A program made the position numbers and the translations under genes. From the NCBI RefSeq assembly GCF_001999245.1, contig NZ_CP019630.1, positions 5,857,001 to 5,921,000 on the forward strand: a DNA stretch of 64,000 bases, given 5' to 3'. Of the stretch, positions 1-64,000 are shown in pieces (the first letter of the stretch is position 1; the number at the start of each line of letters is the position of its first letter). The DNA is from Roseibium algicola. Lineage in GTDB: Bacteria; Pseudomonadota; Alphaproteobacteria; Rhizobiales; Stappiaceae. Below the pieces are notes generated by a model. That model had not been told where the DNA came from, did no database searches, and saw only the letters and a program-made list of their open reading frames with translations.

Positions 1-3000
1 CAGGACTGCGTCCACGGTTTTCAGCCTCGTTTCGAGATCGTGCCTGGCGAAGGAGCCTTCCGCACCGCCACCGTAGGCGTAACCACCCCATGTCAGAAAG
101 GCATCGGCAAAATCCGAACGTTCCTCCCAAAGCTTCTCGTCAATCAGCGCCTGTAGACCAGCACCATAGGCACCCGGTTTTGAGCCAAAGACACGAAACC
201 CGGCCCTGCGTTTGGCTTCGTTCTTGTCCAGGCCTTCAGCCTGAAGCCGTGCACTTTCCGATCGCATTCGTGCGGCAATCGGATTGGCTTCGTCCGGTTC
301 TTCAAGCGCACCGACCGCACGGGCGGCGCTGTCAAAAAGATCCATTTGATGCGGGAAGGCATCACGGAAAAACCCGGAAACCCGCAAGGTAACGTCGACA
401 CGCGGTCGTCCAAGCTCTGAAAGCTTCAGAATTTCGAACCCGGTGACACGGCCCGAACCCTGCTCCCACACCGGACGAGCCCCTATAAGCGCCAGCGCCT
501 GGGCAATGTCGTCACCTCCGGTTCGCATGTTGGCAGTGCCCCAACATGTCAGGACCAGCGATTTCGGCCATTCGCCTTCTTCCTGGAAGTATCGTTCTGC
601 AACGAGAGATGCGGATTGCCAGCCGAGCCGCCACGCGGTTTCGGTCGGCACCGCACGTACATCGACGGAGTAGAAGTTCCGGCCAGTGGGCAGCACATCC
701 GGACGCCCACGCGAAGGCGCGCCGGATGGCCCGGGGGCAACGAACCCACCTTCCAATGCCGTCAGCACCGCGCTTGTTTCTGCGTGTCCGGAGCCGGTTA
801 CAGCCGGTCGCAGAACCTGGTTTAGATCATCCAGAACAGCAAGGGTCGATTGCCACGCCTCAGGCACTCCGCGATTACCCGCAACGATTTCGCGGGCAAG
901 AAGCTCGATACGTTCGACCGTATCGCCTTGCGATCTCCAGGGAGCCTCCAGAACATTTGCAAGGAGCTCAGGTCGACCCTGCTGCCAGGGGGCAGCGAAA
1001 TCGCAATCCAGTGGATCAAATCCTTCAAAACCGAGGTCCGAAGCGATAGCCCTTTGCAGGCTCTGCTGTTCCGGCCTGTTGCCTCGCGGTACCCTTGCCA
1101 ACGCAACCAGCAGATCCATCAGAAGATCGCCTTCGGGACTTTCGCCAAGAATATGCAGCCCGTCCCTGATCTGCAGTTCCTTCAGGTCGCACAAGTGAGC
1201 GTCGAGGCGCGCAAGGCGGGTTTCCTCGTCCATGGTCTCGGTAATACCGATATCCTTGTCCAGACCATGCCGCGCAGCAGTGTCCAGGATGTCCCGCGTC
1301 AATGCCTTCAGGCGGCGCGGGTCAACGCCGCTCGCCAGATAATACTCATCAAGCAGCGTCTCCAGCTCTTCGGCGACGCCATGGCTCTCCGCCCGGGCCA
1401 AAGGCGGTGTCAGGTGATCGACGATGACGGCCGAGGTCCGTCGCTTGGCCTGCGCCCCCTCGCCTGGATCATTGACGATGAACGGGTAGATGTTCGGAAT
1501 TGGCCCCAGAACGGCTTCCGGGAAACAGCTTTCAGCCAGGGCCAGTGCCTTGCCGGGCAGCCATTCCAGATTGCCGTGTTTGCCGAGGTGAATGACGGCA
1601 TCGACAGCGAATTGTTCCCGCAGCCAGATGTAGAAGGCGAAATAGTGGTGCGGCGGTACCAATGCCGGATCGTGGTAGGTTTCCTTCGGATCGATGTTGT
1701 AGCCACGCGCCGGCTGAATACCGACCACCTGATTGCCGAACCGGTGCAGGGCCAGGCGGAAATGGCCATCCGTTACATGAGGATCGTCCGACGGTGCTCC
1801 CCAACGATCAACAACTGCTGACCGAACAACGTCGGGCAACGTGTCGAAGGAGCGCTCGTAGTCCTGAAGCGACAAAGCCTGATATTCTTCCCTGGCTGAC
1901 CGGCCCTCCAGGGCATTGGTTACGCCCGAAGTCAGGATTTCCATCAGATCGGCGGAGCTTGCTGGAACCTTGCCGGCGTCATAGCCCGCGGCGGCCATTA
2001 CCTTGAGCAAATGAACACATGACGCAGGCGTGTCGAGCCCTACGCCGTTGGCAAGACGCCCGTCCCGGTTCGGATAGTTTGCCAGGATAAGGGCCGACTT
2101 CTTGGCTGCAGCCGGTTTCCGACCGAGTTTCCCCCAGGCAGCCGCAAGCGCCGCGGTAAACATGATCCGATCCGGAACAGGCGTAAAGGCAACCGGCGTC
2201 GACTGGGTGGCCTCATCGAAGACCCCTTCTTCCTTGAAGGAGACAGCACGGGTCAAGATCCGGCCGTCAATCTCCGGCAAGACGACATGCATGGCGAGGT
2301 CACGTATCGACAAGCCCTGATCACTGTCTTCCCAGCCCTCTTTGGAGGAAGACGAAAAGACGACCTGCAACACGGGTTTGCCGGGTCGATCGAGCGGTGT
2401 CGGCTGATGGGCTGCGCCGGCCTTCGAGACGGCGAAGGCAGTACCGTTCAACACGACATCAGGCGGTGCCTCATCGAACAGGCTTTCCAGAACGGCGACG
2501 GATTCCGCTTCCTTCAGGCTGGAAACATAGATCGGCAGTGCATTTACGCCGGCTTTGTCGAGAGCAGCGATCAACGCATCCAGTGGTGCGGTTTGGGCAC
2601 CTTGCACCAGAGCGCGGTAGAAAGTGATCGCTGCAACAGGTCTTTCAGGATCCCGCCAGGAGGCCTTCAGTTGCGCTATATCGGGGGCGGCCTTGCCAGC
2701 AAGATAGATACCCGCGCGAGGAAGAGGCACCGGATGCGCGGGCTCTTCTCCCTTTCCGATCAGATGCGCTGCATATCTCAAGGCATTGGCGTAATTCTCC
2801 GCGCCGCCTTCCACACAGTATCGCCAAAAGCGATGCACTTCCGCTGGTGATCGGGTGGAGCGAGACGTCAGTTCTTCGTCCCACTTGTCGTCACCCGGAA
2901 TAACGATCAGATCGATGCCATTCGCGCGGACTTCTTCTTCAAACCTTTCCAGGCCGTAGCGCCAGTACTCCACTCCACCCAGAATTCGCAGAACGATCAG

Positions 3001-3240
3001 CCGAGAGCCACGGACGGTCTGTTCGGCATAAAGGTCGACCGAATAGGGATGCGACAGGGCCATGAGATTGGCGAGCCGCAGGTCTGCACGGGCTGTTCCA
3101 AGCCGTGATTGCGCAGCGGCAAAGCTTCCCAGTTCGGTGTCTGCAGCTGACAGGAACAGAATGTCGGCAGGAGACTGGCCGAGGTCGACCGCGTCCCCAC
3201 CGTCATCGATCCGGCGCGTCTGGCTGGCGAGAATGTGCAT
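1..3240 (-). CDS. cobN: Cobaltochelatase subunit CobN, 3'-truncated by window edge
   Basis: Large subunit of the aerobic cobalt chelatase (CobNST), which inserts cobalt into hydrogenobyrinic acid a,c-diamide in the cytoplasm. The minus-strand frame is open for 1080 codons from ATG 3240-3238 to base 1, so the C-terminus lies outside the window; the family usually has about 1250-1300 residues. Reading the frame gives CobN/magnesium-chelatase-H features, including a segment with 'HLGKHGNLEWLPGK' (bases about 1555-1600) and 'PNIYPFIVNDPGEG' just after it, both typical of the family. It follows cobW by 34 bases and is the last visible gene of the riboswitch-controlled operon. CobST are not in the window. 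Confidence 0.95.
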   Translation of the reverse strand, partial: MHILASQTRRIDDGGDAVDLGQSPADILFLSAADTELGSFAAAQSRLGTARADLRLANLMALSHPYSVDLYAEQTVRGSRLIVLRILGGVEYWRYGLERFEEEVRANGIDLIVIPGDDKWDEELTSRSTRSPAEVHRFWRYCVEGGAENYANALRYAAHLIGKGEEPAHPVPLPRAGIYLAGKAAPDIAQLKASWRDPERPVAAITFYRALVQGAQTAPLDALIAALDKAGVNALPIYVSSLKEAESVAVLESLFDEAPPDVVLNGTAFAVSKAGAAHQPTPLDRPGKPVLQVVFSSSSKEGWEDSDQGLSIRDLAMHVVLPEIDGRILTRAVSFKEEGVFDEATQSTPVAFTPVPDRIMFTAALAAAWGKLGRKPAAAKKSALILANYPNRDGRLANGVGLDTPASCVHLLKVMAAAGYDAGKVPASSADLMEILTSGVTNALEGRSAREEYQALSLQDYERSFDTLPDVVRSAVVDRWGAPSDDPHVTDGHFRLALHRFGNQVVGIQPARGYNIDPKETYHDPALVPPHHYFAFYIWLREQFAVDAVIHLGKHGNLEWLPGKALALAESCFPEAVLGPIPNIYPFIVNDPGEGAQAKRRTSAVIVDHLTPPLARAESHGVAEELETLLDEYYLASGVDPRRLKALTRDILDTAARHGLDKDIGITETMDEETRLARLDAHLCDLKELQIRDGLHILGESPEGDLLMDLLVALARVPRGNRPEQQSLQRAIASDLGFEGFDPLDCDFAAPWQQGRPELLANVLEAPWRSQGDTVERIELLAREIVAGNRGVPEAWQSTLAVLDDLNQVLRPAVTGSGHAETSAVLTALEGGFVAPGPSGAPSRGRPDVLPTGRNFYSVDVRAVPTETAWRLGWQSASLVAERYFQEEGEWPKSLVLTCWGTANMRTGGDDIAQALALIGARPVWEQGSGRVTGFEILKLSELGRPRVDVTLRVSGFFRDAFPHQMDLFDSAARAVGALEEPDEANPIAARMRSESARLQAEGLDKNEAKRRAGFRVFGSKPGAYGAGLQALIDEKLWEERSDFADAFLTWGGYAYGGGAEGSFARHDLETRLKTVDAVL

Positions 3241-3274
3241 GCTTGGTCTTTATTTCCAGCTTCTATCCAGCGTG

Positions 3275-4390
3275 TCAGGCAGCAGCCGTCAATTCACCCA
3301 GCAGGCCACGAACCGCAGTCAGGTCGAGGCCTTTCAAACCGATCACGACCAGTCTGCCGCTGCTCTCGGCGCCGGCGGCGAACCAGGTTTCGACACGCGG
3401 TCCGACAGCTTGAACCATTGCAGGCGCTGCCTTGCCCTCGATTTTTACAGCCCCCTTGATACGCAGGACGCCTTTTTGCGCCATGGCTTCCAGAACCTTT
3501 GCCTCTGCATCTTTCAGGCTGGCGAAAGACGAGACTGCCAGCACGTGACTTTCAAAATCGTCGTGATGGTGATGATCGTGATGATGGTCGTCATGGTGAT
3601 GATCATGATCATCATCATCGTGATCGTGGTCGTGGTCATCATGATGGTGGTGATGCTCGTGCCGATCAGCCATGTCGTCCTCGGCAGCAGAGCCCCTGCC
3701 GAGCAGAACTTCAATCGGAAGCGTGCCTTTTTCGGATGTCACCACATGAACCGCCGGACGAACATCGGCGGCGATTTTCTCATGCACCTGCTTCAAGGCG
3801 TCTTCAGAGACGAGATCAGCCTTGTTCAGAACGACGAGGTCTGCGCAACGCAATTGGTCGTGGAAGAGTTCTTCAACAGGACTGTCATGATCAAGAGCCT
3901 CGTCGGCGGCACGCTGCGCGGCAAGTGCATCTTCATCAAGTGCGATCCGGCCTTCGGCGAGTGCTGCAGCATCCAGCACCGTGACAACACCATCTACCGT
4001 TACCTTCGGCTTGACGCTCGGCCAGGAGAAGGCCCGAACGAGCGGCTGCGGCAGAGCCAGGCCGGAGGTTTCGATAACGATATGCTCCGGCGGATTGTCC
4101 CGCGCGAGCAGCATTTCCATGGTTGGCAGGAAATCGTCGGCAACGGTGCAACATATGCAGCCATTGGTAAGCTCAACCACTTCTTCCGCGGCGCAATCGG
4201 GATCAGCGCATCCATTCACCAGGGAACCGTCGAAGCCCATGTCCCCAAACTCGTTGACGATAAGGGCAATGCGTTTGCCATTGGCATTGGTAAGCAAATT
4301 GCGGATCAACGTGGTCTTGCCTGCTCCGAGAAACCCAGTGACGATCGTTGCCGGAATTTTTGCGCCCGGCTGCAGGGATGAAGTGGTCAT
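3275..4390 (-). CDS. cobW: CobW-type metallochaperone GTPase with His/Asp-rich tract
   Basis: G3E-family P-loop GTPase of 371 residues, thought to deliver cobalt for cobalamin synthesis. The Walker A GFLGAGKTT is near residues 19-27, the metal-binding CxCC motif (GCICC) near 77-81, and the NKAD GTP-specificity motif near 200. A roughly 35-residue tract made almost only of His and Asp lies around residues 243-280, before the CobW C-terminal domain. The start is ATG 4390-4388, which overlaps the cobP stop as ATGA, so translation is probably coupled. The position between cobP and cobN under a B12 riboswitch fits CobW rather than a zinc-related homologue. The His tract is encoded by many CAT/GAT repeats (about 3555-3665). 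Confidence 0.95.
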   Translation of the reverse strand: MTTSSLQPGAKIPATIVTGFLGAGKTTLIRNLLTNANGKRIALIVNEFGDMGFDGSLVNGCADPDCAAEEVVELTNGCICCTVADDFLPTMEMLLARDNPPEHIVIETSGLALPQPLVRAFSWPSVKPKVTVDGVVTVLDAAALAEGRIALDEDALAAQRAADEALDHDSPVEELFHDQLRCADLVVLNKADLVSEDALKQVHEKIAADVRPAVHVVTSEKGTLPIEVLLGRGSAAEDDMADRHEHHHHHDDHDHDHDDDDHDHHHDDHHHDHHHHDDFESHVLAVSSFASLKDAEAKVLEAMAQKGVLRIKGAVKIEGKAAPAMVQAVGPRVETWFAAGAESSGRLVVIGLKGLDLTAVRGLLGELTAAA

Positions 4391-4938
4391 AATTTGATAT
4401 CCGGTTGTGATGTGGGTTTCAAAAGTATCGGCAGGCCCGCAGCAACGAAGACGACCTGTTGGCACCTATGCGCCATATCCTGGTTCAGTCGTCCCTGCAC
4501 ATCGCGGAACGACCTCGACAGACGGTTCTCCGGCACGATACCCATACCTACTTCGTTGGAAACGAAGACGCACGGCCCTTGAAGATCCTTCAGAACCGCG
4601 CAAAGCCGCGCCGTTTCGGCGGGGATGTCCTTGCTTGCAAACAGCAGGTTCGACAGCCACAGGGTCAGGCAGTCAACAAGAACCACCCGGTCTTGCCTGC
4701 ATTCGTTTTCAAGCACCGCTGCAAGTTCGAGCTGTTCTTCCACGGTGAGCCAGGACGGGCCGCGTTGATCTTTATGAGCGGCGATCCGGCTGGCCATTTC
4801 ATCGTCGTGGGCAGCACCAGTCGCGATATAGATTTTTTGCAGACCGGTTTCATGGACAAGCTTTTCCGCGAACCGGCTTTTTCCGGAGCGGGCACCGCCG
4901 AGGACCAGCGTTGTCCTCTCGCCGTTTGAATGCGTCAT
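4387..4938 (-). CDS. cobP: Adenosylcobinamide kinase / guanylyltransferase
   Basis: Bifunctional enzyme of the late cobalamin pathway (CobU in enterobacteria, CobP in alphaproteobacteria): it phosphorylates adenosylcobinamide and transfers GMP to it. At 183 residues it has the family's normal size. The N-terminal P-loop GGARSGKSRFAE and the EVGMGIVPENRLSRSFRD segment (residues about 130-147) are diagnostic. I chose ATG 4938 because GGAGAAGGA stands directly before it; an upstream in-frame ATG at 4971 has no such site and would run into the riboswitch. First gene of the cobP-cobW-cobN operon, stop overlapping the cobW start. Confidence 0.95.
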   Translation of the reverse strand: MTHSNGERTTLVLGGARSGKSRFAEKLVHETGLQKIYIATGAAHDDEMASRIAAHKDQRGPSWLTVEEQLELAAVLENECRQDRVVLVDCLTLWLSNLLFASKDIPAETARLCAVLKDLQGPCVFVSNEVGMGIVPENRLSRSFRDVQGRLNQDMAHRCQQVVFVAAGLPILLKPTSQPDIKL

Positions 4939-4982
4939 TCCTTCTCCCAGCCGTCCGCCCGACAGCGCCATAGGGTTGACAA

Positions 4983-5180
4983 TGTGACGGCCGGTCTCCT
5001 GGCTTGCGGCTCAGCGCGGTCTGTACCCCTTCCCGGCCCCATCAGGACGCCAGTGGTTTTCGTACAGCCACTCACCGCTCACAGTTGCGGGGGCAGCTCC
5101 GGATCTGGACTTGAAAAAGACCGCACCGGATTCCCGTTTCATCCGGATCAGGCAAGGCCTTTTCCGGAACCGTCAGTTTC
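4983..5180 (-). promoter_or_regulatory. Cobalamin (B12) riboswitch
   Basis: On the minus strand the leader of cobP contains the B12-box motif AGCCAGGAGACCGGC (bases 4990-5004). Upstream in the RNA lie the conserved core pieces GCTGCCCCCGCAACTG (about 5083-5098), a GGGAATCCGGTGCGG segment (about 5120-5135) and GCCACTG-like pairings. Order and spacing match the AdoCbl riboswitch class. It ends about 45 nt before the cobP start, so it probably represses the cob operon when adenosylcobalamin is abundant. The 5' boundary is approximate. Confidence 0.93.
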
Positions 5181-5523
5181 TTCCTAAACGTATCTTGAGG
5201 CCGACACAAGCAGCAGAAAGTCGCTGACGGCTAACCTTGAAAATCGGCCAGGCAATCAAGACGGACGCCTTCTTGCGCCAAAGTCAGAAAAAGGCACAGC
5301 CGATTTAGCCTGCGCGGGGTGTTCCAATCGTCGCGAAACGTAGGGTTTTCCAAGCTCGACAGAACGCCTAGCCATCTGAAATATATCGAGTTTTCCACAC
5401 CGAGATCAAAAAAATGACGGCTTGATGAAAAAAACGCCCTCGGGGGCTTGGCAAACGGATCAAGCCTTTGATATACGCATCTCCATCGACGGGGCGGCAA
5501 CGCGCTGGCCCCGAGCGTGGTGA
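5181..5523. other. Intergenic gap, riboswitch to tRNA-Asn
   Basis: About 340 bases with short reading frames on the minus strand that show no family resemblance and no convincing ribosome binding site. The promoter of the cob operon should lie at the left end, reading leftward. I see no other feature that I can support. Confidence 0.5.
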
Positions 5524-5599
5524 TCCCCAGTAGCTCAGTTGGTAGAGCAAGCGACTGTTAATCGCTGGGTCGCTGGTTCGAGTCCGGCCTGGGGAGCCA
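5524..5599 (+). tRNA. tRNA-Asn (anticodon GTT)
   Basis: A complete cloverleaf of 76 bases. The acceptor arm TCCCCAG (5524-5530) pairs with CTGGGGA (5589-5595), followed by G and an encoded CCA (5597-5599). The D-loop TAGCTCAGTTGGTAGAGC, the anticodon loop CTGTTAA with anticodon GTT, and the T-arm GGTTCGAGTCC are all present. Confidence 0.97.
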
Positions 5600-5964
5600 T
5601 CACCACCTCTTATTAATCCTCCCGAATGCTGCATTTCTGAAGACCGGAACGCTGTTCAGTGTTCGGGTTGATCTTATTCTCGGGTGATCTTGCAGCAATC
5701 TGCACCGCCTCAATAATCGACAGCCATTTGATGCGAGCGCGTCTTTCGCAGCAGTAACGTTCCGTACCATCTTCCTAAAGAACATTTCCTGGCTACGTAT
5801 AAAACGAAGATCGCTCCTCCATTGGCTCTGCGTTGTTGAATAGCGCTTCTTGATAAAGCTCCAGGTTGCTCCTATCGTGATTTCTCCTAGGGGAGCATCA
5901 TGAAGAAACGCAGCTAAATCCAGCGCCCCTGAACCCGCAAATCTTCAAATGCGTGGTACCTTTT
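5600..5964. other. Intergenic gap with possible IS-end remnant
   Basis: About 365 bases without a supported gene between tRNA-Asn and the cupin gene. Bases 5818-5922 resemble the left end of an insertion sequence: a GGCTCTGCGTTGTTGAATAG segment, then a strong Shine-Dalgarno (TAGGGGAGCATC) before an ATG that opens a five-codon frame (MKKRS) ending at TAA. No transposase body or matching right end is present, so this is at most a remnant; the IS assignment is from pattern memory only. Confidence 0.3.
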
Positions 5965-6873
5965 ATGAGCGGCGACAACACGCACACCATTGCCACCGTA
6001 ACCGCAGCGCCAGGTTATGCCGAATTTCTTGAAGCCTACTGCGACAAGGAACAGCCCCTGCTGATCAAGGGATTGGCGAAAAACTGGCCCGCGCGGGAAA
6101 GGTGGCAATCCGGCCGATTACGAGCAGAGCTTCATACGCTGCCAAAGGTCCGCGACAGAGGTGTCTTTTTCGTCAGCCGCTCACCGGTACTGGAACAAGA
6201 TATCGAGATGCCGGAATTCCTGAAGGAGATCCTCGCATCCGACCGGATAATGCAAGATTCCGTTGCCTGGAGATTCTGGATCAACAGCAGGAACAACCGG
6301 ACTGAGTTTCACTACGATACCAACGCCGAGAATGTCATCACCGTTCAGGTGAAGGGTCGTAAGGAATGGGTACTGGTTTCCCCCGAAACACCGTTACCGT
6401 GCTACCCGTTCACCAACTTCTCTCTGCTGAAAGACGAACAGCGACTGCTGCGAAACAAGCGATTCTACAAATTCGATCTGGAGGAAGGTGATCTTCTCTA
6501 TCTGCCTCCCCATTGGTACCACCGGGTGGTTGCCAAGGAAGACGAGAACATCAACATCAATTGGACTTTCACGAAACGCGAAACCTCGGTCATCTCGAAG
6601 GAATTCAAGCGTGACATGGAGCGGTGCGGCCTGCTGCATTCATTCAAGAACAGTGATTCCGCGCTGGTTCGGCGCTGTTACGAAACCGCTATCCGCGCCC
6701 TTCCAAATGTTGGCGGTATTGGCTGGGGTCTCAAATCGTTCATTTCATCGCCCTACAAGCCAAGCCGCGGAACATTGGTCAGCCGCTTCTTCAAGGAATT
6801 GCTGCAAATACCGAATACGCTGCTGACACTTCCAAACGTTCGCTCAACGCTGAAAAAGGTCGACAAGACCTAA
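5965..6873 (+). CDS. JmjC-like cupin (cupin_8) family protein, probable Fe(II)/2OG oxygenase
   Basis: A 302-residue protein of the cupin-like/JmjC family, whose members hydroxylate protein or small-molecule side chains using Fe(II) and 2-oxoglutarate. The iron triad is visible as HYD in 'EFHYDTNAENVITVQ' (residues about 116-130) and the distal His in 'GDLLYLPPHWYHRVV' (about 180-194). The lysine or arginine expected to hold 2OG may be in 'GRKEWVL'. A GTG at 5953 would add four residues; ATG 5965 is preferred although its ribosome site is weak. It stands alone between a tRNA and the convergent nagA, so the context gives no substrate. Confidence 0.75.
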   Translation: MSGDNTHTIATVTAAPGYAEFLEAYCDKEQPLLIKGLAKNWPARERWQSGRLRAELHTLPKVRDRGVFFVSRSPVLEQDIEMPEFLKEILASDRIMQDSVAWRFWINSRNNRTEFHYDTNAENVITVQVKGRKEWVLVSPETPLPCYPFTNFSLLKDEQRLLRNKRFYKFDLEEGDLLYLPPHWYHRVVAKEDENININWTFTKRETSVISKEFKRDMERCGLLHSFKNSDSALVRRCYETAIRALPNVGGIGWGLKSFISSPYKPSRGTLVSRFFKELLQIPNTLLTLPNVRSTLKKVDKT

Positions 6874-6942
6874 CCGGCGAACGCGCAGCCACCAATCCCA
6901 CAAGTTCGGCGCGGTATGTAGACCACCAGCGTATATGCCGGG

Positions 6943-8097
6943 CTACATATTCGAGAATTGTTCTCCCGCAATCCATACGCCCTCGACCTCATAGGCTTTG
7001 CCAAGCTGTACGAAGTCAGCCGGATAGCCTTCTTCGAAACGACCGAGTGGGCGCCCGAGAACGTCCGCAGGATCACTGGTTGCCATTGCAAGAGCAGATT
7101 CAACCGGAAGCTCGAGTGTACCGGTGAGAAACTTCAAGGACGCCGGCAAATCTATATCGGCGCCGGCAAGCGTGCCGTCTTCGAGGGTCAATGTGCCATC
7201 GCGGCGAAAGATTTCCCGACCTCCGAGAAAGAAGGACGTAACATCGGTGCCCGTCTGAGACATGGCGTCGGTAACGATAAAGATCCTGCCCGGACCGGTC
7301 TTTGACTTGAGCGCGACCCGCATCGCGACCGGGTCGACATGGACACCATCAGCAATGATGCCCACGTTGAGCGCGCCCAGATCGAGCGCGGCGCCCACAA
7401 GGCCGGGTTCGCGGTGTTGCAACGGGCTCATGGCGTTAAAAAGATGGGTGACCATCGAAGCACCCGCTTCAACCGCTGTCTTGCACTGCCGGTATGTGGC
7501 TCCGCTGTGGCCAAGACTGACGTGAATTCCCGCGTCAGCCAATTCCCGCATCTGTTCTGGCGGCACCGTTTCCGGCGCCACAGTCATGATGAGGCTTGGC
7601 AATTCCCGCGCCGCGCGCAGGTAAAGCGCCATATCTTCGCGGTTCAAAGGCCGGATCAGATTCGGGTCATGCGCGCCCTTGCGCCCCGCAAACAGATGCG
7701 GCCCTTCGAGATGCAGACCATGAAACCCCTTCACGCCCCGCGACCATGCGGCAATTCCCAGATCAACGACTTTGCGCGTCACCTCAGGCGTGTCCGTGAT
7801 CAAAGTCGGTGTCAGGGCTGTTGTCCCGAGGCTGACATGGGCGGCACAAATACGTTCGATATCGTCGACTGTTTCCGCATCTCCCAGCATCAAGCCACCG
7901 CCGCCATTGACCTGCAGATCGATCAATCCCGGTGCGAGAATGCCGTCACCAAGATCGACAGTCTCTACGCCAACGGGCACCTGATCGGCCGAAAGAAGGC
8001 CAGCCACCTTGCCATCTTCGACAAGCAGGGCAGCATTCGCATGGATTTTCTCACCATCGAAAACCCGGCTGCAGAGGTAGGCGGTTGTGGAGGTCAT
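6943..8097 (-). CDS. nagA: N-acetylglucosamine-6-phosphate deacetylase
   Basis: Amidohydrolase of 384 residues that converts GlcNAc-6-P to GlcN-6-P. Family motifs in order: APGLIDLQVNG near residue 50, the metal-binding glutamate in HLEGPHL near 127, SLGHSGA near 190, THLFNAMSPLQHREPGLVGA near 210-230, IADGVHVDP near 245 and the catalytic Asp in IVTDAMS near 270. ATG 8097 overlaps the stop of the deaminase gene (ATGA), so the two are co-translated. A longer frame from 8166 would overlap the upstream gene by 70 bases and is not favoured. Third gene of the gntR-deaminase-nagA operon. Confidence 0.96.
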   Translation of the reverse strand: MTSTTAYLCSRVFDGEKIHANAALLVEDGKVAGLLSADQVPVGVETVDLGDGILAPGLIDLQVNGGGGLMLGDAETVDDIERICAAHVSLGTTALTPTLITDTPEVTRKVVDLGIAAWSRGVKGFHGLHLEGPHLFAGRKGAHDPNLIRPLNREDMALYLRAARELPSLIMTVAPETVPPEQMRELADAGIHVSLGHSGATYRQCKTAVEAGASMVTHLFNAMSPLQHREPGLVGAALDLGALNVGIIADGVHVDPVAMRVALKSKTGPGRIFIVTDAMSQTGTDVTSFFLGGREIFRRDGTLTLEDGTLAGADIDLPASLKFLTGTLELPVESALAMATSDPADVLGRPLGRFEEGYPADFVQLGKAYEVEGVWIAGEQFSNM

Positions 8098-9134
8098 ACG
8101 GTCTGGGTGACTTTCTTCAGGTGCTTGGGAACGTCCGGATTGAAACCGCGCTGCCGTGCAAACCATTCGATGAAGGCGTAGAAAGAAACAATCTGCACCA
8201 AGGCGTCGGTCAATGGATGCCCGGTTGCCTGGAACGCCAGCTTTTCCGCCCGCTCCACGTTGTCGGTCGTTGCAAAAACACTTCCGCCCTGGTCCACCAT
8301 GCGATCCGCAGCCTGGGCAAGCCCCTCTTCGGCTGCATCGCGCACACCAAGTGCCAGGATCGGGTAACCGTTTTCGACGATCGAGACAGGACCGTGCATT
8401 ACCTCGGCGGAGGAATAAGCCTCCGCATGGATCTGGCAGGTTTCCTTGAATTTCAGCGCAGCTTCATTTGCGATTGCCAGACCAGGTCCACGTCCAATGA
8501 CATAAAGCGAACCCCGCTGCTCGATCGGCTTGGCAAGCGCGCGCCAGTCCTTGTCGATTGCTTTTTCAAAGTGCTCCGGCAAGGCAGCCAACGCGTCGAG
8601 CAATTCCTTGTCAGCTCCGATTTCCGCCAAAAGCAGCAGGCCCGCCAAGACGGAATTGACGAAGGTCTTGGTCGCTGCGACGCTACGCTCAGGACCTGCG
8701 CAGATATCGATGGCGGCGCTGGAAAGCTTTGCCAGTTCACTTCCCGACGTGTTGGTAAACCCTACCGTGAAAGCCCCCTGCTCAGTTGCACTTTCCACAA
8801 CCGAGAGACTGTCCGGGCTGGCACCGGACTGGGAAATTGCAATCACAAGAGCCTGGCCCAGCTTGACCTTGCCACCATAAACCGAGGAAACGGATGGGCC
8901 GAGAGAGGCCATGGCAAGACCAAGGTAGATCTCCGAGGCATACTTGAGAAACGTTGCGGCGTGGTCTGAAGAACCCCGAGCGACGCTTGCCAGGAACACC
9001 GGCGCGCCTGCCTTCTTTGCAATGTCGCGGATCAACGGGTGTCCATCGGCCAACAGACGGCGCGCAGCGTCCGGGATTTCTTCGATTTCCCGGCGCATGT
9101 GCGTCGGCGTGGCCATGGTACTTGCTTCAATCAT
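8094..9134 (-). CDS. Glucosamine-6-phosphate deaminase, SIS type (NagB-II)
   Basis: 346-residue protein with two SIS (sugar isomerase) domains and no glutaminase domain. It is similar to the isomerase half of GlmS and to the NagB-II deaminases that make fructose-6-P plus ammonia from GlcN-6-P. Visible phosphosugar-binding stretches are ARGSSDHAATFLKY (about 50-63), ISQSGASPDSL (about 99-109) and the C-terminal EWFARQRGFNPDVPKHLKKVTQTV-like tail, where the family has its catalytic Lys-Val-Thr. It replaces classical NagB, which is not in the window. ATG 9134 is six bases after the gntR stop; an alternative ATG at 9116 (MATPTHM) is also possible. Confidence 0.92.
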   Translation of the reverse strand: MIEASTMATPTHMRREIEEIPDAARRLLADGHPLIRDIAKKAGAPVFLASVARGSSDHAATFLKYASEIYLGLAMASLGPSVSSVYGGKVKLGQALVIAISQSGASPDSLSVVESATEQGAFTVGFTNTSGSELAKLSSAAIDICAGPERSVAATKTFVNSVLAGLLLLAEIGADKELLDALAALPEHFEKAIDKDWRALAKPIEQRGSLYVIGRGPGLAIANEAALKFKETCQIHAEAYSSAEVMHGPVSIVENGYPILALGVRDAAEEGLAQAADRMVDQGGSVFATTDNVERAEKLAFQATGHPLTDALVQIVSFYAFIEWFARQRGFNPDVPKHLKKVTQTV

Positions 9135-9139
9135 CAGGA

Positions 9140-9901
9140 TTAGTCTTCCGAAATCTGAAGTTCGGCGATGAAGTCATATGCATCGCCGCGGTAAACGGAA
9201 CGGGTGAATTCGACGACATTTCCGGACGCGAGATAGGACACACGTTCTATTTTCAGCCCGGCAGACCCGGCCGGCACACCGAGAATGTCGGCATCGATAG
9301 GCTCAAGATTGCGGGCTGAAATGCGCTGGATAGCGCGGACAGGCTGCAAGCCGGCCGCGCGCAGGATGGCATAAAGAGACGTGGTGACCCGCTCCGGGTG
9401 AGGCAGGACGCTCTCGGAAAGGGAGGCACGCTCGATTGCCATCGGGGTGCCGTCTGCCTTGCGAAGCCTGTCGACGCGGGCAACGCGCTGGCCGGACGTG
9501 AGACCGAGCGTGAACATTTCTTCAGGCGAAGCTGGAAACAGTCCGCGGCGCAGCCACTCGCTGCTGGCGGAAAGACCACGGCGTGCCATATCCTCGGAAA
9601 AGGACGTCAGGCTGGAAAGGCGCTGTTCAACCTTGTGCACCTTGGGCGCAACGAAGGATCCGCTGCCGCGCTTCTGGACAACGACCTGATCCTCGACAAG
9701 ACCTGCAACTGCCTTGCGCACCGTCACACGGGACAGATCCGTAATGGAGGCAATCTCGCGTTCAGACGGAAGCGGCTCATTCTCCTTCAGCACGCCGTCG
9801 TCAATAGCCTGCTGAATGCGCCGCCGCAGCTGCAGGTATCGGGGACCGCTGGAATTCGCCAACCAGTCACCATTTTCCAGCAAGGAAATGAAGTCAGTCA
9901 T
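9140..9901 (-). CDS. GntR-family regulator with UTRA domain (NagR/DasR-like)
   Basis: 253 residues: an N-terminal winged helix (residues about 20-90, with PLPSEREIASITDLSRVTVRKAVAGLV) and a C-terminal UTRA effector domain. NagR/DasR/YvoA relatives sense GlcN-6-P or GlcNAc-6-P and repress amino-sugar genes. It heads the operon with the deaminase and nagA and is divergent from murQ. The intergenic region and the murQ-ROK gap share ATTGGT(AT) half-sites, probable targets of this protein. Specific effector is inferred from context. Confidence 0.92.
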   Translation of the reverse strand: MTDFISLLENGDWLANSSGPRYLQLRRRIQQAIDDGVLKENEPLPSEREIASITDLSRVTVRKAVAGLVEDQVVVQKRGSGSFVAPKVHKVEQRLSSLTSFSEDMARRGLSASSEWLRRGLFPASPEEMFTLGLTSGQRVARVDRLRKADGTPMAIERASLSESVLPHPERVTTSLYAILRAAGLQPVRAIQRISARNLEPIDADILGVPAGSAGLKIERVSYLASGNVVEFTRSVYRGDAYDFIAELQISED

Positions 9902-9927
9902 GAAAAGGGGCGCCTTAGGAGATGAAA

Positions 9928-9949
9928 ATAATACCTTTCAGATACCAAT
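9928..9949. promoter_or_regulatory. Candidate GntR (NagR-like) operator, gntR/murQ intergenic
   Basis: Two related half-sites, ATAATACC (9928-9935) and ATACCAAT (9942-9949), stand 27-48 bases upstream of the gntR start. Read on the other strand they are ATTGGTAT and GGTATTAT, which together make the 11-mer found at 11188-11198. ATTGGTAT-type half-sites recall known NagR/YvoA operators. Prediction only. Confidence 0.45.
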
Positions 9950-10106
9950 TTAAACTCTATCGAAACCGAAAATCAAGTGTTAAAACAATTTCCGAACCTG
10001 CATCACCACCGCTGGAGCACCCAACGGAAACGTTCCCGGAGCGTGATTGCCTTGAGAGACTTAATTCCGCGATACGAAACTTGGTGTGCCTCCGAGTTCC
10101 TGAACC

Positions 10107-10988
10107 ATGAATTTGCCGACGACCGAAGACCGCGATCCGATTTCCATTGGCCTGTCCAAAAAGTCTGATGAAGACGTCCTGTCGCTGCTGCTGCAACGGC
10201 AGAAAGATGCGCTGAATGCCACCGAAACGGCCATTCCGGAGATCGCAAAAGCCGCCGAAGCACTTCAGACAGTCACTGTTTCAGGTGGAAAAATCGGTTA
10301 TGCCGGTGCCGGCAGTGCCGGACTGACAGCCCTGGCGGATTGCCTGGAATTGCCGGGAACGTTCGGCTTTCCCGTTGAGCGCATGCGCATGCTCTATGCC
10401 GGGGGGGCTGCAAACCTGCTTCACCTTGCCGGCACATATGAGGACGACGAGGAAGCCGGCTTCGCTGACTTTCAAAAATCAGGCCTTGGAGAAGGAGATA
10501 TCCTGATTGCAGTTTCTGCAAGTGGATCAACTCCTTATACTCTTGGCACGTTCAGAGGTGCACAGTCGGCAGGCACAAAAACCGTTGCATTGGCAAACAA
10601 TCCTGACACTCCCCTCCTCCGTCAGGCGGATTTTCCTATCTTCCTGAAAACGCCTCCTGAAATCATCGCAGGCTCTACACGTCTCGGAGCGGCAAGCGCC
10701 CAAAAAGCCGCACTCAACATGATCTCTACATTGGTGGCACTGAGGCTTGGACACGCAGTTCGTGGTCACATGGTCAACCTAGTTGCGGACAATGAAAAAC
10801 TGCGCCAGCGCGCTTATCGCATCCTTCAGGATCTGACGGGCTGTACGGCAGAAACTGCAGCGGAAAAGCTCGAGCAGGCCCAAGGCAGAGTGAAGGTTGC
10901 GGTTCTCATGATTCGAGAAGGCCTCGACGCGGAAAGCGCCGAAATGTCGCTCAACGAACACAGCGGAAACTTGCGTCCTTTCCTTTGA
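10107..10988 (+). CDS. murQ: N-acetylmuramic acid 6-phosphate etherase
   Basis: SIS-fold lyase of 293 residues that removes D-lactate from MurNAc-6-P to give GlcNAc-6-P, linking cell-wall recycling to nagA. The phosphate-binding SASGSTPYTLG (about 137-147), the IAGSTRLGAASAQKAALNM stretch (about 178-196) and NEKLRQRAYRI (about 220-230) match MurQ. Glu81 in DCLELPGTFG and Glu112 in the YEDDEEAG segment sit where the catalytic acids are in E. coli MurQ. It lacks the canonical GTSGRLG wording (here GAGSAGLTA), so it belongs to a divergent branch. Divergent from gntR, 206 bases apart. Confidence 0.9.
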   Translation: MNLPTTEDRDPISIGLSKKSDEDVLSLLLQRQKDALNATETAIPEIAKAAEALQTVTVSGGKIGYAGAGSAGLTALADCLELPGTFGFPVERMRMLYAGGAANLLHLAGTYEDDEEAGFADFQKSGLGEGDILIAVSASGSTPYTLGTFRGAQSAGTKTVALANNPDTPLLRQADFPIFLKTPPEIIAGSTRLGAASAQKAALNMISTLVALRLGHAVRGHMVNLVADNEKLRQRAYRILQDLTGCTAETAAEKLEQAQGRVKVAVLMIREGLDAESAEMSLNEHSGNLRPFL

Positions 10989-11167
10989 CACGTGCCCGCG
11001 CTTCCAATAGCCACCGGGCACACTTTCGAACATAATCCCGTCCGCAAATAGCAAGCTGAGCCTTCTCACGGCACTATTGAGCTTGAGCGATGTAGCCGTT
11101 GTTTTTGACAGGTGTCAGCGGCCCAATTCCTTTAAAAAATGATGCCAATTTCTTTTTTTGGTTTACT

Positions 11168-11198
11168 ACCAATGCGATTGGTTGCATATTGGTATTAT
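11168..11198. promoter_or_regulatory. Candidate GntR (NagR-like) operator upstream of ROK kinase
   Basis: A perfect inverted repeat ACCAAT-gcg-ATTGGT (11168-11182) is followed by ATTGGTATTAT (11188-11198). The latter is the reverse complement of the ATAATACC/ATACCAAT half-sites in front of gntR. The cluster lies 45-75 bases upstream of the kinase start, a normal place for a repressor site of the 11243-18247 operon. Confidence 0.5.
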
Positions 11199-11242
11199 AA
11201 CTGGACGTTAACAAATATAACCCAGAGGCGTTTGAACAGGCG

Positions 11243-12154
11243 ATGACCACCTGTTTTGATATTGGCGGCTCCTTCATCCGACATGGAGAGCTCCAAGCGG
11301 ATGGAACCGTTGCGGAAAAAGGCCGGGTAGCGACACCCGGAACTGACTGGCAGGCGTTTGTAGACGCGATTGCCGACTGCTCCGGGTCGGATGGATCTCC
11401 TATCTCGATTTCGCTTGCAGGCGCCTTTGATACCCGCAGCGGCATCGCGGATGTGGCCAACATCCCTTGCCTGCATAAACGACCCGTGCGATCGGATCTG
11501 GAAACCGCCCTCAAACGTCCCGTCGCCATTACAAATGACGCCAATGCTTTTGCGCTTGCCGAAGCCGTCGACGGCACCGGACGGGGCAAGCCGGTCGTTT
11601 TCGGTATTATTCTCGGGTCTGGTGTCGGCGGCGGGCTCGTCGTCAATGGCACGCTTGTTACTGGTTATGGCGGCATCGCGGGTGAATGGGGTCACGGCCC
11701 CATCATGGACCCGACAGCTGGCGGGCAGTTGAAAGGTATTGAGCACTATCCCTGCGGCTGCGGCCAGACAGGATGCATCGACGCGATCTGCTCGGCCCGT
11801 GGCATGGAGAAGATCCACCGGTCACTGCATGGGCTGGATCTGGCAAGCAAGGATATTACTGCTGCCTGGCACGCCGGTGATGCAGCAGCCACACAAACGC
11901 TCGACGCCTTCACCACTCTGCTTTCGCGAGCGCTTTCCGCTTTCGTCAACACACTTGGTCCGGATGTCATACCGGTGAGTGGTGGCCTTTCGAACGATCT
12001 TGTTCTTCTCGACGTGATCGATCGAAAGACACGTGACCTTGTTCTTGCCGACTATAGCGAGCCACTCGTCATCAAGGGCGAATTTGCCGCCAATGGCGGC
12101 CTGCATGGTGCCGGCATCGTGGCCCGTACGCTCATCAAGGAGGCGGCCCGGTGA
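11243..12154 (+). CDS. ROK-family sugar kinase, probable N-acetylglucosamine kinase
   Basis: 303-residue ROK kinase. The ATP phosphate loop CFDIGGSFIRHGEL is at residues 4-17, the catalytic Asp region ITNDANAFALAEA near 93-105, the EWGHGPI segment near 150, and the ROK zinc-binding signature CGCGQTGCIDAICS near 170-183. The glutamate before GHGP and the operon with murQ and nagA suggest that it phosphorylates GlcNAc and perhaps MurNAc or ManNAc released in the cytoplasm. First gene of a seven-gene plus-strand operon; its stop overlaps the GTG start of cutC. Confidence 0.88.
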   Translation: MTTCFDIGGSFIRHGELQADGTVAEKGRVATPGTDWQAFVDAIADCSGSDGSPISISLAGAFDTRSGIADVANIPCLHKRPVRSDLETALKRPVAITNDANAFALAEAVDGTGRGKPVVFGIILGSGVGGGLVVNGTLVTGYGGIAGEWGHGPIMDPTAGGQLKGIEHYPCGCGQTGCIDAICSARGMEKIHRSLHGLDLASKDITAAWHAGDAAATQTLDAFTTLLSRALSAFVNTLGPDVIPVSGGLSNDLVLLDVIDRKTRDLVLADYSEPLVIKGEFAANGGLHGAGIVARTLIKEAAR

Positions 12155-12897
12155 CCAGGATCCCCCTCGAGGTATGTGTAGACACCCTCGAAGGCGCCTG
12201 GACGGCAGCCGAAAACGGCGCTGACCGAATTGAATTATGCGCAGCTCTGTCCGAAGGCGGCCTGACCCCTTCCCAGGGGTTCATGGTGGCCGCGGCCAGA
12301 CTACCGGTTCCCGTCTACGCGATGATCCGCCCCCGATCCGGTAATTTTGAGTACTCGGACCTGGAAAAGGCCTTGATGCTGCGCGACATCCACGCGGCTG
12401 AAAAAGCAGGTCTTGCGGGAATCGTGATCGGGGCAGTCGACAGCCAGCACAATCTCGATCGAGACTTTCTGGCGGCATCCATTAAAGGCACCAGACTGCC
12501 GGCAACTTTGCACCGGGCCATCGACACCGCACGCGACTACGAAAAAGCGATTGAAGACGCGATCACGCTCGGTTTCGAACGCGTGCTGACCTCTGGACAG
12601 GCCAGCAAAGCAGAACATGGCCTTTCACTGCTTCAGCAGGCGGTCAATGTCGCTGCAGGGCGGATTTCCATTATGGCAGGATCGGGTGTCACCGCCGCCA
12701 ATGCTTCCCAAATTCTCAAACGATCCGGCGTGCAGGAACTGCATGCGTCCTGTTCTTCCGTGAAGCCCTTGCTGGATCCGCAGGACCTGGAAACGCGCCT
12801 CGGCTTCGTTTCCGAGGCAGGCATCAAGGACACCGATGGAAACGTCGTCCAGGCACTTCGCCGTGCCATGGACCAATTTACGGAGGCCGCAGCATGA
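12151..12897 (+). CDS. cutC: CutC family protein
   Basis: 248-residue TIM-barrel protein of the CutC family (historically 'copper homeostasis', with little direct proof of copper binding). Diagnostic stretches: ICVDTLEGAWTAAENGADRIELC-like N-terminus (residues 4-28), MIRPRSGNFEYSD (about 58-70), LHRAIDTARD (about 117-126) and IMAGSGVTAAN (about 172-182). The start is GTG 12151, overlapping the ROK stop; the stop overlaps the next ATG. Being fully embedded and translation-coupled in an amino-sugar operon suggests a sugar-related enzymatic role here rather than copper handling. That is inference. Confidence 0.88.
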   Translation: MTRIPLEVCVDTLEGAWTAAENGADRIELCAALSEGGLTPSQGFMVAAARLPVPVYAMIRPRSGNFEYSDLEKALMLRDIHAAEKAGLAGIVIGAVDSQHNLDRDFLAASIKGTRLPATLHRAIDTARDYEKAIEDAITLGFERVLTSGQASKAEHGLSLLQQAVNVAAGRISIMAGSGVTAANASQILKRSGVQELHASCSSVKPLLDPQDLETRLGFVSEAGIKDTDGNVVQALRRAMDQFTEAAA

Positions 12898-14063
12898 AGA
12901 CCGGCTATGTCGGACTGGGCGCGAGAATTGCCAATGTCAGCAACTGCCTGCAGGAGGTTTCAGGAGATCTTGATCCCTGCGCTTACGTCGACCCGACACC
13001 CGCCGGCCTCAAGCATGTCGAAGGCAAGTGCGGCCACAGTCTAACCGCCTACACTGATCTCGACAGGATGATCCGGCAGGAGAAACTAGACCTCCTGATG
13101 ATCGGGTCTCCCAATTTCATGCACCTCGATCATCTGCGAACCGCGCTCAAATCCGATGTTCGCTACATCTTCTGTGAAAAGCCGGTTGTCGTCAGCGAAG
13201 AGGAAACCTTCGAACTCCTGTCCCTGATGAAGGAACATGGCGGATCGAAACGTGTCCTTGTCGGACTGGTGCTGCGATATTCGCCGCTCTACACCGAACT
13301 TCAGAAAAGTCTCAAGTCCGGCCAGATCGGCAAAGTGGTCTCGATAGAGGCGTCCGAGCACATCGGTCCGTACCACGGGTCATTCTTCATGCGCGACTGG
13401 CGCCGCTATGACCGGAATTCCGGCGGCTTCATGCTGGAGAAGTGCTGCCACGATCTGGATCTCTACCAGGGTATCACAGGTTGTCGGCCACGTTTCGTTT
13501 CCAGCTTCGGCGGACGGAAGAGCTTTGTTCCGGAGAACCGGCCGGATCAGGACCATACCTTTCCGACACCGAAAATCGAAGGCAGGGTCGATCCGTTCAC
13601 ACCACGCTGGGGTGGGGGTAACGCCGACTTCGACAGTGATGGCGACATCATCGACTACCAGACAGCGCTGATCGAATACGAGGACGGCGCGAACCTCTGC
13701 TTTCACACCAACATGTATGTACCAGACGAATTCCGGCGCTTTGCCGTCATGGGGACCAAGGGCATGGCGGAAGGAGACTTCATTCGGAATTACTACCGGG
13801 TGCATGACGCCCTGACATCCGCCTGCCTGATGGACAAGCCGCAGGTCGTTGATGCCAGCCGGCACGGCCACTATGGCGCCGATGAAGCCATGGCGCGTGA
13901 CCTCGACCATTACTTCCGCAACGGCGGACATCTGCCGGTCAGCGTTCTGGATGCACTTGAGGCCGGTCTGACGGCGATCAAGCTGGACGAAGCGCGCCGG
14001 ACGCGCAGCGTCATCGACCTTGCCGAAACCTGGCAGCAATTCGACAGCTACGGCGTGGCATAG
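12894..14063 (+). CDS. Gfo/Idh/MocA family NAD(P)-dependent sugar oxidoreductase
   Basis: 389 residues with an N-terminal Rossmann fold (YVGLGARIANV, residues 4-14), the EKP motif typical of the family in FCEKPVVVSEEE (about 93-104) and a C-terminal alpha/beta domain. HDLDLYQGITG (about 186-196) contains the expected active-site His-Asp. Members oxidise or epimerise sugars, inositols or glycosides using NAD(P). Coupled to cutC by ATGA and followed eight bases later by the ABC permease, so it probably acts on the imported sugar. Exact substrate unknown. Confidence 0.9.
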   Translation: MKTGYVGLGARIANVSNCLQEVSGDLDPCAYVDPTPAGLKHVEGKCGHSLTAYTDLDRMIRQEKLDLLMIGSPNFMHLDHLRTALKSDVRYIFCEKPVVVSEEETFELLSLMKEHGGSKRVLVGLVLRYSPLYTELQKSLKSGQIGKVVSIEASEHIGPYHGSFFMRDWRRYDRNSGGFMLEKCCHDLDLYQGITGCRPRFVSSFGGRKSFVPENRPDQDHTFPTPKIEGRVDPFTPRWGGGNADFDSDGDIIDYQTALIEYEDGANLCFHTNMYVPDEFRRFAVMGTKGMAEGDFIRNYYRVHDALTSACLMDKPQVVDASRHGHYGADEAMARDLDHYFRNGGHLPVSVLDALEAGLTAIKLDEARRTRSVIDLAETWQQFDSYGVA

Positions 14064-14071
14064 GGGGCATC

Positions 14072-14968
14072 ATGGCGCACTCGCCAAAGAAGACCGACTA
14101 TTTTCCTTATCTGCTTCTGGTGCCGGCGTCCCTCGTCATGCTGGCTATCGTCGCCTATCCGCTTTTTGAAACATTCCGGCTTTCCTTCACCAACACGAGC
14201 ATGAGCCCGAACTACGAATACGTAGGGCTGGAAAACTACGAGAAGCTCATGTCGCGCCGCTTTCCGGAAGTGATTGCGCGCACCTTCTACTGGATGGCTC
14301 TCTCTGTAGCGCTGAAAATGCTGATCGGAACCCTGGGAGCCGTGCTTCTCAACGCGATGGTGCCGGGTCGCACCCTGTTTCGCGTGCTGGTCATGCCGCC
14401 GTGGGTGATCCCGATTGCCATTGGCGTCTTCATCTGGGGATGGATGTACAACGGTCAGTTCGGAATGATTTCCGGAATGGCCCAACGGCTCGGCATTCTG
14501 AGCGGGCCGTTCGAATTCCTCGCCTACAAGAACTCCGCCTTCATGTCGACCATCGTGACGGACGTGTGGATCGGTGTTCCAATGGTGACGCTTTATCTGC
14601 TGGCTGCCATGCAGTCCATTTCGAAGGACCTTTATGAAGCGGCCTGGGTGGACGGGGCCTCTCGGCTCTACAGGTTCCGCCGCATTACCTTGCCACTGAT
14701 CATTCCCTCGATCGCGACGATGGCGCTTCTGTCGGCCATCGCGACCTTCAACTCCTTCGACATCATCTGGATCCTGACAGAAGGCGGTCCGCGCGGCGCA
14801 ACCACCACGATGATCATCGACACCTACAAGACCGCGATCAGCCGCTTCAAATACGGCGAAGGCGCCGCCAGAACGGTGATGATCGTGGTGTTCTTGGGCT
14901 CGTTCATGCTGGTCTATTTCATGCTGCTGTCGCGCCTTGCCAAAAGGAGCCCGCACAATGCTGCATAA
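14072..14968 (+). CDS. Sugar ABC transporter permease (MalF/UgpA type)
   Basis: 298-residue inner-membrane protein with about six transmembrane helices, the first at residues 12-32 (YLLLVPASLVMLAIVAYPLF). The EAA loop that contacts the ATPase is EAAWVDGASRLYRFRRITLPLI (about 188-209, quoted in part by EAAWVDGAS). Carbohydrate uptake transporter-1 family. First permease of the importer that also includes the next permease, the binding protein and the ATPase; its last codons overlap the next gene by 11 bases. Confidence 0.93.
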   Translation: MAHSPKKTDYFPYLLLVPASLVMLAIVAYPLFETFRLSFTNTSMSPNYEYVGLENYEKLMSRRFPEVIARTFYWMALSVALKMLIGTLGAVLLNAMVPGRTLFRVLVMPPWVIPIAIGVFIWGWMYNGQFGMISGMAQRLGILSGPFEFLAYKNSAFMSTIVTDVWIGVPMVTLYLLAAMQSISKDLYEAAWVDGASRLYRFRRITLPLIIPSIATMALLSAIATFNSFDIIWILTEGGPRGATTTMIIDTYKTAISRFKYGEGAARTVMIVVFLGSFMLVYFMLLSRLAKRSPHNAA

Positions 14969-15800
14969 GTATCGCTGGTACGAATATGTGCTGATCTATC
15001 TCGGTCTCGCGGTGTTCCTGACCTTCGTCCTGGCTCCCTTCGTCGAAGCCTTCGTGGTGTCGCTGAGGCCGCTCAGCAGCCTGTTCTCGATCCCCTACAA
15101 GTTCATCACCGACAAGATGAGCTTCGATGCCTACATCACCATGTGGCAGAACGTGCCGCTGTTGTGGGTCTACATGCTCAACTCGTTCTTCATCGCCACG
15201 GTGGTGACGGTCCTCGGCCTGTTCTGCATCATCCCGGCTGCCTATGCCTTCGCCCGGTTCGAGTTTCCAGCGCGAAACTCGCTGCTCGGCATCTTCATAG
15301 CGGTGAACATGTTCTCCGGTGCGGTGCTGATCATTCCGCTGTTCAAGCTGATGCAGCAATACGGGCTGCTGAACACCTACTTCGCGATGATTGCGCCAGG
15401 AACGGCCTTCGTCATTCCGACAGGTATCTGGCTTCTGCGCTCCTATCTGATCCGGATCCCCAAGGAGCTTGAGGAAGCAGCCTGGGTGGATGGCGCCGGC
15501 AAGATCTACACGCTCTGGCGCGTGATCATTCCCGTGGCGTTGCCGGGCATCGTGGTAGTCACGATCACCGCTTTCATCACCGCTTATGCGCAGCAATTCA
15601 TCTATGCGCTGACCTTCAACTCCGTGAACGAACTGAACCCGCTTCCTGTGGGGCTGTTCCAGTTCTTCGGACGCCAGACCGTGGTCTGGAACGAACTCAT
15701 GGCCGCCAGCCTCGTGGGCATCCTCCCTGTGCTGTTCGTCTATGTGTTCCTGCAACGTTTCATCGTCGCCGGTCTCACGGCAGGCGCCGTCAAAGAATAA
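14958..15800 (+). CDS. Sugar ABC transporter permease (MalG/UgpE type)
   Basis: 280 residues, about six transmembrane helices, partner of the preceding permease. The EAA motif is EEAAWVDGAGKIYTLWR (about residues 168-184). ATG 14958 is preferred over an upstream TTG at 14937 because AAAAGGAGC precedes it at good spacing. Overlaps the previous gene by 11 bases, which suggests coupled translation and 1:1 assembly. Confidence 0.93.
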   Translation: MLHKYRWYEYVLIYLGLAVFLTFVLAPFVEAFVVSLRPLSSLFSIPYKFITDKMSFDAYITMWQNVPLLWVYMLNSFFIATVVTVLGLFCIIPAAYAFARFEFPARNSLLGIFIAVNMFSGAVLIIPLFKLMQQYGLLNTYFAMIAPGTAFVIPTGIWLLRSYLIRIPKELEEAAWVDGAGKIYTLWRVIIPVALPGIVVVTITAFITAYAQQFIYALTFNSVNELNPLPVGLFQFFGRQTVVWNELMAASLVGILPVLFVYVFLQRFIVAGLTAGAVKE

Positions 15801-15835
15801 CAAAAAGAAGAAACCAACCAGAAAAGGGAAAACAG

Positions 15836-17047
15836 ATGACACTTAAATCAGTGCTATTGGGAGGGGTCTTCGCGCTCTCTCTCGTCGGAGCCTCCCAGGC
15901 CGAAGACAAGGTCATTCACATGATCAACTGCGGCGACAACACCGGCGCCGGAATTCCATTGCAGGATGAGTTGATCAAGGGTTGGGAAGGCGAAAATCCT
16001 GGTTACAAGGTCCAGCTTGAGTTCGTTCCCTGGGGCCAGTGCCAGGAAAAATCCACGACGCTCGCGTCCGCCGGGAACCCGCCGGCTGTTGCCTACATGG
16101 GCTCGCGCACGCTGAAGCAGCTCGCGGCCAATGACCTGATCATTCCGGTCAACATGACAGAAGAAGAAAAGGCCACCTACGCGGCCCCGATCCTGGCAAC
16201 GATCACTGCGAACGGTCAGCAGTGGGGTCTGCCGCGCGCCTTCTCCACCAAGGCACTCTACTGGAACAAGGATCTCTACGAGGCTGCAGGCCTGGATCCG
16301 GATACGCCGCCGAAGACCTGGGACGAAATGTACGATTTCGCCAAGGCTATCAAGGACAAGACCGACTCTGACGGTTTCGGTCTCGCGGCCGCGTCCTTCG
16401 ACAACACCATGCACCAGTTCATGAACTACGTTTATACGAACGGTGGTCAGGTCATCAACGAAGACGGCGAAATCGTCTTCAATTCCCCGAACAACGTTGA
16501 AGCCCTCGCCTTCTACGGCAAGATGGCCGAAGTCTCGCAGCCGGGCCCGATCGCCTATGACCGCGCGAAGCTGCGTCCGCTGTTCTCCGAAGGTAAAATC
16601 GGCATGTTCATCTCCGGTCCGTGGGAGCGCACCCGCGTGACCGACGTGAACTGGGGTGTCGCACCGATCCCGGTCGGTCCGTCCGGCACTCCGGGCACTT
16701 TGCTGATCACAGACTCCCTGGCCGTTTTCAAGGGGTCCGGCGTTGAAGAGCAGGCGCTTTCGCTCGCAAAGCTTCTGACCAACCCGGAGAACCAGATGGC
16801 CTTCGAATTGGCTGAAGGGTTCACGCCGCTGCGCGATCTGCCGGAAGTGCGTGCGCTGGTTGAGAAGGACCCGACCTGGTCTGCTTTCCTCGATGCGATC
16901 CCGACCGGTGGTCCGGAGCCGTTCGTCACCGATTACGTCGGCCTTCAGGATTCGATCAACGAAGCCGTTCAGGGTGTTGTCCTTGGTGAAGTCGATCCGG
17001 CTGAAGCCGTCGAAATCGCCGCGGAACAGCTTGAGGACTTCAAGTAA
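15836..17047 (+). CDS. Sugar ABC transporter substrate-binding protein
   Basis: 403-residue periplasmic binding protein of extracellular family 1. Signal peptide at residues 1-22 (hydrophobic VLLGGVFALSLVGA, cleavage near SQA-ED). The mature part has the usual two-lobe features such as YMGSRTLKQLAANDLI and GKIGMFISGPWERT. A clear AAGGGAAA ribosome site precedes ATG 15836. In the amino-sugar operon its ligand is likely GlcNAc, chitobiose or a MurNAc-containing sugar; sequence alone cannot say which. A stable stem-loop follows the stop. Confidence 0.93.
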   Translation: MTLKSVLLGGVFALSLVGASQAEDKVIHMINCGDNTGAGIPLQDELIKGWEGENPGYKVQLEFVPWGQCQEKSTTLASAGNPPAVAYMGSRTLKQLAANDLIIPVNMTEEEKATYAAPILATITANGQQWGLPRAFSTKALYWNKDLYEAAGLDPDTPPKTWDEMYDFAKAIKDKTDSDGFGLAAASFDNTMHQFMNYVYTNGGQVINEDGEIVFNSPNNVEALAFYGKMAEVSQPGPIAYDRAKLRPLFSEGKIGMFISGPWERTRVTDVNWGVAPIPVGPSGTPGTLLITDSLAVFKGSGVEEQALSLAKLLTNPENQMAFELAEGFTPLRDLPEVRALVEKDPTWSAFLDAIPTGGPEPFVTDYVGLQDSINEAVQGVVLGEVDPAEAVEIAAEQLEDFK

Positions 17048-17062
17048 CACCTTGAGCACTGT

Positions 17063-17094
17063 CCGGGCCCCCTCTCCCACTTTCGGGGGCCCGG
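17063..17094 (+). terminator. GC-rich stem-loop after binding-protein gene
   Basis: CCGGGCCCCC (17063-17072) pairs perfectly with GGGGGCCCGG (17085-17094) across a 12-base loop, between the binding-protein stop and the ATPase start. There is no U-tract, so it is more likely an mRNA-stabilising or partial attenuation element than a full terminator. Such elements commonly raise expression of binding proteins over transporter ATPases. Confidence 0.6.
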
Positions 17095-17119
17095 TCACCT
17101 CTTCAAAAAAGGAATGACC

Positions 17120-18247
17120 ATGGGCGAGTTGCAGCTGCGCGACGTACGCAAAAGCTATGGCCATATGGAAGTCATCAAGGGTGTCAATCTTGATGTGGAC
17201 CATGGCGAATTCATTGTTTTTGTCGGTCCGTCCGGATGCGGAAAATCGACCTTGCTGCGCATGATTGCAGGGTTGGAGGAAATCACGGGCGGCGATATCA
17301 CGATCGAGAACAAGGTCGTCAACGATCTGCCGCCGGTCAAACGCGGCATCGCCATGGTATTTCAGTCGTATGCGCTCTATCCGCATATGTCTGTCTACGA
17401 GAACATCGCCTTCCCCTTGCGCGTCGAACGCCTTTCCAAGGACAAGGTGGAGGAGAAGGTTCTAGCCGCTGCCGGCATTCTTCAACTGAAGGAAAGACTG
17501 CAGCACAAACCGGGCGAGCTCTCCGGCGGGCAACGCCAGCGCGTCGCCATCGGCAGGGCCATCGTGCGCGAGCCTTCCGTTTTCCTGTTCGACGAACCCC
17601 TGTCCAATCTGGATGCGGCACTACGAGCGGAAATGCGTGTTGAACTTGCCAAGCTGCACACGGAACTTGACGCGACCATGATCTACGTCACCCACGACCA
17701 GGTTGAAGCCATGACCATGGCGGACCGGATCGTGGTGCTGGATCACGGTATCATCTCCCAGGTCGGTTCGCCGCTGGAGCTTTATCACAAACCGCAGAAC
17801 ACCTTCGTTGCCGGCTTTATCGGCAACCCCAAAATGAACTTCATCGAGGTGTCCGGAAAAAGTTCCGGTCCTGAAGGCGTTGTCGTCACCTTGCCATCAG
17901 GCAAGGACCTGACAGTCAAGGTAGATGCCGCGGAAGAAGTTGCAGGAAAGAGCCTTACCCTTGGCATTCGCCCGGAACATCTGACACTAGGCGCTGCCGA
18001 TGCCTCCATAGAGATTGTTCCGACCGTCGTTGAACATCTCGGCATTCACACCGTCACCTACAGCACGGTTGCCGGTGCCAAGTCCACTTTTTGCAGCGTC
18101 TTGCCCGGATCCGCCCCGGCGAAAGTTGGTGTGCCGGTTTCCATGGGACTGAAGGGTGTGGATTGCCACCTGTTCGACGGTAACGGAAACGCTTTTGACC
18201 GCCAGCTTTCGCTTGAAGAACTGGATGCTGCGGACATGCATATCTGA
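17120..18247 (+). CDS. Sugar ABC transporter ATP-binding protein (UgpC/MalK type)
   Basis: 375 residues: Walker [10 protein letters not shown] (about 36-44), Q-loop [11 protein letters not shown] (about 80-90), signature [14 protein letters not shown] (about 133-146), Walker [14 protein letters not shown] (about 154-166), H-loop YVTHDQ (about 190), then the C-terminal TOBE/MalK regulatory domain from about 240. Two ATGs, 17114 and 17120, are close together; AAAAAAGGA at 17105-17113 spaces correctly only to 17120. Last gene of the operon, followed by a bidirectional terminator. Confidence 0.94.
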
Positions 18248-18272
18248 CACTTGGCATCAAATGCCCCAAATG

Positions 18273-18300
18273 AAAACGGCCGCCCGAAAGGCGGCCGTTT
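18273..18300. terminator. Bidirectional intrinsic terminator
   Basis: AAACGGCCGCC (18274-18284) pairs with GGCGGCCGTTT (18290-18300) around a five-base loop. A-rich sequence on one side and T-rich on the other serve both convergent genes, the ABC ATPase and the D-threonine-aldolase-like gene. Confidence 0.85.
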
Positions 18301-18337
18301 GAAATTTCGGGAAACGGCGGGCAAGCCGTCTGGAGGA

Positions 18338-19405
18338 CTAGACGACTTGCCCACGGGCGGCGACCGTCTCGATGCGGGTCACCACGCCGTCTCTGTGAAA
18401 CACCAGGCGGTCGAAAAGGTTTGAAACGACGCACGTATGGTTGGGAATGATCCGGACCCGTTCGCCGATCTGCGGTTTTTTGCCGGACTTCGTCAGATCG
18501 ACGACGGCATGCTCCTCGCTGAGCGCGGCAATGGACGCCTCCGGATAATCGATCAGCAGGCCGTGGTCGGAAAACCCCAACAAATCGGACGTCAACGCTT
18601 TCGATCCCGCATCCAGAACCGCCCGGTTTTCGGTCGGCCTGGAGACGACTGTGGCCAGCACATGCATGGCGCAATCGTCAAAATCGCACATACCGGCACG
18701 CACCATCGAGCGGTCGTTGAAGATATAGGTTCCGGCCCGGTGCTCCGTCGCGCTAGGCACAAGATCACTGTCGAACAGGCTCGGTGAACCTCCATGCGAG
18801 ACGACGGGGCACTCAAGAGCTGCCTGTTTCAGAAGTGACAGTGTTTCGGAAAAAAAAGTCTCAACCGCCGTTTCGGAGGATGCCTTCGGATAGGTAAGCA
18901 GACCATGGAATACCAGCCCGGGCGACGCATCGATGCGCTTGGCCAGCGCGACCGCAGCATCCGGACTTTGCACGCCGTTGCGTCCGGCCCCTGTATCGCA
19001 TTCGACCAGAACCTTCAGCGGTTGATCCCCCGAAAACGCGCTCGCCAGACCGTCGACGACAACTTCATTGTCGGCAACAACCTGCAGATCCACCTTGGTA
19101 TTCAACAACTTCAACCTGTCGAGCCGCGATTTGCCGAGCATATTGAAGGTGATCAGGATATCGGTGAAGCCTGCGTCGGCGAACACTTCCGCTTCGCTTA
19201 TTTTCTGGCAGTTGATACCGCGTGCACCATAGGCCAGCTGCAATGCGGCCAGCGCCGGGATCTTGTGTGTCTTGATATGAGGCCGGAAGTTCCGGCCAAT
19301 ACGGTCGAAATACTCCTGTGCAACCTTGATGTTAGTCTCCATGACCGTTTCATCGATCACGGCGACAGGGGTCAGAAGATCCTGCACTGACAGCCCGACA
19401 CTCAT
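18338..19405 (-). CDS. DSD1-family PLP enzyme (D-threonine aldolase / D-serine dehydratase-like)
   Basis: 355 residues with an alanine-racemase-type N-terminal TIM barrel. The PLP lysine is expected in FRPHIKTHKIP (residues about 40-50), and a C-terminal metal-binding region has PNHTCVVSN (about 315-323), where eukaryotic-type D-serine dehydratases and D-threonine aldolases place His and Cys zinc or manganese ligands. It would cleave or dehydrate D-3-hydroxy amino acids. The adjacent M81 gene ends three bases upstream, so the two form an operon. A D-amino-acid enzyme beside murQ and nagA hints at muropeptide breakdown, which is inference. Confidence 0.88.
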   Translation of the reverse strand: MSVGLSVQDLLTPVAVIDETVMETNIKVAQEYFDRIGRNFRPHIKTHKIPALAALQLAYGARGINCQKISEAEVFADAGFTDILITFNMLGKSRLDRLKLLNTKVDLQVVADNEVVVDGLASAFSGDQPLKVLVECDTGAGRNGVQSPDAAVALAKRIDASPGLVFHGLLTYPKASSETAVETFFSETLSLLKQAALECPVVSHGGSPSLFDSDLVPSATEHRAGTYIFNDRSMVRAGMCDFDDCAMHVLATVVSRPTENRAVLDAGSKALTSDLLGFSDHGLLIDYPEASIAALSEEHAVVDLTKSGKKPQIGERVRIIPNHTCVVSNLFDRLVFHRDGVVTRIETVAARGQVV

Positions 19406-19408
19406 CGC

Positions 19409-20926
19409 TTAGCCTCCCTTGCGGCCGGCGGTGCCGGCACTGGTATCGGTTTCATGCCCACTCGCAGTGGCTGCCTCGTTGATTGGCCAGATATCCCTCG
19501 GTGCTTTCTTGTAAGGGGTTACCCTCGGGTCGTTGGGATACGGACGTCCGGCGGCGCAATAGAGGATCAACGGACTGATGCGGGCAAACGATTGATGAAA
19601 ATGGTTCGTCGACTTGACCACCAGGATCTTCCTTTTGGTCGGATCGATACCGAAGTTGGAAAACAGGCTCGTGTCGAAGCATTGGGCGCGGGTCGAATTC
19701 AGGATCACTTCGATTCCGCCAATCCGGATCAGACTTGCGTCACCGATGGGAACGATGCTTTGGCCAAAAAACTGCTCTGCATTCCGGATGTTGCGGAGAA
19801 TTTCAACTTCGGCGTCGATCGGGTCACCGGTTTCCGGTGCTGATTTAGCTCCGAACCGCAGCATCATCCGAGCCCCCTCGCCCGCTGCATGACAGAGCTG
19901 GACTGCTACCGGATCCCAGATTGAACCGAAGGCAATATTCTCGAGCTTGCCGGCAATGGCTTCTGCCAGCAGGACGGTCGCATCCCCGGCCGTTCCCCCG
20001 CCGGGATTGTCCCACATATCAGCGATCGTGACCGGACCACCTTCACAGGACAATGCCTTGGCGTAGGCTTCGGCCGGAGCAAGTTCAGCACTTCGAACCT
20101 TGCCGCGCAGCTTGAACAGGGCTTCTCCAAGGTCACGGGCAACTTCGAACCCAAGTGCCGGATCGTTGTTTGTCACTGCCAGCAACTTGGTCCCCATTTC
20201 GGGGACGTCGCCCGCCATGAAGCCATGGATGACCGAGAGAGACAAAAGGCCCGGCGTTTCCTGCTCCCGGCGGATCATGTCATCGACAAACCGGCGCATA
20301 GGCTCGGATGTTGTCGGGAAGACGTCAATCATCTTGGGATAATAAACGCTCATTACAGGTTTGACTTCGCCTGCAACCGCTTGCCCCGCAATACGCCATG
20401 CATCCTCGGCCCGATCGACGAAATCGATGTGGGGAAATTCCTTGAAGGCGATGAGCGCATCAGCCGCGGCAACACGTTTTGCAGTCAGATGACTGTGCGG
20501 GTCGAACGTTGCAATAACAGGGACATCCGGGCCGACCACGGATCGAATTCGGCTCAGTAGATCCCCTTCCGGATCATCATACCCGTCAGCCACCATCGCA
20601 CCATGCAGGCCAATGACGACAACGTCAAAAGGTCCACCTGCCACGATCTGATCCAGAATTTCGTCACGCAAGCCCTCAAAGGTCTGCCGCGAAACCAATC
20701 CGGCCGGATCTGCCCACGCCGCGGTACCTTCAACCAGTTCCCAGTCGTTTTCACAAGCAAACCGGCGCCCAACGGTGACGACGGCAGAACACAGGGTCGG
20801 GGTTTCCGGATGCTCCCCCGGCCTCGCCAGCAGCGACGCCCTGAATGCGTTGATATCAATCCGGATCGGTGAAAACGTGTTGGTTTCTGTTGCCAGAGCT
20901 GCCGTAAAAGCGCGGGGCTTCGTCAT
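19409..20926 (-). CDS. M81-family metallopeptidase-like protein (MlrC-related), copy 1
   Basis: 505 residues with the two MlrC domains. The metal-binding core is FDPHSHLTAKRV (about residues 150-161) with KEFPHIDFVDRAEDA about 20 residues later; the C-terminal domain carries ADMWDNPGGGTAGDAT (about 322-337). MlrC was named from microcystin breakdown, but most homologues are of unknown substrate. ATG 20926 starts three bases after the stop of the NTF2-like gene, so the order is NTF2-like, M81, DSD1-like in one operon. A second M81 gene lies at 25523. Confidence 0.9.
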   Translation of the reverse strand: MTKPRAFTAALATETNTFSPIRIDINAFRASLLARPGEHPETPTLCSAVVTVGRRFACENDWELVEGTAAWADPAGLVSRQTFEGLRDEILDQIVAGGPFDVVVIGLHGAMVADGYDDPEGDLLSRIRSVVGPDVPVIATFDPHSHLTAKRVAAADALIAFKEFPHIDFVDRAEDAWRIAGQAVAGEVKPVMSVYYPKMIDVFPTTSEPMRRFVDDMIRREQETPGLLSLSVIHGFMAGDVPEMGTKLLAVTNNDPALGFEVARDLGEALFKLRGKVRSAELAPAEAYAKALSCEGGPVTIADMWDNPGGGTAGDATVLLAEAIAGKLENIAFGSIWDPVAVQLCHAAGEGARMMLRFGAKSAPETGDPIDAEVEILRNIRNAEQFFGQSIVPIGDASLIRIGGIEVILNSTRAQCFDTSLFSNFGIDPTKRKILVVKSTNHFHQSFARISPLILYCAAGRPYPNDPRVTPYKKAPRDIWPINEAATASGHETDTSAGTAGRKGG

Positions 20927-20928
20927 GA

Positions 20929-21450
20929 TCAGGACGCGGCTCCGAGAGGATTGGGCAAATATCCGGCAAAGCCGCAGATCTTCCAGCGCCCCTCCCTTCG
21001 GACACAGAAATAGAGCGTCTGCCACAACAAGCGATCCTCGCCGCCATCTGCTTTCCGGATGCGGCCGTCGAATTTCTTGTGCGCGATCGCCCGGTTTCCG
21101 TTGATGTCGATCTCGGTCAGGCAAGTAGCGTCGAAAATGGCGGCACGCGCGTCTTCGGCGAATTCCGTCGCTTTGAAAAGTTCCGCCTGGCTCAACCAGC
21201 GTTCCTTGTAGGAGCCGAGATCCGGAAACCCGAGTTTCCAGTCGTCGGGATTAGGTACCTTTCCACCGTCTACGCCAAAAAAGGCAGGTTCGTCGAAATC
21301 ATCGGCCACCTGCTCCCAGTCTGCTGCGACGAAGGCATTGATGTCCCGCATGACAAGCATGTCCCAGATCTCGGAGCGATCTTCGTCTTTTCCTGCAAAT
21401 GGATTTGTTTGGCTGTCTGAAAGGGCCTGCATATCGGAAACCATTTTCAT
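20929..21450 (-). CDS. NTF2-like/SnoaL-like fold protein
   Basis: About 173 residues resembling the small cone-shaped NTF2-like fold: an N-terminal helix with RDINAFVAADWEQVADDF, and C-terminal strands with LLWQTLYFCVRREGRWKICGF. Members act as isomerases, hydrolases or ligand-binding accessory proteins. No Shine-Dalgarno clearly decides the start: ATG 21450 and 21444 are both possible and the frame opens at 21501. It begins the NTF2-M81-DSD1 operon, divergent from RidA. Function unknown. Confidence 0.72.
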   Translation of the reverse strand: MKMVSDMQALSDSQTNPFAGKDEDRSEIWDMLVMRDINAFVAADWEQVADDFDEPAFFGVDGGKVPNPDDWKLGFPDLGSYKERWLSQAELFKATEFAEDARAAIFDATCLTEIDINGNRAIAHKKFDGRIRKADGGEDRLLWQTLYFCVRREGRWKICGFAGYLPNPLGAAS

Positions 21451-21528
21451 TTTGACGGTTGATTTTTGAAAAATATAAGGGTGAAATAAAACCAATGTCA
21501 AACCACTATGTAAATCATTTTCATTTTG
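21442..21528. repeat. Direct repeat CATTTTCATTTTG in divergent promoter region
   Basis: The 13-mer CATTTTCATTTTG occurs at 21442-21454 and again at 21516-21528, flanking the region between the NTF2-like gene and ridA. One copy overlaps the start of the minus-strand gene and the other sits next to the RidA ribosome site. It might bind the RpiR regulator encoded two genes downstream; evidence is only the repetition. Confidence 0.35.
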
Positions 21529-21537
21529 GAGCCAAAT

Positions 21538-21924
21538 ATGTCTATCAAACGCTATGGTGCTGAAAAATCAGGTGCCGGCGGCCAGAATCTGCCCTTCGCT
21601 CGAGCCGTTGAAGCTGACGGCTGGCTTTATGTCTCCGGCCAGGTACCGATGAAGGATGGTGAGATTGTCGGCACGGGGATTGTCGAACAGACTCACCTGA
21701 CCATCAAGAATGTTGTCGCGATCCTGGAAGAGGCCGGGTACGGCCTTGAACATGTTGTCCGCGTCGGTGTCTGGCTCGATGATCCGCGCGATTTCTGGTC
21801 GTTTAACGGCGTCTATAAAAGCTATTTCGGTGAACACCCACCGGCACGCGCCTGTGTCCAGTCAACCATGATGGTGGACTGCAAGGTCGAGATTGATTGC
21901 GTCGCTTACAAGAAGCCGGCCTGA
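21538..21924 (+). CDS. RidA/YjgF/UK114 family enamine/imine deaminase
   Basis: 128 residues, normal for RidA, which hydrolyses reactive 2-aminoacrylate-type enamines. Visible family features: SGQVPMKDGEIVGTGIVEQT (about 35-54), a central VVRVGVWLDDPRDF, and the near-C-terminal ARACVQ with the conserved Arg that binds the carboxylate. ATG 21538 follows TTTTGGAG at proper spacing; a TTG at 21526 would add four residues. It begins a five-gene operon and would protect against, or take part in, breakdown of beta-hydroxy or amino-acid intermediates produced by neighbouring PLP chemistry. Confidence 0.92.
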   Translation: MSIKRYGAEKSGAGGQNLPFARAVEADGWLYVSGQVPMKDGEIVGTGIVEQTHLTIKNVVAILEEAGYGLEHVVRVGVWLDDPRDFWSFNGVYKSYFGEHPPARACVQSTMMVDCKVEIDCVAYKKPA

Positions 21925-21928
21925 CCCC

Positions 21929-22795
21929 ATGCGGGATATCCTGTCCGTTCTGCAACAGATCGAGCCGGAGCTGTCCAAGTCGGAACGGATCCTGGCTGCA
22001 TTGTTGCGCAACGATGCCGAGTTCATCGTCAATGCCGGCATTACCGATGTTGCCGAACGTGCAGGTGTTTCGCCGCCGACCGTTACCCGTTTTTGCCGTC
22101 GGCTTGGCTGCGAAAGTTACACCGCCTTCAAGGTGCAGGTTGCCCAGGTCACCTTCGCCGGCACCAGGTACCTGACCGCTAATGCGGCTTCTGACGCGCC
22201 ACGCGATATTGCCGACAGTCTTCTGGCCCAGTTTCAGGATGCAGCGACCAGTACGCGCAAAGCGCTGGACATGGAGTCGGTGCTTGCGGCTGCAGATGCG
22301 ATCTCGACCGCCAACCTGCTGGCAGCGTTCGGCGCGGGCGGGACCTCCTCGATGATTTCGGACGAAATGCAGAACCGGTTTTTCCGCCTGGGTCTGCGTA
22401 CGGTGAGCGTGACGGATCATGCCATGCAGCTGATGCAGGCAGCCACCATGAGGACCGGCGATGTCATCATTGCGTCGTCTGTCTCTGGCCGGAACCTGCA
22501 GATGGCACGTGCGCTGGAGGCAGCGAAGACCTACGGGGCAATCGTAATCGCCCTCACCCGCCCGGGTCGGCCCGTCGCCGATCTGGCGGATATCACGATT
22601 GCCATCGATCTGCCCGAAGGTGACAACATCCTGCGGCCAAGTACCAGCCGCTACGCCTTTCTGTTTGTGACAGATCTCTTGGCAACGCTTGTCGCCATGC
22701 GGCGAGGCGACGAGGCTCGAGAAAACCTCAGACGCGTCAAATACCAGCTCAGCAACACGCGCGATCCGGACGACAAGGAAGCCCTCGGTGACTGA
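21929..22795 (+). CDS. RpiR-family regulator with SIS domain (MurR-like)
   Basis: 288 residues: N-terminal RpiR helix-turn-helix (about 30-70, with VAERAGVSPPTVTRFCRRLG) and a C-terminal SIS phosphosugar-binding domain (about 125-260, with IASSVSGRNLQMARALEAA). Relatives such as MurR sense MurNAc-6-P or similar phosphosugars. Starts five bases after the ridA stop. Probably controls its own operon (ridA to M81 copy 2) and perhaps the divergent operon. Confidence 0.92.
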   Translation: MRDILSVLQQIEPELSKSERILAALLRNDAEFIVNAGITDVAERAGVSPPTVTRFCRRLGCESYTAFKVQVAQVTFAGTRYLTANAASDAPRDIADSLLAQFQDAATSTRKALDMESVLAAADAISTANLLAAFGAGGTSSMISDEMQNRFFRLGLRTVSVTDHAMQLMQAATMRTGDVIIASSVSGRNLQMARALEAAKTYGAIVIALTRPGRPVADLADITIAIDLPEGDNILRPSTSRYAFLFVTDLLATLVAMRRGDEARENLRRVKYQLSNTRDPDDKEALGD

Positions 22796-23588
22796 TCAAA
22801 CTCCGAAACCCGTTGCGGTGGTAACGGGCGCAGCCGGCGACATCGGCATGGCCATTGCTGCCCAGCTGTTAGCAACCCACATCATCGCCGCTGTCGACAT
22901 CGACATGATTGCCCTCGAAGGCGCGGTGGAAAGTCTTGAAAACCACGGTGCTGATATTGCTGCGATCCAATGCGACCTGACCAAGGCTGACGACCTAGCC
23001 CGGCTTGCCAAGGAAGCTGCCAGACTGGGGCAGGTCAATACAATCATCAACAACGCGGGCGCCGCTGCGGCACTTACGTTGCATCAGATGACTGCCGAAA
23101 CGCTGTCCAGGGATCTCGCCCTCAATCTGGAAGCCGCGCTCAACTGCTTCAAGGCCTTTGAACAAGCCTTGATTTCAAGCGGTGCCGGCAACGTGGTCAA
23201 TATTGCCTCTGTCAACGGACTGTCTGTCTTCGGTCACCCAGCCTACAGCGCTGCAAAGGCCGGCCTGATCCATGCAACAAGGTCCATCGCAGTCGAATAT
23301 GGGAAGTATGGCATTAGATCGAATGCCATCGCGCCTGGTACTGTTAAGACCCAGGCCTGGAAAATACGGCAGGCTGCCAATCCGGACGTCTTTGACGAGG
23401 CCCTTTCCTGGTATCCGTTCAAATCCCTGCCTGAACCGAACGACATTGCCTCGGCCGTCTCATTCCTGATCAGTCCGGCGGCGCGTTGCATCACGGGTGT
23501 TTGCCTGCCTGTCGACAGTGGGCTCACTGCCGGGTCACCTGCCCTTGCCCGAACCTTCACTCAATCTCCCGACTTCGACGGATTTTAA
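22788..23588 (+). CDS. Short-chain dehydrogenase/reductase
   Basis: 266 residues of the classical SDR type. NAD(P)-binding VTGAAGDIGMA (residues about 11-21), NNAG near 85-88, catalytic Ser region NIASVNG (about 140) and YSAAKAG with the catalytic Tyr and Lys (about 155-161). The start is GTG 22788, preceded by AAGGAAG and overlapping the rpiR stop by eight bases. Oxidises or reduces a sugar or hydroxy acid from the same pathway; the substrate cannot be read from sequence. Confidence 0.9.
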   Translation: MTDQTPKPVAVVTGAAGDIGMAIAAQLLATHIIAAVDIDMIALEGAVESLENHGADIAAIQCDLTKADDLARLAKEAARLGQVNTIINNAGAAAALTLHQMTAETLSRDLALNLEAALNCFKAFEQALISSGAGNVVNIASVNGLSVFGHPAYSAAKAGLIHATRSIAVEYGKYGIRSNAIAPGTVKTQAWKIRQAANPDVFDEALSWYPFKSLPEPNDIASAVSFLISPAARCITGVCLPVDSGLTAGSPALARTFTQSPDFDGF

Positions 23589-23591
23589 GTC

Positions 23592-25502
23592 ATGACCAAG
23601 TTTGTGCTCGATTGTTTCTACCGCCCTGCGGAGGATCTTGCTGCGTCTCGTCAGGAGTTTGCACTGACCAATACAAGCTCCAGGCCCCTGAAGGATTTCA
23701 CGCTGGCCTACACGGCGGTCAACCGGGCCACGGCAAATGCCAAGCTTGAAAACGCAGCGAGTTTCAGCCGGATTGCGAATTTTCACGAAATCACGCCAAA
23801 CACTGGCGAAACGATCGAACCAGGCGAAACCTGGACCTTTGCCATCACCGGCCTGGCGAACGTGGCAAGACACCGGCTTGATGGTCCTAAGTCCGCCTAT
23901 GTCAGCACCGGTGGCAGCGTCATCGAGGTGCTGTGCAATGATCTTGAAGCGCCGGAAGAGCTGGACAGCGGAGAACGCCGCAGCATACCGGCTGGACACC
24001 TTTCTGAACCGCTGCATATCGTTCCCTGGCCCCAGAAAGTGGAAGTAACGGCCTTTGCGGACGACAAGACAAGCTTCCTAGTTGCCCAGGGCTCTGCAGA
24101 GGAAAAGGCGGCGGCGGCCAAGATCAACGCGCTCGCAGCAAGGCTTTTTCCAGGAGCGCCACATCCATTCCGGTTTACTCAATCGCATCATCAAATCGCG
24201 ATTGAGTTCCAGCAGGACGATAGCCTTGCAGCTGACGGTTACCGGCTCGAATTTGACCAGGCGAAAGCAGCCTTGCGCTACAGCGGCCCCGTCGGCCGTG
24301 ACTATGGCCTGACTGTACTCGCCCAGATGGCCTACGGCACCTATGAGGCACCCGGTACATTCAAGTATCCTGCACAGGGCGTGATTGAAGACGCGCCAAG
24401 ATTTTCCTGGCGTGGAACGCATCTGGATGTGTCACGACATTTCCGTGGCCCCAAAGACATCATGCGCCTGCTCGACGTTCTCGCCTGGGGTCGGATGAAC
24501 GTCTTCCAATGGCATCTGACAGACGATGAAGGCTGGCGACTTGAAATCAAGGCCTATCCCGAACTGACCGTGGGCGGCGCGCGGCGTGGCCCTGGGTGCC
24601 AGCAGGTGCCCCAGCTTGGCTTTGCCGCTGAAGTCTACGAAGGAGCCTATTCGCAGGACGAGGTTCGCGAGATTGTGGCCCATGCCACCAGCCTGAACAT
24701 AGATATCCTGCCGGAAATCGATGTTCCGGGGCATTCAACCGCCGTTTTGAAGACCTACCCGCGCTTCACCGATCAGGCGGAGACCCCGGAGAGCTACCAT
24801 TCCATTCAGGGCTATCCGAACAACGCGCTTAACCCGGCGATGGATGAAACCTACGAGTTTCTGGAAAAGGTCTTTGCGGAAGTTGCAAGCCTGTTTCCAT
24901 TCGACTTCATCCATATCGGCGGCGACGAAGTCGACGTCAATTCATGGCTTGCCTCGCCGAAGACCCAACGCCTCATGGAGGAAAAGGGTCTTGCGGATAC
25001 AATGGAAGTGCAAGCCTATTTCATGGGCCGCGTGCGCGACATCCTGAGAAAACTCAACCGGAAACTTGCCGGCTGGGACGAAGTCTCACACGGTGGTGGC
25101 ATCGACCCGGATGGCGTGCTTCTGATGGCCTGGCAAAGACAGGAAGTCACCAAGGACCTGATCGATCAGGGCTACGACGTCATCTGCACCCCGGGACAGC
25201 ACTATTACATGGATATGGTCCAGGCATCTGGCTGGCATGAGCCGGGTGCGGGTTGGGCCGGCGTTTCGACACCGGAAGACTGTTACGGCTACGAAGCAGC
25301 TGCCGGTCTCAGCACCGGCAGTGAAGAGCGCCTCAAAGGGGTGCAGGCCTGCATCTGGTGCGAGCACATGACCGACAACGTCATCTTCAATCATATGGTC
25401 TTTCCTCGGCTTTATGCGGTCGCTGAAGCCGGCTGGACCGATCCCGCCAGCAAGGCCTGGCTGCGATTTGCAGCACAGGCCCCTTTCTTCCCCCAGCTTT
25501 GA
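23592..25502 (+). CDS. GH20 beta-N-acetylhexosaminidase, cytoplasmic
   Basis: 636 residues. An N-terminal beta-rich carbohydrate-binding-like domain (1-130) precedes the GH20b domain and the catalytic TIM barrel, where the acid pair is the Asp-Glu of FIHIGGDEVDVNSW (about 438-451). FQWHLTDDEGWRLEIKAYP (about 300-318) and DVPGHSTA (about 377-384) are further family landmarks. There is no signal peptide, so it acts on chitobiose or GlcNAc-containing oligosaccharides after import by the ABC system, releasing GlcNAc for the ROK kinase and NagA. Confidence 0.94.
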   Translation: MTKFVLDCFYRPAEDLAASRQEFALTNTSSRPLKDFTLAYTAVNRATANAKLENAASFSRIANFHEITPNTGETIEPGETWTFAITGLANVARHRLDGPKSAYVSTGGSVIEVLCNDLEAPEELDSGERRSIPAGHLSEPLHIVPWPQKVEVTAFADDKTSFLVAQGSAEEKAAAAKINALAARLFPGAPHPFRFTQSHHQIAIEFQQDDSLAADGYRLEFDQAKAALRYSGPVGRDYGLTVLAQMAYGTYEAPGTFKYPAQGVIEDAPRFSWRGTHLDVSRHFRGPKDIMRLLDVLAWGRMNVFQWHLTDDEGWRLEIKAYPELTVGGARRGPGCQQVPQLGFAAEVYEGAYSQDEVREIVAHATSLNIDILPEIDVPGHSTAVLKTYPRFTDQAETPESYHSIQGYPNNALNPAMDETYEFLEKVFAEVASLFPFDFIHIGGDEVDVNSWLASPKTQRLMEEKGLADTMEVQAYFMGRVRDILRKLNRKLAGWDEVSHGGGIDPDGVLLMAWQRQEVTKDLIDQGYDVICTPGQHYYMDMVQASGWHEPGAGWAGVSTPEDCYGYEAAAGLSTGSEERLKGVQACIWCEHMTDNVIFNHMVFPRLYAVAEAGWTDPASKAWLRFAAQAPFFPQL

Positions 25503-25522
25503 ATGCGTGACGAGGCAGGAAG

Positions 25523-26959
25523 ATGAAAATTGCAGTTGGCGGCATTCATACCGAATGCAGCACCTATTCACCGGTCCAGCAAACCGCATCAGACTTCACG
25601 GTCACCCGTGGCAAGGACTTGCTGGTACAGGCAGGCGTCGACGGCGGCAGATTTCCTGACGTCACCTTTTGTCCATTGTTTCACGCCAGATCCATTCCGG
25701 GCGGACCGGTGTCTGCGGATTGCTATGCGAGCTTCAAGTCTGCCTTTCTTGCCGAACTTGAAGCCGAGAAGCCATGTGACGGTGTTCTCTTGATTATGCA
25801 TGGCGCCATGCATGTGATCGGTCTGAGCGATGCGGAAGGGGACTGGATCTCTGCCGTTCGCCAACTTGTCGGGCCGCAAGTGCCAATCGCTGTCAGTTAC
25901 GATCTGCACGGCAATGTCACGCAAACCATTGTCGATCAGATCGACATCTTCTGTGCTTATCGCACTGCCCCTCATATCGATGTGACCGAAACCCACCGAC
26001 GTGCCGCGGCAAATCTTGTCGATCAACTGGGTGGCGGTCCCAAGAGGTACGTGGCCTGGGCTCCTGTACCGGTTCTCCTGCCCGGGGAACGAACCAGCAC
26101 GGAAGATGAACCGACAAAATCGCTTTATGCAAGGTTGCCGGTATTCGATCAGAGATCCGGGGTGACCGATGCCAATCTTATGGTGGGGTATGTCTGGGCT
26201 GATACGGCAAGAGCCACCGCAGCTGCCGTGGTGACGGGAACAGACCTGGATGCCATTCAACAGGCGGCTTCCGAAATTGCTGCGCAGTACTGGTCCGCAA
26301 GGCAAGACTTCGAGTTTGGTGTCCCCACGAAGCCGCTCGAACTGTGCCTGGGCGATGCTGCAACAGAAAGCTCGTCTCCCCTCATCCTTGCCGACAGTGG
26401 CGACAATCCGACAGGTGGTGGTGTTGGTGACAGATCCGATGTCCTGGCGGCCTGGTTGGAGCGAGGCTTGACTGGAGGTGTATTTGCAGGGATCGCTGAT
26501 CCGGTTTCGGTCGATAAACTCTGGGCATTGCCGGAGGGCTCTTCGTCCCGCCTCACAATTGGTGGTGCATTGGGCAGCGATTGCAAGGTCGTTAGCACGG
26601 AAGCTGTCTTGCTGTCTAAACTAGGCAGAGAACAGGATCATAATCGGGAAGTGTTGACCAGGATCGCAGGTAATTTGGTGATCCTGACGGAACACAGACG
26701 CCCCTTCCATCAATTGGAGGATTTTCGGCGCTTTGCCATTGAACCATCCACTGCAAGGTTCTTGATCGTGAAATCCGGATACCTTTCGCCAGAGCTGGCC
26801 CCAATCGCCAATCCCGCCCGCATGGCCCTCACAGATGGTGCGGTTAACCAGGACATTGAGGCGCTCACAAACCAACACCGCCCTGTGCCGAGCTACCCTT
26901 TTCAGCGGGTCTTCGATTGGAAACCGGTTACAAGTCTATCTCGCAGGGCGCCCTCTTGA
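25523..26959 (+). CDS. M81-family metallopeptidase-like protein (MlrC-related), copy 2
   Basis: 478 residues; shares with copy 1 the core YDLHGNVTQTIVDQ and APHIDVTETHRRAA (about 130-160) and the LADSGDNPTGGGVGDRSD segment of the C-terminal domain (about 292-309). The order of metal ligands (Asp, His, His) is kept. Last gene of the ridA operon, 20 bases after GH20, with GCAGGAAG as ribosome site. Two different M81 proteins in one amino-sugar island suggest an amide, peptide or lactyl substrate linked to the sugar. That is inference. Confidence 0.9.
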   Translation: MKIAVGGIHTECSTYSPVQQTASDFTVTRGKDLLVQAGVDGGRFPDVTFCPLFHARSIPGGPVSADCYASFKSAFLAELEAEKPCDGVLLIMHGAMHVIGLSDAEGDWISAVRQLVGPQVPIAVSYDLHGNVTQTIVDQIDIFCAYRTAPHIDVTETHRRAAANLVDQLGGGPKRYVAWAPVPVLLPGERTSTEDEPTKSLYARLPVFDQRSGVTDANLMVGYVWADTARATAAAVVTGTDLDAIQQAASEIAAQYWSARQDFEFGVPTKPLELCLGDAATESSSPLILADSGDNPTGGGVGDRSDVLAAWLERGLTGGVFAGIADPVSVDKLWALPEGSSSRLTIGGALGSDCKVVSTEAVLLSKLGREQDHNREVLTRIAGNLVILTEHRRPFHQLEDFRRFAIEPSTARFLIVKSGYLSPELAPIANPARMALTDGAVNQDIEALTNQHRPVPSYPFQRVFDWKPVTSLSRRAPS

Positions 26960-27233
26960 GTATTGCGCGCTCTTTCGAGCGGCATGAGTAACTGACGAAT
27001 CCAGCCGACTAAAAGGGGTGCATTGCTTACCAAGCGCGTCCTGAATGCACGGATAATTGGCATTATGCTTGCAAATACAAGCACTCGCAAAGTTTTATTT
27101 CTATTATTTTCAGTACCGAATTTAAAATCGGTCATCCGCCTGCATTTGCATTTCTCAAATCAATCATAGTCTTACATGGGATCTTGAGCTCAGCAGCGCC
27201 CCTTCAAACACACTAATTGTTATTTTTACCAAG

Positions 27234-27436
27234 GTTGAATGTGAATGGTCGGTCAGTATCAATTTATGAGACGATCGAAACCCAGCCTTCAGGACCTGCG
27301 CCGATCTGCAGATCCAACGGCAAACTAAAACGGCCTGATCGCTGCAAGGATTTGATCTGTAGGGAGATTTGCACGTACCCCATCAACTGTGCCGATCCCA
27401 TAAAGCTCCGCCGGACCTCTGCCGGTGGAGCTTTTT
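27234..27436 (+). ncRNA. Possible small RNA ending in intrinsic terminator
   Basis: A free-standing intrinsic terminator (27402-27436) has no coding gene closely upstream: the M81 stop is over 440 bases away. The segment between about 27234 and the terminator includes a TTGAAT that could be a -35 box and palindromes such as GATCTGCAGATC (27304-27315). This would fit an independently transcribed RNA of up to 200 nt. I do not recognise an RNA family; the 5' end is a guess. Confidence 0.25.
27402..27436 (+). terminator. Intrinsic terminator
   Basis: AAAGCTCCGCCGG (27402-27414) pairs with CCGGTGGAGCTTT (27422-27434) with one G-U pair, and the stem runs directly into a T-tract (27432-27436). Confidence 0.85.
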
Positions 27437-27870
27437 AATTGGAACTTCTGTCAGGTAGTTACTTCTAGCCGCGTTGAGCAAACCGGCTTTCTGACCTCGA
27501 GTTTAAGGCAAGTGCACAGGCGATAGCGGAAACCGATCAAAATCATCGAAAAACATCGACAAAATTACCACAGTCAACAAACTTACTCTACGTTCATTGT
27601 TAGTTATGACGATGGCTTTGCGTTCACGAACTGGTGATTGGCCTTGAACTTCGTAGTTCAACCCACATTTATTACCGAAATATAACTGAAAAAGCCCGGA
27701 TTTGTGATCTTTGTTACACGCATTCGGGAGATTGTGGTGCGATAATGGCAAAATCGTGACCGCACGAACGGGGCGCAAAAGCGCGGAAGACCTGAAAAGT
27801 CCTACAATGGACCTCCGTTTACAGACCCCACGCGCGGTAAATTAAGTTGTATTAGCCTTGGGAGGCGTAC

Positions 27871-28470
27871 ATGCAACGGAATACCAGAGCAGGAACTCTT
27901 GCGCTTGGCCTCATCCTTGCCTTGGCGGGAAGCGCTGCTGCGGCCCCACTGCCTCAGGAAACGATAACGTTGCCTGAGGATCGTTTGGCGGTCACAGTCG
28001 CGTCAGCGTCACAGGATCAGGCCGATCCGCTGGAAAGTGAGCTCACGATATGGGTGGGCGAAATCGAGCTTGAAGGCCGGAAAGCGATCTGGGTAGAACT
28101 GATCGATTCCTTCGGCGAAGTTATCTATGACAGTGAAGTGAACACCAACGAAACCCATCTGCTTCCAGATGGCCGGGCCGTTGTCGTTCGCGCCATGGAT
28201 CAGGATACGGTTGTCGCCGGCAAGGATGAATCAAGACTGGTCAATGAAGGCACCCTTACGGTCACGCGTCGTGTGGTCAATGAAGGTGTTGATGCGACCA
28301 CAATTGAACTTATCGAAACCGGCCAGCAACCCTCGCAGAAACGCGGCACCATGCTGCAGGTCGCAGATTTTGGCGAATTGGTATGGCAGAAGGTCGTTGC
28401 CTTCTTCGATGCCGCACGCACACGCGTCGAAATCGCATGGAACTGGATTGTCGACACGATCCAGGCCTGA
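27871..28470 (+). CDS. Putative secreted protein, unknown function
   Basis: 199 residues, not recognised. A clear signal peptide (hydrophobic LALGLILALAGSAAAA, cleavage near AAA-APL at about residue 25) is followed by a beta-rich acidic region with repeated short strands (TIWVGEIELEGRKAIWVELID, quoted in part). The C-terminus (about 165-199) is predicted as an amphipathic helix, with VWQKVVAFFDAARTRVEIAW. GGGAGG precedes ATG 27871 at ideal spacing, so it is a real gene. Single-gene unit between long intergenic regions; a periplasmic or surface role is likely. Confidence 0.75.
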   Translation: MQRNTRAGTLALGLILALAGSAAAAPLPQETITLPEDRLAVTVASASQDQADPLESELTIWVGEIELEGRKAIWVELIDSFGEVIYDSEVNTNETHLLPDGRAVVVRAMDQDTVVAGKDESRLVNEGTLTVTRRVVNEGVDATTIELIETGQQPSQKRGTMLQVADFGELVWQKVVAFFDAARTRVEIAWNWIVDTIQA

Positions 28471-28520
28471 GGCTTGTTTTGGCGCAATTGCCTTGCAGAC
28501 TTGCGACACGCCATTCGCTT

Positions 28521-28540
28521 GCCCGGCTTTTTTGCCGGGC
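28521..28540. terminator. Stem-loop after secreted-protein gene
   Basis: A perfect palindrome with GCCCGGC (28521-28527) pairing with GCCGGGC (28534-28540) around TTTTTT. There is no T-tract after the stem, so function as a terminator is uncertain. Confidence 0.35.
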
Positions 28541-28661
28541 AGCGGCGACGCGCGTGTGAGACTTTCCGCTCTTCCGAGGTCGCAAAACCTCGGATGGCGC
28601 TGGCTGAAGTCGCGCCAATGGGTTTGCGTCAAAAATAATCCATAAAATTCATCGCCCTATG

Positions 28662-28689
28662 TGATCCGCCCTCCAAGGCGAGGCGTAAC
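28662..28689 (+). promoter_or_regulatory. Predicted ECF (RpoE/ChrR-group) sigma promoter
   Basis: TGATCC (28662-28667), a 16-base spacer and CGTAAC (28684-28689) lie 76 bases before the FAD oxidase start. The same TGATCC-N16-CGTA arrangement stands before the ChrR-like gene (33766-33793). It resembles the known promoter class of singlet-oxygen-responsive RpoE of Rhodobacter (TGATCC -35). Two matching promoters on two arms of the same module make chance less likely. Confidence 0.7.
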
Positions 28690-28764
28690 CGCTGCACATC
28701 AACTGGAAAACTTGGCGTCCGACCAGGTTTCCCGCGGTAACACCGACGCCCCGAAGGATATGAT

Positions 28765-30063
28765 ATGCGGATTGCCGTAATCGGCTCCGGAATTTCCGGA
28801 AACAGTGCAGCCTGGGCCCTTAATGATCTTCATGACGTTGTTCTCTACGAGCGGCGCGAACGGCCAGGTGGTCACAGCGCCACGGCGGATATCGACTATG
28901 ATGGCGCCCGGATTTCGGTGGACACCGGTTTCATCGTCTACAACGAGCTCAATTACCCGAATTTTACTGCGCTGCTTGACCATCTGGGGGTCGCCAACGA
29001 GATAAGTGACATGAGTTTTGCCTTGTCGGCGGACAACGGCAAGCTTGAATGGTCAGGCCATTCTCTGAACGCGGTCTTCGCACAACGGCGTAATCTGGTC
29101 TCACCGCGGTTCCTGCGCATGTTGCGGGATATCTTCCGCTTCAATGGCAAAGCCGTTGAAGATCTGAAGGCCGGACGCCTCAGCGGACAAACGCTCGGTG
29201 GCTACCTGGAGCGTGAACACTACTCTTCCGGTTTCATAAACGACTATCTGCTGGCGATGGGCGCTGCCATCTGGTCGACGCCGATCAACGAAATGCGGGA
29301 CTATCCTGCGGAAAGCTTCGTGGCTTTCTTCGAAAATCATCGCCTGCTTTCATTCGATCGGCCGCTGTGGCGTACCATTTCCGGTGGCAGCCGCAACTAC
29401 GTGGAAAAGCTGCTGGCGCCGCTTCAGGGAAAGATCAGGCTTGGCAAGCCGGTCACAGAAGTTCTTCGGCAAAACGGTCAGGTCATCGTGCGCGACGCAT
29501 CCGGCCACCAGGACGTCTTCGATCATGTGATCCTTGCCAGCCACACGGACCAGACCCTTGCCATGTTGGGTGATCCATCCCCACAGGAGCGCGATATTCT
29601 TGGATCCATCCGGTATCGTCCAAACGAGGTTTACCTCCACCGCGACGAGGCCCTGATGCCGAAACGCAAAAACGTCTGGGCTTCCTGGAATTACATGTCC
29701 GATCGCGAAGCCGGCGAAACACGGGACGTAACCGTCAGCTACTGGATGAACCGGTTGCAGAACTTCGATCACTCCAAACCGGTCTTCGTTACATTGAACC
29801 CCTATGCACCACCTCAGGAAGACAAGACCTTCGCAAAGTATGTTTATGATCATCCCCAGTTTGATGCCATGGCTCAGCAGGCCAAGAACCGGCTTGGGGA
29901 AATTCAAGGCGTGAACAACACATGGTATTGTGGTGCGTGGCGCGGTCACGGCTTCCACGAAGACGGACTTTCGTCCGGACTTGATGTTGCCCGTTCGCTC
30001 GGTGCCCGGCTGCCATGGGAAAAAGACGTGGCTGGCGATACCTATCTGGAGGCTGCCGAATGA
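28765..30063 (+). CDS. FAD-dependent amine-oxidase-like oxidoreductase (lipid module)
   Basis: 432 residues; N-terminal FAD-binding Rossmann motif VIGSGISGNSAAWAL (about 4-18) followed by YERRERPGGHSAT (about 30-42). Proteins of this subfamily are almost always encoded with a DUF1365 protein and a cyclopropane-synthase-like methyltransferase. In Rhodobacter such genes belong to the RpoE/ChrR regulon and related genes act in unusual (methylated, furan) fatty acid synthesis. Here it opens exactly that operon: ATGA overlap with DUF1365, then the synthase. It likely oxidises a membrane-lipid acyl chain. Confidence 0.88.
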   Translation: MRIAVIGSGISGNSAAWALNDLHDVVLYERRERPGGHSATADIDYDGARISVDTGFIVYNELNYPNFTALLDHLGVANEISDMSFALSADNGKLEWSGHSLNAVFAQRRNLVSPRFLRMLRDIFRFNGKAVEDLKAGRLSGQTLGGYLEREHYSSGFINDYLLAMGAAIWSTPINEMRDYPAESFVAFFENHRLLSFDRPLWRTISGGSRNYVEKLLAPLQGKIRLGKPVTEVLRQNGQVIVRDASGHQDVFDHVILASHTDQTLAMLGDPSPQERDILGSIRYRPNEVYLHRDEALMPKRKNVWASWNYMSDREAGETRDVTVSYWMNRLQNFDHSKPVFVTLNPYAPPQEDKTFAKYVYDHPQFDAMAQQAKNRLGEIQGVNNTWYCGAWRGHGFHEDGLSSGLDVARSLGARLPWEKDVAGDTYLEAAE

Positions 30064-30911
30064 AGGCAAGGCCGAGCAATTGTATGCATGACAATGGACC
30101 GCCCCCTGATCTGGCGGCATCCCTGTTCATGGGCTCGGTCATGCATCACCGCATGAAACCCCGTGAGCACAGGTTTTCCTATAAGGTCTTTTCCGTGCTG
30201 CTCGATCTGGATCGGCTTGAAGAAGCTGCGCAGTCCAGCCTGTTCTTCTCCGTCAACCGGTTCAATTTGCTGTCGTTTCATCAGAAGGACCACGGCCCAA
30301 GGGACGGGTCTGACTTGCGGCTCCATGTCGACCGATTGCTCGCCAAGGAAGGACTAGAGGCACCTGCTCGGGTCCTGCTGCTCGCATATCCGCGGATGCT
30401 GGGGTACGGCTTCAACCCTCTCAGCGTTTATTATGCCTATGACCGGTCGAACCAACTGATTGCGCTCGTTTACGAGGTGCGCAACACATTTGGCGGCATC
30501 CACACCTACGTCGCACCTGTAAGAGCCGGCCAGTGCAGTGATGCAGGCATACGCCAGGATCAGAAGAAGCTATTCTACGTGTCGCCCTTCGTCAGCATGG
30601 AACAACACTATTTCTTCCGCATGATGCCGCCGGGAAAAACCGTCCGCGTTCGCATTCTGGAAAAGGATTGCGAAGGCCCGCTTTTGTCGGCGACATTTTC
30701 CGGCACACAACGCCCCCTGTCCAACGGCTCGATTCTGCAGGCCTGCCTTCAGGTGCCGCTGCTGACGTTCAAGGTCATCGGCGCCATCCATTGGGAAGCC
30801 TTTAAAATCTGGCGCAAGCGTGTACCATTTCACGCTCGACCCGCAGAAGATGCAGGGAATGACGGGTTGCCTGGGCAGACAGGTTCTGTCTTGCCAGTTT
30901 CAAACAACTGA
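30060..30911 (+). CDS. DUF1365 family protein
   Basis: 283 residues. MGSVMHHRMKPREHRFSYKVF (about 21-40, quoted in part by MHHRMKPREHRFSY) and LLAYPRMLGYGFNPLSVYYAYD (part: YGFNPLSVYY, about 120-129) are signatures of DUF1365. Its biochemical function is not settled; the invariant genetic linkage with FAD oxidase and cyclopropane synthase implies a part in acyl-chain modification. ATG 30060 overlaps the previous stop as ATGA; an ATG at 30084 is a weaker alternative. Confidence 0.9.
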   Translation: MKARPSNCMHDNGPPPDLAASLFMGSVMHHRMKPREHRFSYKVFSVLLDLDRLEEAAQSSLFFSVNRFNLLSFHQKDHGPRDGSDLRLHVDRLLAKEGLEAPARVLLLAYPRMLGYGFNPLSVYYAYDRSNQLIALVYEVRNTFGGIHTYVAPVRAGQCSDAGIRQDQKKLFYVSPFVSMEQHYFFRMMPPGKTVRVRILEKDCEGPLLSATFSGTQRPLSNGSILQACLQVPLLTFKVIGAIHWEAFKIWRKRVPFHARPAEDAGNDGLPGQTGSVLPVSNN

Positions 30912-30930
30912 CGTTTCAAGAGGTTCTGCT

Positions 30931-32160
30931 ATGAGTGAGCCGATTGTTCTGACCAAGGAAAACTTCCGCGCGGAGTTGAAGGGTACTCCACGCCTCGCCA
31001 AAATGGCGGCCGGCCTTGCCCTCAAAATCCGCTACGGGTCTCTTGAAGTTCAATTTCCAGACGGTCGAAGGTTCCATATCAAAGGGCAGGAAGATGGCCC
31101 ACACGGTGTTCTCAAGATCCATAACTGGGCGTTTTTCCGGATGGTCGTCCAAGCAGGCGACGTTGGTGTCGGAGAAGCCTTCATGGCGGGGTACTGGTCG
31201 TCGCCCGACGTGACCACATTTCTGGAAGTTTTCTGCATAAACCAGGAATCGACGCTGGAAGCTCTCCAGGGGAAGCCGTTTACACGTTTTTTGATGTCGG
31301 TACGCCACTGGCTGAACTCCAACACCAAACGCGGGTCGAAGCGTAACATCTCGGCGCACTATGACCTCGGAAATGCATTTTACCGGGAATGGCTCGATCC
31401 TTCGATGACCTATTCCTCGGCGATCTACAGCAACGAAACCAACAATCTGGAACAGGCCCAAACCGAGAAATACGCTTCTCTGGTACGGCAGACGGGCATT
31501 ACTCCCGATCACAAGGTTCTGGAAATCGGGTGTGGCTGGGGCGGTTTTGCGGAATATGTCGCAAAATCGGTTGGTGCCAACGTGCGAGCATTGACCATCT
31601 CGCAGGAACAATTCGATTACGCGCGCGAGCGGATCTACAAGGCCGGCCTCAACGACAAGGTTGAAGTGGTCTTCCAAGACTATCGCGACGAAAATGGCGT
31701 GTTCGACAGGATAGCCTCCATCGAGATGTTCGAGGCCGTCGGTGAAAAATACTGGCCGACCTACTTCCGGCAATTGTCGAAGTGCCTCAAGCCGGGTGGC
31801 AAGGCGGGCCTGCAGATCATCACGATCCAGGACAAGATGTTCGAGGACTATCGCAGAGGCACAGACTTCATCCAGCGTTATATCTTTCCAGGTGGAATGC
31901 TGCCTCCGCCCGGTCGTCTGGCGGAAATCGGCAAGTCCCTGGGCCTAGACCTTATGGATCAGAAGATCTTCGGCCAGGACTATGCGAGAACGCTTGCAGA
32001 ATGGCGGCAGAGCTTCCGACAGGCCTGGCCAAGGATCAGTCCGCTGGGTTTTGACGAGCGCTTCAAGCGCCTCTGGGAGTTTTACCTGCATTATTGCGAG
32101 GCAGGCTTCCGGTCCGGCAATATCGATGTTCGCCAGATGGTCTACGTCAAATCTGCCTGA
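30931..32160 (+). CDS. Cyclopropane-fatty-acyl-phospholipid synthase family methyltransferase
   Basis: 409 residues with the N-terminal lipid-binding domain and a SAM-dependent methyltransferase domain whose motif I is VLEIGCGWGGFAEYVA (about 193-208). NISAHYDLGNAFYREWLD (about 133-150) and the catalytic-loop FIQRYIFPGGMLPP (about 313-326) are typical. It would add a methylene or methyl group to double bonds of unsaturated phospholipid acyl chains. ATG 30931 is preceded by CAAGAGG; the frame extends upstream to 30820 but would overlap DUF1365. Last gene of the operon, followed by a terminator. Confidence 0.93.
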   Translation: MSEPIVLTKENFRAELKGTPRLAKMAAGLALKIRYGSLEVQFPDGRRFHIKGQEDGPHGVLKIHNWAFFRMVVQAGDVGVGEAFMAGYWSSPDVTTFLEVFCINQESTLEALQGKPFTRFLMSVRHWLNSNTKRGSKRNISAHYDLGNAFYREWLDPSMTYSSAIYSNETNNLEQAQTEKYASLVRQTGITPDHKVLEIGCGWGGFAEYVAKSVGANVRALTISQEQFDYARERIYKAGLNDKVEVVFQDYRDENGVFDRIASIEMFEAVGEKYWPTYFRQLSKCLKPGGKAGLQIITIQDKMFEDYRRGTDFIQRYIFPGGMLPPPGRLAEIGKSLGLDLMDQKIFGQDYARTLAEWRQSFRQAWPRISPLGFDERFKRLWEFYLHYCEAGFRSGNIDVRQMVYVKSA

Positions 32161-32190
32161 GCAAGGCACTGACCTTGAAGACACATTTCA

Positions 32191-32216
32191 AAGGCCGGGT
32201 CACCCGGCCTTTTTCT
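32191..32216. terminator. Terminator between convergent lipid-module operons
   Basis: AGGCCGGGT (32192-32200) pairs with ACCCGGCCT (32202-32210), followed by TTTTTC on the plus strand; the SDR stop codon on the minus strand lies within the stem. Confidence 0.8.
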
Positions 32217-33006
32217 TGTTCCAACCCGTGGACCGGGCGACCAGCGCGAAATAGGCACTGTACGGCAACCAGCGCAAGAGCTTCAGTTGCCGAACAAATT
32301 TACGCGGAAATGCAATCTCGAAACGGGCTGGATGGGACAGGCCTTTCCTGATTTCCTCGACAGCCTCTTCCGGAGACATCAGATAAGGCATTGGAAACGG
32401 ATTGGACTTTGTTGCCGGCGTATCGACAAAACCGGGACTGATGATCTGAATTCGGATCCCGGCAAGGTCCAGATCGAATTTCAAGGATTCAACAAGGTTG
32501 ATCAGCCCCGCCTTGGTGGCACCGTATGCAGCTGACGTCGGCAAACCGCCATAACCTGCCACAGACGACACCACTGCGATCTGCCCCCTGCCCGCCGCCT
32601 TCATGGCTGTGATTGCCGGCAGAAGCACATTGACCGTCCCCATGAGGTTCACATCAAAGCTTTTGCGAAATGCGTCTGCTTCGGCATCGAGGCCATCCTG
32701 CGGCAGATAAATGCCCGCATTTGCCACGAGCAGGCTCAAACCGCCGAAGTCCTGCTGAATCTTTTTCACGTGGTCGGACATGAGGTCCGTCTTCGTGACA
32801 TCCCCTGGCAGCGCATGAATTGAACCGGCAAGCGTCTTGGACTGGTTCTCCAGCTCCGCCAACTCCTGCTCAGAGCGGGCAGTTACAATGACCTTCCAGC
32901 CCGAACGGGCGAGGTCAAGTGCAAGCTCCCGACCGATACCGGAACTTGCTCCCGTGATCCAGGCGCAACCGTGATCAGCTTGGGCAATATAATTTGTCTT
33001 GGGCAA
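32200..33006 (-). CDS. Short-chain dehydrogenase/reductase of the lipid module
   Basis: 268 residues, classical SDR: ITGASSGIGRELA (about 17-29), NAG near 92, Ser in AVVSSVAGYGG (about 145) and YGATKAG with catalytic Tyr and Lys (about 162-168). Best start is TTG 33006, six bases after GGGAG; longer readings to 33096 would overlap the ChrR-like gene and an ATG three bases away is out of frame. Co-oriented with and 58 bases behind the ChrR-like gene. SDRs also occur in the Rhodobacter RpoE regulon next to the DUF1365/methyltransferase genes, so it probably shares that role. Confidence 0.85.
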   Translation of the reverse strand: MPKTNYIAQADHGCAWITGASSGIGRELALDLARSGWKVIVTARSEQELAELENQSKTLAGSIHALPGDVTKTDLMSDHVKKIQQDFGGLSLLVANAGIYLPQDGLDAEADAFRKSFDVNLMGTVNVLLPAITAMKAAGRGQIAVVSSVAGYGGLPTSAAYGATKAGLINLVESLKFDLDLAGIRIQIISPGFVDTPATKSNPFPMPYLMSPEEAVEEIRKGLSHPARFEIAFPRKFVRQLKLLRWLPYSAYFALVARSTGWNKKKAG

Positions 33007-33064
33007 TTCATTCTCCCGGTTCGTTTGCCTCTTTACGCAAACAGACCGGGTGTCGGATTGAATT

Positions 33065-33721
33065 TTAGCGGATAAAGGGTGCGAACCAGCGGCCAACAGG
33101 GCCGGTCAACTGCAGGCGTCCTGCTGTCACCGCAAAGCAAATGCAGTCTTCGCCCTCGTCAGCTATAGGTTTGTGGTCCACATCGCCATCGGCAAAGGCA
33201 ACATCACCAGCCACATAGTGGCCGTCTTCGTCCTTGAACCCGCCCGTCAATACGAGCGTAAGCTCAGTGCCGTGGTGCGTATGGGACGGCATCGCTCGAC
33301 CTGCCCGCACCCAAAGAAGACTGCTTGCGCAGCCGTCAATTTCACCGAACTTGCATTCCTTGACGCCAGGAAGGAGCGTTTTCCAGGGGAGCTGATCCAT
33401 CGAGGAACCGATAATCGACTGCAGCGATTCGGGAACGGCCGGTCCGCCTTTCTCAGACAGTTCGGCGGCAGGCGCGTTATCGTTCAGGTCATCAACGTCG
33501 CCACTGAATATCGATCCGAGAAATTCGTCCCGATTGGAAATGGAGACCGGTTCGGCGTCTTCCAGTTCAAAGCCGGCAAGAGTTTCAAGTGAGTTTACAT
33601 ATGACCTGTTGCAGTCGCTCATTTCGAGATGAGCACCGACCAATGCCTGCGCCGGATAGGTCAAGGTCCCGGCCGCATATCCGGCCAGTAACTCGTCCAT
33701 TCCGGTCACGTTTTTTTCCAT
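33065..33721 (-). CDS. ChrR-like anti-sigma factor with degenerate zinc site
   Basis: 218 residues aligned by eye to Rhodobacter ChrR: an N-terminal anti-sigma region (LLAGYAAGTL, 11-20) and a C-terminal cupin with SHTHHGTELTLVL and a distal His (GDVDHKP). With the ATG at 33721 (GAGAG ribosome site) residue numbers coincide with ChrR: His31 is kept, but the zinc ligands His6, Cys35 and Cys38 are Thr6, Ser35 and Asn38, with a lone Cys at 37. ATG 33733 would add four residues. No ECF sigma gene is next to it, unlike the usual rpoE-chrR pair. It may be a sensor that no longer binds zinc in its sigma-binding domain, or a decayed paralogue. Confidence 0.85.
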   Translation of the reverse strand: MEKNVTGMDELLAGYAAGTLTYPAQALVGAHLEMSDCNRSYVNSLETLAGFELEDAEPVSISNRDEFLGSIFSGDVDDLNDNAPAAELSEKGGPAVPESLQSIIGSSMDQLPWKTLLPGVKECKFGEIDGCASSLLWVRAGRAMPSHTHHGTELTLVLTGGFKDEDGHYVAGDVAFADGDVDHKPIADEGEDCICFAVTAGRLQLTGPVGRWFAPFIR

Positions 33722-33765
33722 TACCGCTCTCATTTGGCTATAGAATCCCAAGTTGCCTTACCGGC

Positions 33766-33793
33766 GATACGACAGGCAACAAAAATCGGATCA
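33766..33793 (-). promoter_or_regulatory. Predicted ECF (RpoE/ChrR-group) promoter of the chrR-like gene
   Basis: On the minus strand TGATCC (33793-33788), a spacer of exactly 16 bases and CGTATC (33771-33766) stand about 45 bases before the ATG. Identical -35 and spacer to the promoter at 28662-28689, which implies that one ECF sigma factor drives both arms and that the ChrR-like gene is autoregulated. Confidence 0.72.
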
Positions 33794-34035
33794 ACAATTA
33801 CACCAGAATTGTTAGAAATAGAATTTCAGTGAGCTGATTTCACGGAACAACTGATGGCGTGTTTTTGACACCAGAGGGAAAAAGGAACCTGATTGGCCTC
33901 AGGTGCTGGCATTCCCCATTTGAAGCCTTACATTGCGACCTTGATCAAGGCCCTTCAGACCTTTAGCGTCCGGGGCTTATCAGATTTCATCTGGCCGGTC
34001 AGCGCCACCGGACCAGATCAGCCGGGAAAGAATAA

Positions 34036-35070
34036 ATGTCTGTGTCCGCTTCTGTTGTCGATGCGATCGGTAACACGCCCCTCATCCGTCTGAAAGCTCT
34101 GTCCGAGGAAACGGGTTGCGAAATTCTCGGCAAGGCCGAGTTCATGAACCCCGGTCAATCCGTCAAGGACCGCCCTGCCCGGCAGATGATTCTTGAAGCC
34201 GAAGCCCGCGGTGATCTCAAGCCCGGTGGTGTGATTGTCGAAGGCACAGCCGGAAACACCGGTATCGGACTGGCGCTGGTAGCCAGTGCGCGCGGTTACC
34301 GGACCGTGATCGTTATCCCGGAAACGCAAAGCCAGGAAAAGAAGGACATGTTGCGCCTGTGTGGTGCTGAACTTGTCGAAGTTCCGGCCAAGCCTTTTTC
34401 CGACCCCAACAATTACCAGCACGTCGCCCGCCGTCTTGCAGAAGAGATGGCACGGACTGAACCTAATGGCGTTATCTTTGCCGATCAGTGGAACAACCTC
34501 GACAACCGCAAGGCTCATTTCGTAACCACAGGTCCTGAAATCATGGCCCAAACGGGTGGCCGTGTTGACGGTTTCATCTGTGCGGTCGGTTCCGGCGGCA
34601 CGCTGGCTGGCGTTTCAACCTATCTTCAGGAGAACAAACCGGGTGTCGTCATCGGCTGCGCCGACCCGCGTGGCGCTGCGATGCAATCGCTGTTCACCAC
34701 CGGCAAGGCTGTCGCCTCCGAAGGTGGATCGGTTTCCGAAGGCATCGGCCTTGGCCGCAGTACCGCGATTGTCGGCGATCTTAAAATCGATCACGCCTAC
34801 ACAATTCCGGACGAAGAAGCCTTGCCGTTGGTGTTCGATCTCGCAGAAAAGGAAGGGCTACTGCTGGGTGGCTCGACCGCTATCAACCTGGCCGGCGCCC
34901 GGCGCCTCGCACGCGAGCTTGGGCCAGGCAAGACGATCGTCACGATCCTGTGCGACCACGGCACCCGCTACCAGTCCAAACTCTACAATCCGGACTTCCT
35001 CAGATCAAAAAATTTGCCGGTTCCGGAGTGGCTGGAGCGAAAAGTCACGATCCAGCCGCCCTTCGCCTGA
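34036..35070 (+). CDS. cysK: Cysteine synthase A (O-acetylserine sulfhydrylase)
   Basis: 344-residue fold-type II PLP enzyme. The PLP lysine is in PGQSVKDRPARQMI (about residues 41-54), the phosphate loop is SGGT-like GSGGTLAG (about 186-193), and EGTAGNTGIGLALVA (about 71-85) binds substrate. It makes cysteine from O-acetylserine and sulfide. Slightly longer than the common 310-residue CysK, within the range of alphaproteobacterial forms annotated CysK. Starts a small operon with cardiolipin synthase 25 bases later. Confidence 0.9.
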   Translation: MSVSASVVDAIGNTPLIRLKALSEETGCEILGKAEFMNPGQSVKDRPARQMILEAEARGDLKPGGVIVEGTAGNTGIGLALVASARGYRTVIVIPETQSQEKKDMLRLCGAELVEVPAKPFSDPNNYQHVARRLAEEMARTEPNGVIFADQWNNLDNRKAHFVTTGPEIMAQTGGRVDGFICAVGSGGTLAGVSTYLQENKPGVVIGCADPRGAAMQSLFTTGKAVASEGGSVSEGIGLGRSTAIVGDLKIDHAYTIPDEEALPLVFDLAEKEGLLLGGSTAINLAGARRLARELGPGKTIVTILCDHGTRYQSKLYNPDFLRSKNLPVPEWLERKVTIQPPFA

Positions 35071-35094
35071 TCGATTGACACCGGGGGGCATTAC

Positions 35095-36609
35095 ATGAGT
35101 TCAGCGGATCAAGCATTGGCGCAAGGCGGTGACGCGGCCGAAGCGGTGATCCGCGATGCCGTCACAGATGCCGGCGTTCTGGATGTCATGGCAAACAATC
35201 TCGGACTGGTCGCGGCATTTGTCGCGATCATGTACGTGACGGCAGGCATCTGCGCCGTTCGTGAGGTGATGAATTCAAGAACTTCCCAGGGGTCTGTCGC
35301 ATGGCTGCTGTCCCTGTTTTTTCTGCCTTATCTCACGGTGCCGCTCTATTTCGTTTTCGGCTGGCGATCGTTTTCCGACTACGAGAAGATTCAAGCGACC
35401 CTTGGCCGGGCAGAACGGGCAAGGCGTGCAGACGAACTTGGCCTGACCGATCACGAGGAAACCAGAGACTGGCCGGTTCTTTCCCGCGTTGCCGGGGTTC
35501 CCTTCATGGCCGGTAACAAGGCAGACCTTCTCATCGATGGTGATGCGACGTTCACAGCCATCAAGAATGAAATCGCAAAGGCCAGAAACGTCATATTCTT
35601 CCAGTTCTTCGCAATCCATGACGACGAACTGGGACGTGACATGGCTGACGCCCTGATCGCCCGTGCCAAGGATGGCATAACGGTTTATTTCCTCTACGAC
35701 GATGTCGGCAGCCATTCTCTGTCAAAAGACTATCTGACCCGCTTGAAGAGCGCCGGTGTCAAGGTTTGCGGTTTCAACGAAAACCACAAGTTCCTGCGAC
35801 TGCTTGGACCGATGCGTCTCAACTATCGCAATCATCGCAAACTGGTCGTGATCGACTACCGCGTCACATTTGTCGGCGGCCACAATGTTGCGGACCAGTA
35901 TGTCGGCCGGGACAACTGGTTTGGCCACTGGCGCGACACCCATGTCCGTGTCGAAGGGCCTGCTGCCGTTGCTTGCGCACTCTCCTTTGTCGAAGACTGG
36001 CTCTGGGCGAGCGGTGAGCGTATCGAACTGCCTCAGGTTGGCGAAATACCGATGCCTGGTGACGAAGCCGTTCTGGTGATGCCGACAGGGCCAGCAGACA
36101 AGCTGGAAGAATGCGCACTGGCATTTGTCGAAACGGCAGCCCGGGCACGAAAGAGGCTATGGATCACCACACCGTACCTGGTGCCGTCTCTCGACATTCA
36201 GACAGCACTTTGCTCGGCAGCAATGCGCGGTGTGGACGTACGCGTTCTGATGCCGGAAAAACGTGATCATTGGACTGTCTGGCTCGCAAGCCACGCCTAT
36301 GAAGACACCCTCGTGCAGCGCGGGGTGAAGGTTTACCGCTATATCGACGGTTTTCTGCACCAGAAGGTTACACTGATGGACGACGAACTCGTTTCCATCG
36401 GCACGGTCAACTTCGACAACAGATCATTCCAGATCAATTTTGAACTGACCCTCTGGTTCACCCATCCGCGCATGATCGACAATGTCGAAAGCATGCTGGA
36501 AACCGATTTCCAGAACTCCCGCCTGACCTGGCCGGACGCGTTCCAGTCCCGCAGTTATGTTTTTCGTGTCCTGGCTCAAGGCGCCCGGTTGCTGTCTCCT
36601 ATTCTTTGA
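35095..36609 (+). CDS. cls: Cardiolipin synthase (phospholipase D type)
   Basis: 504 residues: two N-terminal transmembrane segments (about 35-60 and 65-90) then two PLD domains with HKD motifs, HRKLVVIDYRVTFVGGHN (about 244-261) and HQKVTLMDDELVSIGTVNFDNRSF (part: HQKVTLMDDE, about 422-431). Transfers a phosphatidyl group between phosphatidylglycerols at the inner membrane. Separated from cysK by 24 bases. Confidence 0.93.
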   Translation: MSSADQALAQGGDAAEAVIRDAVTDAGVLDVMANNLGLVAAFVAIMYVTAGICAVREVMNSRTSQGSVAWLLSLFFLPYLTVPLYFVFGWRSFSDYEKIQATLGRAERARRADELGLTDHEETRDWPVLSRVAGVPFMAGNKADLLIDGDATFTAIKNEIAKARNVIFFQFFAIHDDELGRDMADALIARAKDGITVYFLYDDVGSHSLSKDYLTRLKSAGVKVCGFNENHKFLRLLGPMRLNYRNHRKLVVIDYRVTFVGGHNVADQYVGRDNWFGHWRDTHVRVEGPAAVACALSFVEDWLWASGERIELPQVGEIPMPGDEAVLVMPTGPADKLEECALAFVETAARARKRLWITTPYLVPSLDIQTALCSAAMRGVDVRVLMPEKRDHWTVWLASHAYEDTLVQRGVKVYRYIDGFLHQKVTLMDDELVSIGTVNFDNRSFQINFELTLWFTHPRMIDNVESMLETDFQNSRLTWPDAFQSRSYVFRVLAQGARLLSPIL

Positions 36610-36792
36610 TCAGTGTTCGGGACATATTCAGTCCCTGACTGCGCGGCCATGCAGAGCGCCTCGTGCAGCTTGAAGGCAAAATCCAGCATCTGTTTTCTGA
36701 AACCGATGGAAGAGTGCCCCCTTCCGGACTGGTGCCGTCGAGGCGAATGATCTAAACCTCTATCAGACCAACTTCTCCGGCATCTGCAAACC

Positions 36793-37437
36793 ATGGCTTA
36801 CATACCCGACTACGCGACCCTGCTTGCCTTTACGGCCGCAGCACTGGTGCTGACCGTTACGCCAGGACCAGACATGACACTGTTCATGAGCAAGACGCTG
36901 ACACAAGGCCGACGCGCCGGGCTTGCTGCTGTGTTTGGGGCAACCTGTGGTCTGGTCCTGCACACCGTGCTTGCTGCGATCGGTGTTTCCGCCCTTCTTT
37001 CAGCATCGGCACTTGCATTTACAGTTCTGAAGATTGTCGGCGCCGCCTATCTGATTTATCTCGCAGTTCAAGCCGTCAGGAACGGGTCCAGCCTTGCGCT
37101 GGAAGCAGCCTCCGTGAAGAAGCAACCTATTCACCGGGTCTGGCTACAGGCGCTTGGGATCAACATCCTCAATCCCAAGATCGTCTTGTTCTTCGTGACC
37201 TTCCTGCCTCAGTTTGTCAGCGCGGCGGATCCGAACGCGACAGGAAAACTGATGTTCCTCGGGTTTTACTTCGTCGTTCTGGGAATGCCCATCTGCGCTG
37301 CGATGGTTCTGGGAGCCAGTGCGTTTGCCCGTTTCCTGAAGTCCTCGCCGAAATTCATGCGTGCCTTCGACTGGGCTTTTGCGGGCATCATGGGCACCTT
37401 CGCCCTAAAGCTTCTGGTGGCCAAGGCAAACAGCTGA
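36793..37437 (+). CDS. LysE-family amino acid exporter (RhtB type)
   Basis: 214-residue membrane protein with about six hydrophobic segments. The family motif TPGPDMTLFMSKTLTQGRRAGL lies at residues about 19-40 (part: TPGPDMTLF), with a conserved GINILNPKIVLFFVTFLPQF (about 122-141, part NPKIVLFFVTFLPQF). Exports an amino acid such as threonine or homoserine-type compounds; specificity unknown. Isolated gene. Confidence 0.9.
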   Translation: MAYIPDYATLLAFTAAALVLTVTPGPDMTLFMSKTLTQGRRAGLAAVFGATCGLVLHTVLAAIGVSALLSASALAFTVLKIVGAAYLIYLAVQAVRNGSSLALEAASVKKQPIHRVWLQALGINILNPKIVLFFVTFLPQFVSAADPNATGKLMFLGFYFVVLGMPICAAMVLGASAFARFLKSSPKFMRAFDWAFAGIMGTFALKLLVAKANS

Positions 37438-37490
37438 ACCGGTTCCTTTGGCTGCCGGTGACCCGTGGTGACTGAGCGTCCAAAACCAGT

Positions 37491-38552
37491 CTAGCGTGCC
37501 AGCAGCTCTCTCAGGCCGGCGGGGGTAACTTGGGCCATCTTGCGAAAGTCCCGGCTCATATGGTGGCGGTCCGAATAGGACGCCTGGTAGGCAATCTCAT
37601 CGAGACAGCAGTCGCCCGACGCCATCATACGCGTCGCCTTTCGCAAACGGACGAAACGAGCGAGCCTGGCGTAGCCCAAACCCGCCTCCGATAGTCGCCG
37701 GGAAAGACTTCTCGGCGATAAACCGAGTCCCGCCGCTGTTGACGACAAGCCAGGATGCTCCCCCACTGAAAGTTCGAGAACGCCGACGACCCGCGCAAGA
37801 AGTCGGTTCGTACCCGGCCCCTGCGGCCTGTTCAGCAGGTGATGAAAAGACAGGCTTGAAGCAGAAGACATCATTCTGATTTCGGATTTGAACCCGGAAG
37901 TTTCTTCTGCAGGAATAATCAGGATATCGCTGTCGAAGTCCAAGTTGCCGTCGACGAAATTGCCAAACCGATAGATCGGCCGGGAAGCACTGCCGCGGCT
38001 AACCGCCCAGATGTCCTGAATGTGTATCCCTGCGCTTTCAAGCGTTCCGGTCACGACACCGGCCAGCATTGCCGGTCCGAATGGTTTCTGGTTCGCGGGA
38101 CGTACTTTGTAGGGAGACAGGACCAGTGAATTGCGCTGGACGGAGGAAATAAAATCCTTTCCTTGACCGTTCTCGTGAAACCGAAAGGACGCCTGCAGTG
38201 CCAGGACACCCGACCATCTGTTCACCAGGTCAGGCATGCTCGGCGCACTCGTCAGGAGATGACTGATCACATCGAAACCGGCTGGGCGACCTAGAGCACG
38301 CGCCAGATTGAAAACCGCTCCGCATCCTCGTGAAGCGTAGAGCATTCCGATACGGGACAGCGGATCCCTCGCCTCAGCGCCATGCAAAACGGAATTCCCA
38401 TAAATTGCGGGAAACCGTGCCTCGGCCTGCTTCGCAAAATGCCTCAACCACCAGTTCCAATACGCCGAATAGGCTTCTCCGAGCGGCTCGTTGACACGCA
38501 CGTTCTCCGCACCGTGTTGCGGCTCAATGGAAATTTTGGCGTCGATATTCAC
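37491..38552 (-). CDS. AraC-family regulator with N-terminal ligand domain
   Basis: 353 residues: an arabinose-binding-type N-terminal domain (about 20-210; AraC_binding_2-like) and two C-terminal helix-turn-helix motifs, LSSTAAGLGLSPRSLSRRL (about 262-280) and LDEIAYQASYSDRHHMSRDFRKM (part: AYQASYSDRHHMSRDF, about 313-328). The start is GTG 38552; no in-frame ATG is near. Target genes unknown; divergent from the next small secreted-protein gene by 92 bases. Confidence 0.85.
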   Translation of the reverse strand: MNIDAKISIEPQHGAENVRVNEPLGEAYSAYWNWWLRHFAKQAEARFPAIYGNSVLHGAEARDPLSRIGMLYASRGCGAVFNLARALGRPAGFDVISHLLTSAPSMPDLVNRWSGVLALQASFRFHENGQGKDFISSVQRNSLVLSPYKVRPANQKPFGPAMLAGVVTGTLESAGIHIQDIWAVSRGSASRPIYRFGNFVDGNLDFDSDILIIPAEETSGFKSEIRMMSSASSLSFHHLLNRPQGPGTNRLLARVVGVLELSVGEHPGLSSTAAGLGLSPRSLSRRLSEAGLGYARLARFVRLRKATRMMASGDCCLDEIAYQASYSDRHHMSRDFRKMAQVTPAGLRELLAR

Positions 38553-38644
38553 AGGTCTTCTTTCGACCGTGCTGCAGGATGAAGTGTGCCCTGGAACGAA
38601 ACCAAGGGTTTAGCGCAAATGCAAGCATCGAAATCGAGGGGAAC

Positions 38645-39070
38645 ATGCGCAACTTGAAATCTCAGCTACGACTTCTTGCACTGACGTCGCTGGCAACACT
38701 GACGGGCAGCTTTTACGCACTGGCTGATCCGGCCAACCTGACGGCAGACGAGATCAACGACATGATGTCGGGAAACTCCATCCATGGTTTCTTTCCCGAC
38801 GGCGTGACGGAGTACAAGCAGAACAACCACGCCGACGGCTTCGCCGTTGTCGTGGTCAAGGGCGACAAGATCCGGAACATTCCGTGGGAAGCCGTCGAAA
38901 TTAACGGGACTGGTCAATATTGCGAAGACTGGAGCGGCGATGGCTGGGGCAAACTCTGTTTCACGGTGACGCGCGAAAACCCCGCCAAGCCGATCTTCAC
39001 AAATGCAAAAGGCAAGGCAAATGCACAGAACTGGTCTGAAGGTTTTGTGGATCTGAATTTCGCCGACTGA
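38645..39070 (+). CDS. Small secreted protein, DUF995-like
   Basis: 141 residues. Signal peptide 1-28 (LRLLALTSLATLTGSFYALA, cleavage near ALA-DPA). The mature part, LTADEINDMMSGNSIHGFF and a later GKLCFTVTRENPAKPIF, resembles alphaproteobacterial DUF995-type proteins: an initial 'threshold helix' then beta strands with a short Cys pair (QYCEDWSGDGWGKLCF). Family assignment is from pattern memory. ATG 38645 follows GAGGGGAAC; an in-frame ATG at 38579 lacks such a site. Possibly controlled by the divergent AraC regulator. Confidence 0.65.
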   Translation: MRNLKSQLRLLALTSLATLTGSFYALADPANLTADEINDMMSGNSIHGFFPDGVTEYKQNNHADGFAVVVVKGDKIRNIPWEAVEINGTGQYCEDWSGDGWGKLCFTVTRENPAKPIFTNAKGKANAQNWSEGFVDLNFAD

Positions 39071-39215
39071 ACTTGGTCCACATCATTGTTATCGCCCGCG
39101 GTCCGGCCGGATTGCGGGCGTTTGTTTTTCATGACCCCAGTTTCCTGCAAATAGGGCCTTGCACCGCATGCTGTTCGTTGGTCAATTCGACGCTATTCGT
39201 TTCAGGGAGTTCCGG

Positions 39216-39932
39216 ATGACCACGCCTTTGTTTCGCGACGATGCCTACCTCAGAACATGTGAAGCCGAAGTGACCGGCATCAACGAGCGTGGCGGCATCG
39301 TGCTTGATAGAACGGTTTTTTACGCGACCGGTGGCGGTCAACCGGGCGACAGCGGCACATTGGAGCTGGAAGACGGCACGAAGATCGAGATTGCCACCAC
39401 GGTCTATGATGACGACAAGAAAACCATCGTCCATGTTCCTTCAGAAGGACAAAACCTGCCTGCCGCCGGCACAAAAGTGACCGCCCATCTGGACTGGGCA
39501 AGACGGTACCGGTTGATGCGCATGCACACGGCCTTGCATCTATTGTCCGTGGCCCTGCCCTTTCCCGTTACAGGTGGTCAAATAGGGGATCCCGAAGGAC
39601 GGCTTGATTTCGATATGGGCGAAGAAACAATCGACCGGGATGCGCTTCTGGAGAAGCTCAATGCGCTGGCTTCTGGTGATCATGAAGTAACCACGCAATG
39701 GATCACGGACGAAGAACTCGATGCCAACCCGGGTCTGGTCAAGACCATGTCCGTCAAGCCGCCACGCGGGTCTGGCAGGGTAAGACTGGTCAGGATCGGC
39801 GACGATATGGACTTGCAGCCTTGCGGCGGTACGCATGTAACGAGAACCTCTGAAATCGGCCTGCTTGAACTCGGCAAGATCGAAAAGAAGGGCAAGCAGA
39901 ACAGGCGCGTGCGGATCCGCCTGACCGACTGA
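39216..39932 (+). CDS. Alanyl-tRNA editing protein AlaX
   Basis: 238-residue free-standing editing domain. The first zinc motif HTALH (in RMHTALHLLSVALPF, about residues 109-113) and the second, CGGTHV (about 205-210), match AlaX/AlaRS editing domains, which remove serine or glycine mischarged on tRNA-Ala. FYATGGGQPGDSGTL (about 34-48) is the glycine-rich motif. ATG 39216 has AGGGAG upstream; the frame opens at 39159. Followed closely by two further plus-strand genes. Confidence 0.92.
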   Translation: MTTPLFRDDAYLRTCEAEVTGINERGGIVLDRTVFYATGGGQPGDSGTLELEDGTKIEIATTVYDDDKKTIVHVPSEGQNLPAAGTKVTAHLDWARRYRLMRMHTALHLLSVALPFPVTGGQIGDPEGRLDFDMGEETIDRDALLEKLNALASGDHEVTTQWITDEELDANPGLVKTMSVKPPRGSGRVRLVRIGDDMDLQPCGGTHVTRTSEIGLLELGKIEKKGKQNRRVRIRLTD

Positions 39933-39954
39933 CAAGCAAACGGGGGAAGTTGAA

Positions 39955-40428
39955 ATGAAACTGTCAGGTGGCTGCCGGTGTGGAGCTGTTTCCTTCGAAG
40001 TGGAAAGCAGAACCCCCTACCCCTACATGCGCTGTTACTGTTCCATCTGCCGTAAGACAGGTGGCAGCGGCGGTTATGCAGTCAATCTGATGGGAGACGC
40101 CGGCAGCCTTGAGGTATCGGGTGCGGAGACGAAGTCGGTCTACAACGCTGTCATTGATGGAAAGACCAGTCCTGCGGAACGTCATTTCTGCAAGGCTTGC
40201 GGATCTCACCTGTGGCTTTGGGATCCGCGTTGGCCTGAACTGGTGCATCCACATGCGGGAGCGGTCGATAGCCCCTTGCCAACACCGCCGGAGATTGTCC
40301 ATATCATGCTGGCGTTCAAGCCTGACTGGATCGAGGTGCCGAGCGGTCCCGGACACGTTCATTTCCAGAACTATCCGGACCTCTCCATCGAGGACTGGCA
40401 CAAGTCCAAAGGCTTGCTGGAGACCTAA
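39955..40428 (+). CDS. GFA (glutathione-dependent formaldehyde-activating) family protein
   Basis: 157 residues with the GFA zinc-cysteine pattern: GGCRCGAVSFEVE (about 5-17), MRCYCSICRKTGGS (about 25-38) and FCKACGSHLWLW (about 79-90). Family members bind zinc, and a few act in glutathione-formaldehyde adduct formation; most have unknown substrate. GGGGGAAG ribosome site. Between alaX and a sulfurtransferase gene, probably one transcription unit. Confidence 0.88.
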   Translation: MKLSGGCRCGAVSFEVESRTPYPYMRCYCSICRKTGGSGGYAVNLMGDAGSLEVSGAETKSVYNAVIDGKTSPAERHFCKACGSHLWLWDPRWPELVHPHAGAVDSPLPTPPEIVHIMLAFKPDWIEVPSGPGHVHFQNYPDLSIEDWHKSKGLLET

Positions 40429-40437
40429 GGAGCCGTA

Positions 40438-41283
40438 ATGACCGACCATCCCCTCGTATCGACCCAATGGCTGGACGATCATCTCTCCTCGCCTGATCTG
40501 ATTGTCATCAATGCCTGGATGCCGCCGGTCACGCATCCAGATGCTCCGCCTGTCTATCCGAACGCGCACATTCCGGGTGCCGTCTTCTTTGACGTCAACG
40601 AGGTCTGTGACAAGACCAGCGATCTGCCTCACATGCTGCCAGCTCCACATGTGTTTTCCTCAACCATGAGGAAAATGGGGATAGGCGACGGTCAGACACT
40701 GGTGGTCTACGATGATTTTGGTTTCTACTCCGCGCCACGCGTCTGGTGGACGCTGCGCAGCATGGGCGCGGAACGAGTTTATGTTCTGGATGGTGGTTTT
40801 CCGAAGTGGCGGGCAGAAGGCCGTGCCTTTGACGACGATACGCCCCGCAGAGTTCAAAGCCACTTCTCGTCCCGTTTGAACCATGGCGCCGTTGCCGACC
40901 TCGACCAAATCCGCTCCACAATCGCAAATGGTTCACGGCAAATACTGGATGCAAGGTCTGCCGAACGATTTGCCGGAGAAGCACCAGAGCCGCGTGCCGG
41001 ACTGAAGTCGGGTCACATGCCGACCGCGCTCAACCTGCCCTTCACCCAACTCATCGCGGAAGACGGCACATTCTTGCAGAAGGAAGACCTGGCAAAGGCT
41101 TTTCAGGATGCTGGAGTGGATCTCGACAAGCCCGTCACGACCTCTTGCGGCTCCGGTGTCACAGCGGCGATCCTGACCCTTGGCCTTACCGTGCTCGGTG
41201 CTCGGGATCTTTCGCTTTACGACGGGTCCTGGTCGGAATGGGGAAGCCGGGACGACACGGACGTCGTCACCGGCCCAGCTTGA
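40438..41283 (+). CDS. sseA: Sulfurtransferase, 3-mercaptopyruvate type
   Basis: 281 residues with two rhodanese domains. The active-site loop is CGSGVTA in TTSCGSGVTAAIL (about 233-245), the CGSG(V/S)T pattern of 3-mercaptopyruvate sulfurtransferases rather than CRKGVT of thiosulfate sulfurtransferases. Transfers sulfur to cyanide or thiols. Ends 20 bases from the convergent chemoreceptor gene. Confidence 0.9.
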   Translation: MTDHPLVSTQWLDDHLSSPDLIVINAWMPPVTHPDAPPVYPNAHIPGAVFFDVNEVCDKTSDLPHMLPAPHVFSSTMRKMGIGDGQTLVVYDDFGFYSAPRVWWTLRSMGAERVYVLDGGFPKWRAEGRAFDDDTPRRVQSHFSSRLNHGAVADLDQIRSTIANGSRQILDARSAERFAGEAPEPRAGLKSGHMPTALNLPFTQLIAEDGTFLQKEDLAKAFQDAGVDLDKPVTTSCGSGVTAAILTLGLTVLGARDLSLYDGSWSEWGSRDDTDVVTGPA

Positions 41284-41303
41284 GAGATCAAATAGCGCCT
41301 TGA

Positions 41304-42644
41304 TCAGGTGCCAGTCTTCAAGGTTTCAAAGAAATCCCGGATCTCATCCGAGATCGAACTGGTGCTTGAAGACATTCTGCTGGACGCAGCCAACAGACTG
41401 TCGGCCGCCTGATCGGTTGCGGTGATTGCCTGTTCGACACCGCCAATGTTCTCATCGAGGGTCTGCGTTCCCGAAGCAACCGTCTGGATGCTGTGGGAAA
41501 TTTCCTGCGTTGCAGCACCCTGCTCTTCAATCGCCGCTGCAATTGATGACGTCATTTCGTCAAGTTGCTTGACCACTTCGGAAATCGACTGGATGGAGGC
41601 CACGGCATTGTCCGTCGAACTCTGGATTTCGGTGACTTGCTGGCTGATTTCCTCGGTGGCCTTCGCAGTCTGTTCTGCGAGGGTTTTCACTTCGCTTGCG
41701 ACCACCGCAAAGCCTTTGCCGGCATCACCGGCGCGGGCGGCCTCGATCGTTGCGTTCAGAGCCAGCAAATTGGTTTGTTCGGCAATCGCCTGAATGAGAC
41801 CGATCACATCCCCAATTTTCTGGGCTGCACCTGCCAGGCTCGCCACCTGAAGACTTGATTGTTCTGTGCCGCCTGCCGCCTGGCTGGCAATACGGGATGC
41901 ACCGGAGATCTGCTTCGAAATTTCCTGGATCGAACTGGAGAGCTCTTCCGTTGCAGAGGCTACGGTCTGGACGCTGACGCTGGAGTCTTTTGAAACATGA
42001 CCGGCGTTCTCAACCTGGCTTCTCGCGGTCTGCGATACACTCGTCAAATGCTCGGCTTCACCCGCAACGCTGCGAGCACCGGCCTCAACGTCGGCCAGCG
42101 GTTGCTTGACGCTGCTCTGGAACTTTTCGATAGCCTTGTTCAACCGTTCCGTCTGCGCTGCGCGCTCCAGAAGAAGTTCTTCTTCGTAGGTTGATATGGC
42201 AAGGTCCATGTCAAGGAAGACGGCCGCCGTGACATCGTTCAACAAGACGGCAAGGTTTTGAAAAGACCGTCTGTATTTACGGGTCAGATGGGCATGCAGA
42301 TGGCGCAGGACATAAAGATACCCGGCAATGTACCAACGCGGTTCCAGCCCGATGCGGCAATGCACATGACCGATCTGGTTGATGCTCTGCTGGTAGCTCT
42401 GGTCGAAGCCCGACGTGAACAGCTTCTTCCAATGGCCCTTTTGAGCTGAAACAAGTCGGGGCTGATGCGAGCCGACGAGTGCAGCCAGATTTGGCTGGGT
42501 GTTGATGTGAACGTAAAAACCCGCCAGCACATCGTCCAACACGGGCTCGATTACCGGCCAGAGCTTTCTGAGATTTTCGATTGTGGAATGATCAATTTGG
42601 GCGAATTTCAAACGGGATTGGAAGTCGTATTCCTGATCGCTCAT
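41304..42644 (-). CDS. Globin-coupled sensor methyl-accepting chemotaxis protein
   Basis: 446 residues without transmembrane segments. Residues 1-160 form a protoglobin-type sensor (HemAT-like); the proximal haem His is expected in [25 protein letters not shown] region (part: [11 protein letters not shown], about 92-102). Residues about 200-440 are an MCP signalling coiled coil with the hairpin tip [34 protein letters not shown] (part: [18 protein letters not shown]). It would control swimming in response to oxygen or other gas ligands from the cytoplasm. No other chemotaxis genes are near. Confidence 0.93.
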
Positions 42645-42910
42645 GGCAGGTCACCTTGATAAAAACTGACCCTACGTGACCCGACAATTCTAAATAAACC
42701 ATAAATTGTATTTTTACGTACGACATAGTGACAATGGCGCGTTGAGCCACAACGAAAACGAAATAGGAATAATTACCAATCCCCCGGTTTTTGGCCGTTT
42801 TTTAGGCAATAAAAACGCGACATCCGATTCTTTCCGATGGGAGTGGCGAACACAACCTGAAAACGAAGGTAGCGATACTTTGGTCGTATTCCGGTTGTCC
42901 AACACAAGGC

Positions 42911-43720
42911 TCACTCTCCCGGCTGGGGTCTTGCCTTCAACCCATCCGGTTTCTTGCGTGAAGGCTCCAGACTGATCAGAAAGTCGGCACGTGTGCCGGC
43001 AAGATGATGGCCTGGCCAGATCTCCAGAGCATCGTTCAGTTTCCCTTTCGGGTATCGAGCGAAGATGTCCTTGCGAACGTTCTGCGCGATCCTGCGCTGC
43101 CCCATTCCGAACACGTCACACATTGCTCCTCGCGAAATAAGATGTGCTTCTGCACCATATCTTCTGGCAGACACATACCCGTTAAGGTGCAGTCCGATGG
43201 CATCGGCAATCCGATGTACCTTTGCCCGGTCATGTCCCTGGCCGACAAGGTGGTGCTGGCAGCGTTCCGCGCCATGGACCACGAAACAGCAATCCCGCGG
43301 CTCGCTGGTCCGGCCTGACGCCAGGCCTACGTCATGCAATATGGCTGCACAGAAGAGGATTTCCTTGTCTACAGTGAGCTTACGATAGCCACCTAACAAC
43401 AGGCCAAAGTAATAGGTGCGCCAACTGTGCCGCATCAGGTCCAAATTCTGGACTTCGTCGGCAAAGTCCAACGCATCCCGGACCAATGCGGTCTCCGGTG
43501 GCTGCAGTCCTTCAAGGTCTGCACCGAAGGTGTTGATCAGGCCCAGCTTTCCTCTGAAAGCGTCCAGCGCTTCAAGCATCCCCATACGGCCAAGATTTGT
43601 AAGCACCTTCAGCTTTTCAGTTCTTGTCAGTCGCCCATTGCCAAACTGACCAGACCTTCGTCCCCAAGCCACCGTTCCCATGTCTGCAGTGTTTTCCGGC
43701 ATCTCCCAAAACGTCTCCAT
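42911..43720 (-). CDS. HD-domain protein (probable phosphohydrolase)
   Basis: 269 residues. HD-domain ligands are seen as RHSWRTYYFG (about 95-104) and the pair HD in AAILHDVGLAS (about 121-131), with a later HGAERCQHHL. Related proteins act as metal-dependent phosphohydrolases or nucleotidases. GGAG six bases before ATG 43720 decides the start; ATG 43732 is possible and the frame opens at 43861. Divergent from a TetR regulator 73 bases away, which probably controls it. Confidence 0.78.
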   Translation of the reverse strand: METFWEMPENTADMGTVAWGRRSGQFGNGRLTRTEKLKVLTNLGRMGMLEALDAFRGKLGLINTFGADLEGLQPPETALVRDALDFADEVQNLDLMRHSWRTYYFGLLLGGYRKLTVDKEILFCAAILHDVGLASGRTSEPRDCCFVVHGAERCQHHLVGQGHDRAKVHRIADAIGLHLNGYVSARRYGAEAHLISRGAMCDVFGMGQRRIAQNVRKDIFARYPKGKLNDALEIWPGHHLAGTRADFLISLEPSRKKPDGLKARPQPGE

Positions 43721-43730
43721 TGATTGCTCC

Positions 43731-43758
43731 ATTTTTATGTACCGTATCGCATAAAAAT
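43731..43758. promoter_or_regulatory. Candidate TetR operator between HD gene and tetR
   Basis: Perfect inverted repeat ATTTTTATG (43731-43739) and CATAAAAAT (43750-43758) around ten bases. It lies in the divergent promoter region just in front of the HD gene and 35 bases before the tetR start, and includes the ATGTACCGTATCGCAT core. Confidence 0.55.
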
Positions 43759-43793
43759 AGACATGTCGATATTTATGTGCGAATTGGTATAAA

Positions 43794-44426
43794 ATGAAAG
43801 CCGAAAGCAAACGCGGCCGTCCGCGCAAATTCGACGAAGACATCACGCTCGACCGCATCATGCTGGTGTTCTGGCAGCACGGCTATGCTGCTACCAGTCT
43901 CGACCAGATAGCAGAAGCAACCGGCCTGAACAGACCCAGCCTCTACGCTGCATTCGGCAGCAAGAAAGACATGTATCTGAAGGTGATTTCAAGGTTCGCG
44001 GACCAGATGCAGGCCCACCTGAAGGCGGCAGGACAGACAAAAGCAGGGCTGAAACCCCGGCTCAAGGCCATCATGACAGCTGCTATCGATCTTTATTGCG
44101 GCAGGTCGACATTTGGTGATGCGGCCTATGGTTGCCTGGCCATCTCCACACTGACGACTGAAGCTGCTGATGATCCTGACTTCAGATCAATGCTGGCGCA
44201 TGTCGTTGAGCGAATGGATCGAGGGTTCGCCGGTCTGATTTACGCGGAGATGAAAGACTCGGTTCCGGAAGCAAGCGTCCAGTTCGCCGCCCAGCATCTG
44301 TCTTTGATGCTGCACGGTCTTTCGGTTCGCGCCCGCGCTGGGGAATCTCGCGATATCCTGGTGGAACTGGCAGAGGCTGCTGTTGACCGGCTTGTACCGG
44401 ACCCTGCTTCAGCGCCCGTTATGTAG
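43794..44426 (+). CDS. TetR-family transcriptional regulator
   Basis: 210 residues: N-terminal HTH (GRPRKFDEDITLDRIMLVFWQHGYAATSLDQIAEATGLNRPSLYAAFGSKKDMY, in part; about 9-62) and a C-terminal ligand domain. The GRPR start and YGCL/AISTL region are of the AcrR/'TetR_C_16-like' kind that respond to electrophiles or drugs; this cannot be decided. Probably represses the divergent HD gene. Its end overlaps the convergent DUF2459 gene by 18 bases. Confidence 0.92.
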   Translation: MKAESKRGRPRKFDEDITLDRIMLVFWQHGYAATSLDQIAEATGLNRPSLYAAFGSKKDMYLKVISRFADQMQAHLKAAGQTKAGLKPRLKAIMTAAIDLYCGRSTFGDAAYGCLAISTLTTEAADDPDFRSMLAHVVERMDRGFAGLIYAEMKDSVPEASVQFAAQHLSLMLHGLSVRARAGESRDILVELAEAAVDRLVPDPASAPVM

Positions 44427-45113
44427 ATCCAGCGACCAGTCAAGCGTCAGAGGCAGCGGCGTCCACATGCCGGTCTTCACCCCTGCCCGCCTCAACATGT
44501 CGGCCGTCCACGTGTTGCAGCCCATCATCGCGTTGAAGCCGCCAACTGCCGGAAAGAAAATGTCGTGTGCGTCGTACGCCACGCCGGGAATTGCCGTCGG
44601 AGGCGCTGTGCCATCTGACTGGAAACTGGTCCTGATATCATTGACCAGTTCCTCAAATTCCATCTGGCTCAGTTCAACTACGCGGACGCTTTCCTGTTCA
44701 AGCGGAATATCGCCGGTGCGACGGACATGCATGACCGAGGCATCCCAGGTCAACGCGTCTATTACCGGACCCGGTTTCAAATCGCCCCACGTTGGCGTTT
44801 CGATATAGAAGGACCGCCCACCCCAGCCGAAAGCAATCCAGAAAACACCCGGATAATCCAGCTCCAGCCCGCCATCCGATACGAATCCGAACGCCTCCAG
44901 CACGTCCGGATCGGCCGGGAGAGCGATATCAGTATGGATGGGATTGTTGAGTATCAGAATACGCCGTTTCTCTGCGAAACTTTGCGCAACTTCCATAACC
45001 GGGTTGGAATCGAACAAAGGCCTCGGAACGAGTGCTCCGAGGCCCAGTGCTACAACAGCAGTGAAGACAACAAGGCAAATTCCAATCAGGAACCTGCGCA
45101 GCAGTTTCATCAT
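44409..45113 (-). CDS. DUF2459 (TIGR02117-type) membrane-anchored protein
   Basis: 234 residues. An N-terminal transmembrane segment (about 8-30, FLIGICLVVFTAVVALGLGAL) is followed by a periplasmic domain with NNPIHTDIALP (about 55-65), WIAFGWGGRSFYIETPTW (about 92-109) and a C-terminal GCNTWTADMLRRAG. The His, Asn/Thr and Cys positions are those of the TIGR02117/DUF2459 family, suggesting a hydrolase-like (NlpC/P60-like) fold; activity unknown. Two adjacent ATGs at 45113 and 45110. Confidence 0.82.
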   Translation of the reverse strand: MMKLLRRFLIGICLVVFTAVVALGLGALVPRPLFDSNPVMEVAQSFAEKRRILILNNPIHTDIALPADPDVLEAFGFVSDGGLELDYPGVFWIAFGWGGRSFYIETPTWGDLKPGPVIDALTWDASVMHVRRTGDIPLEQESVRVVELSQMEFEELVNDIRTSFQSDGTAPPTAIPGVAYDAHDIFFPAVGGFNAMMGCNTWTADMLRRAGVKTGMWTPLPLTLDWSLDLHNGR

Positions 45114-45130
45114 CCGCAGTCTTTAGCCGA

Positions 45131-45934
45131 TCAGTGGTGCAGGATCTGGCTCAGGAAAAGCTTGGTACGTTCATGCTGCGGATTGGTGAAGAACTCTTCC
45201 GGCTCGTTCTGCTCCACGATCTGCCCCGCATCCATGAAGATAACGCGGTTTGCAACCTTGCGGGCAAAGCCCATTTCGTGAGTGACGCACAGCATGGTCA
45301 TGCCTTCTTCGGCAAGTCCGACCATCACGTCCAGAACTTCCTTGATCATTTCCGGGTCGAGTGCCGAGGTCGGCTCATCGAACAGCATGATTTTCGGGTT
45401 CATGCACAAAGACCGTGCAATAGCAACGCGCTGCTGCTGACCACCGGACAGCTGCCCCGGATATTTGTTGGCCTGCTCCGGGATCTTGACGCGCTCGAGA
45501 TAGTGCATCGCGATGTCTTCGGCTTCCTTCTTGGGCATCTTGCGAACCCAGATTGGAGCCAGAGTGCAGTTTTCCAGAATCGTCAGATGCGGGAACAGGT
45601 TGAAGTGCTGGAAGCACATGCCGACTTCGCGGCGAATTTCGTCGATCTTTTTCAGATCGTCCGTCAACTCGATGCCATCCACAAGGATCTGTCCAGCCTG
45701 ATGTTCTTCCAGACGGTTGATACAACGGATCATCGTGGATTTGCCGGAACCTGACGGTCCGCAGATAACGATACGTTCTCCGCGCATGACCTTCAGGTTG
45801 ATGTCGCGCAGAACGTGGAAATCCCCGTACCACTTGTTCATGTTCTTGATTTCAATAGCCACGTCCGTATCGGAGATGGTCATTCTGGAACGGTCGGCTG
45901 CGAGTTCCTCGTCGCGTACAGCGTTTTCAGACAT
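45131..45934 (-). CDS. aapP: General L-amino acid ABC transporter ATPase
   Basis: 267 residues: Walker [14 protein letters not shown] (about 56-68), Q-loop [10 protein letters not shown] (about 105-114), signature [15 protein letters not shown] (about 157-171), Walker [16 protein letters not shown] (about 176-190), switch His in CVTHEMGFA. Polar-amino-acid type. ATG 45934 is preferred to an upstream start at 45949. Last gene of the aapJ-aapQ-aapM-aapP operon; names follow the Rhizobium system. Confidence 0.93.
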
Positions 45935-46003
45935 AGTTTTTAACTCCAAGAGTGTCCTGTGGCCGGGGCGCTGCGGTTCATCGCGCGCCCCGGAAGCGGT
46001 TTG

Positions 46004-47155
46004 CTAGCGTTTGTGTCCTGTATGAAGCTTCTTCTCCATGAAGATGGAGTAGCGCGACATGCCGAAGCAGAAGGTCCAGAACACCACTGCAGCGAACAGG
46101 TAACCCGTGTGACCGGTGCTGGGCGTCGACCATGTCGGATCCGTGAAGGACGACTGGATCTGGCCGAGAAGGTCGAACATGCCGACGATCAGAACCAGAG
46201 TCGTATCCTTGAACAATCCGATGAAGGTGTTGACGATCCCGGGGATCACGAGCTTCAGAGCCTGCGGCAAAATGATGAGATACATCATCGGCCAGAACCG
46301 GAGCCCGAGCGCCATGGCACCTTCATATTGCCCCTTCGGAATGGCCTGCAGGCCACCACGGACCACTTCTGCCATATAGGCGGCAGAGAACAGGGTCACG
46401 CCGATCAGAACGCGCAGCAGCTTGTCGAAGGTCACGCCTTCCGGCAGGAACAACGGCAGCATCACCGACGACATGAACAGAACCGTGATCAGCGGAACAC
46501 CGCGCCAGAACTCAATGAAGATAACCGAGACAAGCTTGATGATCGGCATTCTTGATCGACGTCCAAGCGCCAGCGCGATACCTAGCGGTAGCGAGGCCAC
46601 AATACCCGTGACCGCGATGACAAGCGTAACAAGCAAACCGCCCCAAACCGCTGTTTCAACGATCGGCAGGATTACCGCATCTCCGATGACCAGGCCGGTC
46701 AGCAGGAAGTATGCGATGATCGGGAAGACGACCAGAAACAGGATTGCGTTGATTTTCTTGAACGGCGCGCTGGGGATTGCCAGCGGCACGAGCAACACCG
46801 CGAACAGGAAATAGACGATGTTCACCCGCCAGATTTCCTCGGTCGGATACCGGCCATAGATGAACTGCGGGAAGTATGCTTCCACGTAAGCCCAGCAGGC
46901 ACCGCTATGGCCGCCGTCCTGCGGCAGACACGCTTCACGATTGTCGCCGCTCCAGACAGCATCGATAAATGCGAACTGGATCAAAGGCGCGATAAGTGAG
47001 TAGGCGATCAGAATGCCGATTACAGTCAGAACGGTGTTGCCGATGGACGAAAACAGGTTCTGACGCATCCAGCCGATGACGCCGGTGGTCGAGATCGGCG
47101 CCGGCAGTCGCGGCGCCTCCTCGGTTCTGATTTGGAACATATCAGTGTTAGCCAT
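46004..47155 (-). CDS. aapM: General L-amino acid ABC transporter permease AapM
   Basis: 383-residue membrane protein with about eight hydrophobic segments; long for a permease, as AapM normally is. It has a periplasmic insert (about 60-100) before the core. The EAA-like loop EVVRGGLQAIPKGQYEGAMALGL (part: RGGLQAIPKGQYEGA, about 264-278) precedes the last helices. AAGGAG decides ATG 47155, eleven bases after aapQ. Confidence 0.93.
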   Translation of the reverse strand: MANTDMFQIRTEEAPRLPAPISTTGVIGWMRQNLFSSIGNTVLTVIGILIAYSLIAPLIQFAFIDAVWSGDNREACLPQDGGHSGACWAYVEAYFPQFIYGRYPTEEIWRVNIVYFLFAVLLVPLAIPSAPFKKINAILFLVVFPIIAYFLLTGLVIGDAVILPIVETAVWGGLLVTLVIAVTGIVASLPLGIALALGRRSRMPIIKLVSVIFIEFWRGVPLITVLFMSSVMLPLFLPEGVTFDKLLRVLIGVTLFSAAYMAEVVRGGLQAIPKGQYEGAMALGLRFWPMMYLIILPQALKLVIPGIVNTFIGLFKDTTLVLIVGMFDLLGQIQSSFTDPTWSTPSTGHTGYLFAAVVFWTFCFGMSRYSIFMEKKLHTGHKR

Positions 47156-47165
47156 TTTGCGCTCC

Positions 47166-48380
47166 TTACCGTTCCACGAGCGCCATGCGCTGGTTGTACC
47201 AGTTCATGAAGGCCGATGTGATGAGGCTGAGCGACAGATAGACAACCATCCAGATACCGATGATTTCAATCGCCTGGCCGGTCTGGTTGAGCACCGTTCC
47301 ACCCATCGAGACGAGGTCCGGATAGGCAATGGCAACTGCCAGTGAAGAATTCTTGGTAAGGTTCAGGTACTGACTCGTCAGCGGCGGAATGATCACGCGC
47401 ATCGCCTGGGGAATGACCACCAGTCTCAACGTCGGTCCGTTCCTCAAACCTAGTGCATGCGCAGCTTCGGTCTGACCATGGCTCACCGCCTGAATACCAG
47501 CACGTACGATCTCTGCGATGAACGATGCGGTATAGATTGCCAGGGCTGCGGTAAGAGCCAGGAATTCAGGAATAATATTGAGCCCGACATTGAGTTCGAA
47601 CCCCTGACGCAGGATTGGCCCGGTTTCGACGAAGTTCGGATGTTCAAGGGTGATCGGCATTCCGGTTGCAAAGTACGTCAGCAAAGGCAGGCCAAAAATA
47701 AATCCGACCCCCGTCAGGAATGACGGGAACGGTTGCCCTGTGGCCTCCTGACGCTTGCGCGCCCAACGTGCCACGAGGAACGCTGCTGCTATCCCGATCA
47801 GGAACGCATAGCCGATCCATTCCGATCCGGTCCCCATGATGGGTTTGGGAAGCCGAAGACCGCCAATGTTCAGGTGGAATGTGTCGAACAACGACCATTT
47901 TTCACGCTTGCCGGGGATCGATCGCAGCACCGCGAAGTACCAGAAAAAGATCTGCAGCAGCAGCGGGATATTTCGGACCAGCTCGACGTAGCAATACGCC
48001 AGACGGCTGATGACCCAGTTGTTCGACAAGCGGGCGATACCGATGATGAACCCAAAGATCGTGGCGAAGAAGATACCTACGCCCGCCACAAGCAGAGTGT
48101 TCAGGAAGCCGACATAGATCGCTCTTCCGTAACTTGATGTCTCAGAGTAGGAAACCAGTGACTGGTTGGTTCCAAACCCGGCTGTATTTTCTAGAAAGCT
48201 CCAACCGGAGGCGATGTTCTGCCTCTCCAGGTTGGCTATCGTGTTCGAAACGATGACATATCCCAAAGTCACCAGCGCGACGACCAGCAGCAGCTGGTAA
48301 AAGATGCCGCGCGCTTTGGGATCGTTCAACAGCGAAGCACGCGCCGGCGCCCCCGCCGAGTCCTGCTCCATTACTGACAT
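47166..48380 (-). CDS. aapQ: General L-amino acid ABC transporter permease AapQ
   Basis: 404 residues, membrane permease paired with AapM. A first transmembrane segment (about 25-48) and a large periplasmic insert precede the core; EIVRAGIQAVSHGQTEAAHALGL (part: RAGIQAVSHGQTEAA, about 289-303) is the EAA loop. ATG 48380 has GAGG upstream; MEQDSAG (48371) is an alternative. Follows aapJ after a 228-base gap containing a stem-loop. Confidence 0.92.
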   Translation of the reverse strand: MSVMEQDSAGAPARASLLNDPKARGIFYQLLLVVALVTLGYVIVSNTIANLERQNIASGWSFLENTAGFGTNQSLVSYSETSSYGRAIYVGFLNTLLVAGVGIFFATIFGFIIGIARLSNNWVISRLAYCYVELVRNIPLLLQIFFWYFAVLRSIPGKREKWSLFDTFHLNIGGLRLPKPIMGTGSEWIGYAFLIGIAAAFLVARWARKRQEATGQPFPSFLTGVGFIFGLPLLTYFATGMPITLEHPNFVETGPILRQGFELNVGLNIIPEFLALTAALAIYTASFIAEIVRAGIQAVSHGQTEAAHALGLRNGPTLRLVVIPQAMRVIIPPLTSQYLNLTKNSSLAVAIAYPDLVSMGGTVLNQTGQAIEIIGIWMVVYLSLSLITSAFMNWYNQRMALVER

Positions 48381-48553
48381 AGAACCTCGCCCAAGTTTTC
48401 ACGAAAGAGCCCGGCACGCAGCCTCTCCTCAATCGTGTCTGACCTGCTTCCCTGGCCGAACTTCGTCGGCACTCCCCTATCGACGGAAGCAGTCTGTTCC
48501 CCCACGCGGTTGCCGGGTATGTTGTCCGGTTTTTATTGCGTGGAATTTATTGA

Positions 48554-48582
48554 GGGTTCCGGCAGAACAACCGCCGGAACCC
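48554..48582 (-). terminator. Stem-loop between aapJ and aapQ
   Basis: GGGTTCCGGC (48554-48563) and GCCGGAACCC (48573-48582) pair perfectly around nine bases, 26 bases after the aapJ stop. No T-tract follows on the minus strand, so it is more likely an attenuation or mRNA-protection element that keeps binding-protein levels high. Confidence 0.6.
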
Positions 48583-48608
48583 CTTCAATCCTCAATCAAA
48601 GAAGAGGA

Positions 48609-49628
48609 TTAGCGGACCGGCGGTGCGTACATGAAGCCGCCGTCGTTCCACAGAGCGTTTACGCCACGGGAGATGCCGAGCGGAGTGTCCGGACCAACGT
48701 TGGCGTTGAAGGACTCTTCGTAGTTACCGACGTTTTTGATGATCGCATAGGCCCAGTCGTTCGGCAGGCCGATAGCTTCACCAAATGCGCCCTCAACGCC
48801 CAGAAGACGCTTGATGGACGGGTTGTCGGAAGACTTCATCTCGTCAACGTTTTCAGAGGTCACGCCGAGCTCTTCTGCGTTGAGCATCGCGTTCAGCGTC
48901 CACTTTGCAATGTTGAACCACTCATCGTCGCCCTGACGGACAACCGGACCCAGAGGCTCCTTGGAGATGATTTCCGGCAGGACCATGTGGTCGCCCGGGT
49001 TGGTCAGCTTCAGGCGCTGTGCGTACAGGCCGGATGCGTCAGTGGTGTAAACGTCGCAACGGCCGGCGTCGTATGCAGCCACAACTTCGTCGGCCTTTTC
49101 GAAGGCGACGATTTCGTACGGCATGTTGTTGGCGCGGAAGTAGTCGGCAACGTTAAGCTCAGTGGTCGTACCGGTGTTGGTGCAGACCGAAGCGCCGGAC
49201 AGTTCCAGTGCGGAAGTCACGCCCAAGTCCTTGCGAACCATGAAGCCCTGACCGTCATAGTAGTTCACACCAGCAAAGTTCAGACCCAGCTGAGTGTCGC
49301 GGGACATGGTCCAGGTGGTGTTACGGGACAGAACATCAACTTCGCCGGACTGAAGCGCGGTGAAACGCTCTTTTGCGGACAGCGGAGTGTATTTCACAGC
49401 GGACGCATCGCCGAACACTGCTGCAGCCATAGCGCGGCAGTAGTCAACGTCGATACCGGTCCAGTTCCCCTGAGCATCCGGGTTCGAGAAACCCGGCAGA
49501 CCCTGGCTCACGCCACACTGAATGAAGCCCTTTGCCTTGACGTCTTCCAGCGTCGTTGCACCAGCAGCCGTCGTCGCGGCGACTCCCATAGCAGCGCCGA
49601 TTACGAGCGGAAGGAATTTATTGGACAT
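48609..49628 (-). CDS. aapJ: General L-amino acid ABC transporter binding protein
   Basis: 339 residues of the solute-binding family 3. Signal peptide 1-24 (LPLVIGAAMGVAATTAAGA). GVSQGLPGFSNPDAQGNWTGIDVDYCRAMAAAVFGD (part: GIDVDYCRAMAAAVFGD) is the standard N-terminal motif and RVNTTWT-like NTTWTMSRDTQLGLNFAGVNYYDGQGF follows. Codon use is strongly biased (few rare codons), consistent with high expression. ATG 49628 is the first that gives a signal peptide; the frame extends upstream to 49760. Confidence 0.95.
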   Translation of the reverse strand: MSNKFLPLVIGAAMGVAATTAAGATTLEDVKAKGFIQCGVSQGLPGFSNPDAQGNWTGIDVDYCRAMAAAVFGDASAVKYTPLSAKERFTALQSGEVDVLSRNTTWTMSRDTQLGLNFAGVNYYDGQGFMVRKDLGVTSALELSGASVCTNTGTTTELNVADYFRANNMPYEIVAFEKADEVVAAYDAGRCDVYTTDASGLYAQRLKLTNPGDHMVLPEIISKEPLGPVVRQGDDEWFNIAKWTLNAMLNAEELGVTSENVDEMKSSDNPSIKRLLGVEGAFGEAIGLPNDWAYAIIKNVGNYEESFNANVGPDTPLGISRGVNALWNDGGFMYAPPVR

Positions 49629-50098
49629 GGATATGCAGCCTTTATTTGTTACCCATACTTTTATTATGCCGGGTTTGTTCGAAAGACATCTTCTCCGTCT
49701 CTTGTAACCGGACGGATGCCAGCCTTGACGGCTGCTTCCTCCAGATATCTTTCGTCCCACCCAACGGTTCCATACGATGGCATTTAGCTGTTCGGGTCAA
49801 GTACTTGCTGCAGATATCTCGTCAAATTTCTCGAGCTATCCGCCATTTGCCATCAGGTTGGATGCACAAACAGCGAACATGTCTAAATCGAATTCATTCA
49901 ATGCCTAAAAAGGGTTCAATGCATTTAGCGGAGACCTTGCGAAGGTTAACGCTAATCGAAAAATTCTCCACACAAAGACCCGCGCACAACACGTGAAATG
50001 GCGGTTGCGACCATGACGCGAATGACTAAAGTGAGCGCTCGGCGCTCGGCAGTTCAATGTCGCGCCGCCTCTCGCAAAACACACACCCAAGAGCCTTC
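49629..50098. other. Divergent promoter region aapJ / metC
   Basis: 470 bases without a supported gene; it must contain the aapJ promoter (leftward) and the metC promoter (rightward). I see no operator or RNA element that I can defend. An in-frame ATG at 50057 would extend MetC by 14 residues. Confidence 0.5.
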
Positions 50099-51277
50099 AT
50101 GTCTTCCACCAATTCCAAGCCGCCGTTGAGGCAGGATACCAAACTGGCGCATGCTGGGCGTGACCCGCTTGCATTTCACGGTTTCGTCAATCCGCCTGTC
50201 GTGCATGCTTCGACTGTTCTCTACCCCGACACCAAAACCATGGTGACGGGTGCCCAGACCTATTCCTACGCCCGCAGGGGCAACCCGACCACGGACTCCC
50301 TTGAAGGTGCCATGAAGGAGATCGAAGGGGCAGCCGGGGTCAAGATCGCGAATTCGGGTTTGAATGCCATTGCATTGGCCATCCTGTCCTGCGTGAAATC
50401 CGGTGACCACATCCTGATTGTCGATACGGCTTACGGACCGACCCGCCATTTCGCCGACACTGTTCTGCCAGGCATCGGGGTTTCCGTGACCTTCTACGAT
50501 CCGAAGATCGGCGCCGATATCAAGTCACTGTTCCAGGAAAACACGACAGCCGTGTTCACCGAAGCACCCGGCTCCCTCACCTTCGAGATGCAGGATGTTC
50601 CGGCGATTGCCGCCGAGGCCCGTGCCATCGGCGCGACCGTTCTGATGGACAATACCTGGGCGAGCCCGATTTACTGCCAGCCACTGTCCATGGGGGTCGA
50701 TCTGTCGATCCAGGCGGGCACCAAATATCTTGTCGGACACTCCGACGCTATGCTCGGTACGGTCGCTGCCAGCGAACGCGCCTGGGAAAAACTGGATGCG
50801 TTCTGCGGTGCCATGGGGTGTCACGTCGCGCCGGATGACATCTACCTCGGCCTGCGGGGTCTCAGAACTTTGTCCGTGCGCCTTGAACGGCACCAGCGCA
50901 ACACGCTAGCCGTTCTTGGGTGGCTGAAGGACCAGCCCAACATCGATCGCATCCGCTATCCAGGCCTTGAATCGGATCCTGGTCATGCTCTCTGGAAACG
51001 AGATTTTTCGGGAGCCTCAGGCCTGTGCGCCTTCGACTTCAGTGAAAGCACGACACAGGAACAGGCCTACGCCTTCCTGGATGCGCTCACGCTTTATGGT
51101 CTCGGGTATTCGTGGGGTGGTTTTGAAAGCCTTGCCATTCCGGTTCGCCTCAAGGGCAGCCGCACAGCAACCCCGGTAAACCTGGATCGCCAGTCGGTTC
51201 GCCTCCACATCGGCCTGGAAGACCCGGAAGATCTGATTGCCGATCTGGATCAGGCACTGGCGAAGGCATTCGGCTGA
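50099..51277 (+). CDS. metC: Cystathionine beta-lyase-like PLP enzyme
   Basis: 392-residue Cys/Met-metabolism PLP enzyme. YARRGNPTTDSLEGAM (about 65-80) binds substrate and PLP, the pyridine-stacking and Asp regions VLMDNTWASPIYCQPL (about 184-199) follow, and the PLP Lys is in SIQAGTKYLVGHSD (about 204-217). GYSWGGFESL (about 345-354) is typical of MetC. It cleaves cystathionine to homocysteine, pyruvate and ammonia. Start at ATG 50099 (AAGAG upstream) or 50057. Confidence 0.9.
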   Translation: MSSTNSKPPLRQDTKLAHAGRDPLAFHGFVNPPVVHASTVLYPDTKTMVTGAQTYSYARRGNPTTDSLEGAMKEIEGAAGVKIANSGLNAIALAILSCVKSGDHILIVDTAYGPTRHFADTVLPGIGVSVTFYDPKIGADIKSLFQENTTAVFTEAPGSLTFEMQDVPAIAAEARAIGATVLMDNTWASPIYCQPLSMGVDLSIQAGTKYLVGHSDAMLGTVAASERAWEKLDAFCGAMGCHVAPDDIYLGLRGLRTLSVRLERHQRNTLAVLGWLKDQPNIDRIRYPGLESDPGHALWKRDFSGASGLCAFDFSESTTQEQAYAFLDALTLYGLGYSWGGFESLAIPVRLKGSRTATPVNLDRQSVRLHIGLEDPEDLIADLDQALAKAFG

Positions 51278-51305
51278 CAGACTGTCGAGCGAACGGCGGA
51301 ACGGC

Positions 51306-51620
51306 TCAAATCGTAGGGTCGTTCCGCTTTTCCTTGAAAATCAGCCACAGGTTCCGGAAATAGATTAGCAGACCCAGTCCCTGACCGGCGATGAAGACCG
51401 GATCCTGTCGTTGAATGGCATAGATCAGCAGCAGCGACCCACCCGCAACGGAAAAGAACCAGAAAGCGACCGGCACGATTGAGCGGCCAACGCGCTCGGA
51501 TGCGATCCATTGAATGACGAAGCGCATCATGAACATGGCCTGGGCGAAGAAACCCAGAATGATCCAGAAGTCCAATTGCGCGATGAAAACCGCATGGATC
51601 CATTCGTATAGAGCGCTCAT
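51306..51620 (-). CDS. LpxB N-terminal-domain-like membrane protein (LABNDP)
   Basis: 104 residues with three or four hydrophobic segments, matching the small domain found at the N-terminus of some lipid A disaccharide synthases (IILGFFAQAMFMMRFVIQW, residues about 20-38; GLGLLIYFRNLWLIF, about 80-95). In other bacteria stand-alone copies sit next to ArnC-like glycosyltransferases, as here, 64 bases behind the GT2 gene. Possibly a flippase or scaffold of the same lipid-sugar pathway. Confidence 0.85.
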   Translation of the reverse strand: MSALYEWIHAVFIAQLDFWIILGFFAQAMFMMRFVIQWIASERVGRSIVPVAFWFFSVAGGSLLLIYAIQRQDPVFIAGQGLGLLIYFRNLWLIFKEKRNDPTI

Positions 51621-51684
51621 GTCTCAGGTCCAGTCAGTGTTTTTGAAAGGTCGGCGGGCTTCTCCACCCGGATTGGGGCATTAA

Positions 51685-52446
51685 TCAGGTCAGTGGCCGA
51701 ACATCCGGAATTTTTTTACGGCGGCGGCGCAGCCACCACACTCCGAACAGATCCAGCACACCGACCAGCGCCCTGTCAAAGATCCCGTATTTAGACGTTC
51801 CATGGCGCCGCTGCCGGTCCTGAACGTCGATATGGGTGACACCGTAACCCTCGCGGATCACGAGTGCGGGCAAGAACCGGTGCCAGCTGTCGAAGTATGG
51901 CAGTTGCAGGAACACTTCCCGGCGCAGGGCCTTCAGGCCGCAACCGCTGTCACGAGTGTTATCCCGCAGGATCGCGCCGCGCAGCTTGTTGGCAAACTTC
52001 GACGCATAGCGCTTGGCCAGGCTGGCCTTGCGGCCGAGTCTTTGCCCGGCGGCAAGAGCAACTGCCGGGCCGGCAGCGTCGAGAGCGTCCAGAAGCGCCG
52101 GAATATAGGCGGGGTTGTTTTCGCCATCGCCGTCTATGGTCGCGACGACGTCGCCCCTCGCATTCAAAAGACCAGTGCGCACCGCGCAGCTCTGGCCACA
52201 GGACTTCTCGTGCCTGACCGGCCGCAGCCAGTCATGGGTTGCCGCGTAATCCTGCAACACGATATCCGTGCCGTCGGACGAGCCATCGTCGATGACGATG
52301 ACCTCGAAACGCCTGCCCTGCAATGCTGCCTCGATTTCATCCAGCAGGATGGGCAGGTTTTCCGCTTCGTCCTTCGCGGGAACCACGACCGTGACGGCGA
52401 GCGCGCCCTTGCTGGCCGCAACAGCTTCCAGATAGCTTTGTGTCAT
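51685..52446 (-). CDS. GT2 polyprenyl-phosphate glycosyltransferase (ArnC/RgtE-like)
   Basis: 253 residues. GT-A fold with TVVVPAKDEAENLPILLDEI (about 19-38, part VVVPAKDEAENLP), the first Asp motif VIDDGSSDGT (about 52-61) and the metal-binding DGDGENNP (about 108-115). Makes a lipid-linked sugar donor, such as polyprenyl-phosphate-hexuronate, for a GT-C enzyme. The frame continues upstream without a stop to 53145 but that reading overlaps the phosphatase gene; ATG 52446 overlaps its stop as ATGA. No C-terminal transmembrane pair as in Dpm1-like proteins of ArnC type. Confidence 0.88.
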   Translation of the reverse strand: MTQSYLEAVAASKGALAVTVVVPAKDEAENLPILLDEIEAALQGRRFEVIVIDDGSSDGTDIVLQDYAATHDWLRPVRHEKSCGQSCAVRTGLLNARGDVVATIDGDGENNPAYIPALLDALDAAGPAVALAAGQRLGRKASLAKRYASKFANKLRGAILRDNTRDSGCGLKALRREVFLQLPYFDSWHRFLPALVIREGYGVTHIDVQDRQRRHGTSKYGIFDRALVGVLDLFGVWWLRRRRKKIPDVRPLT

Positions 52447-53354
52447 GCGCTTGTCCGTTCTGTCGTGTCTGCCGCAGGGGCCTCGGCTTCCACACGGTCG
52501 GCGCCACGCTGGCCGCGCAGAACCTGCCAGACAGCCCGCACACAGGCCTTGGCAGACAGGACATTCATGTTGGGTACAATCTTTCCGGAGGAAGACAGGT
52601 GAAAGCCGATCCGCCGCCGGGCCATGGCACGAACCGTGAAAAAGGTGAACGTCATCCCCAATAGCGTACCTGCGATGACGTCGCTGGGGTAATGCGCCCC
52701 GACCATGACGCGGCTGAACGCAAGCCAGAAGCCCGCAACAATGATCAGCCACCGGTAGGCCGGGAAAATAAAGGCCAGCGCAGTTGCAAGCGCAGCGACA
52801 GTGGTCGAATGACCAGAGGGGAAACTGGTGAAGGTGCCGTCGAAGGCCAGAAAGTCGAAGCGGACCGGACCAACTTCCTCGTAAAGCTTGGGACGCGCCC
52901 GGCCGAGCGACCACTTGAATGCTATGGCCAGAAGCCCCGTCGCGGCGACTGAATAAAAGATGAAGGCCGCATAAGTGAACACTGCGCCGATTGCCATGCG
53001 CAGGCGGAATGCGTAGCGCCCGGCATCCAGCGCCAGCAGAAACAAGCAGCACAGACCGGTAGAAACGAGGATCCAGTCGGCCTTGCCGATATCGGTAAAG
53101 GTTCGGAAGGCGGCCCGGTATTCGCCCGGGAGGGAGCGCAGCCACGGATAGGTCGGAACATCGAACGCAACGACTGCAATGCCAACCGTCAACAAGAGGA
53201 CTGCAAGGATATCCTGCGGCCGCTGCCCGGGAGGAAGCGGATCCCTGTTGTGGCGCGCACGTTCCCTGCGACCGGAAAACAGTATTGCAGCCCGCCGAGA
53301 ATTCCCGCGCATGCGCGCCAGAACATGCCAGACAAATTTACTGCTGTTGCTCAT
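52443..53354 (-). CDS. PAP2-family membrane phosphatase (LpxE/LpxF-like)
   Basis: 303 residues, about six transmembrane helices. The three phosphatase motifs are KWSLGRARP (about 147-155), FPSGHSTT (about 180-187) and SRVMVGAHYPSDV (about 219-231). Such enzymes remove the 1- or 4'-phosphate of lipid A or dephosphorylate polyprenyl diphosphate. Start ATG 53354 overlaps the ArnT-like gene end by 17 bases. Sits between an ArnT-like and an ArnC-like enzyme, so phosphate removal before sugar addition on lipid A is the best hypothesis. Confidence 0.88.
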   Translation of the reverse strand: MSNSSKFVWHVLARMRGNSRRAAILFSGRRERARHNRDPLPPGQRPQDILAVLLLTVGIAVVAFDVPTYPWLRSLPGEYRAAFRTFTDIGKADWILVSTGLCCLFLLALDAGRYAFRLRMAIGAVFTYAAFIFYSVAATGLLAIAFKWSLGRARPKLYEEVGPVRFDFLAFDGTFTSFPSGHSTTVAALATALAFIFPAYRWLIIVAGFWLAFSRVMVGAHYPSDVIAGTLLGMTFTFFTVRAMARRRIGFHLSSSGKIVPNMNVLSAKACVRAVWQVLRGQRGADRVEAEAPAADTTERTSA

Positions 53355-55155
53355 TGCCGTCTTCTGAAACCGTCGTCGGCACGGACTTCTCATAAAGCCC
53401 GATATCGACATCGTCCCCGCCATTGATATTGAGGCCGTCTACCCTTTTTACAGCCTCCGGCACAAGACCAATCTCCTTTGCGGCGGCCAAAAACGCGGCT
53501 TCTTCCCGGCTTTCTATTGCCGCGATACGGCAGGTAGCTGGATTCGCGGCTTCATCGGCAGCAAGAAAGGCGGCGGCATCCTGCGCGGAAACGATCTTTG
53601 TCGTCGTGCCTTCAAGGAATATGAAACTGGGTTCGTGAAAGCCGGTGGTCACGACCAGACGGTTCGACTTGTCTGCACAACCGGGGATTTCGTCCATGGC
53701 CGCGACAAGGCGCGGACTGACCCAGATCGGCGTAAGAGCTGGGCCGACAAAGCCCCAAAACCCGATGCTGACGCAAATCGCTGTCAGGCAGATGGCGGGG
53801 AAAGCATAGAGCGCCGGTCCACGCAGAACCCGGGATGCTGCCGCAATCGCAAAAACAGCTCCCACTGCAAGCAGAACGGATCCGGGAGGTGACGGCCAGA
53901 CACCCAGGGCAAAAGGACCGGCAAACGCGGCGACGGCCAACCCCAACGCAGGCACCGCCAGCAGCACTGCCGCTACCCAACGCAGCCACGTTCTCGTCGT
54001 GGCGCCAGCCCCCTCCATCAGCGCAGCAGCAACAGGAAGTGCTAGGGCAGGCAGCAGCGGCATTGTGTAATGCGGAAGCTTCGTTGCAACCAGTTCGAAC
54101 ACGATCCAGCTTGGGACGAACCAGGCGACGGCAAACGTCACCAGCGGACTTTTTCGTTCATGCCAGATGAGCGGCAAGGCAATCACGAAGAATGCAGGCA
54201 AAGGCCAGAATATGCCGAACATCGCCCCAAGATGGGTAAGCGGGGGTGCTCCATGACCTTCCTGCCCCTGCCCGACCTTGCCAAGCAGATCCTTGCCGAT
54301 GGCTTCAGTAAAGAACGTTCCGTCCGTCGCGATCCAGATTGCCACGAACCAGGGTGAGACGAGCAGCACGAACCACAGCAGACCCGCGATTGGCGCCGTT
54401 CCCTTGAACCATGCAGCTTTCCGTTTCATGGCCATGAGGCCAACAACCGTAAGGCCAATCACCATGGGTCCAACCGGCCCCTTGATGAGCACACTGCCCG
54501 CAAGTGCAGTCCAGAACAGGAACCCAAGACCCCATAGCCGCTTGTCCGGATCCTTCAACCAGACCCGCGCCAGGGCACCTTGCGCTATTATGATCATTGC
54601 AAACAGCGCGGCATCAGTTTTTGCCAGTCGCGCCTCGACGCCGACAATGATCGCCAGCGCCACGAAACCTGCCGCCAACAGCGCACCGGCAGGCCCCATG
54701 AATGCCCGTGCAAGCCAGAAGGTTGCCAGAACGCTGATTATCGAGGCTATGACGGAAGGCAGTCGATAAGCCCAAAGCGGAGCGTCCGCCCCCTGCCCTG
54801 TCAGCTTTACGGCAGCTGCCTGAAGCCAATAGATCCCGACTGGCTTTTTGTGACGTGCCTGATCCTGAAAACGAATGTCGATGTAATCGTTCGTTTCCAG
54901 CATCTGCTTGGTTGCCTGGGTAAAACGCGGTTCGTCCCTGTCCAGCGGAGGTACCGTCCATTGACCTGGTACGAACAAGGCAAGCGACAGGAGCAACAGA
55001 AGGAACGGTGCAGTGATGTCGTGGCCGAAGATATGCAACCAGACCGGTTTTCGAACCGGGGCAGCCGACGGGCTATCCACCTTGTCCTTGCGTTCGGATT
55101 TCTCGGTTGCCTTGCCTGCCGCCTCGGGCTTCTGATCGTCGCGCGTGTCCGACAT
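53338..55155 (-). CDS. ArnT-like GT-C glycosyltransferase (GT83)
   Basis: 605 residues with about twelve transmembrane segments and a C-terminal periplasmic part. PPLDRDEPRFTQATKQM (about 69-85) holds the catalytic Asp-Glu region of ArnT/PMT enzymes and HKKPVGIYWLQAAAVK (about 102-117) the following loop. Transfers a sugar from a polyprenyl phosphate to lipid A or another periplasmic acceptor. First gene of the operon. A charged N-terminus of 40 residues (rich in Lys, Glu) precedes the first helix. ATG 55155 chosen; a TTG one codon upstream is also open. Confidence 0.9.
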   Translation of the reverse strand: MSDTRDDQKPEAAGKATEKSERKDKVDSPSAAPVRKPVWLHIFGHDITAPFLLLLLSLALFVPGQWTVPPLDRDEPRFTQATKQMLETNDYIDIRFQDQARHKKPVGIYWLQAAAVKLTGQGADAPLWAYRLPSVIASIISVLATFWLARAFMGPAGALLAAGFVALAIIVGVEARLAKTDAALFAMIIIAQGALARVWLKDPDKRLWGLGFLFWTALAGSVLIKGPVGPMVIGLTVVGLMAMKRKAAWFKGTAPIAGLLWFVLLVSPWFVAIWIATDGTFFTEAIGKDLLGKVGQGQEGHGAPPLTHLGAMFGIFWPLPAFFVIALPLIWHERKSPLVTFAVAWFVPSWIVFELVATKLPHYTMPLLPALALPVAAALMEGAGATTRTWLRWVAAVLLAVPALGLAVAAFAGPFALGVWPSPPGSVLLAVGAVFAIAAASRVLRGPALYAFPAICLTAICVSIGFWGFVGPALTPIWVSPRLVAAMDEIPGCADKSNRLVVTTGFHEPSFIFLEGTTTKIVSAQDAAAFLAADEAANPATCRIAAIESREEAAFLAAAKEIGLVPEAVKRVDGLNINGGDDVDIGLYEKSVPTTVSEDGNEQQQ

Positions 55156-55172
55156 CAACTTTCTGTCCAGTT

Positions 55173-55214
55173 CCTGCGTCCGGTGTCCTGCGCCCGGTGT
55201 CCTGCGTCTGGGCG
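55173..55214. repeat. Three tandem 14-base repeats upstream of the ArnT-like gene
   Basis: CCTGCGTCCGGTGT (55173-55186), CCTGCGCCCGGTGT (55187-55200) and a decayed third copy CCTGCGTCTGGGCG (55201-55214), 18-59 bases before the ArnT-like start. Possible slippage-prone promoter element; no function shown. Confidence 0.55.
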
Positions 55215-55348
55215 GTCGCCCCTGCCCGCCCGTTTCTGAACGCTTCTCCTACATGAGCTTTTCAAAAAGGGAAACTAGTGCTTGCCCTCTTCGAACGCAC
55301 GGTTATCGTCCGGGCAGATGATCCACCTGACGAGTCACAAGGTTTTCC

Positions 55349-56185
55349 ATGACATTGATTGCTCATATGACGGACCTGCATTTGCGTCCGCGAGGTTTGC
55401 CCTGCTATCGCGTTTCGGACACCAATATGCTCGCCGAGCGCGCGATCAAGTCGCTGAAGAGTCTCACGCCGAAACCTGATGCTCTCGTTATAACCGGCGA
55501 TATAACCGACAGAAACGATCCAAGGGAATACGCGCTCGCCCGCTCCATCCTCTCGCGCGTCGACATGCCTGTCTATCTTGTGCCCGGGAACCACGACGGC
55601 ACAGAAGTCATGCGCCGCGAGCTCGGCAGCTTTCCAGGTCTTTCAGGCAGCCTTGAAGACAAGATCTGCTATACGGCGGACATCGGCGACATCCGCCTGA
55701 TTGCGCTGGATACCCATATTCCGGGTGATCCGCGTGGTCGGCTCGGTCAGGCACAGCTTGACTGGCTCGACAGCCGGCTGCGCGAAAGCGCCAAGACAAC
55801 GCTGATCGCCCTCCACCACCCGCCTGCACTTTCCGGGATCCGACACATGGACGACATCGGACTTGTGGATGCCGATGCGCTTGCAGAAGTTGTTTCGCCG
55901 CACCGGCATGTTGCGCGCTTCCTGTGCGGTCATCTTCACCGTCCGATCATCGCGAGCTTTGCCGGAAAGGTGATGACGCTTGCTCCCAGCACCGGACACC
56001 AGGTCGTCCTCGACCTGACGGAAGACGGTCCCGCCATGTTCAACTTCGAACCCGCAGCCTATTTTCTCCACTATCATTCGCCGAAAACCGGAGTGGTGTC
56101 ACATATGGCCTACGTGGAAGCGTATCCTGGCCCGTACCATTTCTTCGCCGATGAAGGCGTCGTCTGGCCGGGAGATGAAACCTGA
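55349..56185 (+). CDS. Class III cyclic nucleotide phosphodiesterase-like metallophosphoesterase (CpdA/GpdQ-like)
   Basis: 278 residues with the metallophosphoesterase motif set: D-x-H in MTDLHLRP (7-14), GDITDRNDP (about 50-58), GNHDGTE (about 79-85), ALHHPPALSG (about 153-162) and GHLHRPI (about 190-196). Hydrolyses phosphodiesters such as cAMP or glycerophosphodiesters with a binuclear metal site. Its stop overlaps the next gene by one base (TGATG). Confidence 0.88.
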   Translation: MTLIAHMTDLHLRPRGLPCYRVSDTNMLAERAIKSLKSLTPKPDALVITGDITDRNDPREYALARSILSRVDMPVYLVPGNHDGTEVMRRELGSFPGLSGSLEDKICYTADIGDIRLIALDTHIPGDPRGRLGQAQLDWLDSRLRESAKTTLIALHHPPALSGIRHMDDIGLVDADALAEVVSPHRHVARFLCGHLHRPIIASFAGKVMTLAPSTGHQVVLDLTEDGPAMFNFEPAAYFLHYHSPKTGVVSHMAYVEAYPGPYHFFADEGVVWPGDET

Positions 56186-56733
56186 TGTCCGTAATCGCCC
56201 TGCCCAAACGCCTCCTGGCGCTGTTGCTGCTTGGCCTTTTCGCGGCCTCCCTCAGCGCCTGCGGCGCTTTGCCGGGAAAAAGCGACCTTGAAGACAAGAC
56301 AGTGCTGACGGACCAGCCGGTCGACAAGGCGCAGATGCTGTCGATGATAAACGCCTACCGGCAGCAAAAAGGCCTGCCCGCATTGCGCCACGACCCGGAA
56401 CTGGATGTCGTTTCCCAAAAGATGGCACGCCATATCGCCGAGCGCGACAGTATGGACACCTGGGCTCACAGTGCCTTCGGTCTGTCACAACGGCTCGACA
56501 AGGCAGGGTACGCAAATTACGCAGGCGCGGAAAACCTGGGGGCGGGATACGCTGATCTGGCAGCAGCCTTCCGTGGCTGGCAAGGCTCAGAAGGCCACAA
56601 CAAGAACCTTCTCAACCCCTACGTGACACGGGTAGGTATTGCCAGAACCAACCGCAACAATGGCAAATGGCGCAATTTCTGGGTGATGACACTGTCCCGC
56701 CCTTATGCGGACGGCCGACCGACCGTCCGATAA
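56185..56733 (+). CDS. CAP-domain (SCP/PR1) lipoprotein
   Basis: 182 residues. Signal peptide with lipobox LSAC (Cys at residue 27), then a CAP domain: MLSMINAYRQQKGLPALRHDPEL (about 51-73, part INAYRQQKGLPALRHDPEL), H in TWAHSAFG and AENLGAGY...GWQGSEGHNKNLLNPYVTRVGIA (part: GHNKNLLNPYVTRVGIA). CAP proteins bind lipid or act as surface factors; the function in bacteria is mostly unknown. Coupled to the phosphodiesterase gene. Confidence 0.88.
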   Translation: MSVIALPKRLLALLLLGLFAASLSACGALPGKSDLEDKTVLTDQPVDKAQMLSMINAYRQQKGLPALRHDPELDVVSQKMARHIAERDSMDTWAHSAFGLSQRLDKAGYANYAGAENLGAGYADLAAAFRGWQGSEGHNKNLLNPYVTRVGIARTNRNNGKWRNFWVMTLSRPYADGRPTVR

Positions 56734-56742
56734 CAAGGCACC

Positions 56743-56770
56743 TGGAAAAAGGGCGGAGCCAAGCTCCGCC
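56743..56770 (-). terminator. Intrinsic terminator of the ycaO gene
   Basis: GGCGGAGC (56752-56759) and GCTCCGCC (56763-56770) pair around three bases. Read on the minus strand the stem is followed by CCCTTTTTCC, a T-tract, so it ends the ycaO transcript, 115 bases after its stop. Confidence 0.75.
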
Positions 56771-56884
56771 AAAAGGCTTCTTCCAGAGATCGAATGACCC
56801 AGTTGTCATCCGGACGCCTCGCAAACAAAACATGAATGCTTGGCTCATATTTTATTAAGGCCGGCGCATCAGCCTGTCAATCGT

Positions 56885-58258
56885 TCAAAAGGGAAATGGT
56901 CGGACGGCAAATTCGGCTTCGGACGCGGGGACGTCTCGCAAACCACGCTCTACTACCCCGTCGAACAACCTTTTTTTGCCGAACTTTGGCTCCCAACTGC
57001 ATAGCTCAGGGGACAACAGCTTGACGCAGGGAATTGCAAGGTCTTGGCGGGTCGCATCAAACTCCCAGAGGCTGATCCCGCGGTCGAAACAACCCTGAAG
57101 CAGGGTTTCAAAAGTCGAGGTCTTCTCCAGAACCTCAAGACGGGCGGCAACCGCCCCCCGCAAAGGCAGATCCTCGAATATCACGCGCTCTCTGGCATAC
57201 GCCAGCTGCCTGGGTAGCGACCTCAGTGCTTCTTTTGTGCCGTGACTGGCGGGATAGGATTTGTCCATCAGAGACAGCGCGTTTTCCGATTGCAACATTT
57301 CCTGAATTGCACTGGTGCAGGCCTGTGCGGTGTCCCAACCGGCGGATGATCCAAACGCACACCCCCGGCCGTAACCGTCATGAGAGACACAAATCACCAC
57401 CTGGACCGGCAGGTCCGTGTCGACGTGCAAGAGCTCCCATTCCCGAGGCTGGTCATCGAGATATTGGACCAGATCAGGAGGGAGCATTTCCCTCACATAG
57501 CCTTCAGGTAGAGAAGTTATCCCCAGGCGGTTGTACCAGGCCTGCGCAACTGCATCACGCTCTACAAGCTCAAGAAGCGCGCGCGCGCGCGCTCCCTCAA
57601 GATCATGCCAGACAGCGCATCCTGCGCTCGAAGCAAAGGGCAAACGCAAGCCGGTAACGTCATCGGCTTCGTTAAACAAAATTCCCAAACTAAGGCACTG
57701 CGCCTCTTCATCAGTCTGCAGATTTCGCAACCGGACACGCCTGGCTGAAAGAGAAGACCAGTCTGAAGAGTTGACGCGTGAAAGATCCCGTCCGAGACGG
57801 AGCCTGCCGAGAGCGACACTTGCCTGGGCTTCACTCAATCCAAGCAATCGACCAAAATCTACCTGAGGTTGTTTTTTGTCGTAATTGAAAATCCTATTGT
57901 CACTAATCCCGATACTACAAAGGGTTAGCCTTTCGGAAAGCTCCCCAATACAACTAATAGCTGCAATTGATGCGATATCCCCCTGTCCACCGGCAGGAAT
58001 TGGTGCCCCTGCAGCAGGTACTTCATTTGCATCAGTTTCAGATGACTTGAGCAACCCGGTGCAAAAATGCACCGGGCATCCGGGGCGTGTCATCGGGACC
58101 AGTCTTGGGGAGAATGACGAAAGCAGCTTCAGGAAAAGACGAAGGTCCGGCTCCAGCAAGCGCACACGATCTCCCTCAACGCCCGGCTCCACCGCTATCA
58201 GGCCCAAACGCGACAGGTCCGCAAGTACGTCGTCCGCAAATCCACTTTCAACGATCAT
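56885..58258 (-). CDS. YcaO-domain protein (putative azoline/thioamide-forming RiPP enzyme)
   Basis: 457 residues. The YcaO ATP-binding motifs are readable: G-x-G in GGQGDIAS (90-97), SxxxExxER as SCIGELSER (102-110), and ExxERD in LELVERDAVAQAWYN (229-243), plus IQEMLQ (318-323). YcaO enzymes use ATP to activate peptide amide bonds and make azolines, thioamides or related groups. Residues 1-60 show no recognised domain and could be a peptide-recognition element. The tail is RPFPF, not the PxPxP of many azoline cyclodehydratases. No E1-like partner, TfuA or dehydrogenase is in the window. Divergent from two NHLP-like precursor genes. A (GC)8 tract lies in the coding region (57577-57592). Confidence 0.85.
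   Translation of the reverse strand: MIVESGFADDVLADLSRLGLIAVEPGVEGDRVRLLEPDLRLFLKLLSSFSPRLVPMTRPGCPVHFCTGLLKSSETDANEVPAAGAPIPAGGQGDIASIAAISCIGELSERLTLCSIGISDNRIFNYDKKQPQVDFGRLLGLSEAQASVALGRLRLGRDLSRVNSSDWSSLSARRVRLRNLQTDEEAQCLSLGILFNEADDVTGLRLPFASSAGCAVWHDLEGARARALLELVERDAVAQAWYNRLGITSLPEGYVREMLPPDLVQYLDDQPREWELLHVDTDLPVQVVICVSHDGYGRGCAFGSSAGWDTAQACTSAIQEMLQSENALSLMDKSYPASHGTKEALRSLPRQLAYARERVIFEDLPLRGAVAARLEVLEKTSTFETLLQGCFDRGISLWEFDATRQDLAIPCVKLLSPELCSWEPKFGKKRLFDGVVERGLRDVPASEAEFAVRPFPF
57577..57592. repeat. (GC)8 dinucleotide tract inside ycaO
   Basis: Sixteen bases of uninterrupted GC repeats, encoding the alternating Ala/Arg of GARARA at YcaO residues 222-227. It lies just before the ExxERD motif. 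Dinucleotide slippage here would shift the frame and remove the active site, so the tract could make the gene phase-variable; this is inference. Confidence 0.8.
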
Positions 58259-58542
58259 AGAAGAGACACCGCCGCCAACAGTGAGGATGCGGGACGGCTG
58301 CTTATGTTTTGATATGGCAATTTACTTCGCCTCACCCTGCAATTGCACACAACGTAGATTAACAAAACTGCCATTGAGCGAGTTCATTTCCTCGTTCTAC
58401 ATTCTATTCGAAAGCAGTCGATCAGTAGTAAACAGTCTCAATACATAACTATTTACTAAAGTTTGACCGAATTTCAAAAAGCCAGGTGACCATCCCACCA
58501 CCAGGCAGGACACATTGCAACTCAACCTATCGGAGGCTCATA
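58259..58542. promoter_or_regulatory. AT-rich divergent promoter region, ycaO / precursor genes
   Basis: 284 bases, clearly richer in A+T than the flanks, without a protein gene. It must hold the ycaO promoter (leftward) and the precursor promoter (rightward), and is the natural target of the SARP-like regulator. A TTGACC (about 58463-58468) is a candidate -35 box for the precursor genes. No clear repeats of the SARP binding type were found by eye. Confidence 0.4.
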
Positions 58543-58833
58543 ATGCACGCTGACACAACTTCCCGGACTGAACTGGAAATTGGCGCGAAACTTGGCGCGA
58601 TCATTCAGAACGCCACAGCACGTGAGCGGCTGGTTGCCAACCCGGCTGAAGTCCTGGCTGAAGTTGGCATCAACTCCGATGCCGCAATCTTCGCCGACAC
58701 TGCTGACCTCGTCCATCTCGTGATTCCTGCACAAATCGACGCTGAACGCGTTGCAGCCGGCGATGAAAGCTATTTCGAAGAACTCGGTAAAGCAGCTCTC
58801 GGCAATTGCTTTTACGAAGACGTCCCGGAGTAA
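58543..58833 (+). CDS. NHLP-type RiPP precursor candidate 1
   Basis: 96 residues. The first half carries the nitrile-hydratase-leader-like pattern: LGAIIQNATARERLVANPAEVLAEVGI (17-43, part: RERLVANPAEVLAEVGI), i.e. an alpha helix, then Asn-Pro and a following helix ending at Gly. A second block, LVIPAQIDAER..ESYFEEL (59-81), is shared with precursor 2. The C-terminal 15 residues include the only Cys (Cys89 in GNCFYEDVPE), a plausible modified core. No Gly-Gly cleavage site is seen. CGGAGG precedes ATG 58543 strongly. Function as precursor is inferred from the divergent ycaO gene. Confidence 0.75.
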   Translation: MHADTTSRTELEIGAKLGAIIQNATARERLVANPAEVLAEVGINSDAAIFADTADLVHLVIPAQIDAERVAAGDESYFEELGKAALGNCFYEDVPE

Positions 58834-58860
58834 GCCGGTAAGGTCGTCACGATACGTCTC

Positions 58861-58898
58861 CGGCCTTCTTGCTTCGCGCAGGAAGGCCGTCGTTCTTT
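58861..58898 (+). terminator. Hairpin between the two precursor genes
   Basis: CGGCCTTCTTGC (58861-58872) pairs with GCAGGAAGGCCG (58878-58889), one G-U pair, around a five-base loop, followed by TCGTTCTTT. It has the form of a leaky intrinsic terminator, which would make more mRNA for precursor 1 than for precursor 2. Confidence 0.65.
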
Positions 58899-58913
58899 CC
58901 GATTGGGGTAACG

Positions 58914-59201
58914 ATGGCCAGATTTCCCTACTACCAGAGCAACGTCAAAGACCTTGGCAAACTTATCGCCAGGGCAGCGATCGACGAAAACTTCCGACGC
59001 GAGCTCGAGCGAGACCCATTAGCTGCAATTTCCAATATTGGCCTGCCGAAAGAGACGGTGGCGCTCATGCGGTTCAAGATCGTCGATCAGAAAAACAATC
59101 CGAACGCCGTAGCTCTTCCTTTTCGTCTGAACGAAGAAAAGCTGAACAGCGCCAACGAGGAGTATCTGAAAGCTCTGTCTTCGACGTTCGCGCTAAATTG
59201 A
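58914..59201 (+). CDS. NHLP-type RiPP precursor candidate 2
   Basis: 95 residues, paralogous to precursor 1: LGKLIARAAIDENFRRELERDP (14-35, part: ENFRRELERDP) is the leader helix with Asp-Pro, and VALPFRLNEEKLNSANEEYL (66-85, part: LPFRLNEEKLNSANEEYL) matches the second block of precursor 1. It ends as KALSSTFALN and has no Cys, so any modification would fall on Ser, Thr, Asn or backbone, or it could be a helper or immunity-type homologue. Starts 80 bases after precursor 1 with a weaker TTGGGGTAACG site. Overlaps the end of the convergent regulator gene by nine bases. Confidence 0.72.
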   Translation: MARFPYYQSNVKDLGKLIARAAIDENFRRELERDPLAAISNIGLPKETVALMRFKIVDQKNNPNAVALPFRLNEEKLNSANEEYLKALSSTFALN

Positions 59202-61187
59202 ACCGGAACCGTCGAACAGGAACCGCTGCACCAAGGCTGCGCCCTTGTCGAAATCGTTTCGCACTTTCTCGTTCTGGAAGAAATTGATCTTCTTTCTCCA
59301 GCTTTTGGGGTCCTGCGCAAGCTCGGGAGAGTTTTTCAGCAAGGCAGCACGGTTTTCACCAAAGCGTTCAAGCGTGTGCATGGCTTCTTCTTCTCGCCCG
59401 GCACAGACCAAAGCGGCCACACGAGTGGTCAAGCCACTGATACCAACCCCGGCGCCCCGCTCTATCTGCTTTATCGCGCTGTCGTAGTCTTCCGCGGCAA
59501 AATAGATGTTCGCCAGGTACTCGTAGAAAACGCGGGGCACAAACGCGAAGAGAGAAAAAGCTCTTTCGGCCGTAACGCGCGCTTCGTTGATGTCGCCGGA
59601 AAAAGCCAGGCCCTCGGCAACGGACATCAGGTTGGCTGGATCAGCCGAGCTCAGACGTCCGGCGTTCTGGAACGCTCTTCGCGCCTCGTCAGGCATATTA
59701 GACAGAATAAGTGCCCAACCATAAACACGCTGATTGACCGCCTGCCAGGGGTCAAGCCTGATCGATTTTTCAGCAAGGTTCAGAAGATTGTTTTCTTCAC
59801 CGGAAAACGTCTTGTCCATGAGCGGGAAATGCAGTTCCTGCTTCATGATGATCGACGCCTTGCCAGCATACGTCATCGAGAACGAACGATTTGTGCGCTC
59901 CAGATCATCCAGCAAGCGCATCGCTTTTTCGTCGGATTGCGGCGTGAAATCCCACAACAGGGCTTCAGCCTGACACCAACGGGCGAAAACGGATGTTTTC
60001 GCGGGGTTTCTTAGTCTGCTGGTCGCGTGGTTATGGATGCGGCTCACAATCTGGCTCGCAGCCGGCACCAGACCGTCCCAGTATTGCAGGTCAATTATCT
60101 CGTTAAAGACAATCTGACCGTTGCCCCTGTCCTCGAACTGGACAACCACTTTGCCCGATCGCTCGTCATGCCGGAACCTGAGCAGATAACAGCCAAGTTC
60201 GTGACCTTCCATCAAGGTTGGACGTGGCACGTTTTCTTCGCCGAAATACTCAGATTCAAACAGCTCGAACGACCGAAACGAAGAAAGGCCGGAGACGATT
60301 TCCTCTCTCAGATGGATCGCGTCGTTCAGCCCCTTTTTCAACAGGGATGACGAGACAATGGAAATTTCTGGCAAGGGAACGAAGTCATCGTAATTTGGCA
60401 GGAACCCTCGGTTTCCACCGCTGTTGCCATCACTTCTTCCAACCGGCACCGGAGAAGGTTCGACCTCCGATACGATCAGCAGCTTCCGCGTCTCTTCATC
60501 AGGCTCAGCATCCAGATGGAGCCGCATTTCCCTTTCGCAGGATCTGAGCTGCTGTTCGGCGCGCTCGGGCTGACCCAGATTCATGTAGAGACGAATAAGA
60601 ACGCGATGGGCCGCCTCAAACGCAGGATCGAGCTTCAGGACAAAACGCGCCCCGGCCTCTGCCTGCACACCCCCGTCTTCCGTGGATATCCTGTTCAGAT
60701 GCTTGAAGGCGGCGCTGATGAGTTCTGAGCGCACCCGTTCACGCTCGACCGTCAGCCACTCGGAAAATTCAGAATCGATATCGTCGTAGCCGGTCAGGAA
60801 CTCGCCGCGCCACAGTTCCCCCGCATTGCGGAAATCCGCTGCCTGCCCACGTTCCAGAAGCGTATTCATGGCCATGAGATCAGACGCAAACGCCGATGGG
60901 TCGAGTTGAATGTGACCTGGCGCTGAGCGCACTACATCGATACCGGCCGTTTCTTCGGCGCTCTTCAACTGGCGCAATGCCTGACGCAAGGATTGCATTG
61001 CCTTGTGGCGGTCTGTCCCGCTCCAAAGCAAATCCGCCAGTGCTTCCCGGGGCGACGCCATACCGCTCATGCGGCTCAGATAGCCCATGATCGCCAGAGC
61101 CTTGCGGGTCTTGACCGCCACAGGTTCCTGGTCGCTATCAAGGAGCAAAGGCCGCCCAAGGCATGCAAAGCAGGACGCGATTGCCAT
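59193..61187 (-). CDS. SARP-type regulator with BTAD and TPR-like repeats
   Basis: About 664 residues. An OmpR-type winged helix at the N-terminus (with RKALAIMGYLSRMSG and PREALADLLWSGTDRHKAMQSLRQALRQL, in part) is followed by a bacterial transcriptional activation domain (about 100-235) and, after a linker, a long TPR-like helical C-terminus (about 400-640). SARPs often switch on secondary-metabolite clusters, here beside ycaO and precursors. ATG 61187 has GGGGA at good spacing; ATG 61211 would add eight residues. Convergent with precursor 2 by nine bases and divergent from the small acidic protein. Confidence 0.85.
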   Translation of the reverse strand: MAIASCFACLGRPLLLDSDQEPVAVKTRKALAIMGYLSRMSGMASPREALADLLWSGTDRHKAMQSLRQALRQLKSAEETAGIDVVRSAPGHIQLDPSAFASDLMAMNTLLERGQAADFRNAGELWRGEFLTGYDDIDSEFSEWLTVERERVRSELISAAFKHLNRISTEDGGVQAEAGARFVLKLDPAFEAAHRVLIRLYMNLGQPERAEQQLRSCEREMRLHLDAEPDEETRKLLIVSEVEPSPVPVGRSDGNSGGNRGFLPNYDDFVPLPEISIVSSSLLKKGLNDAIHLREEIVSGLSSFRSFELFESEYFGEENVPRPTLMEGHELGCYLLRFRHDERSGKVVVQFEDRGNGQIVFNEIIDLQYWDGLVPAASQIVSRIHNHATSRLRNPAKTSVFARWCQAEALLWDFTPQSDEKAMRLLDDLERTNRSFSMTYAGKASIIMKQELHFPLMDKTFSGEENNLLNLAEKSIRLDPWQAVNQRVYGWALILSNMPDEARRAFQNAGRLSSADPANLMSVAEGLAFSGDINEARVTAERAFSLFAFVPRVFYEYLANIYFAAEDYDSAIKQIERGAGVGISGLTTRVAALVCAGREEEAMHTLERFGENRAALLKNSPELAQDPKSWRKKINFFQNEKVRNDFDKGAALVQRFLFDGSGSI

Positions 61188-61367
61188 CAATTCCCCGTAT
61201 TTGAAATGCACGCTTCAGCCGTCGCCTTCGCGCAACCGCGAATATCACGCAACCTGAAACACAACAGCACCTTATCACGCTCATTTCACGCTGCAACAGC
61301 ATGCTTTAATCGGATGGTCACAGCAGCGACGCTGCAATCGGCAAATCAAATACTGGTGGGTAGTAAA

Positions 61368-61622
61368 ATGTCTAAGACCGTTAGCAAATCGGACCGCACT
61401 GAACTCGAGCAGGAGCCTGCAATCGAGGCGATCAAGCGCATGATCCGCTACACGAAAAAAGAATCGGACAAGGACGGCCGTACGTTCTGTTCCTATTTCC
61501 TGGATATGGCTCTTCAGTCCCTGGAAGATGGTTCCGAGGACGTGGACATGATCCTCAAAACAAAGATCACGCCGCTCATGGTTGGCCAGAAGGTGGAATC
61601 GGGAAAGTCCGAGACGCTCTGA
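61368..61622 (+). CDS. Small acidic protein, unknown function
   Basis: 84 residues, rich in Lys, Glu and Asp: EQEPAIEAIKRMIRYTKKES (about 13-32) and TFCSYFLDMALQSLEDGS (about 38-55). It has one Cys and no signal peptide. GGTGGG stands upstream of ATG 61368. It is divergent from the SARP-like gene (about 180 bases) and is followed by an excellent intrinsic terminator, so it is a real single-gene unit. Not recognised. It may belong to the YcaO locus. Confidence 0.65.
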   Translation: MSKTVSKSDRTELEQEPAIEAIKRMIRYTKKESDKDGRTFCSYFLDMALQSLEDGSEDVDMILKTKITPLMVGQKVESGKSETL

Positions 61623-61649
61623 CCTTCAGGCGAATCGCGGTCTAGAAAC

Positions 61650-61695
61650 ACCGCCGTGCTCCTATATTGCAGGGGCCGGCGGTTTTTGTTTTTTG
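61650..61695 (+). terminator. Intrinsic terminator
   Basis: ACCGCCG (61650-61656) pairs with CGGCGGT (61677-61683) with a further CTCCT/AGGGG pairing inside, followed by a T-rich tract TTTTGTTTTTT (61684-61694). Confidence 0.85.
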
Positions 61696-61814
61696 CAGGC
61701 TTTTTCCAAGTACCTGACTTGAACATCCAGTTTAGGACATCTGCACGGCAGGAAGCCTTTCCACGCATGGTAGAGGCATCGAAGCTCAGGACTTATTCAA
61801 AAAAATCAGGGAGA

Positions 61815-61891
61815 TGGCGACTCCGGCAGGATTCGAACCTGCGACCATTCGCTTAGAAGGCGAGTGCTCTATCCAGCTGAGCTACGGAGCC
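61815..61891 (-). tRNA. tRNA-Arg (anticodon TCT)
   Basis: Cloverleaf on the minus strand: acceptor GGCTCCG (61891-61885) pairs with CGGAGTC with one G-U, the D-arm TAGCTCAGCTGGATAGAGC, the anticodon loop CTTCTAA with TCT, the T-arm CAGGTTCGAATCCTG and an encoded CCA (61817-61815). Confidence 0.96.
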
Positions 61892-62127
61892 AATTTCTCA
61901 GGAACGCAAACCGTTCCCAGATGAGACTATCAGGCAGTATCTCTGAGGCCTGCCAGACGTTCATGCAAACTTGGATCGAGACCAAACGTCCGGAGGCAAC
62001 CCGATCCGGCGATCGCCTCCACTGCCCTAATGCGTCAAAAACTCGGCTCGTGTCGATTCGAAATCGGCGCTTTCAACAGACAATCCGATCTCTTGCCGAA
62101 CAGGGCAGAAGAGCCGAACGTTCTTGT

Positions 62128-62433
62128 TCAGTGGGTCCAGGGCGCAGACCGGTTGAATTTGAAATTGTCCGCATAGGCAGACCCGCGCACTTTGCGTTCC
62201 TGGGCTTTCTCAACCCTGTGCGGAATGCCATGGCGCTTCGCATATGCGACAGCTTCTTCAGAAGTCTCGAAATAGAGCCGGATTTGCTGCTTCATGTCGG
62301 AAGACGACGTGTAGCCCATCAAAGGTTCGACGGACTTGGCGACCTCCGGCTCGTAATCCAGCACCCATCTCTGGGTTTTCGCCTTGCCTGACTGCATGGC
62401 GGTTTTCGCCGGACGGTAGATACGCGCAACCAT
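62128..62433 (-). CDS. NDUFS4-like accessory subunit of respiratory complex I
   Basis: 101 residues of the ETC complex I subunit conserved region (NDUFS4/AQDQ type), found in alphaproteobacteria and mitochondria. Landmarks: MVARIYRPAKTAMQSGKAKTQRWVLDYEP (part: YRPAKTAMQSGKAKTQRWVL, about 6-25), GYTSSSDMKQQIRLYFETSEEAVAYAKRHGI (part: YFETSEEAVAYAKRHGI) and RGSAYADNFKFNR. It stabilises the NADH-binding module. Next to tRNA-Arg. Confidence 0.92.
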   Translation of the reverse strand: MVARIYRPAKTAMQSGKAKTQRWVLDYEPEVAKSVEPLMGYTSSSDMKQQIRLYFETSEEAVAYAKRHGIPHRVEKAQERKVRGSAYADNFKFNRSAPWTH

Positions 62434-62781
62434 GTGACAGTGCCCTCAAGTCTGAATATGTGAGATGCAATTCCTTACAGCAGCTTTTTCCCGCCTTTGC
62501 CGCCGGTGTCAACACCGATATTGGCCGCAACCCGCAATCTTCGGTTCGTCGGCGACTCATTTAACAGCACAAGTATGTATTAACGGTGTTGGTGGAGAGG
62601 CGAATTATGACATTCACGTAACATGACATGGAGGCGCAACTCATGCTATTAACTACCCTAACGTGAACTTGTCTGGAAGACGCCGATTTTCGGAACGCAG
62701 TGCAGGTTCAAAAAATACAGAATCGCAGGGCCGGACAGCCTGAAAGGGCCGATCCAAAGATCAAAACGATAAGGCTTTGAC
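62434..62781. other. Intergenic gap
   Basis: About 350 bases without a supported gene; the right part is AT-rich and should hold the promoter of the small gene at 62782. Nothing else seen. Confidence 0.5.
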
Positions 62782-63030
62782 ATGCATTACGAATTTCTGA
62801 AAAGACTGGAAGGGTATGTTCCGGAACATGTTCGGCCGGTTACCAGAGCGCCGGAAAAAATTGCGCCGGTCGAACTGAAAGCGGCGATCGACGACGCCAA
62901 TCTCACTGAAATGTGGGACATGATCCTGACGCTGGACTATTCGGTATCCGACCCCACCGATCTGTCACCGGAAAAACGCGACGAATTCCTGAATGTCATG
63001 TCGCTGTTGTTGAAAGCCTTCGACCGGTAG
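62782..63030 (+). CDS. Small hypothetical protein
   Basis: 82 residues, soluble, not recognised. It contains a helix-rich segment with APVELKAAIDDANLTEMWDMILTLDYSV (part: ELKAAIDDANLTEMWDMI) and a C-terminal helix PEKRDEFLNVMSLLLKAF. Preceded by an AAGG-type site. Followed by the next gene after 87 bases, possibly one unit. Probable real gene because of clean start and stop and no competing frame. Confidence 0.55.
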   Translation: MHYEFLKRLEGYVPEHVRPVTRAPEKIAPVELKAAIDDANLTEMWDMILTLDYSVSDPTDLSPEKRDEFLNVMSLLLKAFDR

Positions 63031-63117
63031 AAATGGTTATTGGCAAACGGCGAAAGATTTGCGGTGTCGCTGGTCGTTTTTTGCCGGATGGAACAAATCA
63101 AAACATGAGAGAGGACC

Positions 63118-63624
63118 GTGCTAACACGCCCTGATACTCATTTTTCGGAACTCGGCACACAGGCCATTGAAAAAGGGCTTGCCGACCCGGCTGTGTCTGC
63201 GTTCTACGACAGCATCATGTCGACCGATGCGGTTCAGATCCAGCAATGCCTGAAACCGTTCCTGCCTCATTTGAGCCTTTGCTCGGACAAGATGCCCGGC
63301 AACGCTCCTCCTCCGATCTTCTATGTCGGTAAGGAAAGTGGGCAGCGACACCTGTTCGGCGAAGACTGGGCAAGCCCGGCGACACCCGCTTGCGGTCTGC
63401 GCACACCTGATCCGGACCTGGAGAAGGCTTCGGCGGAAGGTTATCGCAAGGCATTGGAAGGCACGCCTTATTACGGCTACGCCCACACGAAAATTCAGGT
63501 CAATGGCGAATTCTATGAAGTTGCGTTCGAGCGGTTGATCGTCGCCGTGCGACCTTCGTTGCAATCCGATCTTCGCTTCTGCGCCTACCTGGGTGTCATT
63601 CAGGATCTTCAGCGGACGTCCTGA
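63118..63624 (+). CDS. Hypothetical protein with PAS-like C-terminal half
   Basis: 168 residues starting at GTG 63118 with GAGAGGA just upstream. The C-terminal part, YYGYAHTKIQVNGEFYEVAFERLIVAVRP with LRFCAYLGVIQDLQ, has the alternating strands of PAS_5-like domains found in alphaproteobacterial small proteins. No ligand residues can be named with confidence. Overlaps the convergent partial gene by 29 bases. Confidence 0.6.
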   Translation: MLTRPDTHFSELGTQAIEKGLADPAVSAFYDSIMSTDAVQIQQCLKPFLPHLSLCSDKMPGNAPPPIFYVGKESGQRHLFGEDWASPATPACGLRTPDPDLEKASAEGYRKALEGTPYYGYAHTKIQVNGEFYEVAFERLIVAVRPSLQSDLRFCAYLGVIQDLQRTS

Positions 63625-64000
63625 GGATAAGTTTTACAAGGCCGTGTAGATCGCTTCTGGTGGCATAGACCAGCCAGTCATCCGGCCTGATATGTCCAGG
63701 CGCAATCTCCCAATGCGTTCCGCGTGGCACGAACCTGCGGTAACCGACCCGGATGCCAAAGCCTTTTTCTGCGCTTTTTGCAGCCATCAGGCCATAGAGA
63801 TAATCCGGCGACCACTTCAATAGTGAGAGCAGAAACCCCAACTGGGTCAAAGGCTCGGCAAGGCCCTGCCCCCGGATGTCCCGTCTCAGCCAGAGATTGC
63901 CGTGATAGACGATACGCCCGCGCATGAAATAGGCGTCATGCGCGTGCTCTGTCCCGAAGCGAACCTGAGGGTTTGGATCGACAAAGATCCTGCGTTGCTG
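63596..64000 (-). CDS. GNAT-like acetyltransferase, N-terminus outside the window
   Basis: The frame is open from base 64000 leftward for 134 codons, so the true N-terminus lies beyond the right edge. Visible are NLWLRRDIRGQGLAEPLTQLGF, a RDxRGQGLA pattern similar to the acetyl-CoA-binding loop of GNAT proteins, and a C-terminal YRRFVPRGTHWEIAPGHI region. Assignment is tentative. It converges on and overlaps the PAS-like gene. Confidence 0.5.
   Translation of the reverse strand, partial: QQRRIFVDPNPQVRFGTEHAHDAYFMRGRIVYHGNLWLRRDIRGQGLAEPLTQLGFLLSLLKWSPDYLYGLMAAKSAEKGFGIRVGYRRFVPRGTHWEIAPGHIRPDDWLVYATRSDLHGLVKLILRTSAEDPE

Follow-up and report, generated by a model that had tools for sequence, protein, structure and literature searches.

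The window, the whole 64,000-nucleotide stretch of Roseibium algicola DNA analyzed here, contains a compact locus in which ycaO lies head to head with the tandem genes preA and preB, and a gene for a SARP-type regulator overlaps the end of preB by 9 bp, tail to tail (Table 1). This layout agrees with the first-pass annotation, which had described a YcaO gene divergent from two paralogous proteins of roughly 95 residues and a secondary-metabolite type of regulator running into the second of them. The regulator assignment was borne out by a BTAD match of 37.8 bits (cut-off, 22.1) together with TPR matches. The same annotation had remarked on the lack of an E1-like partner, TfuA, dehydrogenase, protease, or exporter, and none of these was found by Pfam (E ≤ 1) among the nine proteins at 55349-63624. 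An immunity gene, too, was not recognized at the locus. The flanking orf84, scanned without its first Met, matched no Pfam family at E ≤ 1. Among the titles and abstracts listed from an open-licence library, none deals with this locus.

Table 1. Features of the ycaO-preA-preB-SARP locus (positions are those of the window)
Feature	Position	Strand	Remarks
YcaO, 457 aa	56885..58258	-	Pfam PF02624
Divergent ycaO/preA intergenic region	58259..58542	.	Holds AATTGCA at 58341-58347
preA, NHLP-like precursor, 96 aa	58543..58833	+	Tail C-x-Y-x-x-x-P-E
L81-x4-L86 of preA	58783..58800	+	L(X)4L motif; Leu81 in 45/48 (Ile in 3), Leu86 in 48/48
Cys89 codon of preA	58807..58809	+	Proposed modification site; Cys invariant in 48/48
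preB, NHLP-like, 95 aa	58914..59201	+	MARFP start; window copy without Cys
SARP-type regulator, 672 aa	59193..61211	-	BTAD + TPR
orf84, 84-aa protein	61368-61622	+	Same site with or without the cluster
tRNA-Arg(tct)	61815-61891	-	Just past the cluster

At a threshold of 1e-5, 56 of the 87 family genomes contain a YcaO match; 48 of these carry a close relative and 8 a remote one only. The close form occurs in 42 of 45 genomes of the window's own genus and in all genomes of two others (5/5 and 1/1). preA was found in 48 genomes and preB in 49; the 48 are the same ones that carry the close YcaO, and the 49th preB genome (G084) is a weak stray (3.3e-4). In 48/48 genomes the genes follow the order YcaO-/preA+/preB+/SARP- beside the same CAP-domain gene, with orf84 on the other side of the block at 47/47 loci as well as in the window. 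An ETC-type gene beyond the block was found in 31 of the 48, the other stretches ending early or differing there. Two loci were found in named genomes, those of Stappia sp. BW2 and Roseibium aggregatum, and near-identical small proteins carry Roseibium names.

Three genomes of the genus, G029, G039, and G057, lack YcaO, preA, and preB. In G029 and G039 the matching site retains nothing of the four genes, whereas an intact SARP alone remains in G057; the tRNA-Arg(tct) is present at the site in all three. These patterns suggest a long-standing cluster, inherited vertically and lost as a block, which the SARP can outlive; the intact SARP of G057 shows that this gene has some use without the other three. 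The neighboring metallophosphatase, CAP-domain, and ETC-type genes and orf84 were rejected as cluster parts, since all of them also stand at the site in the three ycaO-less genomes. A recent island was likewise judged unlikely, given the fixed site and the CAP and orf84 flanks in 48/48 genomes.

A search of 397 sampled genomes of the order, with at most 12 candidates scored per genome, yielded 19 matches to the preA profile, 9 inside the family and 10 outside it. Eight of the outside matches, seven from one genus and one from G110, have a SARP, a single precursor, and YcaO arranged as in the window; judged by the source names of near relatives, the genus is probably Acuticoccus. The remaining two are a canonical NHLP locus (L119, in G220) and a marginal match (G320). 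When all open reading frames of at least 60 aa at 51001-64000 were compared with the eight loci, preA, preB, YcaO, and SARP were the only ones to match, each in 8/8, and both preA and preB matched the single precursor. Conservation of the arrangement, which the first-pass annotation had proposed as a check, thus extends over the 48 genomes with close YcaO and eight loci of two other families. Joint occurrence on this scale argues that the grouping of these genes is not due to chance. Among the best 120 of 140 protein relatives, the organism, where the entry names one, is Roseibium, Labrenzia, Stappia, or Acuticoccus, except for one metagenome-assembled genome named Devosia sp. and one named Pseudomonadota bacterium. 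A mixed precursor profile matched 30 of 385 genomes of the class, at no more than 41.5 bits outside the window's own genome, and all but a few of these outside matches stop before profile position 80 of 101, with one reaching 90. The YcaO of one single-precursor locus (L113) had no match at 1e-20 in plasmid records.

The window YcaO matches PF02624 at 102.5 bits (E = 3.8e-29; cut-off, 25.7) and contains the SxxxExxER and ExxERD motifs ascribed to it from its sequence. The catalytic ExxER, ExxERD, and ExxQ residues are invariant in 48/48 YcaOs. The description of SxxxExxER as intact holds for the window copy, but its first serine is kept in only 30 of the 48 (Gly in 15, Ala in 3). The protein ends in RPFPF, with P456 in 48/48 and R453, F455, and F457 in at least 90% of 46 sequences. 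It scores 84.5 bits against TIGR03604, below the cut-off of 219.25, and aligns, over LynD residues 301-775, with the catalytic half of the cyanobactin Cys heterocyclases. TruD and LynD act preferentially on Cys. MusD, an enzyme that removes a C-terminal dipeptide, is matched less strongly and over a shorter stretch (2.2e-20, residues 203-450) than TruD and LynD.

The N-terminal, leader-binding half of LynD has no counterpart in the window YcaO, as whole-length fold alignments begin at LynD residues 299 to 301. A hidden N-terminal RRE was considered and rejected, since these alignments contain no separate leader-binding domain; coverage by at least one-fifth of the rows spans residues 35-455 only, and residues 1-34 were barely tested. 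TIGR03882 had no match in the window YcaO at E ≤ 1, while the control L119 scored 140.2 bits. Searches of the whole genome with TIGR03882 and TIGR03603 (E ≤ 1) found no E1-like gene, although divergent partners can escape such searches; AmiB is an example of such a partner that domain searches missed (PMC8442711).

Of 13 genes in the single pair compared, window versus L001, YcaO shows the largest dN (0.241, against 0.013-0.132 for the others); its dS of 2.06 in this pair is near saturation. When 990 pairs from 45 loci were binned by SARP identity, YcaO was on average less identical than each of the other three genes in four of the five bins; in the 60-75% bin preB falls one point under it. 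The 45 loci are those left after L075 and L078, whose SARP rows comprise 5 residues because of start-codon choice, and L002 (395 aa) were taken out of this comparison and of the SARP profile. Such fast evolution is surprising if the enzyme acts on a conserved substrate.

The small proteins had been likened to nitrile-hydratase-leader precursors, and this resemblance was substantiated by profile comparison. A profile of 22 relatives, window preA and preB included, hits nitrile hydratase alpha at 2.6e-8 and, at 3e-4, 8tb1, an NHLP leader of solved structure. Scored singly, preA reaches 17.2 bits and preB 23.6 bits against TIGR03793, below the curated cut-off of 50.9, and preB scores 28.5 bits against NF038399 (cut-off, 40) and 25 bits against TIGR04509 (cut-off, 34). 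Three preA relatives (P0092, P0103, and P0111) are named "NHLP leader peptide family natural product" in public annotation. The proposal that the leader ends at an Asn/Asp-Pro did not hold, since this pair, at residues 34-35, lies inside the leader and the leader-like part of preA ends at A-L-G-x-C (residues 85-89).

Cys89 of preA is invariant in 48/48 sequences, in the setting A-L-G/A-x-C-x-Y/F-x-x-x-P, the proline being present in 47. A85 and L86 occur in 48/48, and position 87 is Gly in 43 and Ala in 5. With position 81 occupied by Leu in 45 sequences and Ile in 3, L81 and L86 form an L(X)4L-like motif. The Cys is followed by 7 residues in 46/48 sequences and by 8 or 9 in the other two; it is the sole invariant Cys, Ser, or Thr of the tail, and a second Cys is present in 2/48. 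Strong conservation runs from residue 51 through the end, and the 48 sequences have no Gly-Gly site and no hypervariable core, A-L-G/A-x-C being followed directly by the conserved tail. The predicted structure, a model of modest confidence (mean pLDDT 67, pTM 0.38), has helices at residues 2-22, 24-32, 34-40, 67-71, and 75-87, with residues 89-96 disordered.

preB begins with MARFP in 46 sequences and MPRFP in 2, and its tail is variable. No Cys is conserved in it: any Cys at all is found in 13/48, and one at the very end in 2. Equal standing of the two proposed precursors is doubtful, given the invariant C-terminal Cys of preA and of the single-precursor form (8/8) and its lack in preB; preB may nonetheless be a second substrate. 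Homologs of the small proteins apart from ycaO had been named as evidence that would weigh against the system. Two additional preA-preB pairs do lie away from ycaO, at L150:8519-9288 (G037:C39) and L151:3758-4464 (G066:C200), but both genomes carry a complete locus elsewhere. In each case preA-preB was duplicated as a unit, with a longer core after LGLC and no ycaO in the stretch examined.

The single precursor of the eight outside loci starts with M-A/P-R, as preB does, and has G-C near its finish, as preA does; a Cys stands at the place matching Cys89 in 8/8, and Cys-Cys in 3/8. A single protein with both kinds of end suggests that preA and preB arose from a duplicated and divided precursor, and duplication of an ancestral precursor followed by complementary loss would be the simplest history. 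The YcaO tree is in accord with this history: the 15 sampled window-type YcaOs form one group (support, 100/99) and join the 8 single-precursor YcaOs in a larger group (91/73, moderate) that leaves out the canonical L119. The tree is rooted at its midpoint, and the branches of L119, L114, L082, and L084 are long. In L111, L113, L115, and L117 a like open stretch, MFYEAKI... (MFFEAKI... in L117), precedes the MARI at which the single precursor is tentatively taken to start; many database relatives are given as 131 aa.

AATTGCA, on either strand, occurs in 30 of the 48 ycaO-preA regions; in 20 block shuffles no 7-mer exceeded 15. The divergent region probably has promoter function. Conserved heptamers were considered as the SARP operator, and none was shown to be one. 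The SARP relative in L113 has a BTAD score of 21.1 bits, just under the cut-off of 22.1. The second YcaO of the window's genome (L082; G000:C1:5738441-5757391) is accompanied by a TfuA (PF07812, 3.3e-42), by a 413-aa neighbor that has no Pfam match, and by a TPR protein whose N terminus resembles that of the window SARP (27%, 1e-10) and has no BTAD match at 0.01. A further nine loci of the family, with remote YcaOs (L053, L054, and L084-L090), group by themselves in the tree; a SARP relative stands beside YcaO in 9/9, and no NHLP relative was found beside them at E ≤ 1.

The closest known system is NHLP-Burk, which is nearest in layout. As described in PMC2887384 (Haft et al. 2010), its precursors are tandem pairs of which one member ends in Cys or Cys-Cys, its YcaO is fused to an E1-like part (TIGR03882), and it has no link to NHLP export genes. 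The present locus resembles that description in its tandem NHLP-like pair near YcaO and in having no link to NHLP export genes, with the Cys placed near the end of preA rather than at the end. Unlike the fused enzyme described there, the window YcaO carries no E1-like part; a SARP stands beside YcaO in 48/48 and 8/8 loci, and in other families the locus has one unfused precursor. TIGR03795, the NHLP-Burk model, had no match at E ≤ 1 in the 22 precursors, the two of the window included, under HMMER filters that drop weak matches.

Other comparisons are more distant. NHLP systems are described in PMC2887384 as having hypervariable cores and linked transporters, and according to PMC12455567 the first helix and the L(X)4L motif of the NHLP leader bind the RRE of YcaO. 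The present locus shares with canonical NHLP azoline systems (MprE/MprC as reported in PMC12455567; L119) an NHLP-type precursor with L(X)4L and a LynD-like catalytic half, but differs from them in that no RRE/E1-like half was found and Gly-Gly and a hypervariable core are missing. Compared with LynD and TruD, the window YcaO has nothing that corresponds to LynD up to about residue 299, and no PatA/PatG-type protease was recognized. Likeness to the putative peptide modification system of TIGR04509/TIGR04510 is weak: preB scores 25 bits (cut-off, 34) and the regulator's TPR portion 16.9 bits (cut-off, 400), and a SARP takes the place of the cyclase. One bottromycin YcaO is reported in PMC8442711 to work without an E1-like partner, and the window YcaO, for which none was found, is compared with it by that trait alone. 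The LynD match of the window YcaO fits the grouping of NHLP, NHLP-Burk, and cyanobactin YcaOs made by Cox et al. 2015 (PMC4603692). We infer that the system functions in the manner of azoline-forming NHLP systems, yet it has neither the Gly-Gly site nor the fused E1-like part and scores below the cut-offs.

The first-pass view of a RiPP-like YcaO system with an unusually small gene set is well supported by the fixed unit, the co-occurrence in 48/87 genomes, the NHLP homology, and the finding of no E1-like gene. The specific reading that we favor, held with about even confidence, is a minimal, vertically inherited peptide-modification system in which YcaO modifies preA. Cys89 is most likely the target, perhaps becoming a thiazoline. 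The chemistry is most likely cyclodehydration, given that the enzyme's nearest catalytic relatives are Cys heterocyclases and that the tail has no other invariant Cys, Ser, or Thr. With ATP, YcaO would activate the amide before Cys89 and then, needing no E1-like partner, close the thiazoline (-18 Da), as is reported for the bottromycin enzyme. Since no RRE is seen, preA keeps L(X)4L, and preB keeps a distinctive N terminus, we propose a part in recognition for preB, which might assist in trans by pairing with preA or by presenting it to YcaO. The SARP would switch the genes on, and the product may be a short conserved Cys-containing peptide or modified preA itself. The conserved core, the one site, and the lack of a recognized exporter or immunity gene favor a conserved role over a diversifying antibiotic; the product is more likely of use to the cell itself, as a signal or cofactor or in metal or redox functions, than a weapon.

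Several observations count against this reading. The NHLP-modifying YcaOs of PMC12455567 use an RRE domain, and none is seen here; YcaO has the highest dN and a nonconserved motif serine; the single-protein NHLP scores miss their cut-offs, the preA model is modest, and no protease or exporter was recognized. The presence of a Cys in 13/48 preB proteins, at the very end in 2, and the persistence of the SARP alone in G057 also sit uneasily with it. A secreted azoline RiPP (TOMM) of the NHLP-Burk two-peptide kind, its protease, exporter, and cryptic RRE/E1 partner encoded elsewhere, is an unlikely alternative: the tandem pairs described in PMC2887384, the duplication of preA-preB as a unit in G037 and G066, and the 2/48 preB proteins that end in Cys would all fit it. 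However, the core is conserved over 48 genomes and not hypervariable, the site is fixed and has no other conserved gene, TIGR03795 found nothing among the 22 precursors, and TIGR03882 and TIGR03603 were not found in the genome.

It is rather unlikely that YcaO acts at Cys89 in some other way, by thioamidation, amidine formation, or MusD-like, ATP-dependent cleavage near the ALGx/C junction that frees the tail, since MusD is the poorer match and no TfuA stands beside this YcaO, the one found in the genome sitting with another. We hold as slightly more doubtful a joint proposal in which preB is a coreless precursor that guides a YcaO without an RRE/E1 half of its own; preB would retain the N-terminal recognition end of a divided ancestor and preA its L(X)4L-Cys end, and the small conserved product would act inside the cell, where the SARP might sense it through its TPR part. 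That YcaO modifies another protein or serves regulation, with preA and preB as stable helper or regulatory proteins, is improbable: the conservation of preA from residue 51 to its end without a Gly-Gly site and the non-RiPP roles of YcaO in Proteobacteria described in PMC8442711 are outweighed by the NHLP homology, the predicted disordered tail with its invariant Cys, and the strict linkage to and joint absence with ycaO.

The system, carried by marine Roseibium and several relatives, has fewer recognizable parts than known systems of its sort and, if YcaO does modify preA, could reveal how simple the machinery for such chemistry can be. As a natural enzyme that shares its catalytic lineage with the NHLP-modifying azoline enzymes but has no recognizable RRE, across 48 + 8 genomes, this YcaO would test the role of the RRE and whether its place can be taken by a second precursor protein. 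RiPP-like molecules with a housekeeping role are few, and a YcaO product that is conserved and passed on vertically would be one more.
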